Below are positions 1 through 64,000 of a DNA stretch of 64,000 nucleotides, piece by piece (positions within the stretch are counted from its first letter, which is position 1; the number at the start of each line of letters is the position of its first letter). Origin of the DNA: an uncultured Pirellula sp. (GTDB lineage: Bacteria > Planctomycetota > Planctomycetia > Pirellulales > Pirellulaceae); assembly GCA_903892355.1 (NCBI GenBank), contig CAITIE010000090.1, forward strand, positions 1 to 64,000. Direction: 5' to 3'. A model generated the notes under the pieces. The model ran no database searches. It was not told the DNA's origin and saw nothing but the letters and a program-made list of their open reading frames with translations. Position numbers and translations under genes: made by a program.

Positions 1-34
1 ACTTACATGGATTCTTTCGTGTCGATCGATTTTC

Positions 35-544
35 GTGAAGGATACGTTGGAACACAGGGCTCGTCTTAAAATCTCGTCGATCTGCGTAGCCTTAATATGG
101 TGCACGTCGATCTTGCTTTACTCGGCGAGCTTGTTCTTGCCTTGCTTCGGTCCGGATAATTCACCAGGATTCGGTTTGCTACTGTTCGGAATATTGGGGA
201 TTTTTTGCGGTGAGTATTCTTGGCTGGCAAATCCAAGTTATGCAATTGCATCGGTGTGCCTGATTGTAGCGCGTACACGGTCCAATTCGGCCGACGTTCG
301 ACGATGGGGTAGTAGATTCGCGATTCTCTTTGCTGCTGCAGGAGTGCTATTTGCAGGTATCTTTCTGACGCAAGATACAACTTTTTATGGAGACCATCCG
401 GTTGGTCTGAAAACAAAAATTACTTCCCTGCTGGTTGGCTACTGGACATGGCTGAGTTCAAATGTACTCCTGCTGTTCGTAACGACGATTCTCCATGTTT
501 TCGTGACTGAGGAACCTGAACCAACCGCCAATCCGGCTGAATGA
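35..544 (+). CDS. hypothetical membrane protein
   Basis: A 169-residue protein with a GTG start close to the window edge. I do not recognise a family. The sequence shows about four hydrophobic segments: residues ~13-36, ~44-80, ~94-111 and ~133-156. The C-terminus is short and acidic (EEPEPTANPAE). The hydrophobic pattern and in-frame length support a real integral membrane protein of unknown role. The start could also lie upstream of the window edge, because no strong ribosome-binding site is seen before the GTG. Confidence 0.55.
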   Translation: MKDTLEHRARLKISSICVALIWCTSILLYSASLFLPCFGPDNSPGFGLLLFGILGIFCGEYSWLANPSYAIASVCLIVARTRSNSADVRRWGSRFAILFAAAGVLFAGIFLTQDTTFYGDHPVGLKTKITSLLVGYWTWLSSNVLLLFVTTILHVFVTEEPEPTANPAE

Positions 545-689
545 CATGAACAACCATTGCACCGAAGTCGCCGACGGTGCTTTGAGAGATGGTGAATCTT
601 GTTAGGCGGTTCGGTTAATTTTGGCGCTCTGGCTAGCGCGACCACATGGATCCAATTGTGCTCGTGCTCGTCATCGAATCGAGGCAAAC

Positions 690-913
690 ATGGCAGAACA
701 CCTCTTCGACCACGATCGGCTTGACGTCTATCGCCTTTCAATCGAATACGTCGCCACCGCATTTGATACTGCGCGGTCGTTGGAGGAACCAAATCGCAGT
801 GCTCGTGGTCAGTAGTCGCGAGCGAGTACAATCGTTCAGGGGATTACGAGCACGAGCACCGCGAAGCTGAGAACGAGCACGGCGAAGAGCCAGAACAAAG
901 CAATGCAGACTAA
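690..913 (+). pseudogene. remnant of a four-helix-bundle protein (23S rRNA intervening-sequence protein family)
   Basis: From the ATG at 690 the frame reads MAEHLFDHDRLDVYRLSIEY and continues to a stop at 813-815. This is the N-terminal helix signature (DHxxLDVYxLSxEY) of the four helix bundle / S23 / IVP family. In a second frame, from about 818 to the TAA at 911-913, it reads a His/Glu-rich tail containing DYEHEHREAENEHGEEPEQ, which resembles the charged C-termini of planctomycete members. The middle of the family, with its conserved IPLNIAEGNG helix-turn region, is missing. This therefore looks like a gene that lost an internal segment of roughly 60 codons plus frame. The family assignment of the N-terminus is fairly secure; linking the tail to the same gene is inference from its position. 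Confidence 0.6.
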
Positions 914-988
914 AGCCTCGACCGAGCTTTTTTGAATTGCTTTGCGTCAACTCCTCAGCCTCGGTCAATGCCGGGCATTAGGCTGAGA

Positions 989-2068
989 CTACGGCTGGTA
1001 ACCGCGCCACATCCAAGCCAGTGTATCTGCGAGAGTGTGTTCGAAAACACGTTTGTCGCAGTGACCAGAGTTCTTGCTGAACACGTATCGATAGTCGTAG
1101 TTTTTGGCCTTGAGCACTGCGGCTGTCCGTTCGTTGGCCATGACCCAATTGTGGTACGATTCCTCAGGATCGTTTGCTCGCAGATCTTTATCTGCGACGT
1201 GAGTGAAAATTCTCAGTGGCTTCTTTTCACTCTTCCCAATCAAATCCATGCTCGAGTGGTATTCCCAAGCACCCAATGGATATTGTGCTTCCTCAGCAGC
1301 ATCGTCATCTTGTTGGTCGACGAAGGTACCGGAGTAGGTGATCAATCGTCGGAACAAATCGGGACGGAACCATCCCATGGTTAGTGCGGCAGCGCCGCCG
1401 GAACTGCATCCCATGACGGCCCGTCCCCACGGGTTGTCCGTGAACGCGATGTCGGGATAGGCAGCACGGATTTCAGGATTGCTCAACACCGCTGGGAGGA
1501 CTTCATCGTTCACAAACCTCGCCAATCGATCCGACATGGTGTCATACTCCAGCCCTCGCTGGCTCCCCTTGCTATCGTTGCCACCATTTTCGACGCTGAT
1601 GGCAATGAAGGCGGGTAGTTTCTTGTTTGGGTCTTTGGAGATGGTCAGATTATCGAGCGCGTTGCGAACGAGATTCATGTGGCTCGGACCATCATGCATG
1701 ACCAGGATCGGTGCCTTGGTCCCGTCTTTGTACGCCGCTGGAACATAAACGAAAATCCTCCGTTCCTTGCGAATATCTTTCTTGGGGTCTAATGTCGAAT
1801 CATCGCCACGAAAAATCTTGCTATCGGCGAGTTTCATCTTGAACTCAAAGTACTTGCCCTTTGGATTGCCGTTGTCCTTGAGATCGGGGTCCAATTGGTA
1901 TTCTGGGCCTACCACATAATTGCCGTTCCCTTCAGTCCCTGGGGTTTCCGCGGGCGGTTCTTCTGGGTGAACCGTCGCACTGCACCGCATGCACAAGTTA
2001 GGTAAGAGCAAGGATAGGGCAAGCGCCGAAGTGGGGATTGCGATTTGTAGCAGGTGGGTGATTCTCAT
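989..2068 (-). CDS. secreted esterase, enterochelin-esterase-like alpha/beta hydrolase
   Basis: The start was set at the ATG at 2068 (MRITHLLQIAIP...), which gives a good signal peptide; a longer frame begins 48 bases upstream. After the signal and a Pro/Glu/Gly-rich linker comes an esterase domain of the Fes/IroE type: RRIFVYVPAAYKDG (lid and first strand), the nucleophile elbow GCSSGG with Ser222, and a C-terminal SGHCD providing the likely catalytic His. The family cleaves ester bonds of siderophores, acyl-sugars or plant cell-wall esters; the substrate here is unknown. It is convergent with the preceding pseudogene and divergent from the amidohydrolase at 2220. Confidence 0.78.
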   Translation of the reverse strand: MRITHLLQIAIPTSALALSLLLPNLCMRCSATVHPEEPPAETPGTEGNGNYVVGPEYQLDPDLKDNGNPKGKYFEFKMKLADSKIFRGDDSTLDPKKDIRKERRIFVYVPAAYKDGTKAPILVMHDGPSHMNLVRNALDNLTISKDPNKKLPAFIAISVENGGNDSKGSQRGLEYDTMSDRLARFVNDEVLPAVLSNPEIRAAYPDIAFTDNPWGRAVMGCSSGGAAALTMGWFRPDLFRRLITYSGTFVDQQDDDAAEEAQYPLGAWEYHSSMDLIGKSEKKPLRIFTHVADKDLRANDPEESYHNWVMANERTAAVLKAKNYDYRYVFSKNSGHCDKRVFEHTLADTLAWMWRGYQP

Positions 2069-2219
2069 CGATGTTCCAAAAAAGGGGGAGGAAAGGGATA
2101 GGGGGATAACTTCCAATCGCGTGCGGTATTAGCCCACGCGGCCGTGCGATTCGAATATGATAACTTGCCTGACCGAAGGTTTCATCGGTGTATCGAAAAG
2201 CAAGGGCGAGGAGATAGCA

Positions 2220-3164
2220 ATGGATCGACGGACCTTTTTAACAACCGGAGCGTTAGCGTGCACCGGAGCTATCGCAAGCCACGGGGGCGACCGAGCGGCC
2301 TCGGAGCCGTTGGAGATCATCGATTGCCACACCCATTTCTACGATCCGAAACGCCCTCAAGGTGTACCGTGGCCTGACAAGGGAAGTTCGCTTTATCGTA
2401 CGGTATTGCCAAACGACATGCGACAGTTGGAGCAATACAGACCTGTCACCGGGACAGTGATCGTTGAAGCGAGCGAATGGGTAGAAGATAACCAATGGCT
2501 TCTAGATTTGGCGAAAAACGAACCATTTATTGTTGGAATCGTGGGTCGTTTGGAACCTGACTCGAGCGAGTTTGAATCGCAGATCCGTCGTTTCAGCAAG
2601 TCGGAACTCTTCCGTGGAATCCGCGTCTTGTCGCCGAAAGTCGCAACACTGGTCGATCGCGATGACATCAAACCCTTCCAACTCTTGGAACAGCACGGTT
2701 TGACCCTCGATATCAACGGAGGACCAGATACTCCGATGGTTATCACTAAACTTTCTAAGAAAGTCCCCGGCCTGACGATTGTCCTGAACCACATAGCTAA
2801 TGTTGCAGTCACTCGCGATCCACCCCCGAGCGAGTGGAAATCCGCGATTGAGTCGCTCCGTCCGCTGAGGAACGTTTTTTGTAAAATCTCGGCGTTGGTC
2901 GAAGGAGCTGCGAGAGACGGGAAATCGGCTCCCAAGGAACTCGATTTTTATCGACCCACCATCGATATTGTTTGGGACGCGTTTGGAGAAGACCGCGTGA
3001 TCTACGGAAGTAATTGGCCTGTCTGCGAACTTGCCGCCGACTACGCCACGGTCCAGCGTATCACAATGGATTACGCGCACGAGCATGGAGAGTCCGCTCT
3101 GAAAAAGTTTTGCTCGGTGAATGCATCGCAGGCGTATCGATGGATCAACCGGCCTGGTAGATAG
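2220..3164 (+). CDS. amidohydrolase family protein (TIM-barrel metal-dependent hydrolase, amidohydrolase-2 type)
   Basis: The start at 2220 (MDRRTFLTTGALACTGA) was chosen because a GAGGAG ribosome-binding site lies just upstream and the N-terminus is a Tat-like signal (DRRTFL). The longer frame from 2157 lacks both. The mature domain opens with IIDCHTHFYDP (metal-binding HxH at the end of strand 1), has VLNHIAN in the middle (second metal-ligand region) and ends with VIYGSNWPVCE, in which the Asn of SNWP stands near the usual catalytic Asp position. This pattern fits the 2-pyrone-4,6-dicarboxylate lactonase / L-fuconolactonase-like branch. A lactone-hydrolysing role in sugar or aromatic breakdown is plausible but not shown. 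Confidence 0.8.
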   Translation: MDRRTFLTTGALACTGAIASHGGDRAASEPLEIIDCHTHFYDPKRPQGVPWPDKGSSLYRTVLPNDMRQLEQYRPVTGTVIVEASEWVEDNQWLLDLAKNEPFIVGIVGRLEPDSSEFESQIRRFSKSELFRGIRVLSPKVATLVDRDDIKPFQLLEQHGLTLDINGGPDTPMVITKLSKKVPGLTIVLNHIANVAVTRDPPPSEWKSAIESLRPLRNVFCKISALVEGAARDGKSAPKELDFYRPTIDIVWDAFGEDRVIYGSNWPVCELAADYATVQRITMDYAHEHGESALKKFCSVNASQAYRWINRPGR

Positions 3165-3205
3165 AGCGTGATCCATTTGGATCTGAAAAAATCAATCAGA
3201 GTGGT

Positions 3206-4666
3206 TCAGTGGGGGACGATTCGTTGCGCACGCAATGGATAGACCAAATCATGCAAGGCCTGCATCTGCAGCCGAATCCACTCGCTTCGATTCCGCAGCA
3301 TGACTTCATCCATCGAGACGAAATCTCCCATCTCAGGTTCGCGGGGATTTCTTTCCTCCCACGCTTCCAATTTGTTGCGGCATTCTTGGTTGGACAGTTC
3401 GTCCAATGCGGAGCGGACTTCTGCCGTCGCGATTTGGTCTTCGCTTTCATCGAGTACGCTGAGTAACTCCTGCCGACTCCATGGCTGATCGATAATTGCC
3501 AATGCGGCAGCAGCAGTACATCGATTCACGGGGATCGACGAGCGAAGGGCTTTGCGAAAAAGCTGGACCGCGACGTCTGGGAAGTGTTCGAGCGCGAAAA
3601 CAGCTCCATCGCCGAGATTGCTCTTGGATAGGCTTAGGAGTTGCGGGCGAAGATCCGGCAACTGAAAATGTTTTGCCAAGTAACCCGCGGATCGCATCCA
3701 TAGGTACGGTGCTGGAATATCGGTATTGGGATCGATGCGGCTGAGCAATTCTCGGATTGGTTCGCACCAGACAGGATCGTTTCTGCGATCGATGATGTTC
3801 AATGCTGTTGCAATGGTACCACAGGAAGGGCCTTGAATCGCGTTCTCCAGAAACTCCTCAAGGAAGGGACTTTGGAGTTCTTCTAGGGCGAGCAAGCTCT
3901 CCGATGGCCTTTCGTTGGCTCGGAACGATCGAACCAGTTCCCGATTCCGCAATCGGATCGTTTCGTCGAGTTGTTCTTGGACCGCATCAGGCTCCCATGT
4001 CGGATCTAACTGTTGGACCAATTCCCAGTCGCTCAGAGCGATCGCTACATTTCGATCGAGCGAGGGTGCACCGGCATGGACTCGCCAGCCATCCACAAAA
4101 TCCTTCAGTGGTTCTGCGAGTGCTGTCAAGCGAAATGCTGGATGTTCGTCATGCGACTCCAAGTACCGACTGCGAGTCAACTCCTCGATCGCGACTCCGA
4201 TCGATTCGACCGAAGGATGCAATTCCAAAACTCGATTCTCGATCCATCCTTGGTCCCGAAGCGATTTCAGATTCCGTACCAGGAACCACTCCGTAAACCA
4301 ATCCGACGAATCCTCATAAAAATCGACATCGATTTCTTCGCCTGTGATCCGATTGGTTAAGCAGCATCCGAGTCCGTGGAAGTAGAACTCCCACTCGCTC
4401 AGTCCAGGAACGATCCCGCTCCGCCGTTGAAGCCGGAGTTGACGGGAAAACGGATCAAAGGGATCGTTCGGGGTTTCCAGGAGCCGGGTCTTGATCGTCT
4501 GCTCGACGAAGTACTGCTTATTTCGATGATGAACCAACCCTAGTAGAAGCCATCCGTTCCAAGGATCCAAGTCGATCGGCGCGTGCGTCCAATCTCGCAA
4601 GACGGAATGCTCAATCTCGGGTTTTTCGAGAAGTTGAGTTAAGCGAGAGAAGAGTTGGACGGACAT
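3206..4666 (-). CDS. hypothetical protein with HEAT-like C-terminal half
   Basis: A 486-residue soluble protein without signal peptide. The N-terminal half contains a compact segment, EFYFHGLGCCLTNRITGEEI followed by DVDFYED, which resembles a small uncharacterised domain with an HGxGC...DVDF signature; I am not certain of its name. The C-terminal half (residues ~270-430) is made of helical, Leu/Ala-rich repeats spaced like HEAT or Armadillo repeats (CTAAAALAIIDQPWSRQELL, VRSALDELSNQECR). Such proteins usually serve as protein-binding scaffolds. It is convergent with the amidohydrolase gene, 41 bases away. Function unknown. Confidence 0.65.
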   Translation of the reverse strand: MSVQLFSRLTQLLEKPEIEHSVLRDWTHAPIDLDPWNGWLLLGLVHHRNKQYFVEQTIKTRLLETPNDPFDPFSRQLRLQRRSGIVPGLSEWEFYFHGLGCCLTNRITGEEIDVDFYEDSSDWFTEWFLVRNLKSLRDQGWIENRVLELHPSVESIGVAIEELTRSRYLESHDEHPAFRLTALAEPLKDFVDGWRVHAGAPSLDRNVAIALSDWELVQQLDPTWEPDAVQEQLDETIRLRNRELVRSFRANERPSESLLALEELQSPFLEEFLENAIQGPSCGTIATALNIIDRRNDPVWCEPIRELLSRIDPNTDIPAPYLWMRSAGYLAKHFQLPDLRPQLLSLSKSNLGDGAVFALEHFPDVAVQLFRKALRSSIPVNRCTAAAALAIIDQPWSRQELLSVLDESEDQIATAEVRSALDELSNQECRNKLEAWEERNPREPEMGDFVSMDEVMLRNRSEWIRLQMQALHDLVYPLRAQRIVPH

Positions 4667-4884
4667 GCGACGGATTCCAAAAGCCTTTTGATTTCAATGG
4701 GTGTCATCGAGTTGCCAACGAAATGTCTCTAGAAATATTCGATGTTTCCTTCGGAATTTCGATACCACAATGGGGTATGTAGTGACGCTGTCAACTGGAG
4801 AACGAAGTATCATTTTTTTGGAGACGAGCGATCGACTACGGTAAGTCTCGTCCGGTTCAATTGGACTTAGAAGGGTGATTCTTG

Positions 4885-7242
4885 ATGCGGTTTTTCTTGG
4901 GCGGGTTGCTGGTTTTTACGACTTTGATTCAAGTGTCACCACTGGCGACTCGGTGTTCGGGCCAAACACCCCCAACCACCTTCGTTCCATCCGTCCAAAA
5001 ACCATCGCCAGAACGCAACGAGGAGGTTGGCACGGCCAGCTTTCCTCTCTCGCAGGTTCGCATATTGGAGGGCGTATTTCGGGAAAGCATCGAGGTCAAT
5101 CTCAAGGTTTTGCGCGATATCGGTGTCGAACGGGCCCTGTACGCATTTCGCTTCCAAGCAGGCTTGCCCACGGGGGATGTGAAGCCACTTCGAGGGTGGG
5201 CCAGCCCGGAACCGTACGGTGCATTCCCTGGATTCTTTGAGGGGCATTACCTGACGGCTCTCGCCATGCACGCCTCGCAGAATGCCGACGATGACCTCAA
5301 GCGAGAAGTGTTTTATATGGTGCAGGAATTGGCACGCTGCCAAAAAGCCATGGGGGGCAAATACCTTTTCGCCTCTCCCGAAATTGAATTTGAACCCGAC
5401 CGGCTCGATGGTGTAGCCTGGTATCGGATGCATAAATTGCTTGAAGGGCTCTTGGCTGCGTATCAGCATATCGGCTGCGATGAGGCCCTCGACGTGGCTG
5501 TACGCATCGCCGATTGGATCGATCAGCGGATGGAGTCCTATGGAGACCGATGGGCAAAAGTGAAATCCATTGAGTTCGGAGGGATGGCAGAGTCGCTCGA
5601 AGGTCTCTTCCAATTCACAGGCAACCCTCGCTTCCACGAATTGGCGACTCGGTGGGAAGAACCCGAAAGGATTCTACAGCCGTTCGCCGATGGAAAGGAT
5701 TTCAACGAACATGCGAATACTCTGCTGGCCAAAATGGTTGGAGCCGCGCGCGTTGCCGAGGTGAGTCATTCTCCATTGCATCGCCATGCTGTAGTAGGAT
5801 TCTGGAATCAAGTCGCAGGCACAGGTCGAAAAACCTACGCCACAGGTGGCACGAGCGTGCATGAAGGGATGCCCCCTGCCGGTCGATTGGCAAATACGCA
5901 ATCACGCATGCCTCAGGAGACATGCGTGTCTTACAACTTGCTCAAGGTTACGCAAGCAATGTTTCGCCTGACACGGGAGTCGAGTTATATCGACTATTAC
6001 GAGCGGGTCCTCTGGAACTCCATCTTGGGAAGCCAAGACCCCGCAACCGGTTGGAAGTCGTACTATCAGCCTCTCAATGCCAATACCGTCAAAGATTTTC
6101 GATCCCATGAAAATGGTTGTTATTGCTGCAATGGGACGGGGCTGGAAAATCCAGCGCGTTACACGAGCTTGATCTACTCCCATGCAAACGAGGAAATCTG
6201 CGTAAACCTATTCATTCCATCACGCGTTCATTGGCCAGAGAAGAACATCACTATTGAGCAAAAGACCAATTTCCCTGTCGAGGATCGAGGCGTACTGACC
6301 ATCGTTGGCGACACACCTGCCGAGTTTACCCTATCGCTCCGGATTCCGAGCTGGTGCGGCGAGTCTCCAAAGATCTGGGTCAATGGAAAGCTCATCCAAG
6401 AACAACCAACGAAAGGTTCTTATGCCCGCATGCGTCGAACTTGGAAGCCGGGGGATAAGGTTGAGTTCCAATTTCCGCTGCAGTTCTCGTTCTACCCAAT
6501 GCCCGATGACCCGAAGCAAGTGGCATTGATGGTTGGTCCCATTGTGCTCGTCGGTACCGGTGCAAGAGAAGCCTTAAGCGAATTGGTTGGGGATCCTGAA
6601 AACCCCACTTCAAAATTGAATCAACTCGATGCATGGTTGAGTCGCGTCTCTAACGAGTCTCTCGATTTTGTGGGTGTTGACGATGCGTCGCGAGAGATCC
6701 TTTTCCGACCCTACTACCAAATCGGAGCGGACCAGTTTTTCACCGGTTACTGGGATCTTGTCTCCAAGCCCAAGCCAAGAAATGGCCCTAGAAACTTAGC
6801 TTTAGGGAAAAGAACTCAATGCTCCACTCCGACTCCTGAAGGCTCCAACCTGGAATGCTTTATGTGCGCGGCCAAGGCGGTGGATGGGCAGTTCGGTGGA
6901 GGGGACGATTGGTACGTGAAGTGGTTCCCCAATGGGATGTCTCCTCAATGGCTCATCGTGGATCTAGGACAAACACACAACATCCAAACCATCGAATGGG
7001 TACCGGCTAAGGAAGATAGCGACGCAATGTTGGCATACCGATACCGATTGGAAGTATCGTCCGATGGCCGCGATTGGCAGGAAGTCGCAGATGCGTCCTT
7101 GAACGAACTCGCCGATGATTCTTACCGACATGAGGTTTCATCAAATGGTCGCTATGTGCGGCTGACAACACTCCCCAATCCCAAGCTGAAAGATCATCAA
7201 GCTCGGCCAAAAATTGCAGAACTGATGGTTTTTGGCGAATAG
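4885..7242 (+). CDS. secreted glycoside hydrolase, GH127-like beta-L-arabinofuranosidase (DUF1680) with C-terminal discoidin-type domain
   Basis: The ATG at 4885 follows AGAAGG by about ten bases; the TTG one codon earlier is less likely. A signal peptide (MRFFLGGLLVFTTLIQ...) is followed by an all-alpha catalytic domain. The GH127 zinc site is visible: QETC gives Glu345 and Cys347, and NGCYCCNGTG gives Cys414 and Cys415, matching the Glu-x-Cys and Cys-Cys pairs of the cysteine-nucleophile retaining arabinofuranosidases. A Glu in TGGTSVHEG (near residue 327) is the probable acid/base. Residues ~640-785 look like an F5/8 type C (discoidin) carbohydrate-binding domain (IVDLGQTHNIQTIEWVPA, GRYVRLTTLP). 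Probable role: release of L-arabinose or related sugars from plant or algal glycans in the periplasm. Confidence 0.85.
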   Translation: MRFFLGGLLVFTTLIQVSPLATRCSGQTPPTTFVPSVQKPSPERNEEVGTASFPLSQVRILEGVFRESIEVNLKVLRDIGVERALYAFRFQAGLPTGDVKPLRGWASPEPYGAFPGFFEGHYLTALAMHASQNADDDLKREVFYMVQELARCQKAMGGKYLFASPEIEFEPDRLDGVAWYRMHKLLEGLLAAYQHIGCDEALDVAVRIADWIDQRMESYGDRWAKVKSIEFGGMAESLEGLFQFTGNPRFHELATRWEEPERILQPFADGKDFNEHANTLLAKMVGAARVAEVSHSPLHRHAVVGFWNQVAGTGRKTYATGGTSVHEGMPPAGRLANTQSRMPQETCVSYNLLKVTQAMFRLTRESSYIDYYERVLWNSILGSQDPATGWKSYYQPLNANTVKDFRSHENGCYCCNGTGLENPARYTSLIYSHANEEICVNLFIPSRVHWPEKNITIEQKTNFPVEDRGVLTIVGDTPAEFTLSLRIPSWCGESPKIWVNGKLIQEQPTKGSYARMRRTWKPGDKVEFQFPLQFSFYPMPDDPKQVALMVGPIVLVGTGAREALSELVGDPENPTSKLNQLDAWLSRVSNESLDFVGVDDASREILFRPYYQIGADQFFTGYWDLVSKPKPRNGPRNLALGKRTQCSTPTPEGSNLECFMCAAKAVDGQFGGGDDWYVKWFPNGMSPQWLIVDLGQTHNIQTIEWVPAKEDSDAMLAYRYRLEVSSDGRDWQEVADASLNELADDSYRHEVSSNGRYVRLTTLPNPKLKDHQARPKIAELMVFGE

Positions 7243-7422
7243 TCCCAAAGAATGGCGATGCCGCAGGATGAGCTCCCATTCGATCCAGCCCCGTTCACGG
7301 AGGTTGACTATTGGGTTGCTGTGGTTTTACCTCTCTCGATGCCAAAGAAAATTGCTTCACTTGGATGCGTAGTTTAAAATGTGCAATGTGGGATTGACTG
7401 TCATAGAAAAGGAACCGCGACG

Positions 7423-7971
7423 ATGTCGATCACGGAAAGAAAACGAAAGCCTCGATGGGATTACGCAGCGTATGCTGCCATACCATCCGATGGGAAGAGG
7501 CATGAAATCATTGATGGAGAACATTTTGTGAACCCTGCCCCGAATCTTTACCACCAAGAGGTTTCTCGGCACACTCAGTTTCAACTCTACACGCAGATCG
7601 AACTCGCCGGATTGGGGAAAGTAATCGACGCCCCGGTCGATCTGCAGTTGTCAGATCACGACATTGTGCAACCCGATCTCGTGGTGGTAACGCAAGCTCG
7701 AAAACACATCATGACCCCGACGAAGATCAGGGGAGTTCCTGATTTAGTCATCGAGATTTTATCTCCCTCCAATCCAGACCATGATCTTAAAACCAAACGC
7801 AATCTCTACGAAAGCTCATGGGTCCCTGAATACTGGATTGTGCTACCCGACGATCATCAAATCCTGCAGCTGATCCTCCATGAAGGTCGTTACACGGAAT
7901 CGGTGGAGACCACATCGATTGCGATGAAGATTCCCCCGTTCTCTTCGGTAGATCTCACCAAGGTTTGGTAG
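7423..7971 (+). CDS. Uma2 family (DUF820) putative restriction-endonuclease-like protein
   Basis: Start ATG 7423 (MSITERKRKPRWDYAAYAAI) with GGAA upstream; the longer frame from 7381 has no support. The 182-residue protein has the PD-(D/E)XK-like Uma2 signature: DHDIVQPDLVVV, then VPDLVIEILSPSNPDHDLKTKRNLYESSWVPEYWIVLPD (Glu and Lys of the nuclease core in EILSP and TKRNLYE). Such genes are abundant in cyanobacteria and planctomycetes; their biological role is largely unknown, and some are thought to be mobile or defence-related. It stands alone here, with a 180-base gap to the glycosidase gene. Confidence 0.85.
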   Translation: MSITERKRKPRWDYAAYAAIPSDGKRHEIIDGEHFVNPAPNLYHQEVSRHTQFQLYTQIELAGLGKVIDAPVDLQLSDHDIVQPDLVVVTQARKHIMTPTKIRGVPDLVIEILSPSNPDHDLKTKRNLYESSWVPEYWIVLPDDHQILQLILHEGRYTESVETTSIAMKIPPFSSVDLTKVW

Positions 7972-8006
7972 TTCAATACATTCGATCGAAATAACATGGA
8001 TCGCGA

Positions 8007-8906
8007 CTACGATTCAAGAAGATCTATTGCCACGGAGACCGTCGATTTTCCGTTGGGGCTCAAAGCAATCCGTTGGTCTTTCACATTGGCCGTCTCGATG
8101 CAGAGCATTCCGAGGTATTCGTGATCCCCAAAGTCTGACATGCGCTGCGATTTGGCAATCCAAGGATTCCAAACCACGGTTGAATGGGAACCTGACGGAG
8201 TGATTCGGATTTTGCGTTTCCACGAGCCATCATCGATCTGAATACTCTGTGCGATACCTGAATAAATACGATCTGTTTCCTCGCTGAAACGAATCGCTTC
8301 ATGGCTCGCGGCGTGAACATCGCCAGTTAACTGGTCCAGGAAAGGGAGCCCTGGCAAGTCGCCGTCAACGGAGACAGCGTGGATATCGCCAACCGCGAAA
8401 TAGGTATGTAATGCGACCTCGTGTGTCACTTCATGACCAGCAGTGTTCGTCGCGGTCAACTCAGCGATCAATCCGCGACCAAATCGGATTTGAAAACGAA
8501 GTTGGAATGGTGGAAGAGCCAGTTCCAGGACGATGGTGACAGCATCGTCGGTTGCACTCGTACTCGAGACGTGCCAATCCTTTAATCGTGCCAAACCATG
8601 CGCAGGCTCACCCGGATTCGCCGATGGACCGAACCACGGGAAGCAAATCGGAATCCCGCCTCGGATCGCTTTGTCGTCGGTAAACAAAGATTCGCTACTC
8701 ATGAAGAGTACTGGCTCACTCGCGTGCGAAGGGCGAAAGTGAGTCACGTGCGCGCCATGCACAAAGAATTGTCCCTCGCTCCGGCGGTTCGATGCATGGC
8801 CATCGGGATAGGAGACATTGCCGACGATCAAGCCACTCTCGTGGAGTTCGAATCGGAGTATTTCCTCGATGGCAAAGTTGGCATTGAGTTCAGCAAGGGT
8901 TTGCAC
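8007..8906 (-). CDS. D-hexose-6-phosphate mutarotase (aldose 1-epimerase-like, YeaD family)
   Basis: Interconverts the alpha and beta anomers of hexose 6-phosphates in the cytosol. Family signs are GGIPICFPWFGP, EPAHGLAR (catalytic His), EVALHTYFAVGD (second His) and GMLCIETANV (catalytic Glu). The longest frame begins at 8993 and would overlap the upstream oxidoreductase gene by 71 bases. The GTG at 8906 is preferred: it lies 17 bases after that gene's TAG, has AGGAA about eight bases upstream, and gives the N-terminus (M/V)QTLAELNANFAIEEILRF, as expected for the family. It forms a two-gene minus-strand unit with the Gfo/Idh gene. Confidence 0.85.
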   Translation of the reverse strand: MQTLAELNANFAIEEILRFELHESGLIVGNVSYPDGHASNRRSEGQFFVHGAHVTHFRPSHASEPVLFMSSESLFTDDKAIRGGIPICFPWFGPSANPGEPAHGLARLKDWHVSSTSATDDAVTIVLELALPPFQLRFQIRFGRGLIAELTATNTAGHEVTHEVALHTYFAVGDIHAVSVDGDLPGLPFLDQLTGDVHAASHEAIRFSEETDRIYSGIAQSIQIDDGSWKRKIRITPSGSHSTVVWNPWIAKSQRMSDFGDHEYLGMLCIETANVKDQRIALSPNGKSTVSVAIDLLES

Positions 8907-8922
8907 GGGGGCGATTCCTGGG

Positions 8923-10380
8923 CTAAACGATTTCGGGGACGATAAACGGAGCGCGGTACGTTCTGCGCAAGCAAGCGTTTCCACGGTCCGCAAATTCGCC
9001 GATGAAGCGACCTGACTTTGGATCCAGTTCCAGCCACGGGCTCATCACTAATGACGGATTGTCGGGGCCGATACCATGCGCTTGAAGATGATTGTGCATC
9101 TCTTCGATCAAGGGGGACCATCCCGCAAACCCTTGAGCGGCTTCGATGGATTCCCGTAGACGGCGATGTTCGCCGGTTTGGAAGCAGACATTGGCAAAAT
9201 TGCACCAGCCCGTGGAATCATGGCCGATTTGGACCTCTGCATTGAGGATTCGAGGGTCGCGTTTGAGGACAGCGTCGATGAAGTTGGCTTGATGTCCTGC
9301 GCCGCTATTCCCTTTGAACTCCTTGAGGACTTTGCCATCGTTATCGTAGGCGCGAGCCGACCCGCGTTGGCCTTCGAGTCGTCCTCCTTCACCGTATACG
9401 ACATAGCCGCTCGATGGGCCAGGGACCTTTGGTGATTTGTTGTTGTCGGGGGCAGCGGTGAGATTGCTCAAACCGATAACCACCGGCAACCCACCGGTAT
9501 CGAATGCGACGACATGCACATTAGGAGTTTCACCCGCATCATCCCAAACCATTCGTCCGCCACCACCTATAATGCGACGAGGTACTGCGACGGAATCCTG
9601 GAAGACGACGTTGCGCACATCGTCGAGCACATGGACTCCCCAGTTCCCCATTTCACCCGAACCTGTATTCCAATCCCAGTGCCAATCGTAATGCCATGCA
9701 TTGCGGTAAACGGGTTTGTCAGCAGCAGGACCCAGCCACAGATTGAAGTCGACGTCGGGATCCTTGGGGAGGGGTTCGGTTCTCTTCCCTATCGGTCCTC
9801 GGACTCCGTACCGATTCACCCGAACGTGCTTGAGCGCTCCAATCCCCTTCTCCTCGTGGAGGAATTTCTTGATTTGAGCCTGCATGGGATCGGATCGCTG
9901 CTGCGTTCCCACTTGGCAAATACGCGAGTACTTGCGCGCGGCCGCAACCGTCTGTTCACCTTCCCATTGGGTATGCGACAACGGCTTTTCCACGTAGACG
10001 TCCTTCCCAGCTTGCATCGCCCAAATCGCGGCTAGGCAGTGCCAGTGATTGCACGTCGCAACGACCACGGCATCGACATTTGGATCATCGATGAAGGTGC
10101 GTAAATCGACAGCCGATTTTGCCTCTGGAAAGCGTTTCTTCGCTTTGTCTACACGTTTTGGATCGGGATCGCAGACACCGACTACCTTCACTGACGAAAT
10201 TTTTTCAAACGAACCCATTAACTCATTGGCCCGACCTCCGCAACTAAGGAAGGCCAATCGAACTTCATCGTTGGCAGCTACACCGCGCGCCAAAACAGAT
10301 CCCGAGGTTGCACCCAGCACGGCGCCAGCTGCGGTTCCTCGGAGAAAATTGCGTCGACTGAGTGGACTTCGATGGGGCAT
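8923..10380 (-). CDS. secreted Gfo/Idh/MocA family oxidoreductase
   Basis: Start at ATG 10380 (MPHRSPLSRRNFLRGTAAGA), giving a typical twin-arginine signal (SRRNFLRG); the longer frame adds 16 residues in front of it. The NAD(P)-binding Rossmann fold begins at VRLAFLSCGGRANELM and VVGVCDPDPKR. The family motif GKDVYVEKPLSHT carries the catalytic Lys of EKP. The C-terminal domain has the GEMGNWGVHVLDDVR segment common in the planctomycete branch. Tat export of a prefolded, cofactor-loaded sugar oxidoreductase is known for relatives such as glucose-fructose oxidoreductase. It is followed after 16 bases by the mutarotase gene, which suggests a joint role in sugar conversion although the compartments differ. 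Confidence 0.87.
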   Translation of the reverse strand: MPHRSPLSRRNFLRGTAAGAVLGATSGSVLARGVAANDEVRLAFLSCGGRANELMGSFEKISSVKVVGVCDPDPKRVDKAKKRFPEAKSAVDLRTFIDDPNVDAVVVATCNHWHCLAAIWAMQAGKDVYVEKPLSHTQWEGEQTVAAARKYSRICQVGTQQRSDPMQAQIKKFLHEEKGIGALKHVRVNRYGVRGPIGKRTEPLPKDPDVDFNLWLGPAADKPVYRNAWHYDWHWDWNTGSGEMGNWGVHVLDDVRNVVFQDSVAVPRRIIGGGGRMVWDDAGETPNVHVVAFDTGGLPVVIGLSNLTAAPDNNKSPKVPGPSSGYVVYGEGGRLEGQRGSARAYDNDGKVLKEFKGNSGAGHQANFIDAVLKRDPRILNAEVQIGHDSTGWCNFANVCFQTGEHRRLRESIEAAQGFAGWSPLIEEMHNHLQAHGIGPDNPSLVMSPWLELDPKSGRFIGEFADRGNACLRRTYRAPFIVPEIV

Positions 10381-10542
10381 CGGTAAAACCTGCAGCACGT
10401 TGTTTGAAAAAGGAATTGGACGACACAAATTGATGACACAAACGGAGGAAGGAACGTGTTAAGCTACAAAACCCTGGGGGACCAATCCGATGTGCACTCC
10501 AGAGTTTACACAAAATCCATCGGCAATCCCATCGGCAAATCC

Positions 10543-12414
10543 ATGAAGGCCTACCTCCTCCACGTTCTCCTCGCGTCTGTGATCTGCATTCACGGGATGT
10601 GCATTCACGGAACGAACGCGAGATGTGAAGAAATCACTCGTAGTTCTGATGCCCTCAATTTCGATGCCGAGGCCGAAACTTCGGATGGCAATCCACCAAA
10701 CGTGATCGTTTTCATCTCCGACGATCAAGGTTGGGGAGATTTTGGTTTTCAGGGTAACTCGAATTTTGTGACACCAAACATTGATCGATTGGCCAAGGAA
10801 GGTACTGTTTGCACGCGGTTTTACGTATGCCCCGTTTGTGCTCCGACACGGGCGGAGTTCCTCACAGGGCGGTATCATCCCAGGGGAGGAGCCCTCGGTG
10901 TCACGCAAGGGGAGGAGCGACTCGACCTCGATGAAGTAACACTCGCAGATCGTCTCTCACGACGTGGTTATGCAACGGGAGCTTTTGGAAAGTGGCACAA
11001 CGGTTCCCAATACCCTTACCATCCCAATGCGCGTGGCTTCGATGAGTTCTACGGTTTCTGTTCGGGGCACTGGGGAGACTATTTTTCACCACCTTTGGAA
11101 CACAATGGCAATCCCATTCGTGGGAACGGATTTGTCGCGGATGACTTCACCGATCATGCTATCTCCTTCATCAACGAGCATCGTGACCGACCATTCTTTT
11201 GCTACGTTGCATTCAATACCCCCCACACACCCATGCAGGTGCCTGAGGCGTATTTCGATCGCGTGAAGACGCGAGAACTCCAGTTTCGGCATGTCGGGCG
11301 TCAAGGTGAAAAAGAAGACGACGCAATGACACGGGCTGCCATCGCCATGGTCGAGAATATCGATACCAACGTCGGACGAGTCCTGGACCATCTCGATCAA
11401 CTGGAACTCACCAATCAAACGATCGTATTCTATTTCAATGACAATGGACCTAATAGTTTCCGTTGGAATGCCGGAATGAAGGGGCGGAAAGGTAGCACGG
11501 ACGAAGGAGGTGTGCGTTCTCCGCTTCTCGCTCGATGGCCTGGCGTGATACCATCACAGCGAACGCTGGAACAGCTTTCGGGAGCTATCGACTTGGTGCC
11601 TACCATTTGCGATTGGATCGGTGATCCAATGGTGAGCCCCTCCACTTCAGGAAAGCCATTGGATGGAATCAGTTTGGCCAGCTTGCTGACCGATCCATCC
11701 CAGCCGACGATCGAGCGTTCGCTGTTTACTCAATGGGGTGGTAAAATTGCGATGCGTCACGAACGATTTCTTTTCGACGCTAACGGTGGATTGTTTGATC
11801 TGTACGACGATCCCACCCAAAGTCGAGATCTTCGAGAGCGGTTGCCTGAAAAAGCGGAGTTGATGCAGCGGTCCATTGCAACATGGAAACGCGATGTCTT
11901 GGATCCCGGACCCTCCGATCGGCCATTTTTGGTGGGGCATCCCAAGCGTCAACGGACCGAATTGCCGGCGCAGGACGGCAAGTGCTCCGGCCCCTCCGTC
12001 CGGCGCAGCAACACCGCTCCGAATTGCTCGTACTTCAGCGGTATGACCTCTAGGGACGACGAAGTTTTTTGGAAAATCCAGACGCTTCAGGAGGGACTTT
12101 ACGACGTTGTGATTCAGTACACTGCACCGGAAAATGCAATCGGTGTTGAAGTCGAATGCGATGCTGGAAGAGTCAAAACCAAGAGGGCCATCAAGAATGC
12201 GTTCACTTCGCTCAAATATGGTGACGAACACGATCGAGTGCCTCGTCAGACCGAGTCCTTGATGAAAGAGTTCAAGTCAATGAGCTTGGGACAGATCTCG
12301 CTAGAGGCGGAAACGATGACCGTGCGTTTACGGCTGGTTGACGCTTTGAAAGCGTCGCTCCAAGATGCCTCGAGCGGGTTGGAAATTCGTGCCATCGAAT
12401 TGATTCGGCAATGA
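10543..12414 (+). CDS. secreted sulfatase 1 (type I, formylglycine-dependent)
   Basis: Hydrolyses a sulfate ester, presumably on a polysaccharide, outside the cytoplasm. The start at 10543 gives the signal peptide MKAYLLHVLLASVICIHG; the upstream 29 residues of the longest frame do not look secretory. The metal-binding SDDQGWGDFGFQ and the maturation motif CAPTR (Cys99, the residue converted to formylglycine) followed by AEFLTGRYHPR are intact. FGKWHNG and FNDNGPN supply further active-site residues. At 623 residues it is longer than a minimal sulfatase; residues ~460-620 form an extra C-terminal domain with a beta-rich look. It is the first of three plus-strand sulfatases. Confidence 0.88.
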   Translation: MKAYLLHVLLASVICIHGMCIHGTNARCEEITRSSDALNFDAEAETSDGNPPNVIVFISDDQGWGDFGFQGNSNFVTPNIDRLAKEGTVCTRFYVCPVCAPTRAEFLTGRYHPRGGALGVTQGEERLDLDEVTLADRLSRRGYATGAFGKWHNGSQYPYHPNARGFDEFYGFCSGHWGDYFSPPLEHNGNPIRGNGFVADDFTDHAISFINEHRDRPFFCYVAFNTPHTPMQVPEAYFDRVKTRELQFRHVGRQGEKEDDAMTRAAIAMVENIDTNVGRVLDHLDQLELTNQTIVFYFNDNGPNSFRWNAGMKGRKGSTDEGGVRSPLLARWPGVIPSQRTLEQLSGAIDLVPTICDWIGDPMVSPSTSGKPLDGISLASLLTDPSQPTIERSLFTQWGGKIAMRHERFLFDANGGLFDLYDDPTQSRDLRERLPEKAELMQRSIATWKRDVLDPGPSDRPFLVGHPKRQRTELPAQDGKCSGPSVRRSNTAPNCSYFSGMTSRDDEVFWKIQTLQEGLYDVVIQYTAPENAIGVEVECDAGRVKTKRAIKNAFTSLKYGDEHDRVPRQTESLMKEFKSMSLGQISLEAETMTVRLRLVDALKASLQDASSGLEIRAIELIRQ

Positions 12415-12517
12415 AAATGTACCAAAAGAGGTTGGCATCCTGTGAGTAGAGCATGCCAATGTACGAGGACTGCCGGGTGGTTCAGCAAACGGGTAATGGA
12501 GCAATCAGAGGGATATT

Positions 12518-13894
12518 ATGAATACTGTTCATCGCACCAACAATTCGTGGTCCACCGTTTGGGGGTGTTTCATCCTGATGATGGTTGGGGCCCGCGCTCT
12601 CGTGGGAGCTGATTCGAAGCCCAATGTTCTGTTCATCGTTGGGGACGATATGGGGTATGCCGATGTAGGGTTCCACGGATGCGCCGATATCCCCACACCC
12701 AATCTCGACGCGCTCGCGTCCGGGGGAGTCCGCTGCACCAACGGCTATGTGTCCGGGCCATACTGCTCACCGACCCGAGCCGCCTTGCTCACAGGAAGGT
12801 ACCAAACACGGTTTGGGCATGAGTTCAATCCGAGCGCGGATCCCCATGGATTGCCTGTCTCAGAAACCACCCTCGCCGACCGATTGAAACAAGCCGGGTA
12901 CATGACCGCATTGGTTGGCAAATGGCATCTCGGTAATCAGCCTCGAAAGCATCCTCAAGCCCGTGGCTTTGACGAGTTTTTCGGATTCCTGGGTGGATCC
13001 CACAGTTATTTTGAAACCAACGGGATGCTTCGAGGCAAAACTCCCATTTCGGAGATGGAGTATACGACCGATGCATTTGCGAACGAAGCCGTTTCCTTCA
13101 TCGATCGAAATCAGGATCGGCCATGGTTTCTGTACCTTGCCTTCAACGCAGTGCATACCCCTATGCACGCCACTGAAAATCGATTGAAACGGTTTGCTCA
13201 CATTGTGGATCCGCAGCGCCGTAAATATGCAGCGATGATGGTTGCGATGGATGAGGCGATTGGCAACGTGATGCAAGCCTTGAAGAAGACCGAACAATGG
13301 GAGAAAACATTTGTTGCATTCATTAGCGACAATGGAGGCCCGATGATGAAAGGGGTTACGGTTAACGGATCCAACAACGCGCCACTACGCGGTAGCAAAC
13401 GAACGACTCTCGAAGGTGGCGTTCGAGTCCCGTTTTTAGTGTCATGGCCCGGAAAAATCACACCAGGGGTATTCGAAAAACCAGTAATCCAAATCGATTT
13501 GCATGCGACGGCGCTCCAAGTTACTCAGACGCCGGTCTCCAAGCCCTCGAACCTCGACGGAGTCGACTTGCTCCCGTACCTCACTGGTCGCGACTCGGGG
13601 GAACCTCACGAATCGCTGTACTGGCGCTTTGGAAAGCAAATGGCGATCCGTAGCGGCGACTGGAAGCTAGTTCGCTACGATACGACAGCCGATGGTAACG
13701 ACCAACCGGAAATCAGTGCAATGAAACTATACAACTTGGTGAACGATATCCATGAAGATCAAGATTTGGCATCGGAGATGCCGGCGAAAGTAGAGGAATT
13801 GAAATCCAAATGGGACCGCTGGAATGAGTCCAACGTCGATCCGCTCTGGGGTGGAAACGGCAAAGCACAGACCAAAGAAAGCGCGGGATCATGA
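12518..13894 (+). CDS. secreted sulfatase 2 (type I)
   Basis: 458 residues with an N-terminal signal ([17 protein letters not shown]). It shows the metal site [14 protein letters not shown], the formylglycine motif CSPTR (Cys83) with [20 protein letters not shown] and FISDNGGP, plus the downstream Lys of the active site in [12 protein letters not shown]. This is a complete arylsulfatase-A-like enzyme of normal length. Its stop overlaps the ATG frame of sulfatase 3 by four bases (ATGA), so the two are probably translationally coupled, and 103 bases separate it from sulfatase 1. The substrate cannot be told from sequence. Confidence 0.88.
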
Positions 13895-15582
13895 TCGATT
13901 CGAACCGCAGGAAACTCGCAATCCCAGCGATGCTTATGAAACTTGGCTATCGGTACGGCATAACCAAAGGGGGACAACCCGCGGCTTTGTCTAGTTCCCA
14001 CTGCTTCACCACGGAACACATCACACGTCAGCAGCGACCATTGTCGCTGCTGATGGTCTGTGCGTTTCTGGTGTGTAGCTTGTCGATCAAGGGGTATTCT
14101 TGGGAAACACCATTGCCAGTAGATGTTCCGACAGTCGCCGCACGAAAAACGATCGAGGCACCGCGACCAAACATAGTGATACTGTATGCGGATGACATGG
14201 GGTATGGAGATCTCGGTGTTCAAAATCCGGATTCGAAAATTCCAACACCCAATTTGGATCGATTGGCAAAAGAAGGAACTCGTTTCACCGATGCGCATAG
14301 CTCGTCGGGGGTATGCACTCCGAGTCGCTATGCGATGCTTACGGGCAGATACCATTGGCGTAAATTTCATGGGATTGTCAACTCGTTTGATCCTCCTGTC
14401 CTCGATCCGGAAAGGACCACGTTGGCGGAATTGGTCCGAGCGCAGGGGTACAATACGGCATGCATCGGCAAGTGGCATCTGGGTTGGGAATGGTCAGCAA
14501 TCCAACGAACTTCGGGCAAGCCAGCCAATGCAAAATTGGGATACTCCGCTGACGCCTTTGATTGGAGCAAGCCGATCCCAGGAGGGCCGCTGTCCCACGG
14601 ATTTGATGATTACTTCGGTGACGATGTTCCGAATTTCCCGCCGTATGCATGGTTTGAAAACGATCGCGTAATCACGGAACCCACGGTGCAGTTGGTCAAT
14701 GAATCGCCTACCGCAGAAGGTGGTTGGGAAACCAGACCTGGCCCCTCTGTCAAGGATTGGGACTTTTGGGCAGTGATGCCAAAGCTGACGGATCGTGCAG
14801 TCGAATGGATCGAGGATCAGAGCGCCGAGAAGCCGTTTTTTCTGTACTTCCCTTTCACTTCGCCCCACGCTCCGATCATTCCTACCGAGGAATTTCGCGG
14901 TCGTTCCAAAGCCAATGGATATGGCGATTTCATGGTGCAAACCGATGATGCAGTCGGACGGGTACTTCGAGCTCTCGATGAAAAGGGATTCACGGACAAT
15001 ACACTGGTCATTTTTTCCTCCGACAATGGTCCCGAGCAGTATGCGTATGCTCGTCTCAATAAATTTGATCATCGGAGCATGGGGCCTCTGCGTGGACTCA
15101 AAAGGGATCTCTACGAAGGTGGTCATCGAGTGCCATGCATCGTCCGTTGGCCTGGACATGTTCCCAAGGAGCGGGTGTGCGATGATCTGATCAGTCAGAT
15201 CGATTGGTATGCTACGATCGCAGCGTTGTTGCAAGTGGAAATACCCGATGGCAATGCGGAGGACAGCTTCAACCAATGGCCGTTGCTCTCCGGTACTGGC
15301 CCCGGTGCGCGAACATCGGTGGTTCATAATACGAACGTCAATGGCTACGCGATTCGGCATGGGGACTGGGTGCTCATCGAAGCCAAATCGGGAGCCGTCA
15401 CCAAGGTGCCAGAGTGGTTTGAATCGAAGTTCGGATATTCGCCCAATGCCTACGACGGCGAGCTGTACAACCTGAAGCAGGATCTTGCCCAAAAGATTAA
15501 TCTTTACGGTGAGTTCCCAGAGCGCGTGCAAGAACTGTCGACACTCTTAAAAACGATTCGCACCTCGGGCACGCCGCGTTAG
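13891..15582 (+). CDS. secreted sulfatase 3 (type I)
   Basis: Motifs are complete: [17 protein letters not shown] (Cys142 counted from 13891) with [31 protein letters not shown] and [15 protein letters not shown]. The start is uncertain. ATG 13891 overlaps the stop of sulfatase 2, but it puts about 45 non-secretory residues before the hydrophobic stretch [18 protein letters not shown]. The in-frame ATG at 14053 would start directly at a short signal peptide. A perfect 10-bp inverted repeat (14029-14052) sits immediately before that ATG. I keep the longer frame because of the ATGA junction. Confidence 0.85.
14029..14052 (+). promoter_or_regulatory. perfect hairpin inside the 5' part of sulfatase 3
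   Basis: CAGCAGCGAC, a 4-base loop CATT, then GTCGCTGCTG: arms of 10 bp without mismatch, ending on the base before an in-frame ATG (14053). If translation starts at 14053 the hairpin would cover the ribosome-binding region; if it starts at 13891 it is inside the coding sequence. There is no following T-run, so a terminator is unlikely. Confidence 0.4.
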
Positions 15583-15712
15583 GCTGCCTGAGTTAGTCTG
15601 TCGTTCGTTTAACTCTTCCACGTTCCATCAATACGAACTGTGATTGCGGTCGAATCGTATGGATGCGCCTGTTCTTATGCGCCCGTTCTTATGCGTCTGT
15701 TGTATTGCGACG

Positions 15713-17440
15713 CTACTGTTCTCCATCAGTTGATTGCTCTGAGCTATTCGCATCGGATCGGTATCGTCCAAACCACAGGAATAATGCGCTCATCAAGAGG
15801 TAGCCGATCGCGATCGGAGTTGCTTGGAAGAGATACGAGCCCGCTGGGGGAGTCGACGTTGGAAAGAGAAAGTCGACGATGTTTCCTTGCAATTGGAACG
15901 CATGCGTCAAACCTACTGCGGCAAAGATCGCGGCCAGCAGAGACCAACCGGATGCTGCGTAAAACTTGCGATCGATTAGCGAAGCCGCGATCGAGGCGAG
16001 GAACATGCAGGTGAAGATATAGCCTCGCTCAAGCGACAAAAGGCCATGCAGCAAAAATCCATTCACTTCCGCTTGCGGATTGGCGGTTAGAATCGTCTGC
16101 ATGGTGTTTCCTCCGTGGGCGAGGAAATCGCTTTCGGACGTCTTGGTGAAATCAAAAGCGCTCATAAAGGCTCCTTGGACGACGGTTTGGCCCCAGGCAG
16201 CAATCGCAGGAAAAAGCCCAATCGCCACGGCCGGAGCATGCTCGGCCGGCGTCGCTGTGAACGCTTGTGCGGTGATCACGATACCGATCCAAAGAACGAT
16301 TGCCACACCCGATTCGATTGGAATCAGGCTTTGGATCACCGCTACCGTCCCCGTGCAGCAGATCAACGTGATCACCAATCCGTTGAGGGTTGAATAACCC
16401 GCCCGAGCGCCGAGCGCTTTCCAGCCGGGGTGGCCGATGTAGATGGTTGTCGGAAAGCAACTCCCGAAGAGAGCAGCGCTCATCGTCCCAATCCCATTCG
16501 CAGCGAGGCTTGGGGCTGTCGGAAAGCGATCTCCTGCAGCTTCGGCGGATTCGATGTTTTGAAGGCTTCCGATCAGATTGAACAGTCCCATCGGAATGAT
16601 TACCGAAAGATGGACTAGCCAGGTCCCGGGCTGTTGAAGGGTCTGCCATAGCTCACTCCCGTAAAAGTGTGGCAGGGACCATTGCGTCGTTGCGATCGCG
16701 TTTTTCACATTGGCAATGCTCATCGTGGAGTTCATGATCCACGATGGAGCGCTGGGCCATAACCCTTGGGCAACGGTAAGGAGCCAAGCGACGACGGTTC
16801 CCGAGATTACCGCGATCAATCCGCCTGGCAAGTGCCACGGGAATTTGGAATGGCTGAAGTAGACGATTAGCACAATTCCGAGAGGAAGCATCGCTAGGAG
16901 CGGTTTTTGGAAGATCTGCAACGCGAAGGTCATCGAGATAAATCCGATCGCGATCCCCGCTAACGTAGAAAGCAAGGCTGCGCGCGGCGTGCAACGCCGA
17001 ATCGGTTCCGCGATAAACGCCCCGAGGAATTCGATCACACCCGATCCGACACAGGCGACCAGTCCCATCTGCCATGCTAAATTCGCCGCCTCTGTGGAAC
17101 TCGCACCTCGCTCGACGGCTTGGCGGTATACCGGTCCCATGACGAAGAACACATAGACCAACAACGAGGGCGTGTTGATGCCGTAAGGCAACGCAGTAAC
17201 ATCGCTACGGTTGGTTTTTTTCGCCAACTGGTGCGCTTGCCAAGCGTAAAAAAGATTTCCCAGCACGATGCTGATGGCGGCCCCTGGGAGTATGCGTTGG
17301 TAAAGCAACTGACTCGCCTCCCCAGCCATACCGCATTGCGTTGAGCAGAGGGTCACAATCAGTAGCAACTGGACGAGGTTGTCGATGAACAGTCCGAAGA
17401 ATCCATCAAGGTCTCGCCGGACAAATAGTGGATAGCTCAT
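15713..17440 (-). CDS. NCS2 family (xanthine/uracil-type) permease
   Basis: An integral membrane transporter of 575 residues with about 12-14 hydrophobic segments across the length. The segment [26 protein letters not shown] is typical of the AzgA-like/NCS2 permease group, and later segments ([42 protein letters not shown]) match the second half of that fold. Members take up nucleobases such as xanthine, adenine or uracil with protons; this planctomycete branch is not characterised, so the substrate is open. It is transcribed towards the sulfatase genes, with 130 bases between the converging ends. Confidence 0.8.
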
Positions 17441-18142
17441 GAGTGCATGCGGGAGTCGTTAGTAGGAGTAGACCAGCGAAGGGAATACGATGCTTAGGGA
17501 AGCCATTCGTAGGAATCCAATTTGGTGCTGGTTTGCGTGTTGGGAGAATGGGGTAGCTCGACGGATTTTTGCCTAAGAGAGGGTTTCCCATCGGCAAGCA
17601 TGGTCGTTCCCGTCGGCATAGAAAATGCACGTATCGGAGGTAGTTTAGCGAGAGGATCGCTGCTGCTGGTGCCCAGTGCGCTAGAAACTTTGGGTTTGGG
17701 AAATGCCTAAGAGAATCCGTGGGTCGGAACGTGGCCGAGTGGTGGGAGGGGCGGGGTTGGTAGATGCGAGCACGATGAAAAACGGCGAAACCACGACCAT
17801 ATCGCTCCGAGGCTGATCCGCGGGAGCAACTGCCGGAAGGGGGTTCCCCGGTTTTTCGTTTGGAATCGCTGCAAAACGGACGAGCAGAGTACTCATTGGA
17901 TAGAAAATGACTAGCTCGGTATACTAGAATTGGTGGTGACCCGAACGAAAACAAAGATTTGAGTGCTATCGATTACCCCCTTTCCCGACCGTCCACCCAT
18001 TCCTTGGAATGCAGTCCTGGGCCGCGTGTTAAAAAATTCCCGCCCGTGACGCGGCGCTGATCACTCAAGCGATGATGGTTGCTCCGGCCCGCTCGCGAAC
18101 AGGTCGAATCATTCCACCACCCTAAGGTCCTTTGGAGACTTG
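17441..18142. other. intergenic region between divergent genes, no gene seen
   Basis: About 700 bases separate the start of the permease gene (minus) from the DUF1549/1553 gene (plus). Only short overlapping ORFs without family features or convincing ribosome-binding sites are present. No tRNA, repeat or clear terminator was recognised. The length would allow two divergent promoters, but none could be assigned by eye. Confidence 0.5.
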
Positions 18143-21100
18143 ATGCTTCCCAAAATCCAAGTTGTCTTCGTCAGCGCCTTTTTGAGCTTGCTGACTCGCC
18201 CCCTCCCAGCCGAGGATCTCTTCGACGATCGCGTCGCGCCACTACTCGAGCGACGGTGTTTGAATTGCCATAACGATACGCAACGAGAAGGTGGCTGGTC
18301 GTTGCAAACGGCATCATCAGCATTCGAAGATGGCTATATCCAAGCTGGCAACGCTGCCTCAAGCCACTTGATCGACCAGATCGTTACCATCAATGGCAAA
18401 GCAGAAATGCCCAAGGATGGGACCCCACTGACCGACGAAGAAGTGAATTGGATTCGGGAGTGGATCCAAGCAGGAGCCAAGTGGCCCGAGAACCGTAACC
18501 TGGAAGCCGCTCGGGTACGAAATTTTGACTGGTGGTCCTTCCAAAATCCAACGCTGCCGATAGTCCCGTCGATCGAAGATCCGTGGATTCGAACACCCGT
18601 CGATGCATTCATCCTCCATCGCCTGAAGGAACAGGGGCTCACGCACTCTCCGGATGCCGACCGCCGAACTTTGATCCGACGTGTAACGTTCGATCTCCTC
18701 GGTTTACCTCCCACCCCCGAAGAAACCGAATCCTTTGTCAACGATCCCGACCCACTCGCTTATGAAAAGCTCGTGGAGCGACTCCTCGAATCCAAGCATT
18801 ACGGAGAACGCTGGGCGCGGCATTGGCTTGATATCGTCAAGTATGCAGACACCTGCGGCTACGACAAAGATAAACTGCGCAACAACGCGTGGCCGTATCG
18901 CGACTACGTTATCCGCTCGTTCAACAACGACAAACTTTACTCCCGATTCGTCCAAGAGCAAATCGCTGGGGATGAGTTGTTCCCGGGTGATCCCGATGGC
19001 ATCCTTGGACTCGGCTTTATCGCCGCTGGCCCCTGGGATTTCATCGGCCATGTCGAAGTTCCCGAAACCAAGATCGATGGCAAGGTTGCTCGTAACCTCG
19101 ATCGGGACGACATGGTAAGCAATACGATCAATACCTTTTGCAGTCTTACCATCCAATGCGCTCGATGCCATAATCACAAATTCGACCCGTTTACCCAAGA
19201 GCATTACTACGGGCTCCAGGGTGTCTTCGCCGCAGTGGATCGCGCAGACCGGCCTTACGATACGAATCCCGAAATCGAGGCGCAACGTAAAGAATTGGAT
19301 TCCAAACTGGCCCAAATCCGCTCCGAGTTAGCAACGCTTGAGAAAGAAATCGAAACTGAGGCAGGACCGCAATTCAAAGAGTATCGCGAACTCATCGCGT
19401 CGATCCGCGCCAAGCAAGTGGTCACGAAGGATCCAGAGTTCGGTTATCACAGCGCAATCTCAGCCTCCGGAGATGATGCCAAATGGGTCGAGGTCGACTT
19501 GGAATCGCCCGCTAACGTTTCCACGGTGGTCCTGCACCCATGCCATGATGAGTTCGCAGGCATTGGCTCCGGATTCGGTTTTCCACGTCGGTTCAAGGTT
19601 GAAGGAGCTACGAAGTCTACAGACGCCGCGGAGAGTTCCACTTGGATCGTCTTAGCGGACTTCAGCCAATCCGATTACAGCAATCCCGGACTCAATCCCG
19701 TCGAGATCGCTTGCGACGGCAGGATACTGGAACGCATTCGCGTGACCGCAACCTCGTTAGCACCACGGCAATCCGATTTCATTTTCGCTCTCGCGGAAAT
19801 CGAAGTACGCGGTAAAACCAGCGGGGAAACCAGCGGGGAAACCGAGTCTGTCAATCTCGCGTTGCAGGGCAAGATTCATGCACTCGATTCGATCGAAGGT
19901 CCGCCGCGTTGGGGACAAAGAAATCTGATCGATGGCAAGTGGGCAAAAGGAGGCGATCGCTCGCTCGACCAACAACTGGCCGACGCAACAACCAAGCTCG
20001 ATGCGATCCGTGCTACCGTAGAAACTCCAACGCGAGTCACGAAGCGTTCGGAACTGCAGAAGACGATCGAAAGCACCGAGAAGAGTCTGAAATCCTTACC
20101 ACCGGGCGCTATGGTCTACGCGGCAGCAACTCATTTCGCACAGCAAGGAAATTTTAAAGCCACGCAAGGCAAACCTCGACCGATCCATGTACTCATCCGA
20201 GGTGAAGTTGAGAAACCGGGTGAACCCGCATTGCCCGGCTTATTGCCGCTGGATGAAACCACACCGTGGCGGCTCGAAAGCCATCTGTCGGAATCCCAAT
20301 CCCGTGCGCAACTCGCTCGTTGGTTAACGCAACCAGACCACCCGTTGGTTTGGCGATCGATCGTGAATCGAATTTGGCAGTACCACTTTGGCCAAGGCAT
20401 CGTGTCGACGCCGAACGACTTTGGTCGGATGGGGGCGTTGCCCAGTCACCCTGAGTTGCTCGACTGGCTCGCTTGCCAATTTCGCGATGGAGGAGAATCG
20501 ATGCAACGTGAATCGTTCAAGTCTCTGCATCGATTGCTCGTTACCAGCAGCGTTTATCGCCAATCGTCGGCCAACAACGACACACTGGCTCAAATCGACG
20601 GAGGCAATCAGTACCTATGGCGCATGAACCGTCGCCGGTTGGAAGCCGAAGAGATTCGCGATTCGATCTTGTCCGCCAGTGGAGCTTTGAATCCGGCCAT
20701 GGGAGGGCCTGGGTACTATCTTTTTGAGTTAGAGCACCCGGAACACTCACCCCACTACGAATATCACAAATTCGATCCGTCCAATGCTACGTCGCACCGC
20801 CGCAGTATTTATAGCTTCATCGTTCGGTCACAGCCCAACCCATGGATGACCACGCTCGATTGTGCCGACTCCTCGCAGAGCACACCGCGCAGGAATGAAA
20901 CCTTGACATCCCTTCAAGCCCTATCATTGCTCAATAATCGATTTAGTCTCGTCATGGCCGAGCGGTTCGCAAGCCGGATCGAGAGCGAAGCCAGCACGCG
21001 CGATGAGCAAGTCTCTCGAGCCATGCAATTGATAGCGCAGCGCGATCCTACGCCCGAGGAAGCCAAGGAATTTTCTGCGTTTACCGAACGGTATGGCTTG

Positions 21101-21154
21101 AAGAATTTGTGCCGTTTCCTGTTCAACCTCAGCGAGTTCGCGTTCGTCGATTAG
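18143..21154 (+). CDS. secreted DUF1549/DUF1553 protein with cytochrome-c haem motif (PSD1-type), copy 1
   Basis: ATG 18143 has GGAG about ten bases upstream; a TTG directly before it is possible. After a signal peptide (QVVFVSAFLSLLTRPLPA) comes a planctomycete cytochrome-c-like domain with CLNCH (Cys39, Cys42, His43). DUF1549 follows (~residues 150-360: LLGLPPTPEE, YGERWARHWLDIVKYADTCG, CARCHNHKFDPFTQ). An inserted coiled-coil and discoidin-like segment occupies ~375-580, and DUF1553 runs from ~700 to the end (PDHPLVWRSIVNRIWQYHFG, NDFGRMGALPSHPELLDWLA). CARCH may be a second haem site. Function of the family is unknown; it is nearly always followed by DUF1501, as here. A 12-bp tandem duplication gives GETSGETE near residue 560. 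Confidence 0.9.
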   Translation: MLPKIQVVFVSAFLSLLTRPLPAEDLFDDRVAPLLERRCLNCHNDTQREGGWSLQTASSAFEDGYIQAGNAASSHLIDQIVTINGKAEMPKDGTPLTDEEVNWIREWIQAGAKWPENRNLEAARVRNFDWWSFQNPTLPIVPSIEDPWIRTPVDAFILHRLKEQGLTHSPDADRRTLIRRVTFDLLGLPPTPEETESFVNDPDPLAYEKLVERLLESKHYGERWARHWLDIVKYADTCGYDKDKLRNNAWPYRDYVIRSFNNDKLYSRFVQEQIAGDELFPGDPDGILGLGFIAAGPWDFIGHVEVPETKIDGKVARNLDRDDMVSNTINTFCSLTIQCARCHNHKFDPFTQEHYYGLQGVFAAVDRADRPYDTNPEIEAQRKELDSKLAQIRSELATLEKEIETEAGPQFKEYRELIASIRAKQVVTKDPEFGYHSAISASGDDAKWVEVDLESPANVSTVVLHPCHDEFAGIGSGFGFPRRFKVEGATKSTDAAESSTWIVLADFSQSDYSNPGLNPVEIACDGRILERIRVTATSLAPRQSDFIFALAEIEVRGKTSGETSGETESVNLALQGKIHALDSIEGPPRWGQRNLIDGKWAKGGDRSLDQQLADATTKLDAIRATVETPTRVTKRSELQKTIESTEKSLKSLPPGAMVYAAATHFAQQGNFKATQGKPRPIHVLIRGEVEKPGEPALPGLLPLDETTPWRLESHLSESQSRAQLARWLTQPDHPLVWRSIVNRIWQYHFGQGIVSTPNDFGRMGALPSHPELLDWLACQFRDGGESMQRESFKSLHRLLVTSSVYRQSSANNDTLAQIDGGNQYLWRMNRRRLEAEEIRDSILSASGALNPAMGGPGYYLFELEHPEHSPHYEYHKFDPSNATSHRRSIYSFIVRSQPNPWMTTLDCADSSQSTPRRNETLTSLQALSLLNNRFSLVMAERFASRIESEASTRDEQVSRAMQLIAQRDPTPEEAKEFSAFTERYGLKNLCRFLFNLSEFAFVD

Positions 21155-21214
21155 AACCTTTGGAATAGGTTCGAACCCTTAAGACAGTTAAAAACCCTTA
21201 CTAAAGGTCATGCA

Positions 21215-22675
21215 ATGAGAAATCGAAGAGATTTTCTGGGGCATTCCGGAGGAGCATTCGGTGCGATGGCGCTCGCAACCATGCTGCACCAGGATTCGCT
21301 GGCGGAAACACCGCTCGCGGAAACCAATGGGGTTCTAAAGACATTGCATCATCCGCCGAAAGCAAAGCGGGTGGTCCAGTTGTTCATGGGGGGCGCTGCA
21401 AGCCACATCGATTTGTGGGATCACAAACCGATGCTCGACAAACATCATGGACAGCCATCGGATTTCGGTGAGCATGTCGAAGCGTTCCAGGATGGTTTGG
21501 GACCGTGGATGAAGTCCCCATTTGCATTCGCGCCGTATGGTGGTTCGGGAAAGATGCTCAGCGAAGTCGTCGCACCGATCGGTCGCTGCGTCGATGATAT
21601 CGCGTTTATTCATAACATGGTCGGTAAGTCCGGTGTGCACTCGCAAGCGACCTACTTGCAAGCGACGGGCTTCCAACTCCCCGGGTTTCCTGGAATGGGA
21701 TCGTGGGTCAGCTATGCCTTAGGTTCTATCAACGAGAACTTGCCTACGTTTGTGGTTCTTCCCGATCACCGCGGGTTCGCCAGCAACGGGCCCAAAAACT
21801 GGGGTTCGGCTTTCTTGCCCGCGAGCGCCCAAGGAACCACCATTTTCCCGCAGCGAGCCACCCCGATCGAAGATCTGATACCGCATGCAGACTTCGTAAC
21901 CGGCGATGGGGACCAAGCGGGACTGGCGATGCTCAATCGAATCAATCGAAGATTTGAACAAGCCCGACCGGGTGATTCACGATTGGATGCCCGAGTCCGT
22001 TCGTATGAGCTTGCAGCAGCGATGCAATTGAGTGCCCCTGAAGCGTTGGACATCTCCGACGAACCGGAACATATCCTCAAACTGTATGGACTCGACCGAC
22101 CAGGTGCGACCTACCCTTCGGAGATCAATACTCCCGAAGAAACTGAGTACTTTGGTCGGAAGTGCTTGGTCGCAAGGCGTTTGCTGGAACGAGGTGTTCG
22201 GTTCGTTCAAATTTGGTCCGGCAACGATAATGGATTTCCTCGCCGCAATTGGGATAGCCACGAGAACATCGCTCGCGACCATCGACCACTTGCCGAAGGC
22301 ATGGCAGTAGGAGCGGCAGCCTTGATCCAAGACCTGAAGCAGCGAGGACTCCTCGAGGACACCATCATTTTGTGGACGACCGAGTTCGGTCGGATGCCTA
22401 GCAGCCAAGGTGGCGTCGGGCGCGATCATAACCCGTACGTGTTCACGAATTGGCTATGCGGGGGTGGGATTCGCGGTGGAATCACCCATGGTGAATCCGA
22501 CCAATGGGGATACAAGCCCCTCGATCGCAATCACTACACCCAAGTCTACGATATCCATGCGACGATCCTTCATCTTCTAGGGATCGATCATACCAAACTC
22601 ACCGTCCGCAATGATGGGATCGATCGCCGATTGACCGATGTCCATGGGCATGTGATCCAAGATATCATCGCGTAG
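21215..22675 (+). CDS. DUF1501 domain-containing secreted protein, copy 1
   Basis: Starts with MRNRRDFLGHSGGAFGAMAL, a Tat-type signal, after an AAAGG ribosome-binding site. DUF1501 belongs to the alkaline phosphatase/sulfatase superfamily. Visible motifs are VQLFMGGAASHIDLWDHKP, GVHSQATYLQATGFQLPGFPG, RRLLERGVRFVQIW, WTTEFGRMP and GRDHNPYVFTNWLCGGG, with the metal-binding His/Asp residues typical of the fold; the C-terminus DIHATILHLLGIDHTKLT is diagnostic. It lies 60 bases after the DUF1549/1553 gene and is surely co-transcribed. The pair is a hallmark of Planctomycetes, presumably acting in the periplasm, with unknown substrate. Confidence 0.92.
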   Translation: MRNRRDFLGHSGGAFGAMALATMLHQDSLAETPLAETNGVLKTLHHPPKAKRVVQLFMGGAASHIDLWDHKPMLDKHHGQPSDFGEHVEAFQDGLGPWMKSPFAFAPYGGSGKMLSEVVAPIGRCVDDIAFIHNMVGKSGVHSQATYLQATGFQLPGFPGMGSWVSYALGSINENLPTFVVLPDHRGFASNGPKNWGSAFLPASAQGTTIFPQRATPIEDLIPHADFVTGDGDQAGLAMLNRINRRFEQARPGDSRLDARVRSYELAAAMQLSAPEALDISDEPEHILKLYGLDRPGATYPSEINTPEETEYFGRKCLVARRLLERGVRFVQIWSGNDNGFPRRNWDSHENIARDHRPLAEGMAVGAAALIQDLKQRGLLEDTIILWTTEFGRMPSSQGGVGRDHNPYVFTNWLCGGGIRGGITHGESDQWGYKPLDRNHYTQVYDIHATILHLLGIDHTKLTVRNDGIDRRLTDVHGHVIQDIIA

Positions 22676-22711
22676 CAGGGGGTAGACGTGAGGGAGTGTG
22701 CGGTGAAGGGT

Positions 22712-22747
22712 GAGGGAGTGACGTTCAGCGAGGGAGTGACGTTCAGC
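22712..22747 (+). repeat. 18-bp perfect tandem repeat, two copies
   Basis: GAGGGAGTGACGTTCAGC occurs twice head to tail directly after the DUF1501 stop, and a related GAGGGAGTGTGCGGTGAAGG starts at about 22690. It lies in the 170-base gap between converging genes. No function is evident; polymerase slippage is a simple origin. Confidence 0.8.
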
Positions 22748-22845
22748 AGCCGAGATCTTTAGCAAGATCCACTACGGTCGATTTACGGCTTCGCGTTTTC
22801 ATAACTTCGCGGCTTCGCGCGGAATGATCGGGGATTTGAATATCC

Positions 22846-25329
22846 CTACGATTCGATCGCCGCAACTGTCGCCGAAGAGACAAGTTCCGCAGGAACGGGT
22901 ACGACGGTAGAATCCCCACCTGTCGACACAGCATCGGCCGACGGCGAGCGAGACTTCGTTTTCCCAAGCGGACTCAGCAGCAGCGCTGGGAGCAATACCA
23001 AATCACCGAGGATGGAGCTGCTCATCATGGCGATCATCAGAATCGCGAATTGGCGGGTCGGATTGAACTCGGCAAACATAAAAGGAACCATCGAGCAGCA
23101 ACTGATGAGCATCGTATGCACCATGGCTTTGGCGCAGTTCGAAAACGTATCCGCGATTGCTTGTTGGCGAGTATCCCCGAGACTCAAACGCCGCGTGTAC
23201 CAATTCACAAAATGCAACGTATCGTTGACTGCGATACCCATTGCCACACTCGCAGTGAGGATGCCAGCGATATCGATGGAGTACCCTAACCACGCCATGC
23301 CACCGAAGACCAACGTCTCGGGCAATACGTTGGGGATCATGATTAGTAATCCAGACCGAACGCCTCGAGCGATCAACATCATGACCGGTGTGATCAAAAG
23401 AAATGCCGTCGAAAAACTAGAACCCAGGTCATCGAGCAGCGCGAGCTGAGTATCGTGCATGATCGGAGAGAGCCCGGTATATTCTGCGCGAAATGCAGGA
23501 AGTAATTCACCCGGTCCAAGACCCTTGCCACCCACTGCATTGTCATCTGGACCGTTGAGTCCTACTCCCCTGCTCGGAATGGTAAGGCGCTGGACCTCGG
23601 CCACGGATTGGCTGACTTTTTCGGTGAGTTCCCCATAATTCAATCGGGAGAGGGCTGAAACCTTGGCAGTCAATCGCCATATGTTTTCATCTTCAGTTCG
23701 CGCGAGAAGTCCCTTTTCCTCGAGAGTCTCCAAGCGTTTCGGTATCTCGGCGCGAAACACGCTGCGTTTAGCGACATCGCGCACTCGACTGCTGCTCGGG
23801 ATTTTCGGCAAAAACGTGGTGGCCGAAATCACGCCACCGATATCCGCGTTGGAACGGAGTTGGTTGGTGACCCGATCGACCCATTCGAGTTGATCGTACG
23901 GATCGGCAGAATTGCCCCCCGGAAACCGCATCATAATCTCGACCGAAGCGATCGGCCCCAGATGCTCTTCGATCCACGTCATGGAACGGACAGTAGGACT
24001 CGACTTGGGAAACATGTCATCGAACTTGGTCGAGGACTTTAAGTGCAACAGACCGTAGAAGCTGAATAGCAACAACGAAAAGCCCAGCACGCAAATAGCC
24101 ACATAATTGCGTTGCACAAACTTCGAATAACGGATTGCCCACGGCGAGACAGGGAGAGAATGATCCGGATCCTCGGCGTATCCAGGACGACTCGACGCGG
24201 GAGGAGAAGTACTGAGCGATGGTTCAGTGGGGCTCTGGGATACTTGTAATTGAAGGTCAGCGCGATGCTGAAACGATTTCAAGCACAGCCAATCGGCCAG
24301 TTTGGGGAAACATAGGATCAGGATTACCGTTGCCAAGCAAAGGGTGGATGCCGAGTAGAGTCCAAACGTCCGCACCGGCGACAATTGGCTCGTCGCGAGT
24401 GCCGCCATTCCAAGGGCCGTCGTCAACGTCGCCAGGACACTCGGTTTGAAACCGAGCAAGATCGCTCGAGCACCCAATCGATCGCGATGATCGTAGGCGA
24501 CATCGCGGTAGTAATTCATAAAATGGACCGCAGCCGAAAGCGTCAACATAAAAACGAGGGTCGGTAGAACAATCAGCACGGCACTGAAAACACCGCCCGT
24601 CGCGGTTACGATCGCGATGGCCAGCAATTGCCCGATTCCAGCGATCACTAGAACCGCGGCAGCGGCTCGCGCGCTCCTCAAGCACAACCAAGCTAGGACT
24701 ACCCCGAAAAGACTCGACGGCAACACCAGTTTTCGCAAGCTGTTCTCGGCGGCTTCGTCTACGGCGAACGCTTCATAGACCGAACCAACCATCCGCAGAT
24801 CCTTCTGCGTCAATCCAGGCACACGATCTGCGGCTTCACGAACCAATCCGACAGACCCTTTTTGGTTAGCGATTCCCTCGGGAGTGAATCGGACAAAGAC
24901 AGCGGCGGTTCCGTCCCGACCGATAATCGATCCTTCGAGCCGATTCAAAGCATTCTTTTCAGGAATGGATAACGGCGGGTTGGTCAGCGACTCAACGACT
25001 TCCTTGCTCGTTTGAATGAAGTCAATAGTTTTGCCACGCGTTTCGTCCAAGGAGAGCAACTCGGTTTTGAATTGGACTAACCTCGGATCGTCGAGACGAC
25101 ATCCTTCCCAGGATGCCACCAAAAACTGATCGGATCCAAACGCTTCTAGGAATTGCTCATACCGGGTCCGCTCCTCGCGTCCTTCGGGGAGCCATGCGTG
25201 TGCCGAGGCGGAACCAATTTTGATACCGCTGGCCAGATAAACCAAAAAGGGAAAGGCGCACAGCAGAGCAACGAGAAACCATTTGGACCAGAGATCCAAG
25301 GATTCGACAGTGGATTGTGGGTTTCGCAA
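22846..25329 (-). CDS. RND superfamily (MMPL-type) exporter
   Basis: An 827-residue inner-membrane protein with the two-fold RND layout: one N-terminal membrane helix (WFLVALLCAFPFLVYLASGI), a large extracytoplasmic loop (~residues 35-210), a bundle of helices (~210-345), a second long loop starting after helix ~385-405, and a final bundle (~625-790: LLITPVMMLIARGVRSGLLI, ILTASVAMGIAVNDTLHFVN, MFAEFNPTRQFAILMIAMMS). The GIAVNDTLHFVNWY segment is the classical MMPL/RND transmembrane motif. Members export lipids, hopanoids or hydrophobic compounds using the proton gradient. It is divergent from the penicillin-acylase-like gene. Confidence 0.85.
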   Translation of the reverse strand: MRNPQSTVESLDLWSKWFLVALLCAFPFLVYLASGIKIGSASAHAWLPEGREERTRYEQFLEAFGSDQFLVASWEGCRLDDPRLVQFKTELLSLDETRGKTIDFIQTSKEVVESLTNPPLSIPEKNALNRLEGSIIGRDGTAAVFVRFTPEGIANQKGSVGLVREAADRVPGLTQKDLRMVGSVYEAFAVDEAAENSLRKLVLPSSLFGVVLAWLCLRSARAAAAVLVIAGIGQLLAIAIVTATGGVFSAVLIVLPTLVFMLTLSAAVHFMNYYRDVAYDHRDRLGARAILLGFKPSVLATLTTALGMAALATSQLSPVRTFGLYSASTLCLATVILILCFPKLADWLCLKSFQHRADLQLQVSQSPTEPSLSTSPPASSRPGYAEDPDHSLPVSPWAIRYSKFVQRNYVAICVLGFSLLLFSFYGLLHLKSSTKFDDMFPKSSPTVRSMTWIEEHLGPIASVEIMMRFPGGNSADPYDQLEWVDRVTNQLRSNADIGGVISATTFLPKIPSSSRVRDVAKRSVFRAEIPKRLETLEEKGLLARTEDENIWRLTAKVSALSRLNYGELTEKVSQSVAEVQRLTIPSRGVGLNGPDDNAVGGKGLGPGELLPAFRAEYTGLSPIMHDTQLALLDDLGSSFSTAFLLITPVMMLIARGVRSGLLIMIPNVLPETLVFGGMAWLGYSIDIAGILTASVAMGIAVNDTLHFVNWYTRRLSLGDTRQQAIADTFSNCAKAMVHTMLISCCSMVPFMFAEFNPTRQFAILMIAMMSSSILGDLVLLPALLLSPLGKTKSRSPSADAVSTGGDSTVVPVPAELVSSATVAAIES

Positions 25330-25618
25330 TGCAACACCCGATCGTAAAGCCCGACGCGTCTCTTCGAAATTCCTGGAAATAGTTGAGCCGCAACTTGCTC
25401 TTAATGTATCCGGACCGACGGGGGGGTAGTAGCCTTGATCCCACTGAAAGACCTCAGGTGAAGATGGTTTCTAGCGTTCGGCGTTAAACTGGGAGGGCAA
25501 AACCTTCGAAAACAGAGGGGACTTTGCCAATAGTTGGTTGAAACCATTAAACTGGAGGCCGCGAAAAGCGTACCTGGCGTGAATCCTCCCATCGTTTCCT
25601 TCGTGATGAGTTGCGAGT

Positions 25619-28156
25619 ATGAATGAACCATCCGCAGTGCAGTCCCCTGCTCGATCCTGGAGTTGGAAGCGTTTCTTCGTTCGCTCATCCCTGATATGCC
25701 TAGCGCTCTGCGTGGGGGCCGTCGCGATTGGCGTTTGGAAGATCCGTTCGACCCTACCGCGACTTGATGGCACGCTTCGAGTCGTCGGAATCCAGCATAA
25801 GGTTCAGATCCAGCGAGACAATTTAGGGGTACCATCGATCCTCGCACAATCCCGCGAAGACGCTGCTTATGGTTTAGGGTTCGCGCACGCCCAAGACCGA
25901 TTCTTCCAAATGGATTTGCTGCGGCGAATCCCCTCCGGTCGCATGGGCGAACTGTTCGGCCAGATGGGATTGCGTTTGGACAGAAGTTTTCGGAAGCACC
26001 GCTTTGAAACGACCTCGCAAATAGTCATCGAAGCAATTCCAGAGAATCATCGTCGCGTGCTGGATGCGTACGCGGAGGGGGTCAACGCAGGGCTGGCTAG
26101 TTTATCCAGCGTTCCGATCGAATACATGGCACTGGGCAGGACACCGCGATCCTGGAGCCCTTCGGATTCAATCCTGGTCATGCTGGCGATGATGTGCGAT
26201 CTGCAACCGATGGACGCGGAGCCGGAAGTGGGGCTTGGGCTTCTCAAGGAAAGAGTTTCCGACGAAGTGTTTCATTTCTTAGTTCGGAGCGGTTCCAAAT
26301 GGGATGCGGCGCTCGACGATTCGATGCTAACGGCCCCTCCCGTCCCTGGACCTGAAGCGCTCGCCGATAACCGTCACTGGCCAGACCCTCATTACGACGA
26401 AGGTGCACGGGCCCTTGCAATGCCGCTCGAGAACACTCCTCGCCATGTATCGGAATCGAATGATGCGGAATCCGGGGCAACGCGTTTGGAGACGATGTTA
26501 GGACGCGTCCACCACGATTTTGAATTTCGTGTTGGCAGCAACAATTGGGCGGTCGGCAAATCGGTCGGTAGAGATGGCCACGCGATTTTGGCGTCCGACA
26601 TGCACCTTGGGTTGCGAGTTCCAGCAACTTGGTATCGCGCTCTGATGAATACGCCAACGATCGATGGAACGACAATGCGACTTATCGGTGTGACTCTTCC
26701 AGGGGCTCCGGTCATGGTCGAAGGGTCCAATGGTTCGGTGGCTTGGGGATTTACCAACAGCTACGGCGATTACGGTGACGTCATCGAATTGGTCAGCGTG
26801 GAGGGAGATCCTGACTCTTACATGACACCATCGGGTCCTAAGAAAATTGAGAAGGTCACGGAGCGGCTTGCGTATCCCGGAGGTTTCGAAGATCTCGTGG
26901 TTGAGTGGTCGATTTGGGGCCCGGTTGTGGCGGTTCGCGATGGACGAAGATTCGTGCATCACTGGATCGGAGACGATCCCAACGCATTCGATCTGAACAT
27001 CATCGAAATGGAATCTTCGACGAGCGTGGAGCAGACGATGGGAATCGCCAATCGCGCCGGGATGCCCAACCAAAACGTCATGATCGCGGATGCCGATGGC
27101 AACATTGGCTGGACAATTTCAGGTCGTATCCCCAAACGCAAATCAACACCTCCGATGGTGCCGGTCGATTGGTCCAAGGATGACAGCGACTGGCAAGGGT
27201 ACCTCGAACCCGAAAATCATCCTCGTGTTTACAACCCAGCGGAGGGGCGACTCTGGACCGCGAACAGCCGAATCCTGGGCCAGGAGTTTCTCAATGTCGT
27301 GGGGGATGGTCGCTACGATCCAGGTGCTCGTGCTCGCCAAATTCGGGATCGCCTGAGAGCAAAGAACGAGTTCGATGAACAAGGATTGCTCGAGATCCAG
27401 CTGGATGATGAAGCGATCTTTTTGTCGACCTGGCAAGGCCGACTCAAGGAGGCTACATCGCAGTCACCTAGGGATTTTTCGAAGGAACTGTTAAGTGCAG
27501 TCGATACTAAGCCGTTGCGTGCGAGTGTGGACTCGGTCGCGTATCGGATCGTTCGGGAATTCCGAACCGAAGTGGTGGATCGTATCTTTGGGTTCGCTGG
27601 TGCCAACCGCCGGGACAATAGCAATACCCAAGCCAAACGGGGATTGGCTCGAAAATTCGGGATCGATCAGAACATCGCCATCTCGTACGAGGATGTGGTC
27701 ACGGAACTCTTGGACCAAAAACCCCTGCATTGGCTTCCGAGCGAATACTCATCCTGGGATGAGTTGCTCACCGAGTCTGCGAAAGCTACCGAAGTTAAAT
27801 TGAATCAGGGCCAACCCATTTCGAAAGCGACTTGGGGGGCGAAGAACCGCTCCGCAATTCGGCATCCACTCTCCGCCGCTGTGACGTTCCTCGGAGGAAT
27901 CTTGGACATGCCCGATGTCGAGTTGCCAGGGGATAACCATATGCCTCGTGTACAGAGCCCTTCCGGCGGAGCCTCGCAACGGTTGGTGGTTTCCCCTGGG
28001 GATGAAGAGAACGGTATCTACCATCAACCCGGTGGCCAATCAGGGAATCCTCTCTCCCCGTATTTCCGGGCTGGATTCTACGACTGGGCCTACGGCAAGG
28101 CGAGCCCGCTGCTGCCTGGACCGAAACAGCATGAGTTGATCTTGCAACCAAAGTAA
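25619..28156 (+). CDS. penicillin acylase family protein (Ntn hydrolase, peptidase S45)
   Basis: An 845-residue precursor with an N-terminal membrane anchor (SLICLALCVGAVAIGVW). The domain opens with VQIQRDNLGVPSILAQSREDAAYGLGFAHAQDRFFQMDLLRR, typical of the alpha chain. The autocatalytic cleavage and nucleophile site is visible as VGSNNWAVG, with Ser307 becoming the N-terminal nucleophile of the beta chain after processing. Downstream ASDMHLG, NADADGNIGW-like and TWGAKNRSAIRHPLS segments fit the beta chain. Characterised members hydrolyse amides such as beta-lactam side chains or acyl-homoserine lactones; which applies here is unknown. The SGNH hydrolase gene follows after 43 bases. Confidence 0.88.
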   Translation: MNEPSAVQSPARSWSWKRFFVRSSLICLALCVGAVAIGVWKIRSTLPRLDGTLRVVGIQHKVQIQRDNLGVPSILAQSREDAAYGLGFAHAQDRFFQMDLLRRIPSGRMGELFGQMGLRLDRSFRKHRFETTSQIVIEAIPENHRRVLDAYAEGVNAGLASLSSVPIEYMALGRTPRSWSPSDSILVMLAMMCDLQPMDAEPEVGLGLLKERVSDEVFHFLVRSGSKWDAALDDSMLTAPPVPGPEALADNRHWPDPHYDEGARALAMPLENTPRHVSESNDAESGATRLETMLGRVHHDFEFRVGSNNWAVGKSVGRDGHAILASDMHLGLRVPATWYRALMNTPTIDGTTMRLIGVTLPGAPVMVEGSNGSVAWGFTNSYGDYGDVIELVSVEGDPDSYMTPSGPKKIEKVTERLAYPGGFEDLVVEWSIWGPVVAVRDGRRFVHHWIGDDPNAFDLNIIEMESSTSVEQTMGIANRAGMPNQNVMIADADGNIGWTISGRIPKRKSTPPMVPVDWSKDDSDWQGYLEPENHPRVYNPAEGRLWTANSRILGQEFLNVVGDGRYDPGARARQIRDRLRAKNEFDEQGLLEIQLDDEAIFLSTWQGRLKEATSQSPRDFSKELLSAVDTKPLRASVDSVAYRIVREFRTEVVDRIFGFAGANRRDNSNTQAKRGLARKFGIDQNIAISYEDVVTELLDQKPLHWLPSEYSSWDELLTESAKATEVKLNQGQPISKATWGAKNRSAIRHPLSAAVTFLGGILDMPDVELPGDNHMPRVQSPSGGASQRLVVSPGDEENGIYHQPGGQSGNPLSPYFRAGFYDWAYGKASPLLPGPKQHELILQPK

Positions 28157-28199
28157 GCTCATGAACCATTTGCACTTGAGAACACTTTGCTTTCGATGA

Positions 28200-28832
28200 A
28201 TGGTGCCTAACGACGTGACCGATCAAAACCGATCCATAGCTTGGCTCGCACTTGGGGATTCGTACACCATTGGTGAAGGAGTCACCGCGGAGAAGCGTTG
28301 GCCGATGCAATTGGCGGCAGCGTTACGAGAAAGTGGGATCGATATCTCAGACCCAAAAATCGTGGCGACGACTGGCTGGACCACAGACGAATTGATCCAA
28401 GGCATTGCAGTTTCGAACCTAGAGTCGAGGTACGATTGGGTATCGCTTCTCATCGGCGTGAATAACCAATATCGCAATCGCGACGTGGAATCGTTTCGAC
28501 TTGATTTCCGAAATTTGCTCAATGATGCGAAGCATCGAGTAGGTGGCAACACGCGTCGTATCGTTGTGCTCAGTATTCCGGACTGGGGCGTCACTCCGTT
28601 CGCTGTCGGGCGAGATCGTCCCGTGATTGCTGCGCAAATCGACACTTTCAATCGGGTGAAAGAAGAAGAAACTCACCTTTGCGGTGCGCATTACATCGAC
28701 ATTACGGACATTTCTCGCAAAGCAACCGACAGCGCAACCGGATTGCTCGCCGAGGATGGGCTTCACCCCTCGGCCATGATGTACGGTGCATGGGTAGAGC
28801 GGGTCATCAACATCGTCTTGAGAGAGCCATGA
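28200..28832 (+). CDS. SGNH/GDSL hydrolase family protein
   Basis: A 210-residue cytosolic esterase-like protein. All four blocks are present: WLALGDSYTIGEG (block I, catalytic Ser in GDS), TTGWTTDEL (block II region), SLLIGVNNQY (block III, Gly-x-Asn) and the C-terminal DGLHPSAMMYGAWVE (block V, Asp-x-x-His). No signal peptide is seen. It lies 43 bases after the penicillin-acylase-like gene on the same strand and is probably in one operon with it; its substrate is not evident. The following kynureninase gene converges on it. Confidence 0.88.
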   Translation: MVPNDVTDQNRSIAWLALGDSYTIGEGVTAEKRWPMQLAAALRESGIDISDPKIVATTGWTTDELIQGIAVSNLESRYDWVSLLIGVNNQYRNRDVESFRLDFRNLLNDAKHRVGGNTRRIVVLSIPDWGVTPFAVGRDRPVIAAQIDTFNRVKEEETHLCGAHYIDITDISRKATDSATGLLAEDGLHPSAMMYGAWVERVINIVLREP

Positions 28833-28871
28833 GCAATCGATCTCGAAGTGAGGCCCTACGAACGAGCAACC

Positions 28872-30125
28872 TCATGTGACACCTTGGATATCTGCCGAGA
28901 AATTGAGATAGCTCTGCGATTGGATCGACAACTCCATGGCCTCGATCGCCCTATGCAATTCATCCCGCGTGGTATAGATCGGCGCGAACCCGAATCGGAT
29001 CGTTCCCGGCGCTCGAAAGTCGGGAATAACCGAAAAGCGTTGGATGAGATCTTTGGTGATTTGCCAAGCATTCGGGTGGCCTAAAGATACATGCGAACCT
29101 CGCAAAGTGGCATCCAGAGGTGATTGGATGGTGAAACCCAACGCCAACAATCGCTCGGTGAATAAAGCGATAAACTCCGAAGAAAGTTGTATCGATCGCT
29201 CGCGCAAGTGCTCGATGCCTGCTTCTAAGACAAGATCCACTCCTGGTTCAATCGCTGCGAGGGAGAGGATCGGAGGAGTACCCACTAAAAATCTTTGAAT
29301 ATCGGGGCTTGGGATGTAATCCACCGAGAACGAAAATGGATTCATCGCGCCAAACCAGCCGCGGATCGGATTGTCGACTGCGGAGTGCAAATCGCTTCGC
29401 AAGTACAGAAACGCAGGAGCGCCTGGACCACCATTGAGGTATTTGTAGGTGCATCCGACCGCTGCATCGACGTTCCACGCACCGAGTTGCATTGGGAGTA
29501 CACCCACTGAGTGGCTGAGATCCCACAAGACACGAGCGCCGCGTTGATGGGCAGCGCGTGTAATCGACTCGATGTCATACGCGAACCCACTTTTGTAATG
29601 CACATGGGAGAGGGATACCAACGCGGTCTCATCATCGATTGCATCACAGACTCGCTGAGACATCGACTCAAAACCGCACATTTCAAAATCCAGCAACTCG
29701 ACGTCCATCGCCCCATCAGTATGTTCTCGGCGATCACTTCCCCCGAGGTCGCCCAGAACGTAAAGATCTGAGGGGAAATTCGACCGATCGCTGATGATTT
29801 TGACCCGACCCCCTGATTTTTTCAGCAATGCCCTGGCGAGCTTGAACAAATTCACGGAGGTCGAATCACTCACGATCGTTTCACCGGGATTTGCACCGAT
29901 CAGTTGACCGATCTTGTTGCCGATACGGGCCGGCATCGATAGCCAGTGCGCATTCCAGCCTGAAATCAGATTCTTTCCCCACTGTTCAGCGATTACCTGC
30001 TGTAAATAAGCCACCGTGCGCCGTGGCAATCGGCCAAGTGAATTACCATCGAGGTACGCTTTCGTATCATCGGTGATGAAAAGGGATCGGAAGGGTGGAG
30101 GGGCAGCGGTTTTCAATTCAGACAT
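28872..30125 (-). CDS. kynU: kynureninase
   Basis: A PLP-dependent enzyme that cleaves L-kynurenine to anthranilate and L-alanine. Start placed at ATG 30125 (MSELKTAAPPPFRSLF); the longest frame adds 37 residues with no family character. Key features are YLDGNSLGRLPR at the N-terminus, the phosphate-binding SDSTSVNLFKLARALL, the Asp of LWDLSHSVG, and the Schiff-base Lys228 in CTYKYLNGGPGAP, matching the position of the Pseudomonas enzyme. RGWFGAMNPFSF and FLVGTPPILSLAAIEPGVDL complete the active site. 417 residues is normal for the family. No kynurenine formamidase or tryptophan dioxygenase is next to it; an EthD gene is divergent upstream. Confidence 0.93.
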   Translation of the reverse strand: MSELKTAAPPPFRSLFITDDTKAYLDGNSLGRLPRRTVAYLQQVIAEQWGKNLISGWNAHWLSMPARIGNKIGQLIGANPGETIVSDSTSVNLFKLARALLKKSGGRVKIISDRSNFPSDLYVLGDLGGSDRREHTDGAMDVELLDFEMCGFESMSQRVCDAIDDETALVSLSHVHYKSGFAYDIESITRAAHQRGARVLWDLSHSVGVLPMQLGAWNVDAAVGCTYKYLNGGPGAPAFLYLRSDLHSAVDNPIRGWFGAMNPFSFSVDYIPSPDIQRFLVGTPPILSLAAIEPGVDLVLEAGIEHLRERSIQLSSEFIALFTERLLALGFTIQSPLDATLRGSHVSLGHPNAWQITKDLIQRFSVIPDFRAPGTIRFGFAPIYTTRDELHRAIEAMELSIQSQSYLNFSADIQGVT

Positions 30126-30265
30126 GGATTCACCCAAAAATGCTATTTCATGACAAGGTATACTGGGAACCTTGGTTTGACTTTCAACGGTATAATTGCC
30201 CCATATGATTCCTTGGAATGGATAGTTTACTTCCAAGCGAACTCAATAACTGAGGTGCACATTCG

Positions 30266-30577
30266 ATGATCCGTCTGCTCGTTCTCTACCATCAACCCAA
30301 AGACCCGGAAGCGTTTGACCGGTACTACGAATCGATCCATATTCCGCTAGCTAAAAAGATGGAAGGGTTGAGGCATTGGACGATCGGCAAGGTGACCGAG
30401 GTGCTCGGCGACACCGAGTCGCAATTCTACTTTGTTGCGGACCTCTATGCCGATAGCCGCGAGCAGATTGATGAAATCCTCGCATCTCCCGAGGGACAAG
30501 CTGCAGTGGCTGATGTCCCAAATTATGCGACAGGCGGCGTCGTGTTTTTGTACACGGAAGTCGAAACCGTGATCTAG
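30266..30577 (+). CDS. EthD family protein
   Basis: A small 103-residue ferredoxin-like alpha/beta barrel protein. The N-terminus MIRLLVLYHQPKDPEAFDRYYESIHIPLAKKMEGLR is the EthD signature (His in the HIPLA segment). Characterised members belong to ether-degradation clusters or to polyketide oxidases and cyclases, but most are of unknown role. It is divergent from kynU with 140 bases between, so the two may share a control region, and it stands 51 bases upstream of a Gfo/Idh gene. Confidence 0.85.
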   Translation: MIRLLVLYHQPKDPEAFDRYYESIHIPLAKKMEGLRHWTIGKVTEVLGDTESQFYFVADLYADSREQIDEILASPEGQAAVADVPNYATGGVVFLYTEVETVI

Positions 30578-30628
30578 CCGACCAAAAGGCGCATTGCCCG
30601 ATCTGTACCAGGATAAATCGATCGCAAC

Positions 30629-31711
30629 ATGATCCAAACGCGAAGAACCCTCATCGCTCATCTCGGAACCGCGATTGCCTCTTCCGCGATAACACTGGGG
30701 CCTAAACCCTATCGCTCCCAAGCCACGGACACAACAGCTGTGGACAGGATTCGAATCGGTCAGATCGGGGTAGGGCACGGTCACGCCAGCAAGATTTCCG
30801 TTTACCGCAACTCACCGGACTACGAGGTTGTAGGAATTGTTGAACACGATCTGACCGTTCGCGAGGCAGCTCGATCGAACAACGCGTTCCAGGATGTGCC
30901 TTGGATGACCCAGGAGCAATTGCTCAACGTTCCGGGGTTGCAAGCAGTTTTAGTAGAGACAGAGGTGCGAGATTCCTTGGAAGTCGCTCACGCATGCATC
31001 GACGCGGGCAAGCACATTCATCTCGACAAACCGGCAGGTGACTCACTTCCACGCTTTCAAGAGTTGATCCGCAAAGCCGAAGCGTCGCGTCTGATGATCC
31101 AAATGGGATACATGTACCGTTACAACCCTGCCATCATCCTTTTGCGAGAACTCCTGAAGCAGGGTTATTTGGGGGACATCTTCGAAATCCATGCCGTCAT
31201 GAGCAAAGTACTGCCTGCATCTGATCGCATCGAGCAGGCGAAGTATCAAGGTGGCATGATGTTTGAACTCGGCTGCCATCTGATCGATTTGATCCTTGGA
31301 ATGATGGGGGTTCCCGACCGAGTGCACCCATTCTCCCAATCGACCTCTGCATTTGGCGACACGCTGAACGACAATATGCTGGCGGTACTGACGTACCCTC
31401 GCGCGATCGCGACGGTGAAGTCGTCAGCGGTCGAAGTCGAGGGATTCAGCAGACGGCACTTGGTCGTATGCGGAACCGAGGGTACCGTTCATATCCAGCC
31501 ACTGGACAATCCTACGGCTACGCTCTCGCTCTCCAAAGTGAGGGGTAACTATCGTTCCGGAATCCAGGAAGTCCAATTCCCAAAGTACGTGCGATATGTG
31601 GATGATGCCGCCGATATGGCGCGTATCTTACGAGGTGAGAAGGAATCGGATTACACTTATGCGCATGACCTCCATGTGCAGCAAACGGTTCTCCGAGCGT
31701 CTGGTCTTTAA
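30629..31711 (+). CDS. Gfo/Idh/MocA family oxidoreductase
   Basis: 360 residues with an apparent N-terminal signal (MIQTRRTLIAHLGTAIASSAI, Tat-like TRR). The Rossmann domain contains RIGQIGVGHGHASKISVYR and VVGIVEHD; the catalytic-Lys motif is KHIHLDKPAGDSL, with DKP in place of the common EKP. MGYMYRYNPAI and GGMMFELGCHLIDLILGMMG are family landmarks of the C-terminal domain. It probably oxidises or reduces a sugar or inositol derivative with NAD(P). The alpha/beta-hydrolase gene follows after ten bases, indicating an operon. Confidence 0.88.
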   Translation: MIQTRRTLIAHLGTAIASSAITLGPKPYRSQATDTTAVDRIRIGQIGVGHGHASKISVYRNSPDYEVVGIVEHDLTVREAARSNNAFQDVPWMTQEQLLNVPGLQAVLVETEVRDSLEVAHACIDAGKHIHLDKPAGDSLPRFQELIRKAEASRLMIQMGYMYRYNPAIILLRELLKQGYLGDIFEIHAVMSKVLPASDRIEQAKYQGGMMFELGCHLIDLILGMMGVPDRVHPFSQSTSAFGDTLNDNMLAVLTYPRAIATVKSSAVEVEGFSRRHLVVCGTEGTVHIQPLDNPTATLSLSKVRGNYRSGIQEVQFPKYVRYVDDAADMARILRGEKESDYTYAHDLHVQQTVLRASGL

Positions 31712-31721
31712 GTCTTTATGA

Positions 31722-32669
31722 ATGAAGGCAACTTTTGTGAAAACATCGAATTCCCAAGGTATCGGCTATCGCGTCATGCTCGTAACAGCCATCGCAACCA
31801 ACGGGGTGACGTTCCATGGCAACGCATGGGCTCAACAACCGCGAGTCTCCACGGAGACTAGATCAGCATCGGAGGAAGTGGTTAAACCATTATCGATCGA
31901 TCTTCGATTCGAGGGTGAAACCATCGATAGGTGGCAAGGATACCAAAGGCACCGTTTTCAATTCCAAGGGCTGGAGGCGTGGGTTGTTGAACCGGACAAG
32001 CCGATCGGTGGAGGATTGTTTTCTTGGTGTTTGATGTTTCCTGATGCATTCACCGAGCGATGCGCGGCCCCGCAGCTTCTCGAACGAGGGTTCTATCACG
32101 TTTATCTCTCGGTGGGCAATACTTTTGGTTCACCTGAGGCGGTCCAACAACTCGCGTCATTCCATCAATTCTTAATTGAACGAGGATTTGCGAAACGCGC
32201 AGTGTTAATCGGTATCAGTCGAGGAGGATTGTACGCACATCGCTACGGGTCCGAGCATCCGGAAAATGTTTCCGTCATTTACGGAGATGCGGCCGTCCTG
32301 GACATGAAGAGTTGGCCCGGTGGAAAGGGTAAAGGAAAGGGAAGTCCTGGGGACTGGCAAGCAATGAAACAGAGTTATGGATTTCAGAGTGAGTCGGATG
32401 CGATGGCATACGATGGTAACCCAATCGATCGCTTGGCCCCGTTATCAAAGCAAAAAATCGCACTCGTTTACGTTGTTGGAGATGCAGACGACGTGGTTCC
32501 TTACGAGGAGAATACGAGTCTGGTGGAAGCTCGCTACAAGGAACTCGGTGGCACGGTCGAGGTTTATCACAAGCCTGGCGTTGGCCATCATCCTCATGGG
32601 TTGGACGATCCCAAGCCTGTGGTTGAGTTTATCGTTCGGCATTCGGTGGATGCGAAGCGGAACCGATAG
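31722..32669 (+). CDS. secreted alpha/beta hydrolase
   Basis: 315 residues with an N-terminal signal-like region (YRVMLVTAIATNGVTFHGNAWAQ). Hydrolase motifs are the nucleophile elbow GISRGGLYAHRYG (Ser of GxSxG), YVVGDADDVVPYEEN for the acid strand and GVGHHPHGLDD for the catalytic His. The segment WPGGKGKGKGSPGDW is an unusually Gly/Lys-rich loop. Members of this planctomycete group are annotated as alpha/beta hydrolases or sialate/acetyl esterases; the substrate is unknown. It is coupled to the upstream Gfo/Idh gene. Confidence 0.82.
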   Translation: MKATFVKTSNSQGIGYRVMLVTAIATNGVTFHGNAWAQQPRVSTETRSASEEVVKPLSIDLRFEGETIDRWQGYQRHRFQFQGLEAWVVEPDKPIGGGLFSWCLMFPDAFTERCAAPQLLERGFYHVYLSVGNTFGSPEAVQQLASFHQFLIERGFAKRAVLIGISRGGLYAHRYGSEHPENVSVIYGDAAVLDMKSWPGGKGKGKGSPGDWQAMKQSYGFQSESDAMAYDGNPIDRLAPLSKQKIALVYVVGDADDVVPYEENTSLVEARYKELGGTVEVYHKPGVGHHPHGLDDPKPVVEFIVRHSVDAKRNR

Positions 32670-32694
32670 AACCGACAAACAGAGTGAGTATCTA

Positions 32695-32724
32695 GTGAGC
32701 GGCGACGCGCTAGCGGCCGGTTTA
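32695..32724 (+). repeat. 30-bp interspersed repeat, copy 1
   Basis: Begins GTGAGCGGCGACGCGCTAGC and ends GGCCGGTTTA. A second copy with a single difference is at 32851-32880. The core GCGACGCGCTAG resembles intergenic repeats I remember from other planctomycete genomes; this is not checked. Confidence 0.8.
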
Positions 32725-32741
32725 GCACGTGTCGGGAGAAT

Positions 32742-32770
32742 TTCACGCAAAGGCGCGAAGACGCGAAGGG
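32742..32770 (+). repeat. ACGC-type intergenic repeat
   Basis: Short degenerate tandem TTCACGCAAAGGCGCGAAG followed by ACGCGAAGG, made of (A)CGC(A/G)AAG units of about nine bases. This unit type is frequent between genes in planctomycetes and related bacteria. It lies between the two 30-bp repeats, so the whole stretch 32695-32880 is repeat-derived. Confidence 0.55.
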
Positions 32771-32850
32771 ATGAATACACCAACGCGTTAATCAATCGTA
32801 GTGGATCTCGCTAGAGATCCCGACTGCTGAACATTCCGCACCTGAGTTTC

Positions 32851-32880
32851 GTGAGCGGCGACGCGCTAGTGGCCGGTTTA
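32851..32880 (+). repeat. 30-bp interspersed repeat, copy 2, overlapping a stop codon
   Basis: Same sequence as 32695-32724 except one base (CTAGT for CTAGC). Its last three bases, TTA, are the complement of the TAA stop codon of the minus-strand gene ending at 32878. The repeat therefore provides that gene's stop and begins its 3' untranslated region. Confidence 0.8.
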
Positions 32881-33594
32881 GCGTCGGTACTCAGGCGGAT
32901 AGAGTTGGCCTTGAGCGGCTCCATACCCCGGCACGCCGCCATACCCTTGTGACGCACCGTATCCTTGTGGCCCGTATCCTTGTGGCCCGTATGCTTGTGG
33001 CCCGTATGCTTGTGAAGGCTGCTGTGCGGGTTGATACCCCGGCGCTGCTGGAGGATAGTATGCAGGGTTCTGGTTCCAGGCACCTTGGGTCGCAGGTAAC
33101 TGGCCCACCTGGCCTTGGTAATTCGGATAACCGGGAGTTTGTGGTTGATAACCACCCGGAAGGGCCCCGCCGGGAACATACCCTTGTTGGTATCCGGGGA
33201 TGGCATGTTGTCCGTTTTGGACATAGCCATTGGCTGGAACCGCTGCACCTTGAAACCCTGGCAAGATCTGATTGGGTTGGAACGAGTACTGCTGGCCGTC
33301 TGCACCGACGGTCACGGTTCCTTGATTTTGGGACCAGCTGATACCTTGGTTGCGAAGATCCTCTTTGATGATTGCGCCGGCTTCTTGGACTTTTTCACGG
33401 TTCACACGAAAGTGGGGAACGCCACCTTCCCAGTCGACGGTGAGTGCTCCGGTAGCGAGCAAGCCTGCGGCAATTGTCAGCAGAATACGGGACCCCAAGG
33501 GCGTTGCCGCGATACTGCGGATCGGGGCTGGAGCAAACATGAGGAGCCCTTCCACTACCCGCTGTGGAGTCGTCTTTTGAGGCTTTTTCGCCAT
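32878..33594 (-). CDS. hypothetical protein with Gly/Gln/Tyr/Pro-rich repetitive C-terminus
   Basis: 238 residues, strong ATG start (MAKKPQKTTPQRVVEGLLMF). The N-terminal part (1-100) has one hydrophobic segment (ILLTIAAGLLATGALTVDW) and a short folded-looking region (TVTVGADGQQYSFQ). From residue ~110 it is low complexity, with imperfect units such as GYQPQTPGY, QAYGPQ and GYGPQ; the last QAYGPQ/GYGPQ units are near-identical 15-18-bp DNA repeats at about 32955-33010. Such tails occur in surface-adhesive or phase-separating proteins; the function here is unknown. A single-pass membrane protein with a disordered tail is the best description. Confidence 0.75.
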   Translation of the reverse strand: MAKKPQKTTPQRVVEGLLMFAPAPIRSIAATPLGSRILLTIAAGLLATGALTVDWEGGVPHFRVNREKVQEAGAIIKEDLRNQGISWSQNQGTVTVGADGQQYSFQPNQILPGFQGAAVPANGYVQNGQHAIPGYQQGYVPGGALPGGYQPQTPGYPNYQGQVGQLPATQGAWNQNPAYYPPAAPGYQPAQQPSQAYGPQAYGPQGYGPQGYGASQGYGGVPGYGAAQGQLYPPEYRR

Positions 33595-33763
33595 GACTGC
33601 ATCCTTATGTCAACCCGCCGAACGTGGCGCAGACCGATCCATGCGTGCTTGTATCGGCCAAACAACCTTGGTGGCAAGGGCACTCTGGCGAAGATTATGA
33701 AAGATTGCCTGCATTAACCCGACTTTGGGAGCAGCGCAATCGTTCTATTCCCACCTGTGAGAA

Positions 33764-36595
33764 TCAGCCGGTGGTCCCAAGTCCACTCGCGATGGCGTTG
33801 ACGGTGAGCAGCAATTGGGGAATCAGCCGATCTGCTTCCTGGGTTTGTTGCATGCGATGGTAACTGCGCCACATCCGCAGCAAGTCAATTTGTTGTTGGT
33901 GCAGGACTTTCAAGCCACTCGATCGCAGGTTCATCATCCGTTGGATATTTGGCCTGCGTTCTTCCAAGGGTCCTCCGTAGATGCGTTCGATACGTTCGCG
34001 TGTGAGTTGGAGTTCGGATTCGATGGCATGCATGAAGCGGTCCCTCAAGCCCACAACTTCTACCATGCCAGCATAGGAGCGCATGATGTCCAGGTCGGTC
34101 GCTGCAAGGCTCGTCGCGACGTTGCTGATCAAGTAATGAAGAGGAGCCCAATGGTTCCACGTGTTTTCCACCGCTGCGAAGGCGGATGGGTTTGTTTCAA
34201 GGAGTCGATGGAGTGCAGACCCGACCCCATACCACCCCGACAAGAAAAAGCGAGCTTGTCCCCAACTGAAGACCCACGGGATCGCGCGAAGGTCGGCCAA
34301 GGATTGCTGGCCCGTGCGTCGAGCCGGCCGCGAACCGATTCGGCTTTGTTCGATCGCGTCGATCGGGGTTGCTTGGCGGAAGAAATGCACGAAGCCTTCG
34401 GCTTGAATCAAGTCGGTGTATTGGTCCCTCGCCCAGTCGGCCAATGTGGTCAAGGTAGCATCGAGTGGATGATCCTGTGACAGTTCTTTTTCATCCAAGA
34501 GGGTTTTGCGAGTGACCCCGGCAAGGAACAATTCCAAGTTGTACATGGCAGTCGATTGATGCGCATACTTCTGTGGAATCGTTTCGCCTTGTTCCGTGAC
34601 ACGAAGATCTCCGGAGAGGGATTGGTGCGGGAGGGCTTTGATGAAACGATGGGTCGGACCAGCCCCTCGGCTGATGGTTCCACCCCGGCCGTGGAAGAAA
34701 CGAGTTCTTACGCCATATTTCCTACCGACGAGGGTTAATTCCTTTTGAGCGCATCGCAGGTTTACCAGGCTGGCGAGAATCCCACCATCCTTGTTGCTAT
34801 CGCTATAACCGATCATGATTTGACTGCATGGCTCGCCCGCAGGTTGGGCCTGAGTACCAGACGCGTTATTCCCAGACGATAGGCTCCGTTTGGTGATTGG
34901 GTGATTGAGGAATGCATCGTAAATTGCCGGACTGTTTTTTAGATCATCGACAGTTTCGAAGAGCGGCACGACGGCGAGTGGGCAGCGAAGTCCCTCAGGG
35001 GTCTCCTCCATCAATCCAACTTCGCGTGCTAGGAGGTAAACCACGAGCAGGTCGGAGACACTTCGGGTCATGCTGACGATCAATGCTCCCAATCCTTCTT
35101 GACCGTAGGCCTCTCTATATTCTTTGAGGACTCTCAATGCGGATAGAACCGCATCCGCTTCTTGCCCCAGGGACGAATCGGGGCGGGCAAAAGGGCGTCG
35201 AGAATGAAGTTCCGATTCGAGCAACTTCAATCGTTCTTCTTCGGACCATTGTGAGAAATTTGTCCGTTCCAACCCTGCAGCCGAGAGGAGTTGCTCAACC
35301 GCTCGGTCGTGGAAAGCACTGTTTTGACGAACATCGAGGACCGCGAGATGGAAGCCGAAGGTTTGAACGATTCGCATCAGCGGTTGGACCGCATAGTCGG
35401 CGGGTCGTCGTAGACCAGTTGCGATCAAGCTGTCGTATAGGAGCCTTAGATCCGCGAGCAGTTCGGTGGATCGCTGGTAGGTGGGTGGTGCTTCGCTGAG
35501 GATTTTCTCATCCGCTGGATCAAAACGGGGCAGTCTCGAAAGCATCATATTGATGAATTGGCGCCATGGTTCGTTGGGATTCCGATCGAGAGCTTTTTTT
35601 CCTTGGTCGCCAAGCCGTTGGGATGCGTCCGCGAGGGCTTGCAAGAACTCAGGGTTCGGCCGTTGCCAGTATGCGGACAAACTAAGGAGTCTCGCCAACT
35701 GTTGAAGATGGCGTTGGACCAATCCAATCGCGTTGCGTCGCAATTCCAATAGACTCTGCCGCGTGACGTCGGCAGTTACTAGCGGGTGTCCATCGCGATC
35801 CCCACCCACCCACGTACCAAACGTCAATCGCGGGAAAACGAGCGGGTTATCGAAGACCTTCGGATCGAGACCGACGTGAGTCCACGCCTTGCGAAGCCGT
35901 TGGTCCAGGGGCCGAAGCACAGCGGGAAAAACATGGGTCAAGTAGTCGAGAACATTTCGGCGTTCCGACTGGATATCCGGTTTGTCCAAATAGATTTCGC
36001 CCGTCCGCCAAAGAATGGCTAGAAGCGCTCGAACAGCAAAGTCGTTCTCCTCAAGTTGCGGATCGGACTCCAATGCGTTCGACTCGCCTTGGGACACCGA
36101 CATTTCCAGCAGCTGCTGGTGGATTTGAAATCGATCGAACAACCGACGATGGTGTGCCAGCACCGTAGCTCGTTTAGCCTCGGTCGGGTGGGCGGTCAGC
36201 ACCAGTTCCACTTGCATGGATGCAATGCGATCCGCAATGGCTTCGGAGGTCCAGCCTAGGTCTTTGAGTTGTCGGAGAGAATCTCCCCAGAGAGCGGGCA
36301 ATGCATCGAGGCCCGATTTCCGCTCGATCGATTTTCGGAAATGGTCTGCCGCATTTTGCTCGGCCATCCCCAGGAGCTGGAATGCGATGGAGTAGGCTTG
36401 GGTGAGATGAACCGATCCGCTTAGTCCAGAAGAAGTTAGGGGCAATGTTCCCGACAGGGGCAACATCTCCGCCAATTCTTTTTCGCCACCCTCCTCAAGC
36501 ACATCTCGGAGGCAACCGTGAATCCACTCCCACTGTCCCCGGAGACTTTCCTCATTCAGGGCCAATACGCTCTCGACAACCATAGGAATTCGCAC
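33764..36595 (-). CDS. ppc: phosphoenolpyruvate carboxylase
   Basis: Carboxylates PEP with bicarbonate to oxaloacetate, replenishing the TCA cycle. At 943 residues it has the usual bacterial length. Diagnostic motifs are VVLTAHPTEAKRATVLAHHRRLF (catalytic His), FGTWVGGDRDGHPLVT, MIGYSDSNKDGGILASLVNL (second signature with catalytic Lys), FFHGRGGTISRGAGPTHRFI (Arg-rich PEP-binding loop) and the C-terminal NAIASGLGTTG, close to the conserved end of the family. Start ATG 36595 gives MRIPMVVESVLALNEESLRG. It is divergent from the bestrophin-like gene with about 150 bases between. Confidence 0.95.
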   Translation of the reverse strand: MRIPMVVESVLALNEESLRGQWEWIHGCLRDVLEEGGEKELAEMLPLSGTLPLTSSGLSGSVHLTQAYSIAFQLLGMAEQNAADHFRKSIERKSGLDALPALWGDSLRQLKDLGWTSEAIADRIASMQVELVLTAHPTEAKRATVLAHHRRLFDRFQIHQQLLEMSVSQGESNALESDPQLEENDFAVRALLAILWRTGEIYLDKPDIQSERRNVLDYLTHVFPAVLRPLDQRLRKAWTHVGLDPKVFDNPLVFPRLTFGTWVGGDRDGHPLVTADVTRQSLLELRRNAIGLVQRHLQQLARLLSLSAYWQRPNPEFLQALADASQRLGDQGKKALDRNPNEPWRQFINMMLSRLPRFDPADEKILSEAPPTYQRSTELLADLRLLYDSLIATGLRRPADYAVQPLMRIVQTFGFHLAVLDVRQNSAFHDRAVEQLLSAAGLERTNFSQWSEEERLKLLESELHSRRPFARPDSSLGQEADAVLSALRVLKEYREAYGQEGLGALIVSMTRSVSDLLVVYLLAREVGLMEETPEGLRCPLAVVPLFETVDDLKNSPAIYDAFLNHPITKRSLSSGNNASGTQAQPAGEPCSQIMIGYSDSNKDGGILASLVNLRCAQKELTLVGRKYGVRTRFFHGRGGTISRGAGPTHRFIKALPHQSLSGDLRVTEQGETIPQKYAHQSTAMYNLELFLAGVTRKTLLDEKELSQDHPLDATLTTLADWARDQYTDLIQAEGFVHFFRQATPIDAIEQSRIGSRPARRTGQQSLADLRAIPWVFSWGQARFFLSGWYGVGSALHRLLETNPSAFAAVENTWNHWAPLHYLISNVATSLAATDLDIMRSYAGMVEVVGLRDRFMHAIESELQLTRERIERIYGGPLEERRPNIQRMMNLRSSGLKVLHQQQIDLLRMWRSYHRMQQTQEADRLIPQLLLTVNAIASGLGTTG

Positions 36596-36742
36596 TCAAT
36601 CTATGCAAAAACTAAGAGAACTTCGGAAATCCAAGCATGATCCTGGGGAGAGGTTGTACTAAGCGTAACCGCCCTATGGTATTTTTCCACTCGCAATTCC
36701 GTTCATTTGAAGTTCGACCCAAAAATTGGTACGCGAAAAACG

Positions 36743-37654
36743 ATGGATTCCAAGAGTTCCTTGTCACCGGTCCAACAGAGTCGGAGTTGGTTTCGCAATG
36801 CGTTTGCATGGAACGGAACGGCATTGCCACTGTGCTACCAACGGATCGTGTTGCTCGTCGCTTACGCGTGCTTCGTCCAAGGAATCCATTCGGAGCTGTG
36901 GTGGGGCAAACCTGATGGTTCGCGACTCGATACCGCATTTATGCTCGACACGTTTGGCCACGTGGTGCTCGGTTCGCTGATCGGTTTTTTACTAGTGGTA
37001 CGAATCAATGCATCCAATGCACGTTATTGGGAGGGGAGAACCCATTGGGGTACGATCGTCAATGCCAGTCGCAACTTGACGCGCGCTGGCTCACTGTACA
37101 CTTCGAGCGGAAAAGAACTGGCCAATCTCGTTGCGGCGTATGCGATAACACTCAAAGCATCGTTGCGAGGCTCACGCGATCTGTCAGAGGCGAGCCCTTT
37201 CCTATCGGAAGAGCTCATGCGTGTGGTTGAAGGGTTCGGAAACCAACCTACGGCCATCGCAGCGGCTATGTCAGCTTGGGTGAAGGACCAAGCGGTTCGG
37301 GGTGTGATCAACCCGGAGATCACCCGGCATCTCGAATCTCAAATCGCGGAACTCGTCAATGCTCAGGGTGGCTGTGAAAAGATTCAGAAAACCCCACTCC
37401 CCTTCGCCTATGTTTCGATGATCAAACTCCTCATCCTGGTGTATTTGATCACCCTCCCAATGGTGACCTGCGAGCGTTTTGGTTGGTGGTCCCCTATTTT
37501 GGTGGCGGTTCTTTCGCTGGGGATGTTCGGGATGGAGGAAACGAGCGTCGAGATCGAGGATCCTTTCGGGACCAATGCTAACTGTCTGAACCTCGATGTT
37601 TTGACCATCACCATCGCGCGCGACACGGGGCAACTCGCCCGATTCTCGTCCTAG
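36743..37654 (+). CDS. bestrophin family (UPF0187) ion channel
   Basis: 303 residues from ATG 36743 (MDSKSSLSPVQQSRSWF). The family core is clear: FGHVVLGSLIGFLLVVRINASNARYWEGRTHWGTIVNASRNLTR (second membrane helix and the R-x-N-x-x-x-x-R-x-x-E-x-R block) and GMFGMEETSVEIEDPFGTNANCLNLD (the conserved acidic E-x-E-D-P-F-G segment before the C-terminal helices). Bacterial homologues form pentameric cation or anion channels in the inner membrane. It is divergent from ppc. Confidence 0.9.
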   Translation: MDSKSSLSPVQQSRSWFRNAFAWNGTALPLCYQRIVLLVAYACFVQGIHSELWWGKPDGSRLDTAFMLDTFGHVVLGSLIGFLLVVRINASNARYWEGRTHWGTIVNASRNLTRAGSLYTSSGKELANLVAAYAITLKASLRGSRDLSEASPFLSEELMRVVEGFGNQPTAIAAAMSAWVKDQAVRGVINPEITRHLESQIAELVNAQGGCEKIQKTPLPFAYVSMIKLLILVYLITLPMVTCERFGWWSPILVAVLSLGMFGMEETSVEIEDPFGTNANCLNLDVLTITIARDTGQLARFSS

Positions 37655-37855
37655 CGACGTTGCCAACGGTTTCGTCCCCCACGCCAAATAAGTGGACATT
37701 CCATGCGATGCGAGCGAGTCTCACGCGCGATGGTACGTGCGCGATTCGGATGGCGAATGAACGAGAGGAAGAAGCATCAAAAGTAGCCTAGACCTCCTAG
37801 GTTTCTATAATTCAAGACCTGGCCCCCAAGACCGCTTGAATGAAGGAGAAGGCAA

Positions 37856-39691
37856 GTGCTTGACGCAAACGCAAGACCTTTACGATCGGAAGCAGAGAGC
37901 GATACCAGCGGGACGGAGGCCGCTGCAAGCGGTGAAAACTTTGGGGCTGTCTCGGAACACATCAGCAAAAACGGGGGCACGCTCCCGTATCGCACTTGGT
38001 CGTTCGTTGCGGACCGCCTGAGTATCCATTTCGAAACAGTGGTGACGTACCCACCACCATCGGAGGGTGATAAGGACACGACGAGAAAGAAGCGAAAGCC
38101 CCGGTACCAGGTGTCCAAGATCCGCGTCGATGCTTTTCGGTCAAATACTTCGCTCCTTATCGAAGACCCAGTGGTTCGTCGAACTCATGCACGATGTTCC
38201 TACGTATGGGAGCCCAGGCTTCCCTCTCGAATTGCGCGGGAAATGTACGACGTGGTGGTAGCCGCTGTGGCGCATATCGAAAGCGCCGAGTCGGTTCTCG
38301 AAGCGGACCAGAAGATTGAAGAAATTGTCAATGCGGTGCGTGCTATCACGATGCGGTTGAACAAGACCCTTGGGTGGAAGGTAATTTCCCTTCCCAAGAT
38401 CGATGCGAGGGAGACTCCGCTGGCTCCCCATCAAGCGATGCCCTGGTCCGTGCGATGGAATTCTCCCAAAGAGCAATTCATGCAACCCATCTTTCCGACC
38501 TTTGCGGAGTTCATTGCTAATCGTTCCAGTTTGGATGGAGAAATGTTCGTTTCCACACTTGGAACACTCGACGGTCACTGGGAACTCAAGGCGAGGATTT
38601 TGCCAGCCCAGGAACGGGCCCATTTCACGTTGCGTTGGCGTTCTTTCCGCCACAAAGATGGAGTCCAGGAGGAAAGCTCGGAAGATTTCGTCGTTTCCTT
38701 TGCTGACAAAGACCAAACCCTGGACGGTTGGATCGATGAGATGTCCCGTCAAATCTTTGGACTTAAACCGGCAGTATCACCAGCGACTGCGGTTCGACGA
38801 TGGAATCGTTCGGAAAAAAAATTGAAAGCCTTCGTGTTCGACCGGATGTATGAATTGTTCGTGATGGGCCCCGAAGAGGTTCAAAAGCAATTGAATGATG
38901 CGCGCATGCCGTCCTATCCATCCCCATCGCAAGTTGATCTGGCGATCCAAATGGGAAGAATCGTTTCTTTGGACAACCGATTGGGACGCACCTCGCCTCA
39001 TGGATCGATTGTCTTCCTCGACATTGGGCATCGCCATGCACGTATCTCCTTGCAAACCAACCCCAACAGTGCCGCTTCCGCGGTGGCGTGGTACTTCCGC
39101 AACCCAATTCCGTTTCGCGATGATCCGGAATGTAAGTTGGCCGACTTTTGGAAGGCGGGACTGATGCTGACGTCAGCAAGTGACGCTGAAATTCTCGCCG
39201 GTGTCGAGCGACTGAACGTGGTCGCACTCCGTTACCACAGGGCGGCAAGTCGATTGAATTCGATCCTCGGGTTCCGAACCGAGTTGTTTCGCAATCTTAA
39301 CTTCTCGGGAAGAACGAGCGTTGAAGCTGGTGAATTGGCCCTCCTGGCCTTGGGTATCGAAGAAATCGAAGTCGAATTGATTCCGCCCGGAATCTCGACC
39401 AAGCACAACACGCTGTTTCGCAAGATCGTTTTGTCGCTTCACAACAACGGGGCTTTGGGCATCTGTCTGGAGACCGACCAGCGAGAAACGATGCAAGTGT
39501 TCCTCACCGAGGATTGCTGTATCGAGGAAGGTGGGCGTAAATCGTTGGTCAAGTACATTTGCCGACTGCTGTCGAGAGTTCATATCCAATACCACCTCCG
39601 CCTTGCGCAACTCATGGAACGGCTCGGTAACACGCCTGGTTGCTGGTGCCTTAGTATTGAGGACAAGTCATCGCCAGACGAATTGGTTTAA
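37856..39691 (+). CDS. large orphan protein, function unknown
   Basis: 611 residues from a GTG start preceded by an excellent AAGGAG. I recognise no domain. It has no signal peptide or membrane segment. Residues 35-330 look like a mixed alpha/beta region with a basic KKRKPRYQ patch near residue 80; 340-600 is mainly helical, with LFRNLNFSGRTSVEAGELAL and RKSLVKYICRLLSRVHIQYHLRLAQLMERLG near the end. The Cys pattern (one CC pair, then CWC near the C-terminus) is unremarkable. It stands alone, followed by hairpins and repeats. The strong start and long open frame make it a confident gene without an assignable role. Confidence 0.7.
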   Translation: MLDANARPLRSEAESDTSGTEAAASGENFGAVSEHISKNGGTLPYRTWSFVADRLSIHFETVVTYPPPSEGDKDTTRKKRKPRYQVSKIRVDAFRSNTSLLIEDPVVRRTHARCSYVWEPRLPSRIAREMYDVVVAAVAHIESAESVLEADQKIEEIVNAVRAITMRLNKTLGWKVISLPKIDARETPLAPHQAMPWSVRWNSPKEQFMQPIFPTFAEFIANRSSLDGEMFVSTLGTLDGHWELKARILPAQERAHFTLRWRSFRHKDGVQEESSEDFVVSFADKDQTLDGWIDEMSRQIFGLKPAVSPATAVRRWNRSEKKLKAFVFDRMYELFVMGPEEVQKQLNDARMPSYPSPSQVDLAIQMGRIVSLDNRLGRTSPHGSIVFLDIGHRHARISLQTNPNSAASAVAWYFRNPIPFRDDPECKLADFWKAGLMLTSASDAEILAGVERLNVVALRYHRAASRLNSILGFRTELFRNLNFSGRTSVEAGELALLALGIEEIEVELIPPGISTKHNTLFRKIVLSLHNNGALGICLETDQRETMQVFLTEDCCIEEGGRKSLVKYICRLLSRVHIQYHLRLAQLMERLGNTPGCWCLSIEDKSSPDELV

Positions 39692-39720
39692 ACACGTCCC
39701 CAGTTCGATCGAAACAGTCC

Positions 39721-39787
39721 CTTGATCAGGCTCCGTTACGCCCGAGACTGCCTACTGCGATAGCCGGGCGGTTGGGGCCTGATCAAG
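39721..39787 (+). terminator. long hairpin after the 611-residue orphan gene
   Basis: Perfect 11-bp arms, CTTGATCAGGC (39721-39731) and GCCTGATCAAG (39777-39787), enclose 45 bases that can themselves pair partly (ACGCCCG with CGGGCGGT). It begins 30 bases after the stop codon. There is no clean T-tract, so it may be a factor-dependent terminator, an mRNA-stabilising 3' structure or part of a small RNA. Confidence 0.45.
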
Positions 39788-40109
39788 TGGTTTGGAAATC
39801 TCACGCCCACCCGCTCGGTTGTTTTCTCCACTAGACTAAATCCAGTAGAAGGTTGTTTTCATCAGATTGAAAAGCGAACAACACGATCGTGAGGATTGGG
39901 TTTCGCATCATCGAAGTGAACGAAGAGCAGCGAGTCACCATCGGCTTTTTCTGGCTTTTCTTAAAGACCATTCGCTGCAGTATTGCGCGAATCGGCTCCC
40001 GTTTGGGCATTGAGGATTTTCGGACTTGGTTTCGATAGAGAATCAAGCCTTCAACGATCTTTAATCGTTTTCATGTTGGCGTACCCAAAGCAAGCTTTGC
40101 TTGATCGAG

Positions 40110-40202
40110 GATTAGTGGGAATTAGTGTTGATTAGTGTTTGTTCCCAATCGTCACTTCACGAATGTGAGCGGAACACTAATCTCCACTGATCGACACTAA
40201 TG
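40110..40202 (+). repeat. phased ATTAGTG dyad array
   Basis: ATTAGTG occurs at 40111, 40121 and 40131, exactly 10 bases apart. On the other side of a 37-base centre the reverse form CACTAAT (once CACTGAT) occurs at 40175, 40185 and 40195, again 10 bases apart. The whole is an imperfect inverted repeat with arms of about 27 bp. ATTAGTG-type intergenic repeats are common in this phylum by memory (not checked). The exact helical-turn phasing would suit either a cruciform or cooperative protein binding. Confidence 0.75.
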
Positions 40203-40301
40203 GAGTAACTCATTGCATCCACTCAGTTATCCATGCACGTTTCTGGAATAAGGTTTCAGGCTAGAGCGATGAGACTTGAGACACAAGTAGTTTCGATCTC
40301 G

Positions 40302-40355
40302 CAAGCGATCTAAATAGCTCCACAGGTATACCGGTGGAGCTATTTAGGTCGCTTG
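40302..40355 (+). repeat. 22-bp inverted repeat around a GGTATACC palindrome
   Basis: The left arm (40302-40323) starts CAAGCGATCTAAATAGCTCC and ends AC; the right arm (40334-40355) is its reverse complement with one change that becomes a G-U pair in RNA. The 10-base centre contains the self-palindromic GGTATACC. This is one of the longest clean hairpins in the window, in a gene-free stretch. It has no U-tract and no neighbouring recombinase. Confidence 0.8.
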
Positions 40356-40585
40356 GGGATACCAATTCCCTCATGGCACGCCAATGTGCTATCGGGTACG
40401 ATAAAGCTACTAGACTCGGCTCCAGAACCTTGTTCTCGAAAAATGACGGATGTTCTAACAACCACATAGTGGAATCAGATAAGAGGGAGCAATGTGGTGC
40501 ATCGAAGTCGCCGCCCGAGCCTTCCTGTTTTTTGAAACGTGGTTTCCATCGACATCGTTTTCCACTGGCTTTATCCGGATTGAAC

Positions 40586-40915
40586 ATGCCTGAAGCATAT
40601 CCTGAAAACGTGCCGGGCGACTTTTACGTCGAACGCGACTGTTGCACATTGTGTGACGTACCACGAACTATCGCGCCGCAGCTGTTTACTTACGCAGGAC
40701 GGACTGACGGATACGATCACTGCTATGTATCAAAGCAACCTGCGAACGAGTCCGAGCTGGACGCGATGCTAGAGGTAATTCGGTGTGCTGAACTGCAGTG
40801 CATCCACTATCGGGGAAATGACCGTGGTATATTGAAACGTATCGAGGCGATGGGTCAGGCCGGCGTTTGTGATGTTTTTTCTTCAGAACCACCACCCGAA
40901 ATGCCTCGGCCATAG
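40586..40915 (+). CDS. small ferredoxin-like protein
   Basis: 109 residues from ATG 40586 (MPEAYPENVPGDFYVERDCC); a longer frame from 40334 runs through hairpin DNA and is rejected. The body ERDCCTLCDVPRTIAPQLF, then VIRCAELQCIHYRGND, has the spacing of a single-cluster ferredoxin fold: a Cys group followed by the P/AP-x-x-F segment, and a later C-x-x-x-C-I. A minimal Cys set could bind a 3Fe-4S or 4Fe-4S cluster. Small proteins of this type stand alone in planctomycete genomes, annotated as ferredoxin; the electron-transfer partner is unknown. Confidence 0.65.
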   Translation: MPEAYPENVPGDFYVERDCCTLCDVPRTIAPQLFTYAGRTDGYDHCYVSKQPANESELDAMLEVIRCAELQCIHYRGNDRGILKRIEAMGQAGVCDVFSSEPPPEMPRP

Positions 40916-41036
40916 ACGCGACGATGGCGATAACATCGATCGGTTAAGAGGAAATAGATTCGATGTTGCGATAGGTGTAAAAGGTGCGTGGATCGTGACG
41001 CGATTTTGTGGAGGTATGTTTTTAAGCCGTGGGAAT

Positions 41037-41154
41037 GTGGCACGACGCTCCGCCGTCGTCAAATACTGGCGTCATGGGTTGCGTGTCGTAATCGGGTTAA
41101 ATTGATTTGAGCATTTGCGGAGTTGTGGGCGACGACGGCGGAGCGTCGTTCCAC
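41037..41154 (+). repeat. REP doublet A (head-to-head, 118 bp)
   Basis: GTGG + CACGACGCTCCGCCGTCGT on the plus strand (41037-41059), a 72-base centre, then the reverse complement ACGACGGCGGAGCGTCGT with TCCAC (41132-41154). It has the same length and layout as doublets B and C. Downstream, the stretch GGGGTGCGG...GCCGAGC-GAGTCGTTCG is shared with the longer duplicated block at 42.6 and 43.5 kb, so this is a shortened copy of that block. Confidence 0.9.
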
Positions 41155-41255
41155 TTTGGGGTGCGGAACAATTTGGCACTGGCCGAGCTGAGTCGTTCGC
41201 TTGTCCGCAACCCAACTATTTTGGTGTTTCGTCTTCAAATCAAAGGAGAGCATAG

Positions 41256-41828
41256 ATGCGAAATTGGATTATGGTCCTTTTGACTGCGATATGGGGCGCC
41301 ACTGCTTCTTTTGGCTGGGCCCAAAGTCTCGTTAAGACCTTAGAGGAGCATCGAAAAGATCCGCTCCTCTCGAATCATCGCTTTCTTGCGTCGTTGGAAA
41401 AGCTAGATGGCTTTGTTCGAGTCACGGATAAGCCGTTTCTGATGCATGCGCCAACCGCGACTCAATGTGTCATCAATACTCATGTCGATGTTCATGGTGA
41501 TCGATTCTGCGATGTTTACATCAGCAAGGGGGGCGAGGCCGCAATTCGTGCTGGCACCGCAGAGTATCCCGTGGGGACCATCGTCATAAAGATCAAGTAT
41601 CCCGATGAAGAGCGAAGCAAAATTGAGTTGTATACCGTCATGCGAAAGATGCCGAAGGGATATTGGCCCGAGCATGGTGACTGGGAATTCAGCGTTTTGG
41701 ATTCTGAAAAAAAGCACGTGCTTGCGCGGGGGCGCGTGGAATCATGTGCAAATTGTCACGATGCATACGCTGCATCCGGATTCGTGACTCGGACCTACCT
41801 ACGAGAAAGAGTAAAAGACGCACCATGA
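41256..41828 (+). CDS. secreted cytochrome P460 family protein
   Basis: 190 residues, strong AAAGGAG ribosome-binding site. Signal peptide MRNWIMVLLTAIWGATASFGWAQ. The body fits the cytochrome P460 beta-barrel, with VYISKGGEAAIRAGTAEYPVGTIVIKIKY and MRKMPKGYWPEHGDWEFSVLD, and the C-terminal haem motif CANCH followed by DAYAASGFVTRTYL. P460 haem proteins oxidise hydroxylamine or detoxify nitric oxide in some bacteria; the role here is unknown. It sits in the REP-rich accessory region, between a REP doublet and an orphan membrane protein. Confidence 0.85.
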   Translation: MRNWIMVLLTAIWGATASFGWAQSLVKTLEEHRKDPLLSNHRFLASLEKLDGFVRVTDKPFLMHAPTATQCVINTHVDVHGDRFCDVYISKGGEAAIRAGTAEYPVGTIVIKIKYPDEERSKIELYTVMRKMPKGYWPEHGDWEFSVLDSEKKHVLARGRVESCANCHDAYAASGFVTRTYLRERVKDAP

Positions 41829-41930
41829 CATGTACCCAATGGACTCGGTCCGCCTCGCGAGCTTACGTTGAGTTCACGCGTCGTCCTCTGTGGTATTGGG
41901 CGTCCGTCCCGCCAGTAATGATCGCCAGCG

Positions 41931-42350
41931 ATGATCGATAACAATCCTTATTCCCCGCCATCGACTCAAGTCGATTCCGCACAGCCGTCGGCTATGCTGA
42001 TAGAGGCCCGGAAAGTTACTTGGTGGCCTGGCGTATTGATGATCGGTCAGGGAACCATCTTGTCGAGTGTATTCGCTATAGTCATTGCGGTCGAGTTATA
42101 TTCGCGCGGCGTGCCGAATCCTGCTTCACCTCAAAACTTTTTTATGTTTACGTTTCTTCTCGCACCACTACTTGTTTGGTGCGGTATACAACTGAAGCGA
42201 ATTGAATCGCGCAGACTATCTTACTTGGGGGCCGCACTATCTGTAGTGCTGTTTCTCCCAGTGGGGTGGGTTGTATGCATCTGGGCAATTATCGCTCTCA
42301 ATCGGCCAATGGTGCGCGAAGCGTTTAGGGTTCGGGAAATGGCTCAGTGA
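41931..42350 (+). CDS. hypothetical membrane protein with NPYSPP N-terminus
   Basis: 139 residues. MIDNNPYSPPSTQVDSA is a short proline-rich leader seen on many small planctomycete membrane proteins. Three or four hydrophobic segments follow (GVLMIGQGTILSSVFAIVIAVEL, FFMFTFLLAPLLVWCGIQL, LSYLGAALSVVLFLPVGWVVCIWAIIAL), ending with a short charged tail. The ribosome-binding site is weak. Function unknown; no relation to the neighbouring P460 protein is evident. Confidence 0.6.
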   Translation: MIDNNPYSPPSTQVDSAQPSAMLIEARKVTWWPGVLMIGQGTILSSVFAIVIAVELYSRGVPNPASPQNFFMFTFLLAPLLVWCGIQLKRIESRRLSYLGAALSVVLFLPVGWVVCIWAIIALNRPMVREAFRVREMAQ

Positions 42351-42606
42351 CCATTAGAGGGAAGCACTAGGACGAACGAAAAATTACAGCCAAGCGGCGG
42401 ATCAGGCATTTTGCCAAATGGAATCATTTTCTACCGCCATTGGCTGAACGGCTGCGTTATATCTACGTGGGATCTCACAACGGGGGGCGCGAGGACACAG
42501 AGTCAGATTGGTGGTCAGGGATGGATTCTGCGCATTCTGGCGGGTGTCAGTTCTTCTCCGGTCCTCAGCGTCGTTGTAGGAGTTTTGTGAAGTTGCTTTT
42601 TGCAGC

Positions 42607-42890
42607 AGAGAACAACGTGGCACGACGCTCCGCCGTCGTGGAATGCTGGGCTCACGGGTTCTGTTTCGTGATGGGGATGCATTGATTTGAGTTAATGCGG
42701 AGTTGCGGGCGACGACGGCGGAACGTCGTTCTACTTTGGGGTGCGGTATGCTTTGGTGCTTGCCGAGCACGGAGGTCGAGAGGTACAATCGAAGAAGTGT
42801 GAATGGTGAAGCTGGAAGTTTGAAAGCCGAGCCGAGTCGTTCGGATGCCCTTTTCAGACTTCAACATTTGAACTTCAGACTTCCTCTGGG
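42607..42890 (+). repeat. duplicated intergenic block, copy 1 (about 284 bp)
   Basis: From AGAGAACAACGTGG to CTTCCTCTGGG, this block is a diverged direct repeat of 43505-43781. It contains REP doublet B, then GGTGCGGTATGCTTTGGTGC, GCCGAGCACGGAGGTCGAGA and a stretch of GAAGTTTGAA / CAGACTTCAA micro-inverted repeats. A truncated third copy is at 41031-41200. It lies between orphan genes and contains no credible gene. Confidence 0.85.
42617..42734 (+). repeat. REP doublet B (head-to-head, 118 bp)
   Basis: GTGG + hairpin at 42617-42639 and the inverted copy at 42712-42734, which has one substitution (CGGAACG) and the tetranucleotide complement CTAC, that is GTAG on the minus strand. Length identical to doublets A and C. 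Confidence 0.9.
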
Positions 42891-43013
42891 CGCCCACCCC
42901 AAACCCAGGACTTACAAGGCTTCGTTACGCCAAAAAACTCTCGACACCATGCACCGGATGGACCTCTTGTTTTGATTTCAGCGGTTCATTTTCGCGTGCC
43001 TCAAAGGAGAACT

Positions 43014-43313
43014 ATGCAACCCGGGACAATAGTCGGAATTGTTGGCTTAGCGATCGGTATTTGTGGTGGTATTGTTGGTACGTACTTTAGCATCAGGAAC
43101 ACAAACGGTCCAAAGGAACGGTCCTTTGTGATTAAGGCTTCGGCAATGACCTGGGTGGCCGTGGCTGTTTTTTTGTCTGCACTTCTCCTGCTGCCTTCAC
43201 CATATAACCAATTGATGTGGATCCCGTACGGACTGCTTCTTGGATTTGGGATTCGAAAGCTTAACGAAATGCAGAAAAGAATTCATGACGAAGAAATCAC
43301 CTTTCCGTCATGA
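43014..43313 (+). CDS. hypothetical small membrane protein
   Basis: 99 residues from ATG 43014, which has AAAGGAG six bases upstream; the longer frame is rejected. MQPGTIVGIVGLAIGICGGIVGTYFSIRNT is a Gly-rich first membrane segment, followed by WVAVAVFLSALLLL and LMWIPYGLLLGFGIRKL, and a charged C-terminus. Function unknown. It stands between two copies of the duplicated REP-containing block. Confidence 0.6.
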   Translation: MQPGTIVGIVGLAIGICGGIVGTYFSIRNTNGPKERSFVIKASAMTWVAVAVFLSALLLLPSPYNQLMWIPYGLLLGFGIRKLNEMQKRIHDEEITFPS

Positions 43314-43504
43314 TGCGATGCTGACTGCGCTATGGCATGGGAATCTTCGTCGTGCCTTGACGAGTTGTGTAGGCATGCAGTGCGTGTTCTTGCAGTGAGC
43401 GACGCAAGAGCATCGCTAAGATCCTAGGCGTAGACCAAACTACGGGATAACCGATAATGGATTAGATCTTGCGTCGTTGCGATCGGGACGTTCGGTCGGG
43501 GTAC
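43314..43504. other. intergenic, nothing recognised
   Basis: A stretch before the second duplicated block. No gene, RNA or clear hairpin was recognised. Confidence 0.4.
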
Positions 43505-43781
43505 AGAGAACAACGTGGCATGACGCTCCGCCGTCGTGAAATTCTGTGCTCATGGGTTCAGTTTCGGTAGGCGGCTATATTGATTTGAGTTGTTGCGGCG
43601 TTGCGGGCGACGACGGCGGAGCGTCGTTCCACTTTGGGGTGCGGTATGCTTTGGTGCTTGCCGAGCACGGAGGTCGAGAGCTAGAATCGAAAAAGTTTGA
43701 ATGGTGAAGTTGGAAGTTGGAAAGCCGAGCAGAGTCGTTCGGGTCTCTATTTCAGACTTCAACCTTCGAACTTCCTCTGGG
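43505..43781 (+). repeat. duplicated intergenic block, copy 2 (about 277 bp)
   Basis: Matches 42607-42890 along its whole length with scattered substitutions and small indels. The GGTGCGGTATGCTTTGGTGC and TTGCCGAGCACGGAGGTCGA segments are identical. Contains REP doublet C. The start of the next orphan gene lies 49 bases downstream. Confidence 0.85.
43515..43632 (+). repeat. REP doublet C (head-to-head, 118 bp)
   Basis: GTGG + hairpin at 43515-43537 (one change, CATGACG) and the perfect inverted copy at 43610-43632. Same total length as A and B, which suggests that the doublet rather than the single REP is the unit that moved or was copied. Confidence 0.9.
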
Positions 43782-43829
43782 ATTCCATGAGTTCTTTAGT
43801 CGATTGGATACTTTTCATGGAGCGAGTTG

Positions 43830-44186
43830 ATGGACAGGTCGGTATCAAAGCAGTTCGCACTAGGTTCGATTTTTGGCCTTATGATTATGGTCGCGGCAAT
43901 GGCTGGCCTGGCTTGCCGATTTGGTTTGCAGGGGTTCGTTTTTGGCATCGATTTCGTTATTGTGCTATGGATACTCGCATCGTTTAGTGGTTCAAGATCT
44001 TTGAGGCCTTTCTCAAACCGGCACCTTTCAATTGCTGAGATCGCAACCATGGCGGCTGTCTGTTTGATACTGCATGGACTTGCTATGCCTGCCGTGCAAA
44101 CGGGGCCACACCGTCGACGTGCAACTACGCCCGTAACGATTCCTCCAACCTCCGGTGGAACAACGGCGGCGGCTCCAACGCCCTAA
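43830..44186 (+). CDS. hypothetical membrane protein
   Basis: 118 residues. ATG 43830 has GGAG seven bases upstream. MDRSVSKQFALGSIFGLMIMVAAMAGLACRFG begins with a first membrane helix, then GFVFGIDFVIVLWILASFSG and IAEIATMAAVCLILHGLAMP, and a Thr/Pro-rich tail (TPVTIPPTSGGTTAAAPTP). Function unknown; typical of small planctomycete inner-membrane proteins. It lies 55 bases before another short orphan. Confidence 0.6.
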   Translation: MDRSVSKQFALGSIFGLMIMVAAMAGLACRFGLQGFVFGIDFVIVLWILASFSGSRSLRPFSNRHLSIAEIATMAAVCLILHGLAMPAVQTGPHRRRATTPVTIPPTSGGTTAAAPTP

Positions 44187-44241
44187 CGCACCAGAGTACA
44201 ATGCAAAAAGCGACGCCTAACAATGAAGGAGCTCGCTAGCG

Positions 44242-44616
44242 ATGCAGTTCAAGCTTCGGTCGATCTTACTAGTCATGTTGTTGCTTGGGCTCGCGTTCGC
44301 TTGCCAAAGAACTCTCGAAGTAAGTTGGTTTGCTCCAGCGCGCAAGGGAGCGGAGTCACAAGCCAAATTCAACCAGCTCATCGCAGACAATAAGTGGGAT
44401 GGTGTCATTGCCCCAACCCATTATTTGCACAATGTACGTATCTTGATCCATGGTATTGAGGAGGCGGAAATCAGGAAGTTGTATCCAATACTCCATGAGA
44501 TCTATTGGCTCCGGCATGTTGAAATTTACGCTCCGGAGATTTCGCAAAGGATGCTCGATGAACTGCAATCCGAATTTCCGCAGTGTATTATAGACGCGAA
44601 GATTCGCTTGCCCTGA
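44242..44616 (+). CDS. hypothetical protein with N-terminal membrane anchor
   Basis: 124 residues with a strong AAGGAG upstream. The start MQFKLRSILLVMLLLGLAFA is a very common planctomycete N-terminus (F-x-L-R-x-x-L-L) that serves as a membrane anchor or signal. The remainder (EEAEIRKLYPILHEIYWLRH, EISQRMLDELQSEFPQCII) is a small mixed domain reminiscent of a leucine-rich-repeat unit. Function unknown. Confidence 0.6.
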   Translation: MQFKLRSILLVMLLLGLAFACQRTLEVSWFAPARKGAESQAKFNQLIADNKWDGVIAPTHYLHNVRILIHGIEEAEIRKLYPILHEIYWLRHVEIYAPEISQRMLDELQSEFPQCIIDAKIRLP

Positions 44617-44666
44617 ATTTAATGTCAGTTCCAATGGCAAGGAGGAAGCTCACGTGGCACGGAGAA

Positions 44667-44730
44667 ACGACGGCGGAGCGTCGTGCCACTTTGGTTCCGG
44701 TTGTTTAACGACGGCGGAGCGTCGTTCTAC
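44667..44730 (+). repeat. two tandem REPs, 41-bp period
   Basis: Cores at 44667-44684 and 44708-44725, same orientation (hairpin read on the minus strand), separated by a spacer ending GTTCCGGTTGTTTA. The start-to-start distance is 41 bases, as in the tandem at 46220-46324 and the pair at 49071/49112. It lies directly upstream of the gene starting at 44762. Confidence 0.9.
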
Positions 44731-44761
44731 TATATGTCGAATTGCGAGAAGGACGGTATTC

Positions 44762-45241
44762 ATGAGACCACTATCGCCTAGTGAGGCCTTCACAAAACTC
44801 CGACGCTTTTGCTTGGGGCTTGGTTGGGACGCACCCTTGGTCGCGAATCGAACTCCCGAGGAATTGCACGATCGGGGGAAGCATTCTCTTATGCGTTACT
44901 TCTACACGATGTACGAAACGGATTCTCCAATCTGCCTGCAGATCAATCCGCAAACGGATCTGCACCCTCGGTTGTTCGCCATAAGTATCTTTGCGTTGCG
45001 ATACCGGATCTGCACCGGTTGGCACGGATTTATGCTGGATCGGAACATGAAACGCGAGATCGTGGATGTATCGCGATGGGCTCATGCGAGTCTGTTTGAA
45101 ACCGTAGGGAGCCGAAAGGCTTTTCGCGAATCGAATCCTGAGTGTTGCGATTATACGTGGAAACGCATTCGAGACTTTGGGGGGCCATATCCCCAAAGCT
45201 CAACGTACGAACGTTGGCAGAATCGTGGAATTGTTGATTGA
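44762..45241 (+). CDS. hypothetical protein
   Basis: 159 residues from ATG 44762 (MRPLSPSEAFTKLRRFCLGL) with AGAAGGA upstream. The longer frame begins inside REP DNA and is rejected. Soluble, with several Trp/Tyr/Cys residues and a segment RKAFRESNPECCDYTWKRIR. No family recognised and no motif of an enzyme seen. Confidence 0.5.
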   Translation: MRPLSPSEAFTKLRRFCLGLGWDAPLVANRTPEELHDRGKHSLMRYFYTMYETDSPICLQINPQTDLHPRLFAISIFALRYRICTGWHGFMLDRNMKREIVDVSRWAHASLFETVGSRKAFRESNPECCDYTWKRIRDFGGPYPQSSTYERWQNRGIVD

Positions 45242-45295
45242 CCATCTAGGGCTAAATTCCGATTGCACTGGAGGCAGGGTGCAGTTTCGTAGATA

Positions 45296-45428
45296 GTAGC
45301 ACGACGCTCCGCCGTCGTGTGCTGACGTTGTTTACAACGTCGGATGGCTGTTGACGTGGCGAGTTGCGACGCGGAGGGTAGTGATGCGATGTGTATGTTC
45401 ATTTCACGACGGCGGAGCGTCGTGCCAC
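45296..45428 (+). repeat. REP doublet downstream of the RAYT gene
   Basis: GTAG + CACGACGCTCCGCCGTCGTG (45296-45319) and an inverted copy at 45406-45428. The centre contains a separate 7-bp hairpin, GACGTTG-TTTA-CAACGTC, and a possible degenerate REP (CGACGCGGAGGGTAG) one 41-bp period before the right copy. The right copy ends five bases after the RAYT stop codon and has the same orientation as the RAYT gene. Confidence 0.88.
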
Positions 45429-45433
45429 TATGT

Positions 45434-46102
45434 TTAGTCTGTGCGATTCCAGTAGAGATAGTCTGACGGTGGTAGATTCGCTGCAATGCCATTGCGGGCG
45501 ATGTAGCGTTGCAAATACGCGAATTGATCGGCGCTACGCACTAAATGATCGAAGGGCTCGCTCTGCCAAAACGACCCTCTGCGACCCAGTCGCCTATTGA
45601 TCCGATGAGCAGTAAAGTGCAACCAGCTATCGCATTGGTGACAGCATGTTGTCGGAGGGTTGAACTGTACCAGAAGATGCACATGGTTCGGCATCACGAT
45701 CGCACAATCGAGATGGTATCGGTCGCCATCGAAATGCCTGAGTGACTCTATAACAATCTCGGCAAGTTCCCGATTGCGCAAGACACACTCACCATGGCAG
45801 GCATCGAGGCTTCCATGCCAAAGCTGACTGCGATATTTCAGAAATTCCGAGCGGAGGGAACTTGGTAACTTCGTGAGATCTTTGGGAGGTGGGGGGCCTT
45901 CGATTTCGATTCCATGGTCACGGAGCCATCGGCAGAGTTTGCATTGCCAAGCATCGACCACTTGCTTTGGCATCGAATCCGAAGTTCGAAAGGTGATGAA
46001 GGTGGCAACGCCGGGCTGGAACCAGTGCGGCAGGTTCCTCGCGGATATGTCGATGTCGGCGTCGCGATCGAAAACACCGAATACGACGGGGTCGTTCATC
46101 AT
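45434..46102 (-). CDS. REP-associated tyrosine transposase (RAYT, TnpA-REP; IS200/IS605-like Y1 HUH nuclease)
   Basis: 222 residues; GGGAA lies before the ATG at 46102 (a second ATG follows directly). Start of the domain: HWFQPGVATFITFRTSDSMP. The HUH motif is IVMPNHVHLLVQF (His-Val-His metal ligands), and the C-terminal catalytic Tyr lies in LQRYIARNGIAANL; GSFWQSEPFDHLVRS is the segment typical of REP-associated members. Y1 enzymes of this group cut single-stranded REP hairpins next to a GTAG-like tetranucleotide and are single-copy domesticated relatives of IS200. The surrounding palindromes carry just that tetranucleotide, so they are its probable substrate. Confidence 0.92.
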   Translation of the reverse strand: MMNDPVVFGVFDRDADIDISARNLPHWFQPGVATFITFRTSDSMPKQVVDAWQCKLCRWLRDHGIEIEGPPPPKDLTKLPSSLRSEFLKYRSQLWHGSLDACHGECVLRNRELAEIVIESLRHFDGDRYHLDCAIVMPNHVHLLVQFNPPTTCCHQCDSWLHFTAHRINRRLGRRGSFWQSEPFDHLVRSADQFAYLQRYIARNGIAANLPPSDYLYWNRTD

Positions 46103-46134
46103 TTATTCCCTTTCTATCGTATGTGGATGAAAAA

Positions 46135-46157
46135 GTAGCACGATGCTCCGCGTCGTG
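46135..46157 (+). repeat. degenerate REP upstream of the RAYT gene
   Basis: GTAG followed by CACGATGCTCCGCGTCGTG, one base shorter than the consensus, on the plus strand. It lies 33 bases upstream of the RAYT start and points away from the gene. Together with the copies at 45296-45428 and 46220-46324 it brackets the transposase. Confidence 0.8.
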
Positions 46158-46219
46158 AAATGATATCGAGCTGTTGATTGTAGCTTGATTGGGATTCCGT
46201 GGTTGTTGAGTTGGAGATC

Positions 46220-46324
46220 ACGACGGCGGAGCGTCGTGCTACTATCGTTGCCGTTATTTCACGACGGCGGAGCGTCGTGCTACTTTCGTTCCTGTTATTT
46301 TACGACGGCGGAGCGTCGTGCCAC
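46220..46324 (+). repeat. three tandem REPs, exact 41-bp period
   Basis: Cores at 46220-46237, 46261-46278 and 46302-46319, all identical (ACGACGGCGGAGCGTCGT) and in the same orientation, followed by GCTAC, GCTAC and GCCAC (complement of the GTAG/GTGG tetranucleotide). The spacers are similar to each other (CGTTGCCGTTATTTC, CGTTCCTGTTATTTT), so the repeat unit is the full 41 bp. They lie in the gap between the divergent RAYT and esterase genes. Confidence 0.95.
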
Positions 46325-46405
46325 GATGGTGCGGACTCTTGGTAGAATCTGTAGTGACGCTCCTGTGCCTACTCGAAATCCCACTCTCCCACCGTGAACC
46401 TTGAC

Positions 46406-48994
46406 ATGCAAATACTTCCTAAAATACTTATCGCGCTTGTTTGGGTCGGTTGTAGCACCGCATCCGGATTTTTTGATGCCTCGGCCGATCGCGAAGTTCA
46501 GCCCGGTGTGCCTCGAGGAAAGATTACCTCGGGTGAGTTCAACGACAGTCAAATTTTTCCCGGTACCAAGCGGCAGTACAGTGTTTACGTACCCGCTCAA
46601 TACGACCCAGCAGCGCCGGCGAGCTTGATGGTGTTCATGGATGGCTCCGGATACGCGCAAGCCGATGGCGCGTTTCGTGTGCCAGTCGTGTTTGACAACT
46701 TGATCCATCAAAAGGCCATGCCGGTGACAATTGCGGTATTCGTCAATCCTGGCACCATCGCGGGTGCTAAACCCGGTGCGGCCGATCGTAGCAATCGGTC
46801 GTTTGAATACGATTCTCTCGGCGATCGGTATTCCAAGTTTCTGATCGATGAGTTCCTGCCCGTCGCACTGAAGGATTTAAATGTTTCAACGTCGGCCAAG
46901 GATCGTGCTGTCGGTGGGATCTCTTCGAGCGGTATTTGCGCGTTCACTGTCGCTTGGGAACGTCCAGACCAATTCGGCAAAGTCCTCAGCCATATCGGAA
47001 GCTTCACGAACATCCGCGGCGGATGGGCTTATCCAGGTCTGATTCGTAAATCCAAAAGGGATCCAAAGCCGATCAAGGTCTACCTTCAGGAAGGAAAGGA
47101 TGACCTCAACAACCTCCACGGTAACTGGCCGCTCGGAAACCATGACATGGCAGCTGCGCTCCAGTTCGCGGGCTACAACTACCAATTGGTAATGACCGAT
47201 GGCGGGCACAGCGGTAAATGGGGCGGTGAGGAACTGCCAACCGCCTTGCGATGGCTTTGGGATAACGATGCGAAGTCAACCGAAGTGCCGATCGTTGAAA
47301 CCAAACCAAAATGGGAACCCCATCCCGATGCGATCGTGCAGGATTCGGTACCGCACGGGAAAGTGATCTCGATGGCACCATGGGAATCCAAAGTGTTCCC
47401 GAACACCACCCGCGATTGGTCGATCTATGTCCCTGCTCAGTACAACGAGAACGAACCCGCCGCGCTGATGATCTTTCAAGACGGAGAGCGGATGCGGAAT
47501 GAGAAAGGTCGTTGGCGTATACCCACCGTCTTCGACAATCTGATTGCCCGAGGCGAGATGCCGGTCACGATCGCTGTGTTTATCAACCCTGGCCACGAAA
47601 CATCAAAGCCGCTCCAAGATCAACGATTTTCCAATCGAAGCCTCGAATACGATAGCCTTGGTGATCGCTATGTTCGATTCCTCCTCGAAGAGATAATCCC
47701 TGAAGTTGAAAAGGATTATCGACTGTCCAAGGATCCTGAGATGCGAGCCATCGGAGGCTCCAGCTCCGGTGCTATCTGTGCGTTCACCGCTGCATGGGAA
47801 CGCCCGGAGATGTTTCGCAAGGTCTATTCGGCCGTGGGTAGCTTTACTAATCTTCGGGGTGGCAATGTCTACCCAGCCTGGGTACGCAAGACCGAGCCTA
47901 AACCGCTGCGTGTCTACATGTCCGATACCAGTGGCGATATCGACAACCCATTCGGCAGTTGGCCGTGGTCGAACCGTCTCATGGCATCGGCGTTGACCTA
48001 CATGGGATACGATGTTCGCCTGGATTGGCAGGAAGGGTATGCGCACAACGATGATTATGGCAGTTCGATCTTCCCGGATGCGATGCGATGGTTGTGGAGA
48101 AAAGAATCTCACAAGCCTACGTACGACACGCGCGGTGATCTGGGTGGTGATCTGACGCTACTTAATCAGTTGGTCCCCGGCGAGTCCTGGACTGTGGTTG
48201 CCGACAAACTTGGATTCGCAGATGGACTGTGTACGGACAAGGAAGGGAATCTCTTCTATTGCGATATGAAATCGTCCGAGGTTGTGCGGATCGATGCCAA
48301 GGATGGATCTCGCAAAACGATTGCAAAGGAGTCGGTCAGCGGTTTGGAATTCAGCCCCGACGGGAATCTTCTCTATGCATGTCAAGGTTCCAAAGATCGC
48401 GTGATATCGATCGATGTTCAAAGCGGAGATGTCAAAGTCGTCGCGACAGGCGTTAAGCCTAATGATTTGGCGGTGACCCAAGAAGGTTGGATTTTGATCA
48501 CCGAGACAGGTGCAAAGCAGGTAACTCGTATCGATCCAAAGTCAGGTGAAGTGTCCCCCGTGGATGTCGGTATTGCTCTCCCTAATGGGATTGCCCTTTC
48601 CAACGATGGAGGCACCTTGGTGGTGTCCGATTATGGTGGCGAGCATGCTTGGACCTTTCGTGTTCATGCCGACGGAAAACTCGAAGCGAAAATGCCCAGC
48701 ATGACTTTGCGACTGCCGATCGATCAAAACGGTGAGTTTCGATTCAATGAGCCACCACCTTACATGGCATCCTCCAAGGGAGACGGTTTGGCAGTCGATC
48801 GAAAGGGACGCTATTACATTACCAGTGAACTAGGAGTGCAGATATTTGATCCGACAGGTCGAATGTGTGGTGTGCTTCCCAAACCACTCAAAGATCAGCC
48901 GTTAACCACCTGTGTTTTGGCCGGGCCCGATCATAGCACGCTTTATATTGCGAACGGGACAACGATTTATAGTCGACGACTAAAGGTGGATTAG
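46406..48994 (+). CDS. secreted double esterase fused to SMP-30/gluconolactonase domain
   Basis: About 860 residues; the signal peptide MQILPKILIALVWVGCSTASG starts at ATG 46406 (a GTG four codons earlier is possible). Three domains are visible. Esterase 1 (~25-295): YSVYVPAQYDP, then GGISSSG with Ser173 and GGHSGKWGG. Esterase 2 (~310-580): WSIYVPAQYNEN, GGSSSG with Ser453 and GYAHNDDYG. The two are clear internal duplicates. The SMP-30/gluconolactonase-like beta-propeller (~595-860) has GFADGLCTDKEGNLFYCDM, LPNGIALSNDGGTLVVSD and DGLAVDRKGRYYI. Domain 1 has Ser where the GxSxG elbow of domain 2 has its second Gly. Likely a periplasmic multi-step ester or lactone hydrolase; substrate unknown. 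Confidence 0.85.
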   Translation: MQILPKILIALVWVGCSTASGFFDASADREVQPGVPRGKITSGEFNDSQIFPGTKRQYSVYVPAQYDPAAPASLMVFMDGSGYAQADGAFRVPVVFDNLIHQKAMPVTIAVFVNPGTIAGAKPGAADRSNRSFEYDSLGDRYSKFLIDEFLPVALKDLNVSTSAKDRAVGGISSSGICAFTVAWERPDQFGKVLSHIGSFTNIRGGWAYPGLIRKSKRDPKPIKVYLQEGKDDLNNLHGNWPLGNHDMAAALQFAGYNYQLVMTDGGHSGKWGGEELPTALRWLWDNDAKSTEVPIVETKPKWEPHPDAIVQDSVPHGKVISMAPWESKVFPNTTRDWSIYVPAQYNENEPAALMIFQDGERMRNEKGRWRIPTVFDNLIARGEMPVTIAVFINPGHETSKPLQDQRFSNRSLEYDSLGDRYVRFLLEEIIPEVEKDYRLSKDPEMRAIGGSSSGAICAFTAAWERPEMFRKVYSAVGSFTNLRGGNVYPAWVRKTEPKPLRVYMSDTSGDIDNPFGSWPWSNRLMASALTYMGYDVRLDWQEGYAHNDDYGSSIFPDAMRWLWRKESHKPTYDTRGDLGGDLTLLNQLVPGESWTVVADKLGFADGLCTDKEGNLFYCDMKSSEVVRIDAKDGSRKTIAKESVSGLEFSPDGNLLYACQGSKDRVISIDVQSGDVKVVATGVKPNDLAVTQEGWILITETGAKQVTRIDPKSGEVSPVDVGIALPNGIALSNDGGTLVVSDYGGEHAWTFRVHADGKLEAKMPSMTLRLPIDQNGEFRFNEPPPYMASSKGDGLAVDRKGRYYITSELGVQIFDPTGRMCGVLPKPLKDQPLTTCVLAGPDHSTLYIANGTTIYSRRLKVD

Positions 48995-49003
48995 CATAGC
49001 GGT

Positions 49004-49134
49004 ACGACGCTCTGTCGTCGTGTACGAGAAGTGATTGATTCAGTTTCAGGTGTTTAGCATGGAGTGGGGCACTACGGTGGAGCTTCGTGCTACGATAGTT
49101 CCGATTGATTAACGACGGCGGAGCGTCGTGCCAC
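49004..49134 (+). repeat. REP cluster between esterase and dimethylformamidase-like genes
   Basis: A degenerate plus-strand copy at 49004-49021 (ACGACGCTCTGTCGTCGT), a degenerate minus-strand copy at 49071-49088 (ACTACGGTGGAGCTTCGT) and a perfect minus-strand copy at 49112-49129, followed by GCCAC. The last two are again 41 bases apart, with the spacer ending GTTCCGATTGATTA. This is the rightmost REP group seen. Confidence 0.85.
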
Positions 49135-49156
49135 TTTGGGTGATTGGAGTAAACGT

Positions 49157-50689
49157 ATGCTGAGCAATTCGTGTTGGTATCGTTCGATGCTTCTGTGCAG
49201 CCTGGTCGGGGTTGTGATTGTTGCTGCGTATAGCGACGTTCACTCGCAAGACGTTTCGAACGCGAGCAATCCAGTCGTCCTCGAAAACCAATTGCCTGGT
49301 AGCACCGATTGGCAGTTGACCCGGGTGCGAGTGGACGGCAGTCGTTATCGTTCCCCTTGGATTGAGGGGTACTGTTCTAAGCAGAGCGTGAAGGCGGGAG
49401 AGTCCATCGATATCAAGGTTTCCACAAATCCGGCGCGTCCATTCAGGCTTGAGATCTTTCGAACCGGTTACTACGGCGGCGCGGGAGCGAGAAAGGTGGC
49501 GAGCATAGGTCCATTGCCGGGAAAAACGCAGGCAACTCCTACTCCAGGAGAAAAGGATTTGCACGAATGCCGTTGGGAGACAAGTTATTCGTTATCGATT
49601 CCAAACGACTGGATCAGCGGCGTGTACTTGGGTCGATTGACCACAATCCCTGAAGCGGAGCAAGAGCCGTATTGGCAGAGCTATGTGATTTTTGTAGTTA
49701 CCGATGACCGAAAATGCGATGTGTTGTTCCAGTGTTCGGATAACACGTGGCAAGCCTACAACCAATGGCCGAGCCATTACTCGGTGTATACACATCCCAA
49801 GGGGAATCAGGGGCCTTGGGCAGACGTCAGTTTTGACCGTCCCTACGGTCGAGAAGCACAATTTGATAGTGTTGTGAATGATCCGCTGACCGTGGGGGCG
49901 GGCGAGTATCTGCCGCTCGAGTTTCCGCTCGCGTATTGGCTAGAGCAACATGGTTATGACGTCTCGTACTGTTGCAACAGCGACATGGTCACGCCCGATC
50001 GTGGCTTGAAAAGCCGAGTCATGATCAGCGTCGGTCACGATGAGTATTGGGACATCCGCCAATTCCGCAGCGTGGAACGCTTGCGCGACGAGGGAGTTAG
50101 TTTGATGTTCCTATCGGGGAACAGTGTCTGTTGGGTAGCCCCATATCGAGATAGTTTCGATGGGCGAGCCAACCGGATCTTTTTTCGAGGTGGGCCTTAC
50201 GGGGGCGACCGTCCCGTGGTGCAAGCACGTGCCAAGGATCACGGGCCATTCCCAGAACGAGGGCCTGATGAAGGGCTATTGATGGGGGCTCGCAATGTCG
50301 AGCCGGTCAATGGTGGAGGGGATTGGATCTGCGTCCAGCCCGAGCATTGGATATTTGAGGGGACCGGAATGAAGCGAGGGGAATCGATTCCTGGCCTCAT
50401 CGGTTGGGAGTACCATGGGGATCCTGCGGACATTCCTGGATTGCAGGTCGTGGGAGCTGGGACTGCGTGGGTGAGTGGCGAGAAACCGCAGCAGTGGACA
50501 GCCACTGTTTACGAAGGGCCCAAAGGAAATGTGGTGTTCAATGCATCGAGTATTTTTTGGGTCCAAGGCTTATCGGACCCGCCCGGGCATACTCTTCCTT
50601 GGTCGCATTGGAGCAGACCGCATGGGCCGGATCCTCGCGTACAGAGGATTACGAAAAACGTTTTGACGCGTGCTTTGCAAGGGCGTTAA
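49157..50689 (+). CDS. secreted N,N-dimethylformamidase beta-subunit-like protein
   Basis: Start ATG 49157 (MLSNSCWYRSMLLCSLVGVVIVAAY) with GGAG upstream and a good signal peptide. The large body has the features of the family: IEGYCSKQSVKAGESIDIKVST (N-terminal beta domain), RTGYYGG, a lectin-like YWQSYVIFVV segment, DVLFQCSDNTWQAYNQW, MISVGHDEYWD (metal or active-site region) and LMFLSGNSVCWVAPY. The C-terminal SSIFWVQGL fits too. Known dimethylformamidases are alpha/beta complexes; no small alpha-subunit gene is nearby, so the activity of this exported homologue is open. Confidence 0.8.
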   Translation: MLSNSCWYRSMLLCSLVGVVIVAAYSDVHSQDVSNASNPVVLENQLPGSTDWQLTRVRVDGSRYRSPWIEGYCSKQSVKAGESIDIKVSTNPARPFRLEIFRTGYYGGAGARKVASIGPLPGKTQATPTPGEKDLHECRWETSYSLSIPNDWISGVYLGRLTTIPEAEQEPYWQSYVIFVVTDDRKCDVLFQCSDNTWQAYNQWPSHYSVYTHPKGNQGPWADVSFDRPYGREAQFDSVVNDPLTVGAGEYLPLEFPLAYWLEQHGYDVSYCCNSDMVTPDRGLKSRVMISVGHDEYWDIRQFRSVERLRDEGVSLMFLSGNSVCWVAPYRDSFDGRANRIFFRGGPYGGDRPVVQARAKDHGPFPERGPDEGLLMGARNVEPVNGGGDWICVQPEHWIFEGTGMKRGESIPGLIGWEYHGDPADIPGLQVVGAGTAWVSGEKPQQWTATVYEGPKGNVVFNASSIFWVQGLSDPPGHTLPWSHWSRPHGPDPRVQRITKNVLTRALQGR

Positions 50690-50906
50690 ACAGATGTCAT
50701 TTGTGTTAGTAGTCGTCGGGATTTCTGTATCCTAGAGTTCCAGGTTGGGGCCTTTCCGCTGGTGCCTCTATGTGTCTCGACCAAGCTTCAGGTTCGGTTG
50801 GGTCGGTAAGAATGGTTGTGCAGGCTGTTCCGACCAAGGGGATCCTACAATGGATTAAAATGGCGCAACCTTACCCCCCCGATTAGATAAACCAACCTAA
50901 GGTTTC

Positions 50907-51407
50907 ATGGCGTCTACTTTAGACAGTCGCATTTTCTGTAGATTCTTTGAGTCAAGGTTGGATCGACAGTTCATGGGATGCAATTTCCGATTCCAAAGTC
51001 GAAGGAAGCGTCGTCCGATAGGGCGTTCGGTTCGTTCGGGTGTGGCGTGTGTGGAGGCGGCGATTTGTTTGCCGGTCCTCTTCGCGATCGTACTCGTCGG
51101 CGTTGAAATCACCAACTTGATTTTTCTGAAGCAGTCGCTGTCTACCGCTGCCTACGAGTCGTGCCGAACGGCTATCCAAAGTTCAACGACTACCGTTGTT
51201 TCCAGGAGTGTTGGAGCGGCTGTTTTGGATAGCCGTGGGGTTAAATCGTACACCATTGAGTTCTCCCCGTTGGATGTCGGGATTGCAGCGCGGGGGACTG
51301 TTATTACAGCAACCGTCAAAGCGAATTGCGCAGCGAATAGTATCGTCAAAAATGGTTATTCCCTGACCGGAACAGCGACGAGCTCTGTTGTCATGATTAA
51401 AGAGTGA
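50907..51407 (+). CDS. TadE-like pilus-assembly pseudopilin
   Basis: 166 residues. After a basic N-terminus (FRFQSRRKRRPIGRSVRSG) comes the TadE signature GVACVEAAICLPVLFAIVLVGVEITNLIF, a single hydrophobic helix with Glu at position 5, followed by LKQSLSTAAYESCRTAIQ. TadE and TadF are prepilin-like parts of the Flp/Tad type IVc pilus system, processed by a TadV-type peptidase. The start could also be the ATG at 50973 (MGCNFRFQ). First of three Tad-type genes in a row. Confidence 0.82.
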   Translation: MASTLDSRIFCRFFESRLDRQFMGCNFRFQSRRKRRPIGRSVRSGVACVEAAICLPVLFAIVLVGVEITNLIFLKQSLSTAAYESCRTAIQSSTTTVVSRSVGAAVLDSRGVKSYTIEFSPLDVGIAARGTVITATVKANCAANSIVKNGYSLTGTATSSVVMIKE

Positions 51408-51514
51408 TGAGTTAGATTTGAATCCTAGTGATCAATCGCTATCCCTTGGGCCAAGGCGTTCTTGGTTCTCGACACGGCGGTACTGATGTTTCATAGAGGC
51501 ACGAGAACACAACC

Positions 51515-52603
51515 ATGAACACTGCAAATGGCTGTATTTTGAGGCAACCAGGTTTGAGTGGATTTTGGTTTCGTTCACTGAAGAAGCGTCGTGGATCCGA
51601 ACGTAATCGTCGCGGTGCTGTGACGATGCTCATCGCATTCTTGATGACCGCGATGGTAGTCTTGATCGCTGTCGAAATCGATATGGCCTATCTGCATCTG
51701 TCGCGTACGGAATTACGAGCAGCGACGGATGCAGCATCGAAAGCGGCCGCGGTCACACTTTCCCAGACCCAGGACCTAGCAGCAGCCCGACGTGAAGGGA
51801 TCCGTGTTGGAGGCTTGAACACGATTGGAGGAAAACCGCTCGTTTTACGAGGCTCCGATTTCATCTTTGGGAATTCGACGCGCGGCAGTGATGGGAAGTT
51901 TGCGTTCACGCCCAATGCGACGCCGTACAACGGAGTGAAGTTAACGGGCGCACTCGGCGGGAGCGGTGCGACGAGTGGTGTTAGCCTGTTCTTTGGGAAC
52001 TTGCACGGGGTTACTGCATTTCAAACTCAGCATCAAGCAACATCCACGTACCTGGAACGCGATATCGTTCTGGTAATCGATCGATCGGGATCCATGGCGG
52101 GGCAGAAATGGAAGGACTTAATCGATGCAATCGCCATTTTCGTCGCTACGGTCAACGAAACCGTCACCAAGGAATACATGGGCCTCGCAAGTTACTCCAG
52201 CACGGCCACTCAAGATGTGCAGTACACCTTGGACTTGAATGCAATCAATACGCAGGCGAAACGGCTTGTAGTTGGTGGTAATACGAGTATCTCCGCAGGT
52301 ATCAGCGCGGGATACGAAATCATTAAGACCGGAAGATCCAAGCTCTTCGTCGATAGGACGATGGTGGTCATGACAGATGGACAGCACAACACGGGGGTTG
52401 AGCCGATCATACCTGCACGCGTCGTAGCGGCGGATGGAGTGGTAATCCATACCATTACCTTCGGAGCTGGTGCTGACGCGGCACGGATGTCGGCGATAGC
52501 GTCCGTTGGTCGAGGTCGGTATCTACATGCAGACAATGGGACGCAACTCAAGGCGGCATTTCGAGAAATCGCACTGACACTTAGTACGATGCTCACTGAT
52601 TGA
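51515..52603 (+). CDS. TadG-like protein with von Willebrand factor A domain
   Basis: 362 residues. The TadG N-terminus is NRRGAVTMLIAFLMTAMVVLIAVEIDMAYLHLSRTELRAATDAASKAAA (one membrane helix, then helical spacer). From residue ~180 a vWA domain begins: IVLVIDRSGSMAG carries a complete MIDAS (D-x-S-x-S, about residues 189-193), with TDGQHNTG as the later Asp. vWA-bearing TadG proteins are thought to be surface or pilus-associated adhesive parts. It lies 108 bases after the TadE gene. Confidence 0.85.
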   Translation: MNTANGCILRQPGLSGFWFRSLKKRRGSERNRRGAVTMLIAFLMTAMVVLIAVEIDMAYLHLSRTELRAATDAASKAAAVTLSQTQDLAAARREGIRVGGLNTIGGKPLVLRGSDFIFGNSTRGSDGKFAFTPNATPYNGVKLTGALGGSGATSGVSLFFGNLHGVTAFQTQHQATSTYLERDIVLVIDRSGSMAGQKWKDLIDAIAIFVATVNETVTKEYMGLASYSSTATQDVQYTLDLNAINTQAKRLVVGGNTSISAGISAGYEIIKTGRSKLFVDRTMVVMTDGQHNTGVEPIIPARVVAADGVVIHTITFGAGADAARMSAIASVGRGRYLHADNGTQLKAAFREIALTLSTMLTD

Positions 52604-52671
52604 TTGAATCCGTTGGAGTTACCAGTGGCGTTCCCCATTCCTGACTAAGTGTCACCAAATAGATAGATATC

Positions 52672-53076
52672 ATGAAACGCAAAAACGATGGAAAACGTAG
52701 GCAGCCGATGGCACGCCGAGGAGCCGCGATCGTTGAATTTGCCTTGGTCGCGAGCATCATTTTTATGGCGTTCCTGGGCGCATGCGAGTTTTGCCGCCTG
52801 TCGATGATGAGGCACTCTTTGGACAATGCTGTTTACGAGGCTGCGCGGCGGAGTATTGTGTCAGGTGCGACTGCCAGTGAGATTACGGCCAAGGCGAAGT
52901 CGATCATGGCTACACTGGGGATCAGCAAGGTCAACGTTACGGTCGAGCCCAGTGTTATTACGGACACGACCGAATTTGTCACCGTCAAGGTTTCTGTTCC
53001 GATGAATAGCAGTACCGACCCGAATGCACCAATGATGACTCGGTCGTTGAAAATGAGACGCGAGCGCTCTCTTTAG
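52672..53076 (+). CDS. TadE family protein
   Basis: 134 residues with a short basic leader (KRKNDGKRRQPMARRG) and the TadE helix AAIVEFALVASIIFMAFLGACEFCRLSMM, then RHSLDNAVYEAARRSIVSGA, a typical continuation. The Glu near the start of the helix is the conserved +5 residue of type IV pilin-like proteins. It lies 68 bases after the TadG-like gene. The pilus ATPase and secretin genes are absent from this window. Confidence 0.85.
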   Translation: MKRKNDGKRRQPMARRGAAIVEFALVASIIFMAFLGACEFCRLSMMRHSLDNAVYEAARRSIVSGATASEITAKAKSIMATLGISKVNVTVEPSVITDTTEFVTVKVSVPMNSSTDPNAPMMTRSLKMRRERSL

Positions 53077-53247
53077 TTGTCGGCATTGTCGTCAGTGGTG
53101 GGCGGTCTATTGGGTAAAAGCGTGCTTTTCTCAGTTGTATCGTCTTTTTCAGGTCTTCCAGGTTGAATCACTGACTTCGGCACTCTATAACGAACGAATA
53201 CCAGCCACGCTCGTTCCCGCCATCGAGCACATCGCCGCGGTTCAAGC

Positions 53248-56200
53248 TTGATTCGGCGTTGTGCTTCCCTAAGTTCCTTCCTCCCATCGGATTGTCGTAC
53301 CACAATTGTGTTGCGCTCGTTTGGACTGAATCGCACTCTCGTTGTTGCACTCGTCTTCGCCTCGTTGCCACTGTGGTCGGTGGTCGCTCAAGAACCCATT
53401 ACCGATCGACGGACCGAAGAGCAGCTCGCCTTTTTCGAATCGAAGGTTCTCCCGACGCTTCAGGAAAAGTGCTACGGGTGCCATTCTCACGCAACGGAGT
53501 TCAGTGGGAATCTAGCGTTGGACTTCGCAAGCGGATGGCGAGTGGGGGGGGATCGTGGACCGGCCATCGAAGTTGGAAATCCTGATGCGAGCTTGTTGAT
53601 CCGTGCGGTGGAGGGGAAAGAGGATGGATTAAAAATGCCTCCTGACGATTCTCTCAGTGCCGAACAGATTTCATGGTTCAGGCAATGGATAGAGCAGGGC
53701 GCAGCGGATCCTCGACAAACTCCGCCAAGTGCGAATTCGGATGGCCCATGGTGGTCTCTACAGCCAATGCAAAAAGCTGTTCCACCCGTCATCGAAAATC
53801 GCAATGTTTTGCTCGCTAATCCAATCGATGCCTTCGTCGAGGATGGTTTGGTAAAGCATCAACTGACTGGGAATGAGAAAACGGATCGTCGTGCGTTGCT
53901 TCGTCGTCTCACGGTCGATTTGCATGGATTGCTACCCACGATGGAGGAGTTGGATGCCTTTGTCACCGATAGCCGTCCGGACGCCTATGAGCGGGTTGTC
54001 GATCAACTGCTTGCTTCTCCCAGGTATGGTGAACGTTGGGCTCGGCACTGGTTCGATTGGATTCACTTCGCCGATTCTCATGGGTTTGAACATGACGTCA
54101 TGCGATTGCACGCTTGGCGGTATAGAGATTATGTCATCTCCGCCTTGAACCAAGATATCCCCTGGGTGGAATGGGTTGAGCAGCAGCTCGCAGTGGATGC
54201 GCTTTTTCCAGAGCGTAAGGACCTCGTTCCCGCCCTGGGTTTTATCGCGGCGGGCCCTTGGGATCAAAGCACAGCAGCCACGGCGCAGACCACTTTTGAT
54301 TATCAGGACCGAGACGACATGGTAATGCAGACGATGTCGGTTCTAGCAAGTGCAACCGTGCACTGTGCGCGTTGTCATAATCACAAGTTCGATCCGATAA
54401 CGCAGGCGGACTATTATGCGTTGCAGGCGGTATTTGCTGGAGTTGGCCGCGGAAATGTTCCCTTTGATGCGGAGCCCTCGATAGCACGCCAGCGATCGGA
54501 GGCTGAGCATTGGAAGAAGGCCGCGCTAGATCGTAATGCGACGATACTCACGAATGCTACGGCCGATCAAGCAGTAAGTGAATGGGAAAAGACCTACCAC
54601 CAAACCGATGTCCGTTGGGAGCCGGTAACTCCCAGTCTTGTGATCGCAACCGAAGGTACCACTTTAACGGTTGACTCGGAACATACCGTCATCGCGTCGG
54701 GGGCACGTCCGGAACGTGAAACCACGGTGGTCTCCTTTGAAACACCGCTGGAGCAATTGACCGGATTGAGATTGGAAGTCTTTAAGCATGAAGATTTACC
54801 GATGGCGGGGCCTGGGCGCAATGACAACGGTAACTTCCATCTCAGTGAAATTGAGGTTGAGCATTTCCGGAATGGAATGGCGACATCGACGATCGTTCCA
54901 ATAGGGGTTAGCAGCGCCGATTTTGAACAAGAGGGATGGACCGTAGCGCATGCCATTGACGGGAACCCAAAAACGGCATGGGGGATTCATCCTCAGGTGT
55001 CTAAGGACCATACGGCGATCTTCGGTTTCCGCGAACCGATTTCTATTTCCAAGGGGGATAGGCTCGTTGTCCAGTTGAAGCAATGGCATGGTGGGTTTCA
55101 TACCATCGGGCGATTTCGGTTGGGTGTTACCGCTTCGCCCTTATCGAGTTTGGTGATGATTCCATCGAGGATTGAGTCGATTTTGAAGATTCCGATTCTG
55201 GAGTGGAGTCCGTCGGACAGGATTGAAGTCGCAGCGCATGTGATTCTTGAGCAATCCAATCGCCGATTGAGTGGACTGCCACCTGCAGATTTCGTGTACG
55301 CAGGCTCGCCTGTGTTCGAGAATCTTCCACAGAGTGAGTTCTATAAGTCTTGGAATACGATCAAAAAAGTTTTTGTCTTGCGCCGAGGCGATATATCTCA
55401 ACCTCAGGAAGAAGCTGTTGCCGGTACGCTAAGTTGCGTTGCCCCGTTGCCAGCGCGCTTCCAGATAGAACCGGATCAAAAGGAGTCCGAGCGTCGCGTG
55501 GCATTAGCGCGATGGATTACAGACCGTGACAATCCCTTGAGTTGGCGGAGCATTGTGAATCGTTTGTGGGGGCAGCATTTCGGATTGGCGATTGTGGATA
55601 CCCCGAACGACTTTGGCCGTATGGGGAGTTTGCCGACTCACCCTGAATTACTGGATTGGTTAGCGTTGACACTTCAAGAGAACGGCGGTTCCTTGAAGCG
55701 TTTGCACCGTGAAATGGTCTTGAGCGGGGCTTATTGTCGATCTTCGACGTCCATGGACGAGGGTTTAGCGATGGATCCAGAGAATCGATGGAAATGGCGA
55801 GGGACGCGCCGCAGGCTTGATGCAGAGGCGTTCCGTGATTCGATTCTGCATCTAGCAGGTCGACTCGATCTATCGATGGGAGGGCCCGCAGTCCAGTGGT
55901 TTCGATTGGGGCCCGCGATCCAGGTAACTCCTTCGGTTGATTATTCCAACTACGATTGGAGTCAAAAGGATGGTAACCGGCGCGCTGTTTATCGTTTTGT
56001 TTATCGAGGGCAGCAAGATCCATTGATGGAGCTATTGGATTTTCCAGATGCGGCCCAGTTGATTCCTGCTCGTACGCTCACCTCGTCACCCCTACAAGCG
56101 TTGGCATTGTGGAACCATGAGTTTGTCCTTTACGCATGCGATGCTCTCGCACAGCGCATACAGCAGACTGCAAATGAACAAGGTCGAGACGAGACCGAGA

Positions 56201-56337
56201 TTGCGTTCCAAACCATCTATTTGAGAAAGCCAACGGACGAGGAGCTAAAACTAGCGAACGCGTACCGCTCGAAGTTTTCACTTGCCGGGTTGGTGCGTGT
56301 GTTGCTCAATAGCAGCGAGTTTTTGTATTGCGACTAA
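53248..56337 (+). CDS. secreted DUF1549/DUF1553 protein with cytochrome-c haem motif (PSD1-type), copy 2
   Basis: 1029 residues. The start is uncertain: the frame opens with TTG 53248, and a GTG at 53308 (VLRSFGLNRTLVVALVFASLPLWSVVAQ) also leads into the signal peptide. Haem motif CYGCH at Cys75. DUF1549: LTVDLHGLLPTMEELDAF, YGERWARHWFDWIHFADSHG, CARCHNHKFDPITQ. A discoidin-like insert follows at ~480-640. DUF1553: DNPLSWRSIVNRLWGQHFG, NDFGRMGSLPTHPELLDWLA, ending in LNSSEFLYCD. It differs from copy 1 through most of the sequence, so it is a paralogue and not a recent duplicate. The DUF1501 gene follows after 19 bases. Confidence 0.88.
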   Translation: MIRRCASLSSFLPSDCRTTIVLRSFGLNRTLVVALVFASLPLWSVVAQEPITDRRTEEQLAFFESKVLPTLQEKCYGCHSHATEFSGNLALDFASGWRVGGDRGPAIEVGNPDASLLIRAVEGKEDGLKMPPDDSLSAEQISWFRQWIEQGAADPRQTPPSANSDGPWWSLQPMQKAVPPVIENRNVLLANPIDAFVEDGLVKHQLTGNEKTDRRALLRRLTVDLHGLLPTMEELDAFVTDSRPDAYERVVDQLLASPRYGERWARHWFDWIHFADSHGFEHDVMRLHAWRYRDYVISALNQDIPWVEWVEQQLAVDALFPERKDLVPALGFIAAGPWDQSTAATAQTTFDYQDRDDMVMQTMSVLASATVHCARCHNHKFDPITQADYYALQAVFAGVGRGNVPFDAEPSIARQRSEAEHWKKAALDRNATILTNATADQAVSEWEKTYHQTDVRWEPVTPSLVIATEGTTLTVDSEHTVIASGARPERETTVVSFETPLEQLTGLRLEVFKHEDLPMAGPGRNDNGNFHLSEIEVEHFRNGMATSTIVPIGVSSADFEQEGWTVAHAIDGNPKTAWGIHPQVSKDHTAIFGFREPISISKGDRLVVQLKQWHGGFHTIGRFRLGVTASPLSSLVMIPSRIESILKIPILEWSPSDRIEVAAHVILEQSNRRLSGLPPADFVYAGSPVFENLPQSEFYKSWNTIKKVFVLRRGDISQPQEEAVAGTLSCVAPLPARFQIEPDQKESERRVALARWITDRDNPLSWRSIVNRLWGQHFGLAIVDTPNDFGRMGSLPTHPELLDWLALTLQENGGSLKRLHREMVLSGAYCRSSTSMDEGLAMDPENRWKWRGTRRRLDAEAFRDSILHLAGRLDLSMGGPAVQWFRLGPAIQVTPSVDYSNYDWSQKDGNRRAVYRFVYRGQQDPLMELLDFPDAAQLIPARTLTSSPLQALALWNHEFVLYACDALAQRIQQTANEQGRDETEIAFQTIYLRKPTDEELKLANAYRSKFSLAGLVRVLLNSSEFLYCD

Positions 56338-56356
56338 ACAAGTGAGCGAAACACAC

Positions 56357-57832
56357 ATGCGTTCTTCGATCCAAAATCAGCAAAGCCAACGAGCATCTCG
56401 ACGCGATTGGCTACGATCGACCGGCGACAGCATTGGATGGTTAGCGTTGACGAGTTTGTTCGGTCGCGAAGCGATGGCGTTCGATGATACGACGGCCAAG
56501 CGATCGGTGGGAGGGGAATTGCCGATCCGCGACGATGGTGGCCTGCATCATGCACCGAAGGTCAAACGTGTGATCCAATTGTTCATGAATGGCGGAGCAA
56601 GCCCCATGGACACGTTTGATTACAAACCGGCGCTTGAAAAACATCATGGAGAGAGTTTGGGGCCCAAGGAAAAACCGGAGGGGTTTACGGCACCTGCAGG
56701 TGCGGTGATGAAAAGTCCTTTTGCGTTTAAGCAGTATGGTCAGAGTGGTCGGTGGGTGAGCGAGGTGTTTCCACATCAGGCGGGCTGGGTGGACAAGATG
56801 TCGTTTATCATGTCGATGGCCTCCAAGACCAACGTTCATGGTCCCGGAAGTTACATGATGAACACCGGTTTCATTCTTCCCGGTTTTCCATGCTTTGGGG
56901 CGTGGGTTTCGTATGCGTTGGGAAACATAGCGGACAATCTTCCAACGTTTGTGGTGCTTCCCGATAACCGAGGCTTGCCGTACAACCAACGCGCGAATTT
57001 CAGCTCCGGTTTTTTGCCGGCGAAGCATCAAGGGCTCGTGCTGGATGCGGCTGCGGTGGAACCGATTCCTAACTTGCAACCCAATCAGCGCTTCGAGTTT
57101 GCGAGGGGAGCGTCCGATGCGGAGGGATTAGAGCTATTGCGCCGGCTCAATCGGTCTCATTTAGCGGGCCGCACCGAGGATTCGCAGTTTGCTTCGCGGC
57201 TATCCGCTTACGAGTTGGCCGCCAAAATGCAGTTAAGCGCACCGGAGGCATTCGATTTAAAGAGCGAGACGCAGGCGACTCACCGCGCGTACGGGGTCGA
57301 TCAAGTAGCGACCGAGGATTTCGGTCGCAGGTGTTTGTTAGCCCGTCGACTGATCGAGCGTGGCGTGCGATTTGTTCAAGTCTGGAGCGGTCCGTCGGGA
57401 GCTGCCAATAACTGGGATAATCATGGTAGCATCATCGGAGAACTACCGCCAATCGCAAAGAGCGTCGATCAACCGATCGGAGCACTCCTCGAAGATCTTT
57501 ATTCTCGCGGATTGATGGAAGATACGTTGGTAGTATGGACGACAGAGTTCGGAAGGACTCCCTTCGCGCAGGGAAGCGTTGGCCGCGACCACAATGGAGG
57601 TTCGTTTGTTAGTTGGTTCTGCGGCGCTGGGGTGAAGGAAGGATTTGCCTACGGTGCAAGTGACGAGCTAGGCTACCAAGCGGTCGAGGGGCGTTGTTAC
57701 TGCTATGACTTTCACGCAACGCTGCTGCATTTGTTGGGAATCGATCACAAACGGTTGACGTATCGGCATGCGGGCATCGATCGGCGGCTTACCGATGTGC
57801 ATGGCCGAGTCGTGCATGAAATCCTCGCATAG
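56357..57832 (+). CDS. DUF1501 domain-containing secreted protein, copy 2
   Basis: 491 residues from ATG 56357 (MRSSIQNQQSQRASRRDWLRSTG), a twin-arginine signal (SRRDWL); the longest frame starts inside the previous gene and is rejected. Motifs parallel copy 1: IQLFMNGGASPMDTFDYKP, NVHGPGSYMMNTGFILPGFPC, RRLIERGVRFVQVW, WTTEFGRTP, GRDHNGGSFVSWFCGAG and the end DFHATLLHLLGIDHKRLTYRHAGIDRRLTDVHG. It has the alkaline-phosphatase-superfamily fold, and its substrate is unknown. Confidence 0.92.
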   Translation: MRSSIQNQQSQRASRRDWLRSTGDSIGWLALTSLFGREAMAFDDTTAKRSVGGELPIRDDGGLHHAPKVKRVIQLFMNGGASPMDTFDYKPALEKHHGESLGPKEKPEGFTAPAGAVMKSPFAFKQYGQSGRWVSEVFPHQAGWVDKMSFIMSMASKTNVHGPGSYMMNTGFILPGFPCFGAWVSYALGNIADNLPTFVVLPDNRGLPYNQRANFSSGFLPAKHQGLVLDAAAVEPIPNLQPNQRFEFARGASDAEGLELLRRLNRSHLAGRTEDSQFASRLSAYELAAKMQLSAPEAFDLKSETQATHRAYGVDQVATEDFGRRCLLARRLIERGVRFVQVWSGPSGAANNWDNHGSIIGELPPIAKSVDQPIGALLEDLYSRGLMEDTLVVWTTEFGRTPFAQGSVGRDHNGGSFVSWFCGAGVKEGFAYGASDELGYQAVEGRCYCYDFHATLLHLLGIDHKRLTYRHAGIDRRLTDVHGRVVHEILA

Positions 57833-57853
57833 CATTCGATACGAACAGGGCAC

Positions 57854-57873
57854 AGTGGAGTTGTTGCTCCACT
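57854..57873. terminator. short hairpin between convergent genes
   Basis: AGTGGAG-TTGTTG-CTCCACT (7-bp stem, 6-base loop) at the converging ends of the DUF1501 and ABC-transporter genes. It has no T-tract, so it is at best a weak or factor-dependent bidirectional terminator. Confidence 0.35.
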
Positions 57874-57987
57874 TCGTTGCAGCGAAACAACCGGCGCTCG
57901 AGGTGCATGGTTCATGGGCGATACAACGGACGATGTTTACATATGCTTGAGGCTACATCATGCAAAGCAGACATCCGTTGCATGGGA

Positions 57988-60900
57988 TTACCAATAAATG
58001 TACTGGAGGAACCGTTCGCGGTCTTCGGGGGGTAATTGATCTACATTTTCAATCGAGTAGCGATTTTCCCGGGTATCGATGAGGAGTTTTCCGTGATCGC
58101 CGTAATCGATTGCTTGGCTCTGCGTCCATCGCATCGTAATCTGCTCGGGACCGTGGGTCGTCTCGATATCGATAGTGAGGTAACCCGATGCAAGGTGGCT
58201 TCGATGGACCCGGAGAATTTGACGCAGTAAGTACCGACGCGCGAGCAATGTCTCGATTTGGGTGCGGTCGTGTTCGGGCCAATCGTTGAGAGAGCGAATG
58301 ATTCCGCATTCGGTTTCCTCGCCGTGCTCGTTCCAGGTGCGGACACTGAGAAACTCCTCTGGGCGTGTTGCGGGGAATGTTCTAACAATAAAAACGGAAG
58401 ATGCCTGACGAACACCTTCGACCCACAACTCGATCCGATCATGATCGCTGGGACGGAATTGGGCTTGGAGAGGGACGAGCCAATGGAGCGAGGGAGGTTT
58501 GGGTTCTTCGTTTGGAAGATCCGAGGCAGGTGGTTCAGGATCGATCGATTCGCTTTCCGGTTTGTCAAGGACTGCGGTTGCGAGGTCGGAATCGTGATAC
58601 CGATCGTTGATGGAAGCCCCTTTGGTGGCGACGCGTTTTGTTGAATCTTTATTCGCCGTTGGTACCTGCCGAGCGGTGTTTTCTTTGATGGATTCTGTCG
58701 CTTGATGAAGCAATCGGTCGATATCCGGATTTTTGGTAACCGATGTTTGGATACGAACGAGTCGAGCGTACGTCCCATCCATGGACAGCAATTCCTCGTG
58801 GGAGCCTTGTTCGATCAATCGGCCCTGATCGAATACCAGGATCCGATCCGCATTGCGAAGGGTCGATAGTCGGTGTGCAATGGCGATCGTTGTGCGACCT
58901 CGAATGAGAACCTTGAGGGCGTCTTGGATGCTTTTTTCGGCTTCCGCGTCGATATTGCTCGTTGCCTCATCAAGGACGAGGATCCTGGGATCGTAGAGAA
59001 GGGTACGTGCGATCGATAGGCGTTGCTTTTCTCCGCCAGAGAGGCCGGCTCCATGTTCGCCGAGCAGAGTTTCGTAGCCGAGCTGTTGTCGGCAGATAAA
59101 ATCATGGGCGCCCGCTGCTTTGGCCGCCTCGAGCCCTTGTTCGGGAGTTGCGTTGGGTTTGCCAAAACTCAAATTGCGCCAAATCGTACCACGGAACATG
59201 AACGATTCCTGGAACACGATGCCCAGCCGTTCTCGTAGTTGATTGCTGGGCAGATCGCGGAGATCGATATCATCGACGAGAATCCTACCTTCTTGGACAT
59301 CGTAGAAACGTCCCAGCAAATTCACCATGGTCGATTTGCCAGAACCGCTTCTTCCGACGATTCCAATCATTTCGCCGGGTTGGACATGGAAGGAAACGTT
59401 TTTGAGCACGGGCTGGTTTCGGTCGTAACCGAACGAGACATCTTCAAATCGGATTTCACCTTTGGGGGAATCCCATTGGACAGGATTCGTCGGCTCTGAC
59501 ACGGTGAGCGGGGTGTCCAGCAATTCGAGGACGCGTTTGCTGCCGGTGAGGAAACTGGTCAGCCATGACGTGAAGTTCGACAAGGCGCTTAGGGGGGCAT
59601 AGAACATTCCCAGGTATGCTAGAAACGCGATCAATTCGCCGAGGGTCATCGAATTGCCGATGACATCTCGACCGCCGACGTACCAAACGATCAATCCACC
59701 GAGGCTAAATACGATCGACATGGTTGCCGAGTACCAAGCGTTCGCGTTTTCGACCCAGAGCCGCCAGTTTCGAAGTTCGTCACTGGTTTGCGCAAAGCGT
59801 TGGTATTCGCGATCCTCTTGCGCGAACGCCTTGACCACACGGATCCCGGAGAGCATGCCGCTAAGCACCGTGATTTGTTTTGATGACGCATCCCAAAGTC
59901 GGTAGTAGCGGGGGTAAACTTTTTTCCAAAAGACGGAAGTGCCTAGGATGACGAGAGGGACAGGGATCAACGTGAAGAGTGCGAGTTTTGGGTTGATCCA
60001 GATCAGCATTGCGCCGACCCCGAACAGTTGCGCGATTTGCAGCAGGAAGCCACCAGTGATTTGGTGCATCAAACCGTGCATTGCTTCGCTATCGTGAGCG
60101 ACCCGGCCGAGCATCGATCCAACTTGGTGGCGATCGTAATACACCACGGCGAGGCTTTGCAATTTGCGCACCATTTGCGCGCGGAGAGTTTGGGTTAAGC
60201 CGGTACCGATCCGGGTGGCTAATTGTCCTTTGAACACACCGACGATCGAGAGCAGTACGCGCGACCCAGCGAGTGCTAAAACGATAAGGAGGAGCGCTGT
60301 CTTAAAATCGGGTAGAGGAGTATCTGTCGACGCAGGGTTGTCCGGTGACACATTTCCCGCCAAGACATTATCGATCATGTATTGCTGAAGTTTTGGAGGG
60401 ATGAGTTCCGCAACAACGCCAATAAACGTGAGGAGGCATAGCAGGATAGCGCCACCTCGGTAGGGCCGCAACAAATCATGAACGCGGCGAAGGATCTGTC
60501 CTTTCTGGACACATCGAGGGCAGTTCTCATCCTTCGAAGTGAGTCTTAAGGAGCAGGTTGGGCATTCCGGCGGATCGAAGGAGGCATCGTCCTGACCGAG
60601 GTGTGGTGACAAGGAGACTTGATGCAGCGAATCCTGCCAGTTCTCTGGCGACTCCCGCATCTTTTCCATCAATCGCGAGATCTTGTGAAATCGCGTGGTG
60701 TGCGCGTTGGAGAAGCGGAGCATGTCGACCCAGTCGTCCTCGACACGAACTTGGAGGGTGCCACCTCCTACTCCTGATTGGGTGCGAACGGCTCGGACGC
60801 TACTCCAAGGCACGGATCTCATCAATGTGCCCGTCGGGGGATCGTCGCCAGAGATCGCATCCGGGCGAGGATTCGTTCGGATCGAGATCGTTGAAATTTC

Positions 60901-61047
60901 ATCACTTGAGATCGTCAACCATTCCCGCGTCGGTTGGCCGGAAAGAGAGACGTCGGTCCAATTGGCAAGCCACAGACCGCGATGCTTGAGACTGGATTCA
61001 TCGAGACAATTAAGAACCGCGCCGGGGACCAGAACTGCGTATGTCAA
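57988..61047 (-). CDS. ABC transporter (exporter type) with N-terminal zinc ribbon and C-terminal DUF1854-like domain
   Basis: 1019 residues in one chain. Residues ~1-150 form a PH-like beta domain; ~163-180 a Cys4 zinc ribbon, CPTC...CPRC; ~195-500 a six-helix exporter membrane domain (ILLCLLTFIGVVAELIPPKLQQYMIDNVL onwards). The nucleotide-binding domain at ~525-765 has Walker A GRSGSGKST, signature LSGGEKQR, Walker B ILVLDEATSNID and the AHRLST switch His. After a charged linker, ~875-1019 looks like DUF1854 (HWLVPLQAQFRPSDHDRIEL onwards). In other bacteria an ABC transporter and a separate DUF1854 protein lie near cyanophycin synthetases; here they appear fused, with no cphA gene in view. 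The DUF1854 call is from memory of the family. Confidence 0.8.
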   Translation of the reverse strand: MTYAVLVPGAVLNCLDESSLKHRGLWLANWTDVSLSGQPTREWLTISSDEISTISIRTNPRPDAISGDDPPTGTLMRSVPWSSVRAVRTQSGVGGGTLQVRVEDDWVDMLRFSNAHTTRFHKISRLMEKMRESPENWQDSLHQVSLSPHLGQDDASFDPPECPTCSLRLTSKDENCPRCVQKGQILRRVHDLLRPYRGGAILLCLLTFIGVVAELIPPKLQQYMIDNVLAGNVSPDNPASTDTPLPDFKTALLLIVLALAGSRVLLSIVGVFKGQLATRIGTGLTQTLRAQMVRKLQSLAVVYYDRHQVGSMLGRVAHDSEAMHGLMHQITGGFLLQIAQLFGVGAMLIWINPKLALFTLIPVPLVILGTSVFWKKVYPRYYRLWDASSKQITVLSGMLSGIRVVKAFAQEDREYQRFAQTSDELRNWRLWVENANAWYSATMSIVFSLGGLIVWYVGGRDVIGNSMTLGELIAFLAYLGMFYAPLSALSNFTSWLTSFLTGSKRVLELLDTPLTVSEPTNPVQWDSPKGEIRFEDVSFGYDRNQPVLKNVSFHVQPGEMIGIVGRSGSGKSTMVNLLGRFYDVQEGRILVDDIDLRDLPSNQLRERLGIVFQESFMFRGTIWRNLSFGKPNATPEQGLEAAKAAGAHDFICRQQLGYETLLGEHGAGLSGGEKQRLSIARTLLYDPRILVLDEATSNIDAEAEKSIQDALKVLIRGRTTIAIAHRLSTLRNADRILVFDQGRLIEQGSHEELLSMDGTYARLVRIQTSVTKNPDIDRLLHQATESIKENTARQVPTANKDSTKRVATKGASINDRYHDSDLATAVLDKPESESIDPEPPASDLPNEEPKPPSLHWLVPLQAQFRPSDHDRIELWVEGVRQASSVFIVRTFPATRPEEFLSVRTWNEHGEETECGIIRSLNDWPEHDRTQIETLLARRYLLRQILRVHRSHLASGYLTIDIETTHGPEQITMRWTQSQAIDYGDHGKLLIDTRENRYSIENVDQLPPEDRERFLQYIYW

Positions 61048-61223
61048 CCTAGGAGACTCCCACCCGAGTTGAATTGAAATAAGAGACCGAGGTTAGATAA
61101 TGGATCGCTAAAATGGTTCCCAGCAAGTCGCTGGATTCGTATTGCGGTAACGGTATGGTATGATGGATCCCTGGAGAAATGGTTTTTTTGGATCCTGAGG
61201 CCCCACGATTCAATTCCCGACTT

Positions 61224-61264
61224 CCCTCCCTCCAGTCCCTCCCTCCACTTCCTCCCTCCCTCCC
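61224..61264 (-). other. G-quadruplex-forming motif (minus strand)
   Basis: On the plus strand, CCC runs stand at 61224, 61228, 61237, 61241, 61254, 61258 and 61262. The first four form CCCTCCCTCCAGTCCCTCCC, a canonical four-run motif with loops of 1, 6 and 1. On the minus strand this can fold as a G-quadruplex. It lies in the gap between the divergent ABC and DUF1549/1553 genes, about 180 bases upstream of the ABC start. Confidence 0.7.
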
Positions 61265-61296
61265 TCCACTTCCCGCTACCGCGTTCTGGTTGGTAC

Positions 61297-64000
61297 ATGC
61301 GTCCCATGCAGTTTATTCGATTCTGTTTTGCCCGAGCATGCAACGTAGCGGCTGTCGGTGGGTTGCGAACGCCCTCCGCTCTGCGATTTGTTTGGACAGT
61401 TTGTATCGTCGTTGCGATATTCACATCGGCGAATCCACAGCGATTCTGGTTCTTAGGTGCGCCATGGGTAGGGTTGGTGAGTGTCGTTGCTGCCGAAGAA
61501 CCGGTCGCAAATCCGCCCGCCTCGCTGGGGGCGGAACCGACTCCTGTTTACTTTGAGACCCATATCCGGCCCCTATTGAAAACCCATTGCTTCCACTGCC
61601 ACGGCGAAGCGGACCACAAGGAATCAGGATTGGATCTGCGGTTAGCTCGGTTGATGCAAGCAGGTGGAGAAGGAGGCCCGGCGGTGGTACCGCACCAACC
61701 GGAAGCGAGTATGGTGTGGAATCGGGTGGAGGCCGGGGAGATGCCTCCTGGAGGGAAAACCCTATCGGCTTCGGAGAAGGAGTTGTTGCATCGTTGGATC
61801 GCTACTGGAGCGAAAACCAAGCGCGAAGAGCCCTTTCAGCCAATGGTCGAACAATGGACCGAGGAAGAGCGAAATTATTGGTTGTTCCAACCCGTTCAGG
61901 TAACGAATCTCGAAACGCTCCATGGAATCGGGAGCGAACCATTGCAGAGCAACAATCCTATTGATCTGTTTTTGCTTCAAAAGATGCAGCCTGCGGGATT
62001 GTCGTTTTCTCCGTCGGCCGATCGCCCCGTTTTGATTCGGAGGCTCGCCTTGGATCTAATCGGTGTTCCACCGGCGCCCGAGGATGTCGCTGCGTTTGTC
62101 AATGATGGGGCGCCGGATGCCTATGAGCGGTTGGTCGATCGGATGTTAGCGGACCCCCGCTATGGCGAGCACTGGGGACGACACTGGCTCGATGTCGCCG
62201 GGTATGCAGACAGCGATGGGTATACCGAACAAGACATCGAGCGCCCGTGGGCGTACCAGTATCGCGACTATGTCATTCGCGCATTCAACGATGATTTGCC
62301 GATCGATCAGTTCGTTGTGGAGCAAATGGCTGGTGACGAACTGGTGCCGCAGCCGTGGGAGAACCTCTCGCAGGAGAACATTCAGCGATTGGCCGCGACG
62401 GGTTTCCTGAGGACGGCCCCGGATGGTACCGGCCAAGAGGGTGTGGATCCGAATGTGGCTCGAAATGATATCATCGCTGAGACAATCAAGATCGTCTCTG
62501 GTTCGTTGCTTGGATTAACCGTGGGGTGTGCACAATGCCACGACCATCGGTACGATCCGATTTCCCAGTTGGATTACTACCGATTGCGTGCGATCCTGGA
62601 ACCTGGATTGGATTGGAAGCAATGGCGAGACAAACCGGCAAAGCAGGTCAGTCTTTGGACTGCTGAGGAGCGGCAAAAGGCGACCGATGTCGATAAAGAG
62701 CTCTCGGAGCTCGAAGAAAAGCGGGTCGCCGAGTTGGATACGATTGTTGCCGATATCTTCGAGAAAGAAGTGATGAAGTTGCCCGAGGACCAGCGTGAGG
62801 CGGCTCGCACTGCGAAGGCTATGGCGGCGGACAAGCGAACTCCTGAGCAGCAGAAACTGATGCGGGATTATCCAAGCTTGAACGTGGATCGCGGAAGTGC
62901 CATCCTGTACGACGGCGCGAGGATCAATGAGTTCAATAAGAAGTACGAAGCGCAGCAGGCCGAAATAAAAGCCAAGCGACCTGCGGATCGGTATTTAGCG
63001 AGTTTTTCGGAAGTCCCCAATCAAGTTCCGGCCACCTTTGTGTTCTTTCGAGGAGACATCCAGCAGCCGAGGGACTCGGTTTTGCCGGGAGGCTTGAGCA
63101 TTCTAGGCGAGCATGACAAGATCGCGGCTGATGATCCAGCGATACCAACGACGGGTCGGCGGTTGGCATTTGCTCGGAGGTTGGTGACCGGCGTACATCC
63201 TCTATTTGCGAGGGCGACTGTCAATCGGATTTGGATGCATCATTTTGGGCGAGGGATCGCATCGATGCCTGGCGATCTCGGGATGCTCGGGGACAAACCC
63301 ACCCATGCAGAGCTTCTTGATTATCTCGCTAGTAAGTTGGTCGAGTATCAGTGGAGCCGAAAGCGATTTCAGCGCATGCTGTTGACGTCTCACGCCTATC
63401 GTCAGGCGTCGCACCAGTCGCCGCAGGCGCACCAGATCGACCCGGAGAACCGACTGCTCAGCCATCGTTCCGTTCATCGGTTGCAAGCCGAATCCGTGCG
63501 AGATGCGATGCTCAGCGCAAGTGGTATGGTTTCGTATTCGATGTTCGGTAAGCCGGTCGCCGTCAATCCTGACGAAGTTGGACAGATCATTTTGGGGAAT
63601 GCGACCCGAGATGGAAACGGAATCCTGGTTGCCAAGCAAGAAGAAACCGAGAGTGTCTATCGCAGATCCGTTTATGCGCAGGTTCGGCGATCGATGCCGC
63701 TCGGTGTTTTGGAGCCTTTCGATCCCGCAGCCACCGCGCCGAATTGTGATCGTCGTGGAAATTCTACCGTAGCAACCCAATCGCTGTTGATGATGAACAA
63801 TGGCAGCGTCATTAGATTGTCAGAGCATTTTGCAAAACGGGTGCAACGTGAAGCGGGCGATGATCCTCGCGAGCAAGTTCGACGCGCTTGGAGTTTAGCC
63901 TTTGGCACGTTGCCCGGCGACGAACAGCTTCAGCTGTCCACCGAATGGTTGATCTCTCAGCGCAGTGCGCTGACGAAACCGGCTGTTGAAACGGTCGGTG
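61297..64000 (+). CDS. secreted DUF1549/DUF1553 protein with cytochrome-c haem motif (PSD1-type), copy 3, cut by window end
   Basis: An open frame from ATG 61297 (alternative ATG 61306, MQFIRFCFARACN) through base 64000 without a stop. A basic leader and hydrophobic stretch (LRFVWTVCIVVAIF, later GLVSVVAAEEP) is followed by the haem motif CFHCH (Cys98) in FETHIRPLLKTHCFHCHGEA. DUF1549: RRLALDLIGVPPAPEDVAAF, YGEHWGRHWLDVAGYADSDG, CAQCHDHRYDPISQLDYY. A short coiled coil (~470-500) follows, then DUF1553 (VTGVHPLFARATVNRIWMHHFG). Less than a hundred residues are probably missing. A DUF1501 gene is to be expected just beyond the window. Confidence 0.88.
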   Translation, partial: MRPMQFIRFCFARACNVAAVGGLRTPSALRFVWTVCIVVAIFTSANPQRFWFLGAPWVGLVSVVAAEEPVANPPASLGAEPTPVYFETHIRPLLKTHCFHCHGEADHKESGLDLRLARLMQAGGEGGPAVVPHQPEASMVWNRVEAGEMPPGGKTLSASEKELLHRWIATGAKTKREEPFQPMVEQWTEEERNYWLFQPVQVTNLETLHGIGSEPLQSNNPIDLFLLQKMQPAGLSFSPSADRPVLIRRLALDLIGVPPAPEDVAAFVNDGAPDAYERLVDRMLADPRYGEHWGRHWLDVAGYADSDGYTEQDIERPWAYQYRDYVIRAFNDDLPIDQFVVEQMAGDELVPQPWENLSQENIQRLAATGFLRTAPDGTGQEGVDPNVARNDIIAETIKIVSGSLLGLTVGCAQCHDHRYDPISQLDYYRLRAILEPGLDWKQWRDKPAKQVSLWTAEERQKATDVDKELSELEEKRVAELDTIVADIFEKEVMKLPEDQREAARTAKAMAADKRTPEQQKLMRDYPSLNVDRGSAILYDGARINEFNKKYEAQQAEIKAKRPADRYLASFSEVPNQVPATFVFFRGDIQQPRDSVLPGGLSILGEHDKIAADDPAIPTTGRRLAFARRLVTGVHPLFARATVNRIWMHHFGRGIASMPGDLGMLGDKPTHAELLDYLASKLVEYQWSRKRFQRMLLTSHAYRQASHQSPQAHQIDPENRLLSHRSVHRLQAESVRDAMLSASGMVSYSMFGKPVAVNPDEVGQIILGNATRDGNGILVAKQEETESVYRRSVYAQVRRSMPLGVLEPFDPAATAPNCDRRGNSTVATQSLLMMNNGSVIRLSEHFAKRVQREAGDDPREQVRRAWSLAFGTLPGDEQLQLSTEWLISQRSALTKPAVETVG

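Follow-up and report, generated by a model that had tools for sequence, protein, structure and literature searches.

When a single Y1/HUH transposase gene lies among many copies of one short palindrome, do the two belong to one system, and does the enzyme still act on the palindromes? The question is raised by positions 41037 to 49134 of a 64,000-nucleotide stretch of Pirellula DNA, the whole of which is called the window below. We consider it highly likely that this locus is a REPtron, that is, one RAYT gene together with the REP hairpins that the RAYT recognises. The components observed are the gene family and its fold, 17 hairpin copies, their tag, a layout in pairs and tandems, intergenic placement, and the joint variation of RAYT and hairpin among relatives. 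The TnpA-REP enzymes of E. coli, Stenotrophomonas and Marinomonas are reported to bind and nick their hairpins and to transfer strands (PMC8266576); by analogy, the window RAYT would carry out the same steps.

The transposase gene and its hairpins

The gene, already singled out as a Y1/HUH transposase in the first-pass annotation, lies at 45434-46102 on the minus strand and encodes a 222-aa Y1/HUH protein with a match to Pfam Y1_Tnp (5.3e-05). H140-V-H142 and Y200 (within YIARNG) stand where an HUH motif and a catalytic tyrosine are expected. H140, H142 and Y200 are invariant in an alignment of 31 RAYTs, as are W179, Q180, H186 and R189, which align with 4er8; this WQ...H..R region would be the equivalent of the tag-contacting residues in E. 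coli. All 31 aligned sequences match the NCBIfam RAYT model NF047646 at E <= 0.001. The window RAYT does so at 3.8e-13, with 49.6 bits against a curated cut-off of 80 bits, and was therefore not assigned to this narrow equivalog. A profile search ranked 4er8 first (2.9e-6; next structure 0.077). Comparison of the predicted structure (pLDDT 88.6) using VIA-align gave the same result, with Z 13.3 over 135 residues (next 11.7), and 4er8 was likewise the top structure in Foldseek. By all three methods the nearest solved structure is thus TnpA-REP and not an IS200 transposase. REP hairpins that carry GT[AG]G as their 5' foot lie on either side of the gene, and the genome gave one match to the window RAYT at E <= 0.001. 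By its sequence and predicted fold, the gene is a RAYT (TnpA-REP).

The hairpin consensus is CACGACG-CTCCGC-CGTCGTG, a 7-bp stem with a 6-base loop. A pattern search of the window with CACGACGCTCCGCCGTCGTG (at most 3 mismatches) yielded 16 matches, where 0.02 were expected; this number was reached in none of 100 shuffles. At 46135-46157 there is a 17th copy that has lost 1 nt, so that the earlier count of 'about seventeen' copies is correct. Their confinement to 41.0-49.1 kb of the window was also borne out, all 16 lying within 41041-49130. The claim that GTGG or GTAG precedes each copy is true of 16 of the 17, the copy at 49003 having GCGG. The 'N1' spacer that had been drawn between tag and stem is absent: the tag adjoins the stem directly.

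Eight of the copies form four inverted pairs (REPINs), with start-to-start spacings of 90, 90, 90 and 105 bp, left arms on the plus strand and right arms on the minus strand. REPIN 1 consists of 41037-41060 and 41131-41154 (both GTGG), REPIN 2 of 42617-42640 (GTGG, exact consensus) and 42711-42734 (GTAG), and REPIN 3 of 43515-43538 and 43609-43632 (both GTGG). REPIN 4 has two exact-consensus arms, 45296-45319 (GTAG) and 45405-45428 (GTGG), the latter lying 5 bp past the RAYT gene on its 3' side. At three places 41-bp units follow one another head to tail, all on the minus strand: 44666-44689 (GTGG) with 44707-44730 (GTAG); upstream of the RAYT, 46219-46242 and 46260-46283 (both GTAG, exact consensus) with 46301-46324 (GTGG); and 49070-49093 (GTAG, degenerate, 3 mismatches) with 49111-49134 (GTGG). 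On the plus strand there remain the GCGG-tagged copy (48999-49022, degenerate, 3 mismatches) and the 17th copy, upstream of the RAYT start, which has tag GTAG, one base deleted and one changed. Its counterpart in the related species G005 has the same deletion, with a perfect 8-bp stem and a TCC loop. Folded as DNA, the REPIN 2 and REPIN 4 pairs gave z values of -4.3 and -7.2; the upstream tandem trio as a whole folded no better than shuffles (z -1.35).

All 16 full copies are intergenic, although 71% of the region 41000-49199 is coding; with ten ORFs taken as genes, equal placement was obtained in 17 of 10000 rotations. As short palindromes with GTRG at one end, lying between genes and partly in inverted pairs, the copies have the attributes of REPs and REPINs. 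REPINs 2 and 3 are contained in a 272-bp duplication (42606-42876 and 43504-43774, 89% identical), and therefore not all copies are independent events.

In the mechanism that we propose, the RAYT most likely binds the hairpin as a folded single strand, with its 7-bp stem and TCC-centred loop, together with the 5' GTRG tag. Its tyrosine would nick the strand near the tag and then rejoin the ends. Nicking and rejoining would yield the tandem 41-bp units, and the REPINs would move as small mobile units, mainly close to their own RAYT gene. The nick site may be the dinucleotide situated 2 nt before the tag: among 28 tagged copies of this genome that were checked, it reads NA in 27, and in 18 it is CA. 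At tandem copies, CA is found in 3 of 7 cases here and in 4 of 5 in G005.

Hairpins and RAYTs in this genome and its relatives

The genome (6.18 Mb, 158 contigs) contains 31 matches to the hairpin with at most 3 mismatches, against 1 for a reversed control pattern, and 16 of them are inside the window. Among the 15 others, 11 have a GTRG tag, one has GCAG, and two (C84 and C92), probably chance matches, have no such tag; the tag of C133 was left uncounted. The expectation that the tag would be conserved across genomic copies therefore held within this genome. High copy number, which is typical of REPs though no part of their definition, was not found: 31 copies in an assembly that is 97% complete, compared to more than 100 per genome in the available text of PMC2817692.

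A second RAYT of the genome is accompanied by a different hairpin, GTAGT-GGATCTT-GCTA-AAGATCC, of which 10 copies lie within the initial 1.2 kb of contig C14 and 37 in the genome as a whole. Two stray copies of it are in the window, and no copy of the first hairpin was found near the second RAYT (8 kb on C14). A third RAYT-like match (C56) had no such hairpin within the 2.0 kb examined. Across 103 RAYTs, identity between RAYTs was correlated with identity between hairpins (Spearman 0.36; 0 of 1000 permutations in a Mantel test, with shared locus ancestry uncorrected). The proposal of the first-pass annotation that the hairpins are the substrate of this RAYT is supported by this co-variation and by the different hairpin of the second RAYT; judged from these sequence comparisons, they very probably are.

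A palindrome equally common in genomes without the RAYT would speak against this pairing, as had been pointed out at first reading. In the genus, 6 to 30 hairpin copies (at most 2 mismatches) are present in nine of 27 genomes, and four of these nine have a RAYT at least 58% identical (Fisher P = 0.03). The objection applies in part, since the hairpin is present without a close RAYT in the other five; two of these (G008 and G007) show a lost RAYT. No explanation was found for the remaining three, but the relatives are mostly draft assemblies, in which a missing RAYT counts for little.

Comparison of the locus between species bears on whether the system is still active. G005 has the same locus, with a RAYT that is 97% identical and an array that is 93-95% identical to that of the window where aligned; the C98, C32 and C53 copies are also common to both. 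Many copies thus look old, because they are shared with this species. G005 lacks a segment of about 1.06 kb that contains two small ORFs, and both breakpoints lie in directly repeated hairpins, namely the right arm of REPIN 3 (43609-43632) and the copy at 44666-44689. About 0.86 kb with the RAYT and a hairpin is missing from the G008 locus, again with breakpoints in directly repeated hairpins; this comparison is based on BLAST pieces and flanks, the MAFFT alignment having misplaced the left flank. Deletion explains the lack of RAYT and hairpin in G008. No clean empty site for the C97 and C88 copies was found in G005, G008, G024 or G007, and no insertion/empty-site pair proving recent movement was found among the relatives compared.

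These observations leave room for a relic: hairpins once made by the RAYT would now be kept and reshuffled by ordinary recombination and replication slippage, the RAYT being idle or serving the host otherwise. We regard this as possible, though rather unlikely. It would account for the many orthologous copies in G005, for the two presence/absence segments with breakpoints in repeated hairpins, as expected of simple deletion, for the larger duplication to which REPINs 2 and 3 belong, and for the hairpins that remain in G007 beside a 3' remnant of the RAYT. It fits less well with a RAYT whose reading frame is intact and which is 97% identical in G005, with the invariant H140, H142 and Y200, and with the four exact-consensus hairpins around the gene. 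A relic is compatible with a REPtron origin of the hairpins.

It is improbable that the RAYT cuts at directly repeated hairpin pairs and so excises or moves gene segments, like a single-strand cassette exchanger. Groups of hairpins do alternate with one or two small ORFs, four of the six being without any Pfam match at E <= 0.01, and the two differences between species are bounded by hairpins. However, the 124-aa ORF missing from the G005 locus has a 74% identical relative elsewhere in G005 that carries, over 2.3 kb, neither this hairpin nor any GTNG-tagged hairpin with a TC[CT] loop, and plain recombination between repeats suffices for both differences; cassette mobility was therefore rejected. 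Least probable is that the hairpins serve as terminators of transcription, or as some other regulatory RNA element, beside an unrelated RAYT, as their position between genes might suggest: no terminator was called at any of the 16 full copies, 2 of 14 terminator-like calls touch hairpins (46139-46152, in the deleted copy, and 45313-45327), the 14 calls compare with 8.9 (sd 2.6) in shuffles, there is no Rfam match within 40.5-49.5 kb, and the tag and the link to RAYT lineage would be left unexplained.

The third base of the tag

The REPtron can then be placed among its relatives, where the third base of the tag differs by lineage of Pirellulaceae-type RAYTs. A tag was called at 105 of 137 loci: GTAG or GTGG at 53, GTCG at 48 and GTTG at 4. 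Repeated hairpins with a TC[CT] loop accompany 113 of the 137 RAYT relatives, and GTNG was a shared foot in 102 of them, compared to 33 for the next-best pattern. This test was free of any GTNG condition; the other flank searches were conditioned on GTNG, one of them with control feet. It replaced a count of modal 4-mers, in which GTNG was modal at 69 of 113 loci, a number distorted where one and the same motif was shifted by a base.

Lack of conservation of the tag had been named at the outset as evidence against the pairing. Within this genome nothing of the kind was found, but three relatives (G009, G015 and G017) have GTTG on an identical 20-nt hairpin. The dinucleotide upstream of their tag is CT (the count of the base at -7 takes in all 80 rows; these are 80 copies compared to 82 in an earlier listing, the end letters of the pattern being counted as mismatches). 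For the present genome, the count at -7 comprises 27 copies and omits C6 (GTGG, with T at -7), the untagged C84 and C92, and C133.

The best single-residue predictor of the tag is residue 24, which is L here and R or K in GTCG lineages; the residue counts omit 32 of the 137 loci (30 with uncalled and 2 with mixed feet). Among independent pairs, two changed in the same direction, none in the opposite one and four were without difference. With 56 more loci (12 uncalled, 5 mixed) the numbers were 2, 0 and 3. Independent changes in the tree are too few for residue 24 to reach 0.05.

We tentatively propose that the third GTNG base is an evolving specificity letter. Lineages would fix A/G, C or T, and the RAYT would adapt, chiefly, where the base is C, by a change of L24, near the first strand, into R/K. 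The upstream nick dinucleotide could shift (NA, often CA, beside GTRG and GTCG; CT beside GTTG), and the 20-nt hairpin could stay unchanged. A CA rule, with pairing to T2 and G4, is given for the Marinomonas enzyme. Should the GTRG and GTCG lineages be nicked at CA, T2/G4 pairing fits both, and not the GTTG lineage. A simple guide rule, with base 3 of the tag pairing to base 2 of the nick site, was rejected: GTTG predicts CA, and CT is seen. Equating GTCG REPs with the transposase-less 'CGTC' REPs of PMC3733652 was also rejected, as the stem of those, in the text available, nearly always begins with AT and their tail is of CCA type, unlike in the GTCG REPs found here. The lineage-wise change of tag is what is new, the locus itself being of a known kind. 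No GTCG- or GTTG-tagged RAYT system was found in the literature among the matches listed, subscription papers, figures and supplements being outside the scope of the search.

Known systems and significance

Pseudomonas REPINs are said to be inverted REP pairs that form the probable mobile unit, and the hairpins are likewise paired here; those REPINs reportedly number hundreds of dispersed copies, whereas half of the present copies surround the RAYT. Among the nearest described systems are the group 3 REPtrons of Stenotrophomonas and Marinomonas (PMC8266576, in part), which have a Y1/HUH enzyme and perfect short-loop palindromes, as here, and a GTAG tag at the stem or 2 nt away, which is similar. 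The present system differs by its TCC-centred loop, and by having related Pirellulaceae lineages fixed for GTCG or GTTG; a GTTG substrate was not cleaved in vitro by the Stenotrophomonas enzyme, according to the same text. In a profile alignment, E. coli TnpA-REP (4er8) shares WQ, H, R and YI.NP-type motifs with the window RAYT. Its REPs have bulged stems, unlike those described here, and it accepts no substitution in GTAG (PMC8266576, in part). The HUH/Y1 fold is common to the IS200/IS605 elements IS608 and ISDra2 (Z about 10-12), as is the logic of hairpin and guide tetranucleotide (PMC8266576, in part). The window protein is longer, with an N-terminal extension, and an insertion sequence bounded by left and right ends could not be recognised at the locus.

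The impression that planctomycete REP/RAYT pairs are little described is only partly right. For Rhodopirellula baltica, of the same phylum, GTAG hairpins and many tyrosine transposase genes with flanking repeats were reported in 2013, some families having tags degenerate to GTRG or GTMG; the available text of that report (PMC3733652) describes no lineage-wise tag change linked to the RAYT tree.

How RAYTs recognise hairpins, and how RAYT and REP change together, is not settled, and the recognition study compared three enzyme/hairpin pairs (PMC8266576, available text). More than 100 planctomycete RAYT loci have callable tagged hairpins beside the gene, among them the lineages fixed for GTCG or GTTG and one hairpin under two tags. 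They provide ready-made enzyme/substrate pairs for tests of tag reading, and tag differences between relatives offer a natural test bed for target choice by RAYTs. The genus also shows REPs outlasting the loss of their RAYT. If the third tag base does evolve as a specificity letter, these lineages would form a series of single-strand nucleases retargeted in nature, and their target code would be legible from genomes.

A RAYT gene within an array of tagged hairpins

The product of the RAYT gene (45434-46102, minus strand; 222 aa) matches Pfam Y1_Tnp and the NCBIfam RAYT model, the latter with E 3.8e-13, under the model's cut-off; all 31 of 31 aligned RAYT sequences match this model at E <= 0.001. 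Escherichia coli TnpA-REP (4er8) was both the top PDB match of a profile of the aligned RAYTs (2.9e-6) and the closest fold to the AlphaFold2 model of the window RAYT (pLDDT 88.6; Z 13.3 over 135 residues, IS608 being next with 11.7). Relatives were found in Pirellula metagenome assemblies, Rhodopirellula europaea, Aporhodopirellula aestuarii and Neorhodopirellula pilleata, among others, which suggests a Pirellula-like member of the Pirellulaceae as the source of the window. According to Pfam, the neighbouring genes encode a cytochrome P460-like protein (41256-41828), a fusion of esterase and SMP-30/gluconolactonase domains (46394-48994) and a DMFase beta-subunit-like protein (49157-50689).

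The first-pass annotation had described about seventeen palindromes, each preceded by GTGG or GTAG and confined within the window to 41.0-49.1 kb. Number and extent both held: CACGACGCTCCGCCGTCGTG (hairpin 1) has 16 matches at up to three mismatches in the 64-kb window, spanning 41041-49130 (0.02 expected), and one further copy at 46135-46157, which has lost a single nucleotide, brings the total to 17. The tag is GTGG or GTAG in 16 of the 17 copies and GCGG in the exception; it abuts the stem with zero spacer bases, so the one-base spacer of the search pattern first proposed was wrong. The copies include head-to-tail units with a 41-bp period and four inverted pairs (REPINs), whose starts are 90, 90, 90 and 105 bp apart; REPINs 2 and 3 lie inside a 272-bp duplication (42606-42876 and 43504-43774, 89% identical). 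All 16 matches fall between genes, taken as the ORFs that we judged to be genes, while the coding share of 41000-49199 is 71%; 17 of 10000 rotations equalled this placement. In folding predictions for single-stranded DNA, the single copy examined adopts the expected 7-bp stem whichever strand is folded (z -2.6 and -2.7). Compared with shuffles, folding is far stronger for two inverted pairs (z -7.2 and -4.3) but no better for the three upstream tandem copies taken together (z -1.35). A genome-wide search, as had been proposed but at up to three mismatches, yielded 31 matches in the assembly, 16 of them in the window, for a reversed control of 1.

The locus is a kind of system already known, because passages of earlier surveys give GT[AG]G feet (the tags) as the rule, Quentin et al. 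2018 having searched for them automatically (PMC6006769), and because Di Nocera et al. 2013 describe in Rhodopirellula baltica REPs together with many tyrosine transposases with flanking repeats (PMC3733652).

The predicted substrate of the RAYT

The hairpins had been proposed as the substrate of the window RAYT, and three lines of sequence comparison argue that hairpin 1 very probably is. First, a second RAYT, encoded on another contig of the genome (C14), has its own hairpin, GGATCTTGCTAAAGATCC (hairpin 2: GTAGT, then arms GGATCTT and AAGATCC around a GCTA loop), with 10 copies in the opening 1.2 kb of that contig. Genome-wide, 37 copies were counted at up to two mismatches, several in groups (C14, C118, C152). 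The two sets mix little: the 8 kb of C14 that were read contain no hairpin 1, and the window holds 2 stray copies of hairpin 2, solitary and GTAGT-tagged (22753-22770 and 32803-32820). Around a third RAYT-like match, on contig C56, no hairpin of such kind was seen within the 2.0 kb fetched.

Second, flanks were available for 137 RAYT relatives (a first search gave 35, a second 102). Near 113 of them, hairpins with a TC[CT] loop recur, and 102 of these loci share a GTNG foot, the runner-up pattern reaching 33. Third, RAYT and hairpin identities co-vary for the 103 RAYTs with a called hairpin (Spearman 0.36, reached in 0 of 1000 permutations), a correlation that includes the shared ancestry of whole loci; mean best hairpin identity was 0.41-0.46 for RAYTs below 50% identity, 0.81 at 60-70% and at least 0.98 above 70%.

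Hairpins without a close RAYT, and segment differences

The question raised beforehand, whether the palindrome is equally common in genomes lacking this RAYT, received a divided answer. Of 27 genomes in the genus, 9 carry 6 to 30 copies of hairpin 1 (up to two mismatches), and 5 encode a RAYT with 58% identity or more; 4 of these 5 are among the hairpin-bearing genomes (Fisher p 0.03). This counts in part against the pairing: five hairpin-bearing genomes have no close RAYT. One of them, G008, has the same array but lacks about 0.86 kb including the RAYT, both edges lying in hairpins; at this locus (L092, G008:C272, about 2600-2650) a single junction hairpin joins the left flank of one repeat to the right flank of another. 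In G007 the RAYT is reduced to its last codons, immediately before two hairpins; this remnant, NGTEANLPASDYLYWSRT (L094, G007:C96, 6920-7120 of the contig), is followed by two copies of the hairpin 1 family, then an inverted pair with TCC loops. The other three (G015, G024, G025) are draft assemblies.

Similarly, the related species G005 lacks a stretch of about 1.06 kb (43609-44666) that holds two small ORFs, both edges lying in directly repeated hairpins. Deletion between direct repeats explains both segment differences. A 74% relative of the 124-aa ORF of the latter segment lies at another place in G005, with no such hairpin in the 2.3 kb fetched there. Many hairpin 1 copies occupy the same loci in G005, and there is therefore little sign of recent movement. 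A second G005 contig (L112, G005:C490) aligns to 48260-49037 and 49124-50707 at 86-88% identity, with one hairpin versus three in the window (49003-49130); it may be a paralogous copy, since part of the region it covers is matched better by another contig. Elsewhere, at L040 and L039, RAYT genes have directly repeated REPIN copies on both sides; in G048, for instance, the period is 751 bp.

Variation of the tag and its candidate reader

Conservation of the tetranucleotide across genomic copies was borne out within the genome: among 14 inspected of the 15 copies outside the window, 12 had a recognisable tag (11 GTRG, that is GTAG or GTGG, and 1 GCAG) and 2 were untagged. It did not extend to G009, G015 and G017, where an identical 20-nt hairpin carries GTTG in 71 of 80 copies. 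At the first 35 RAYT loci, 200 hairpins had a GTNG foot versus 14 to 57 for thirteen control feet. Feet could be called in 105 of the 137 loci, namely GTRG in 53, GTCG in 48 and GTTG in 4 (30 uncalled, 2 mixed). Two loci, L134 and L189, may be in the course of switching tags: their paired hairpins differ in tag (GTAG with GTCG, and GTAG with GTTG).

The base 3 nt 5' of the tag is A in 27 of 27 counted copies of the window's genome (27 of 28 with a copy on contig C6) and in 92% at GTCG loci, and T in 74 of 80 copies of G009, G015 and G017. With the base preceding it, this position forms the dinucleotide CA in 18/27 and CT in 50/80, respectively. Among tandem copies, CA accounts for 3/7 here and 4/5 in G005, the rest being GA or TA, and CT for 17/20 in G009 and G017 (manual row count). 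By analogy with TnpA-REP, which is stated to cleave at CT or CA, selected by the tag (PMC8266576, in part), this dinucleotide is the probable site at which the RAYT would nick. A simple rule pairing tag and nick site does not account for CT next to GTTG.

No alignment column tells more about the foot than the residue that precedes PHW (L24 in the 222-aa numbering, 23 from the second Met): 46 of 48 GTCG loci have R or K there, and 48 of 53 GTRG loci have L, M or F. In an enlarged set of 138 loci it predicts the foot in 93.5%, the best other column reaching 89.9%. Exceptions are R/K with GTRG in three groups (L198; L199; L173/L201/L208) and L with GTCG in one pair (L101, L056). The tree shows 3 changes at residue 24 and 7 in the foot, R/K being gained in GTCG lineages; phylogenetically independent pairs gave 2 in the same direction, 0 opposite and 4 without difference (2, 0 and 3 in the larger set). 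The model (21..222) aligns to 4er8 chain 1..140, which would place residue 24 at the 4er8 N-terminus; the first-strand region is said to be among the GTAG contacts (PMC8266576, in part). Residue 24 is thus a candidate reader of the third tag base, a lead rather than an established finding.

Di Nocera et al. 2013 mention tag degeneracy, with GTRG and GTMG as examples (PMC3733652, in part); our literature search found no published RAYT lineage with a fixed GTCG or GTTG tag, and no published case of one hairpin reused under two tags. A GTCG-lineage query across the class (92 of 397 genomes matching) added 56 loci from outside the family, with feet GTRG in 34, GTCG in 4, GTTG in 1, mixed in 5 and uncalled in 12. 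Because only 4 of these 56 were GTCG, fixed GTCG feet are mainly a trait of the Pirellulaceae in the sample examined.
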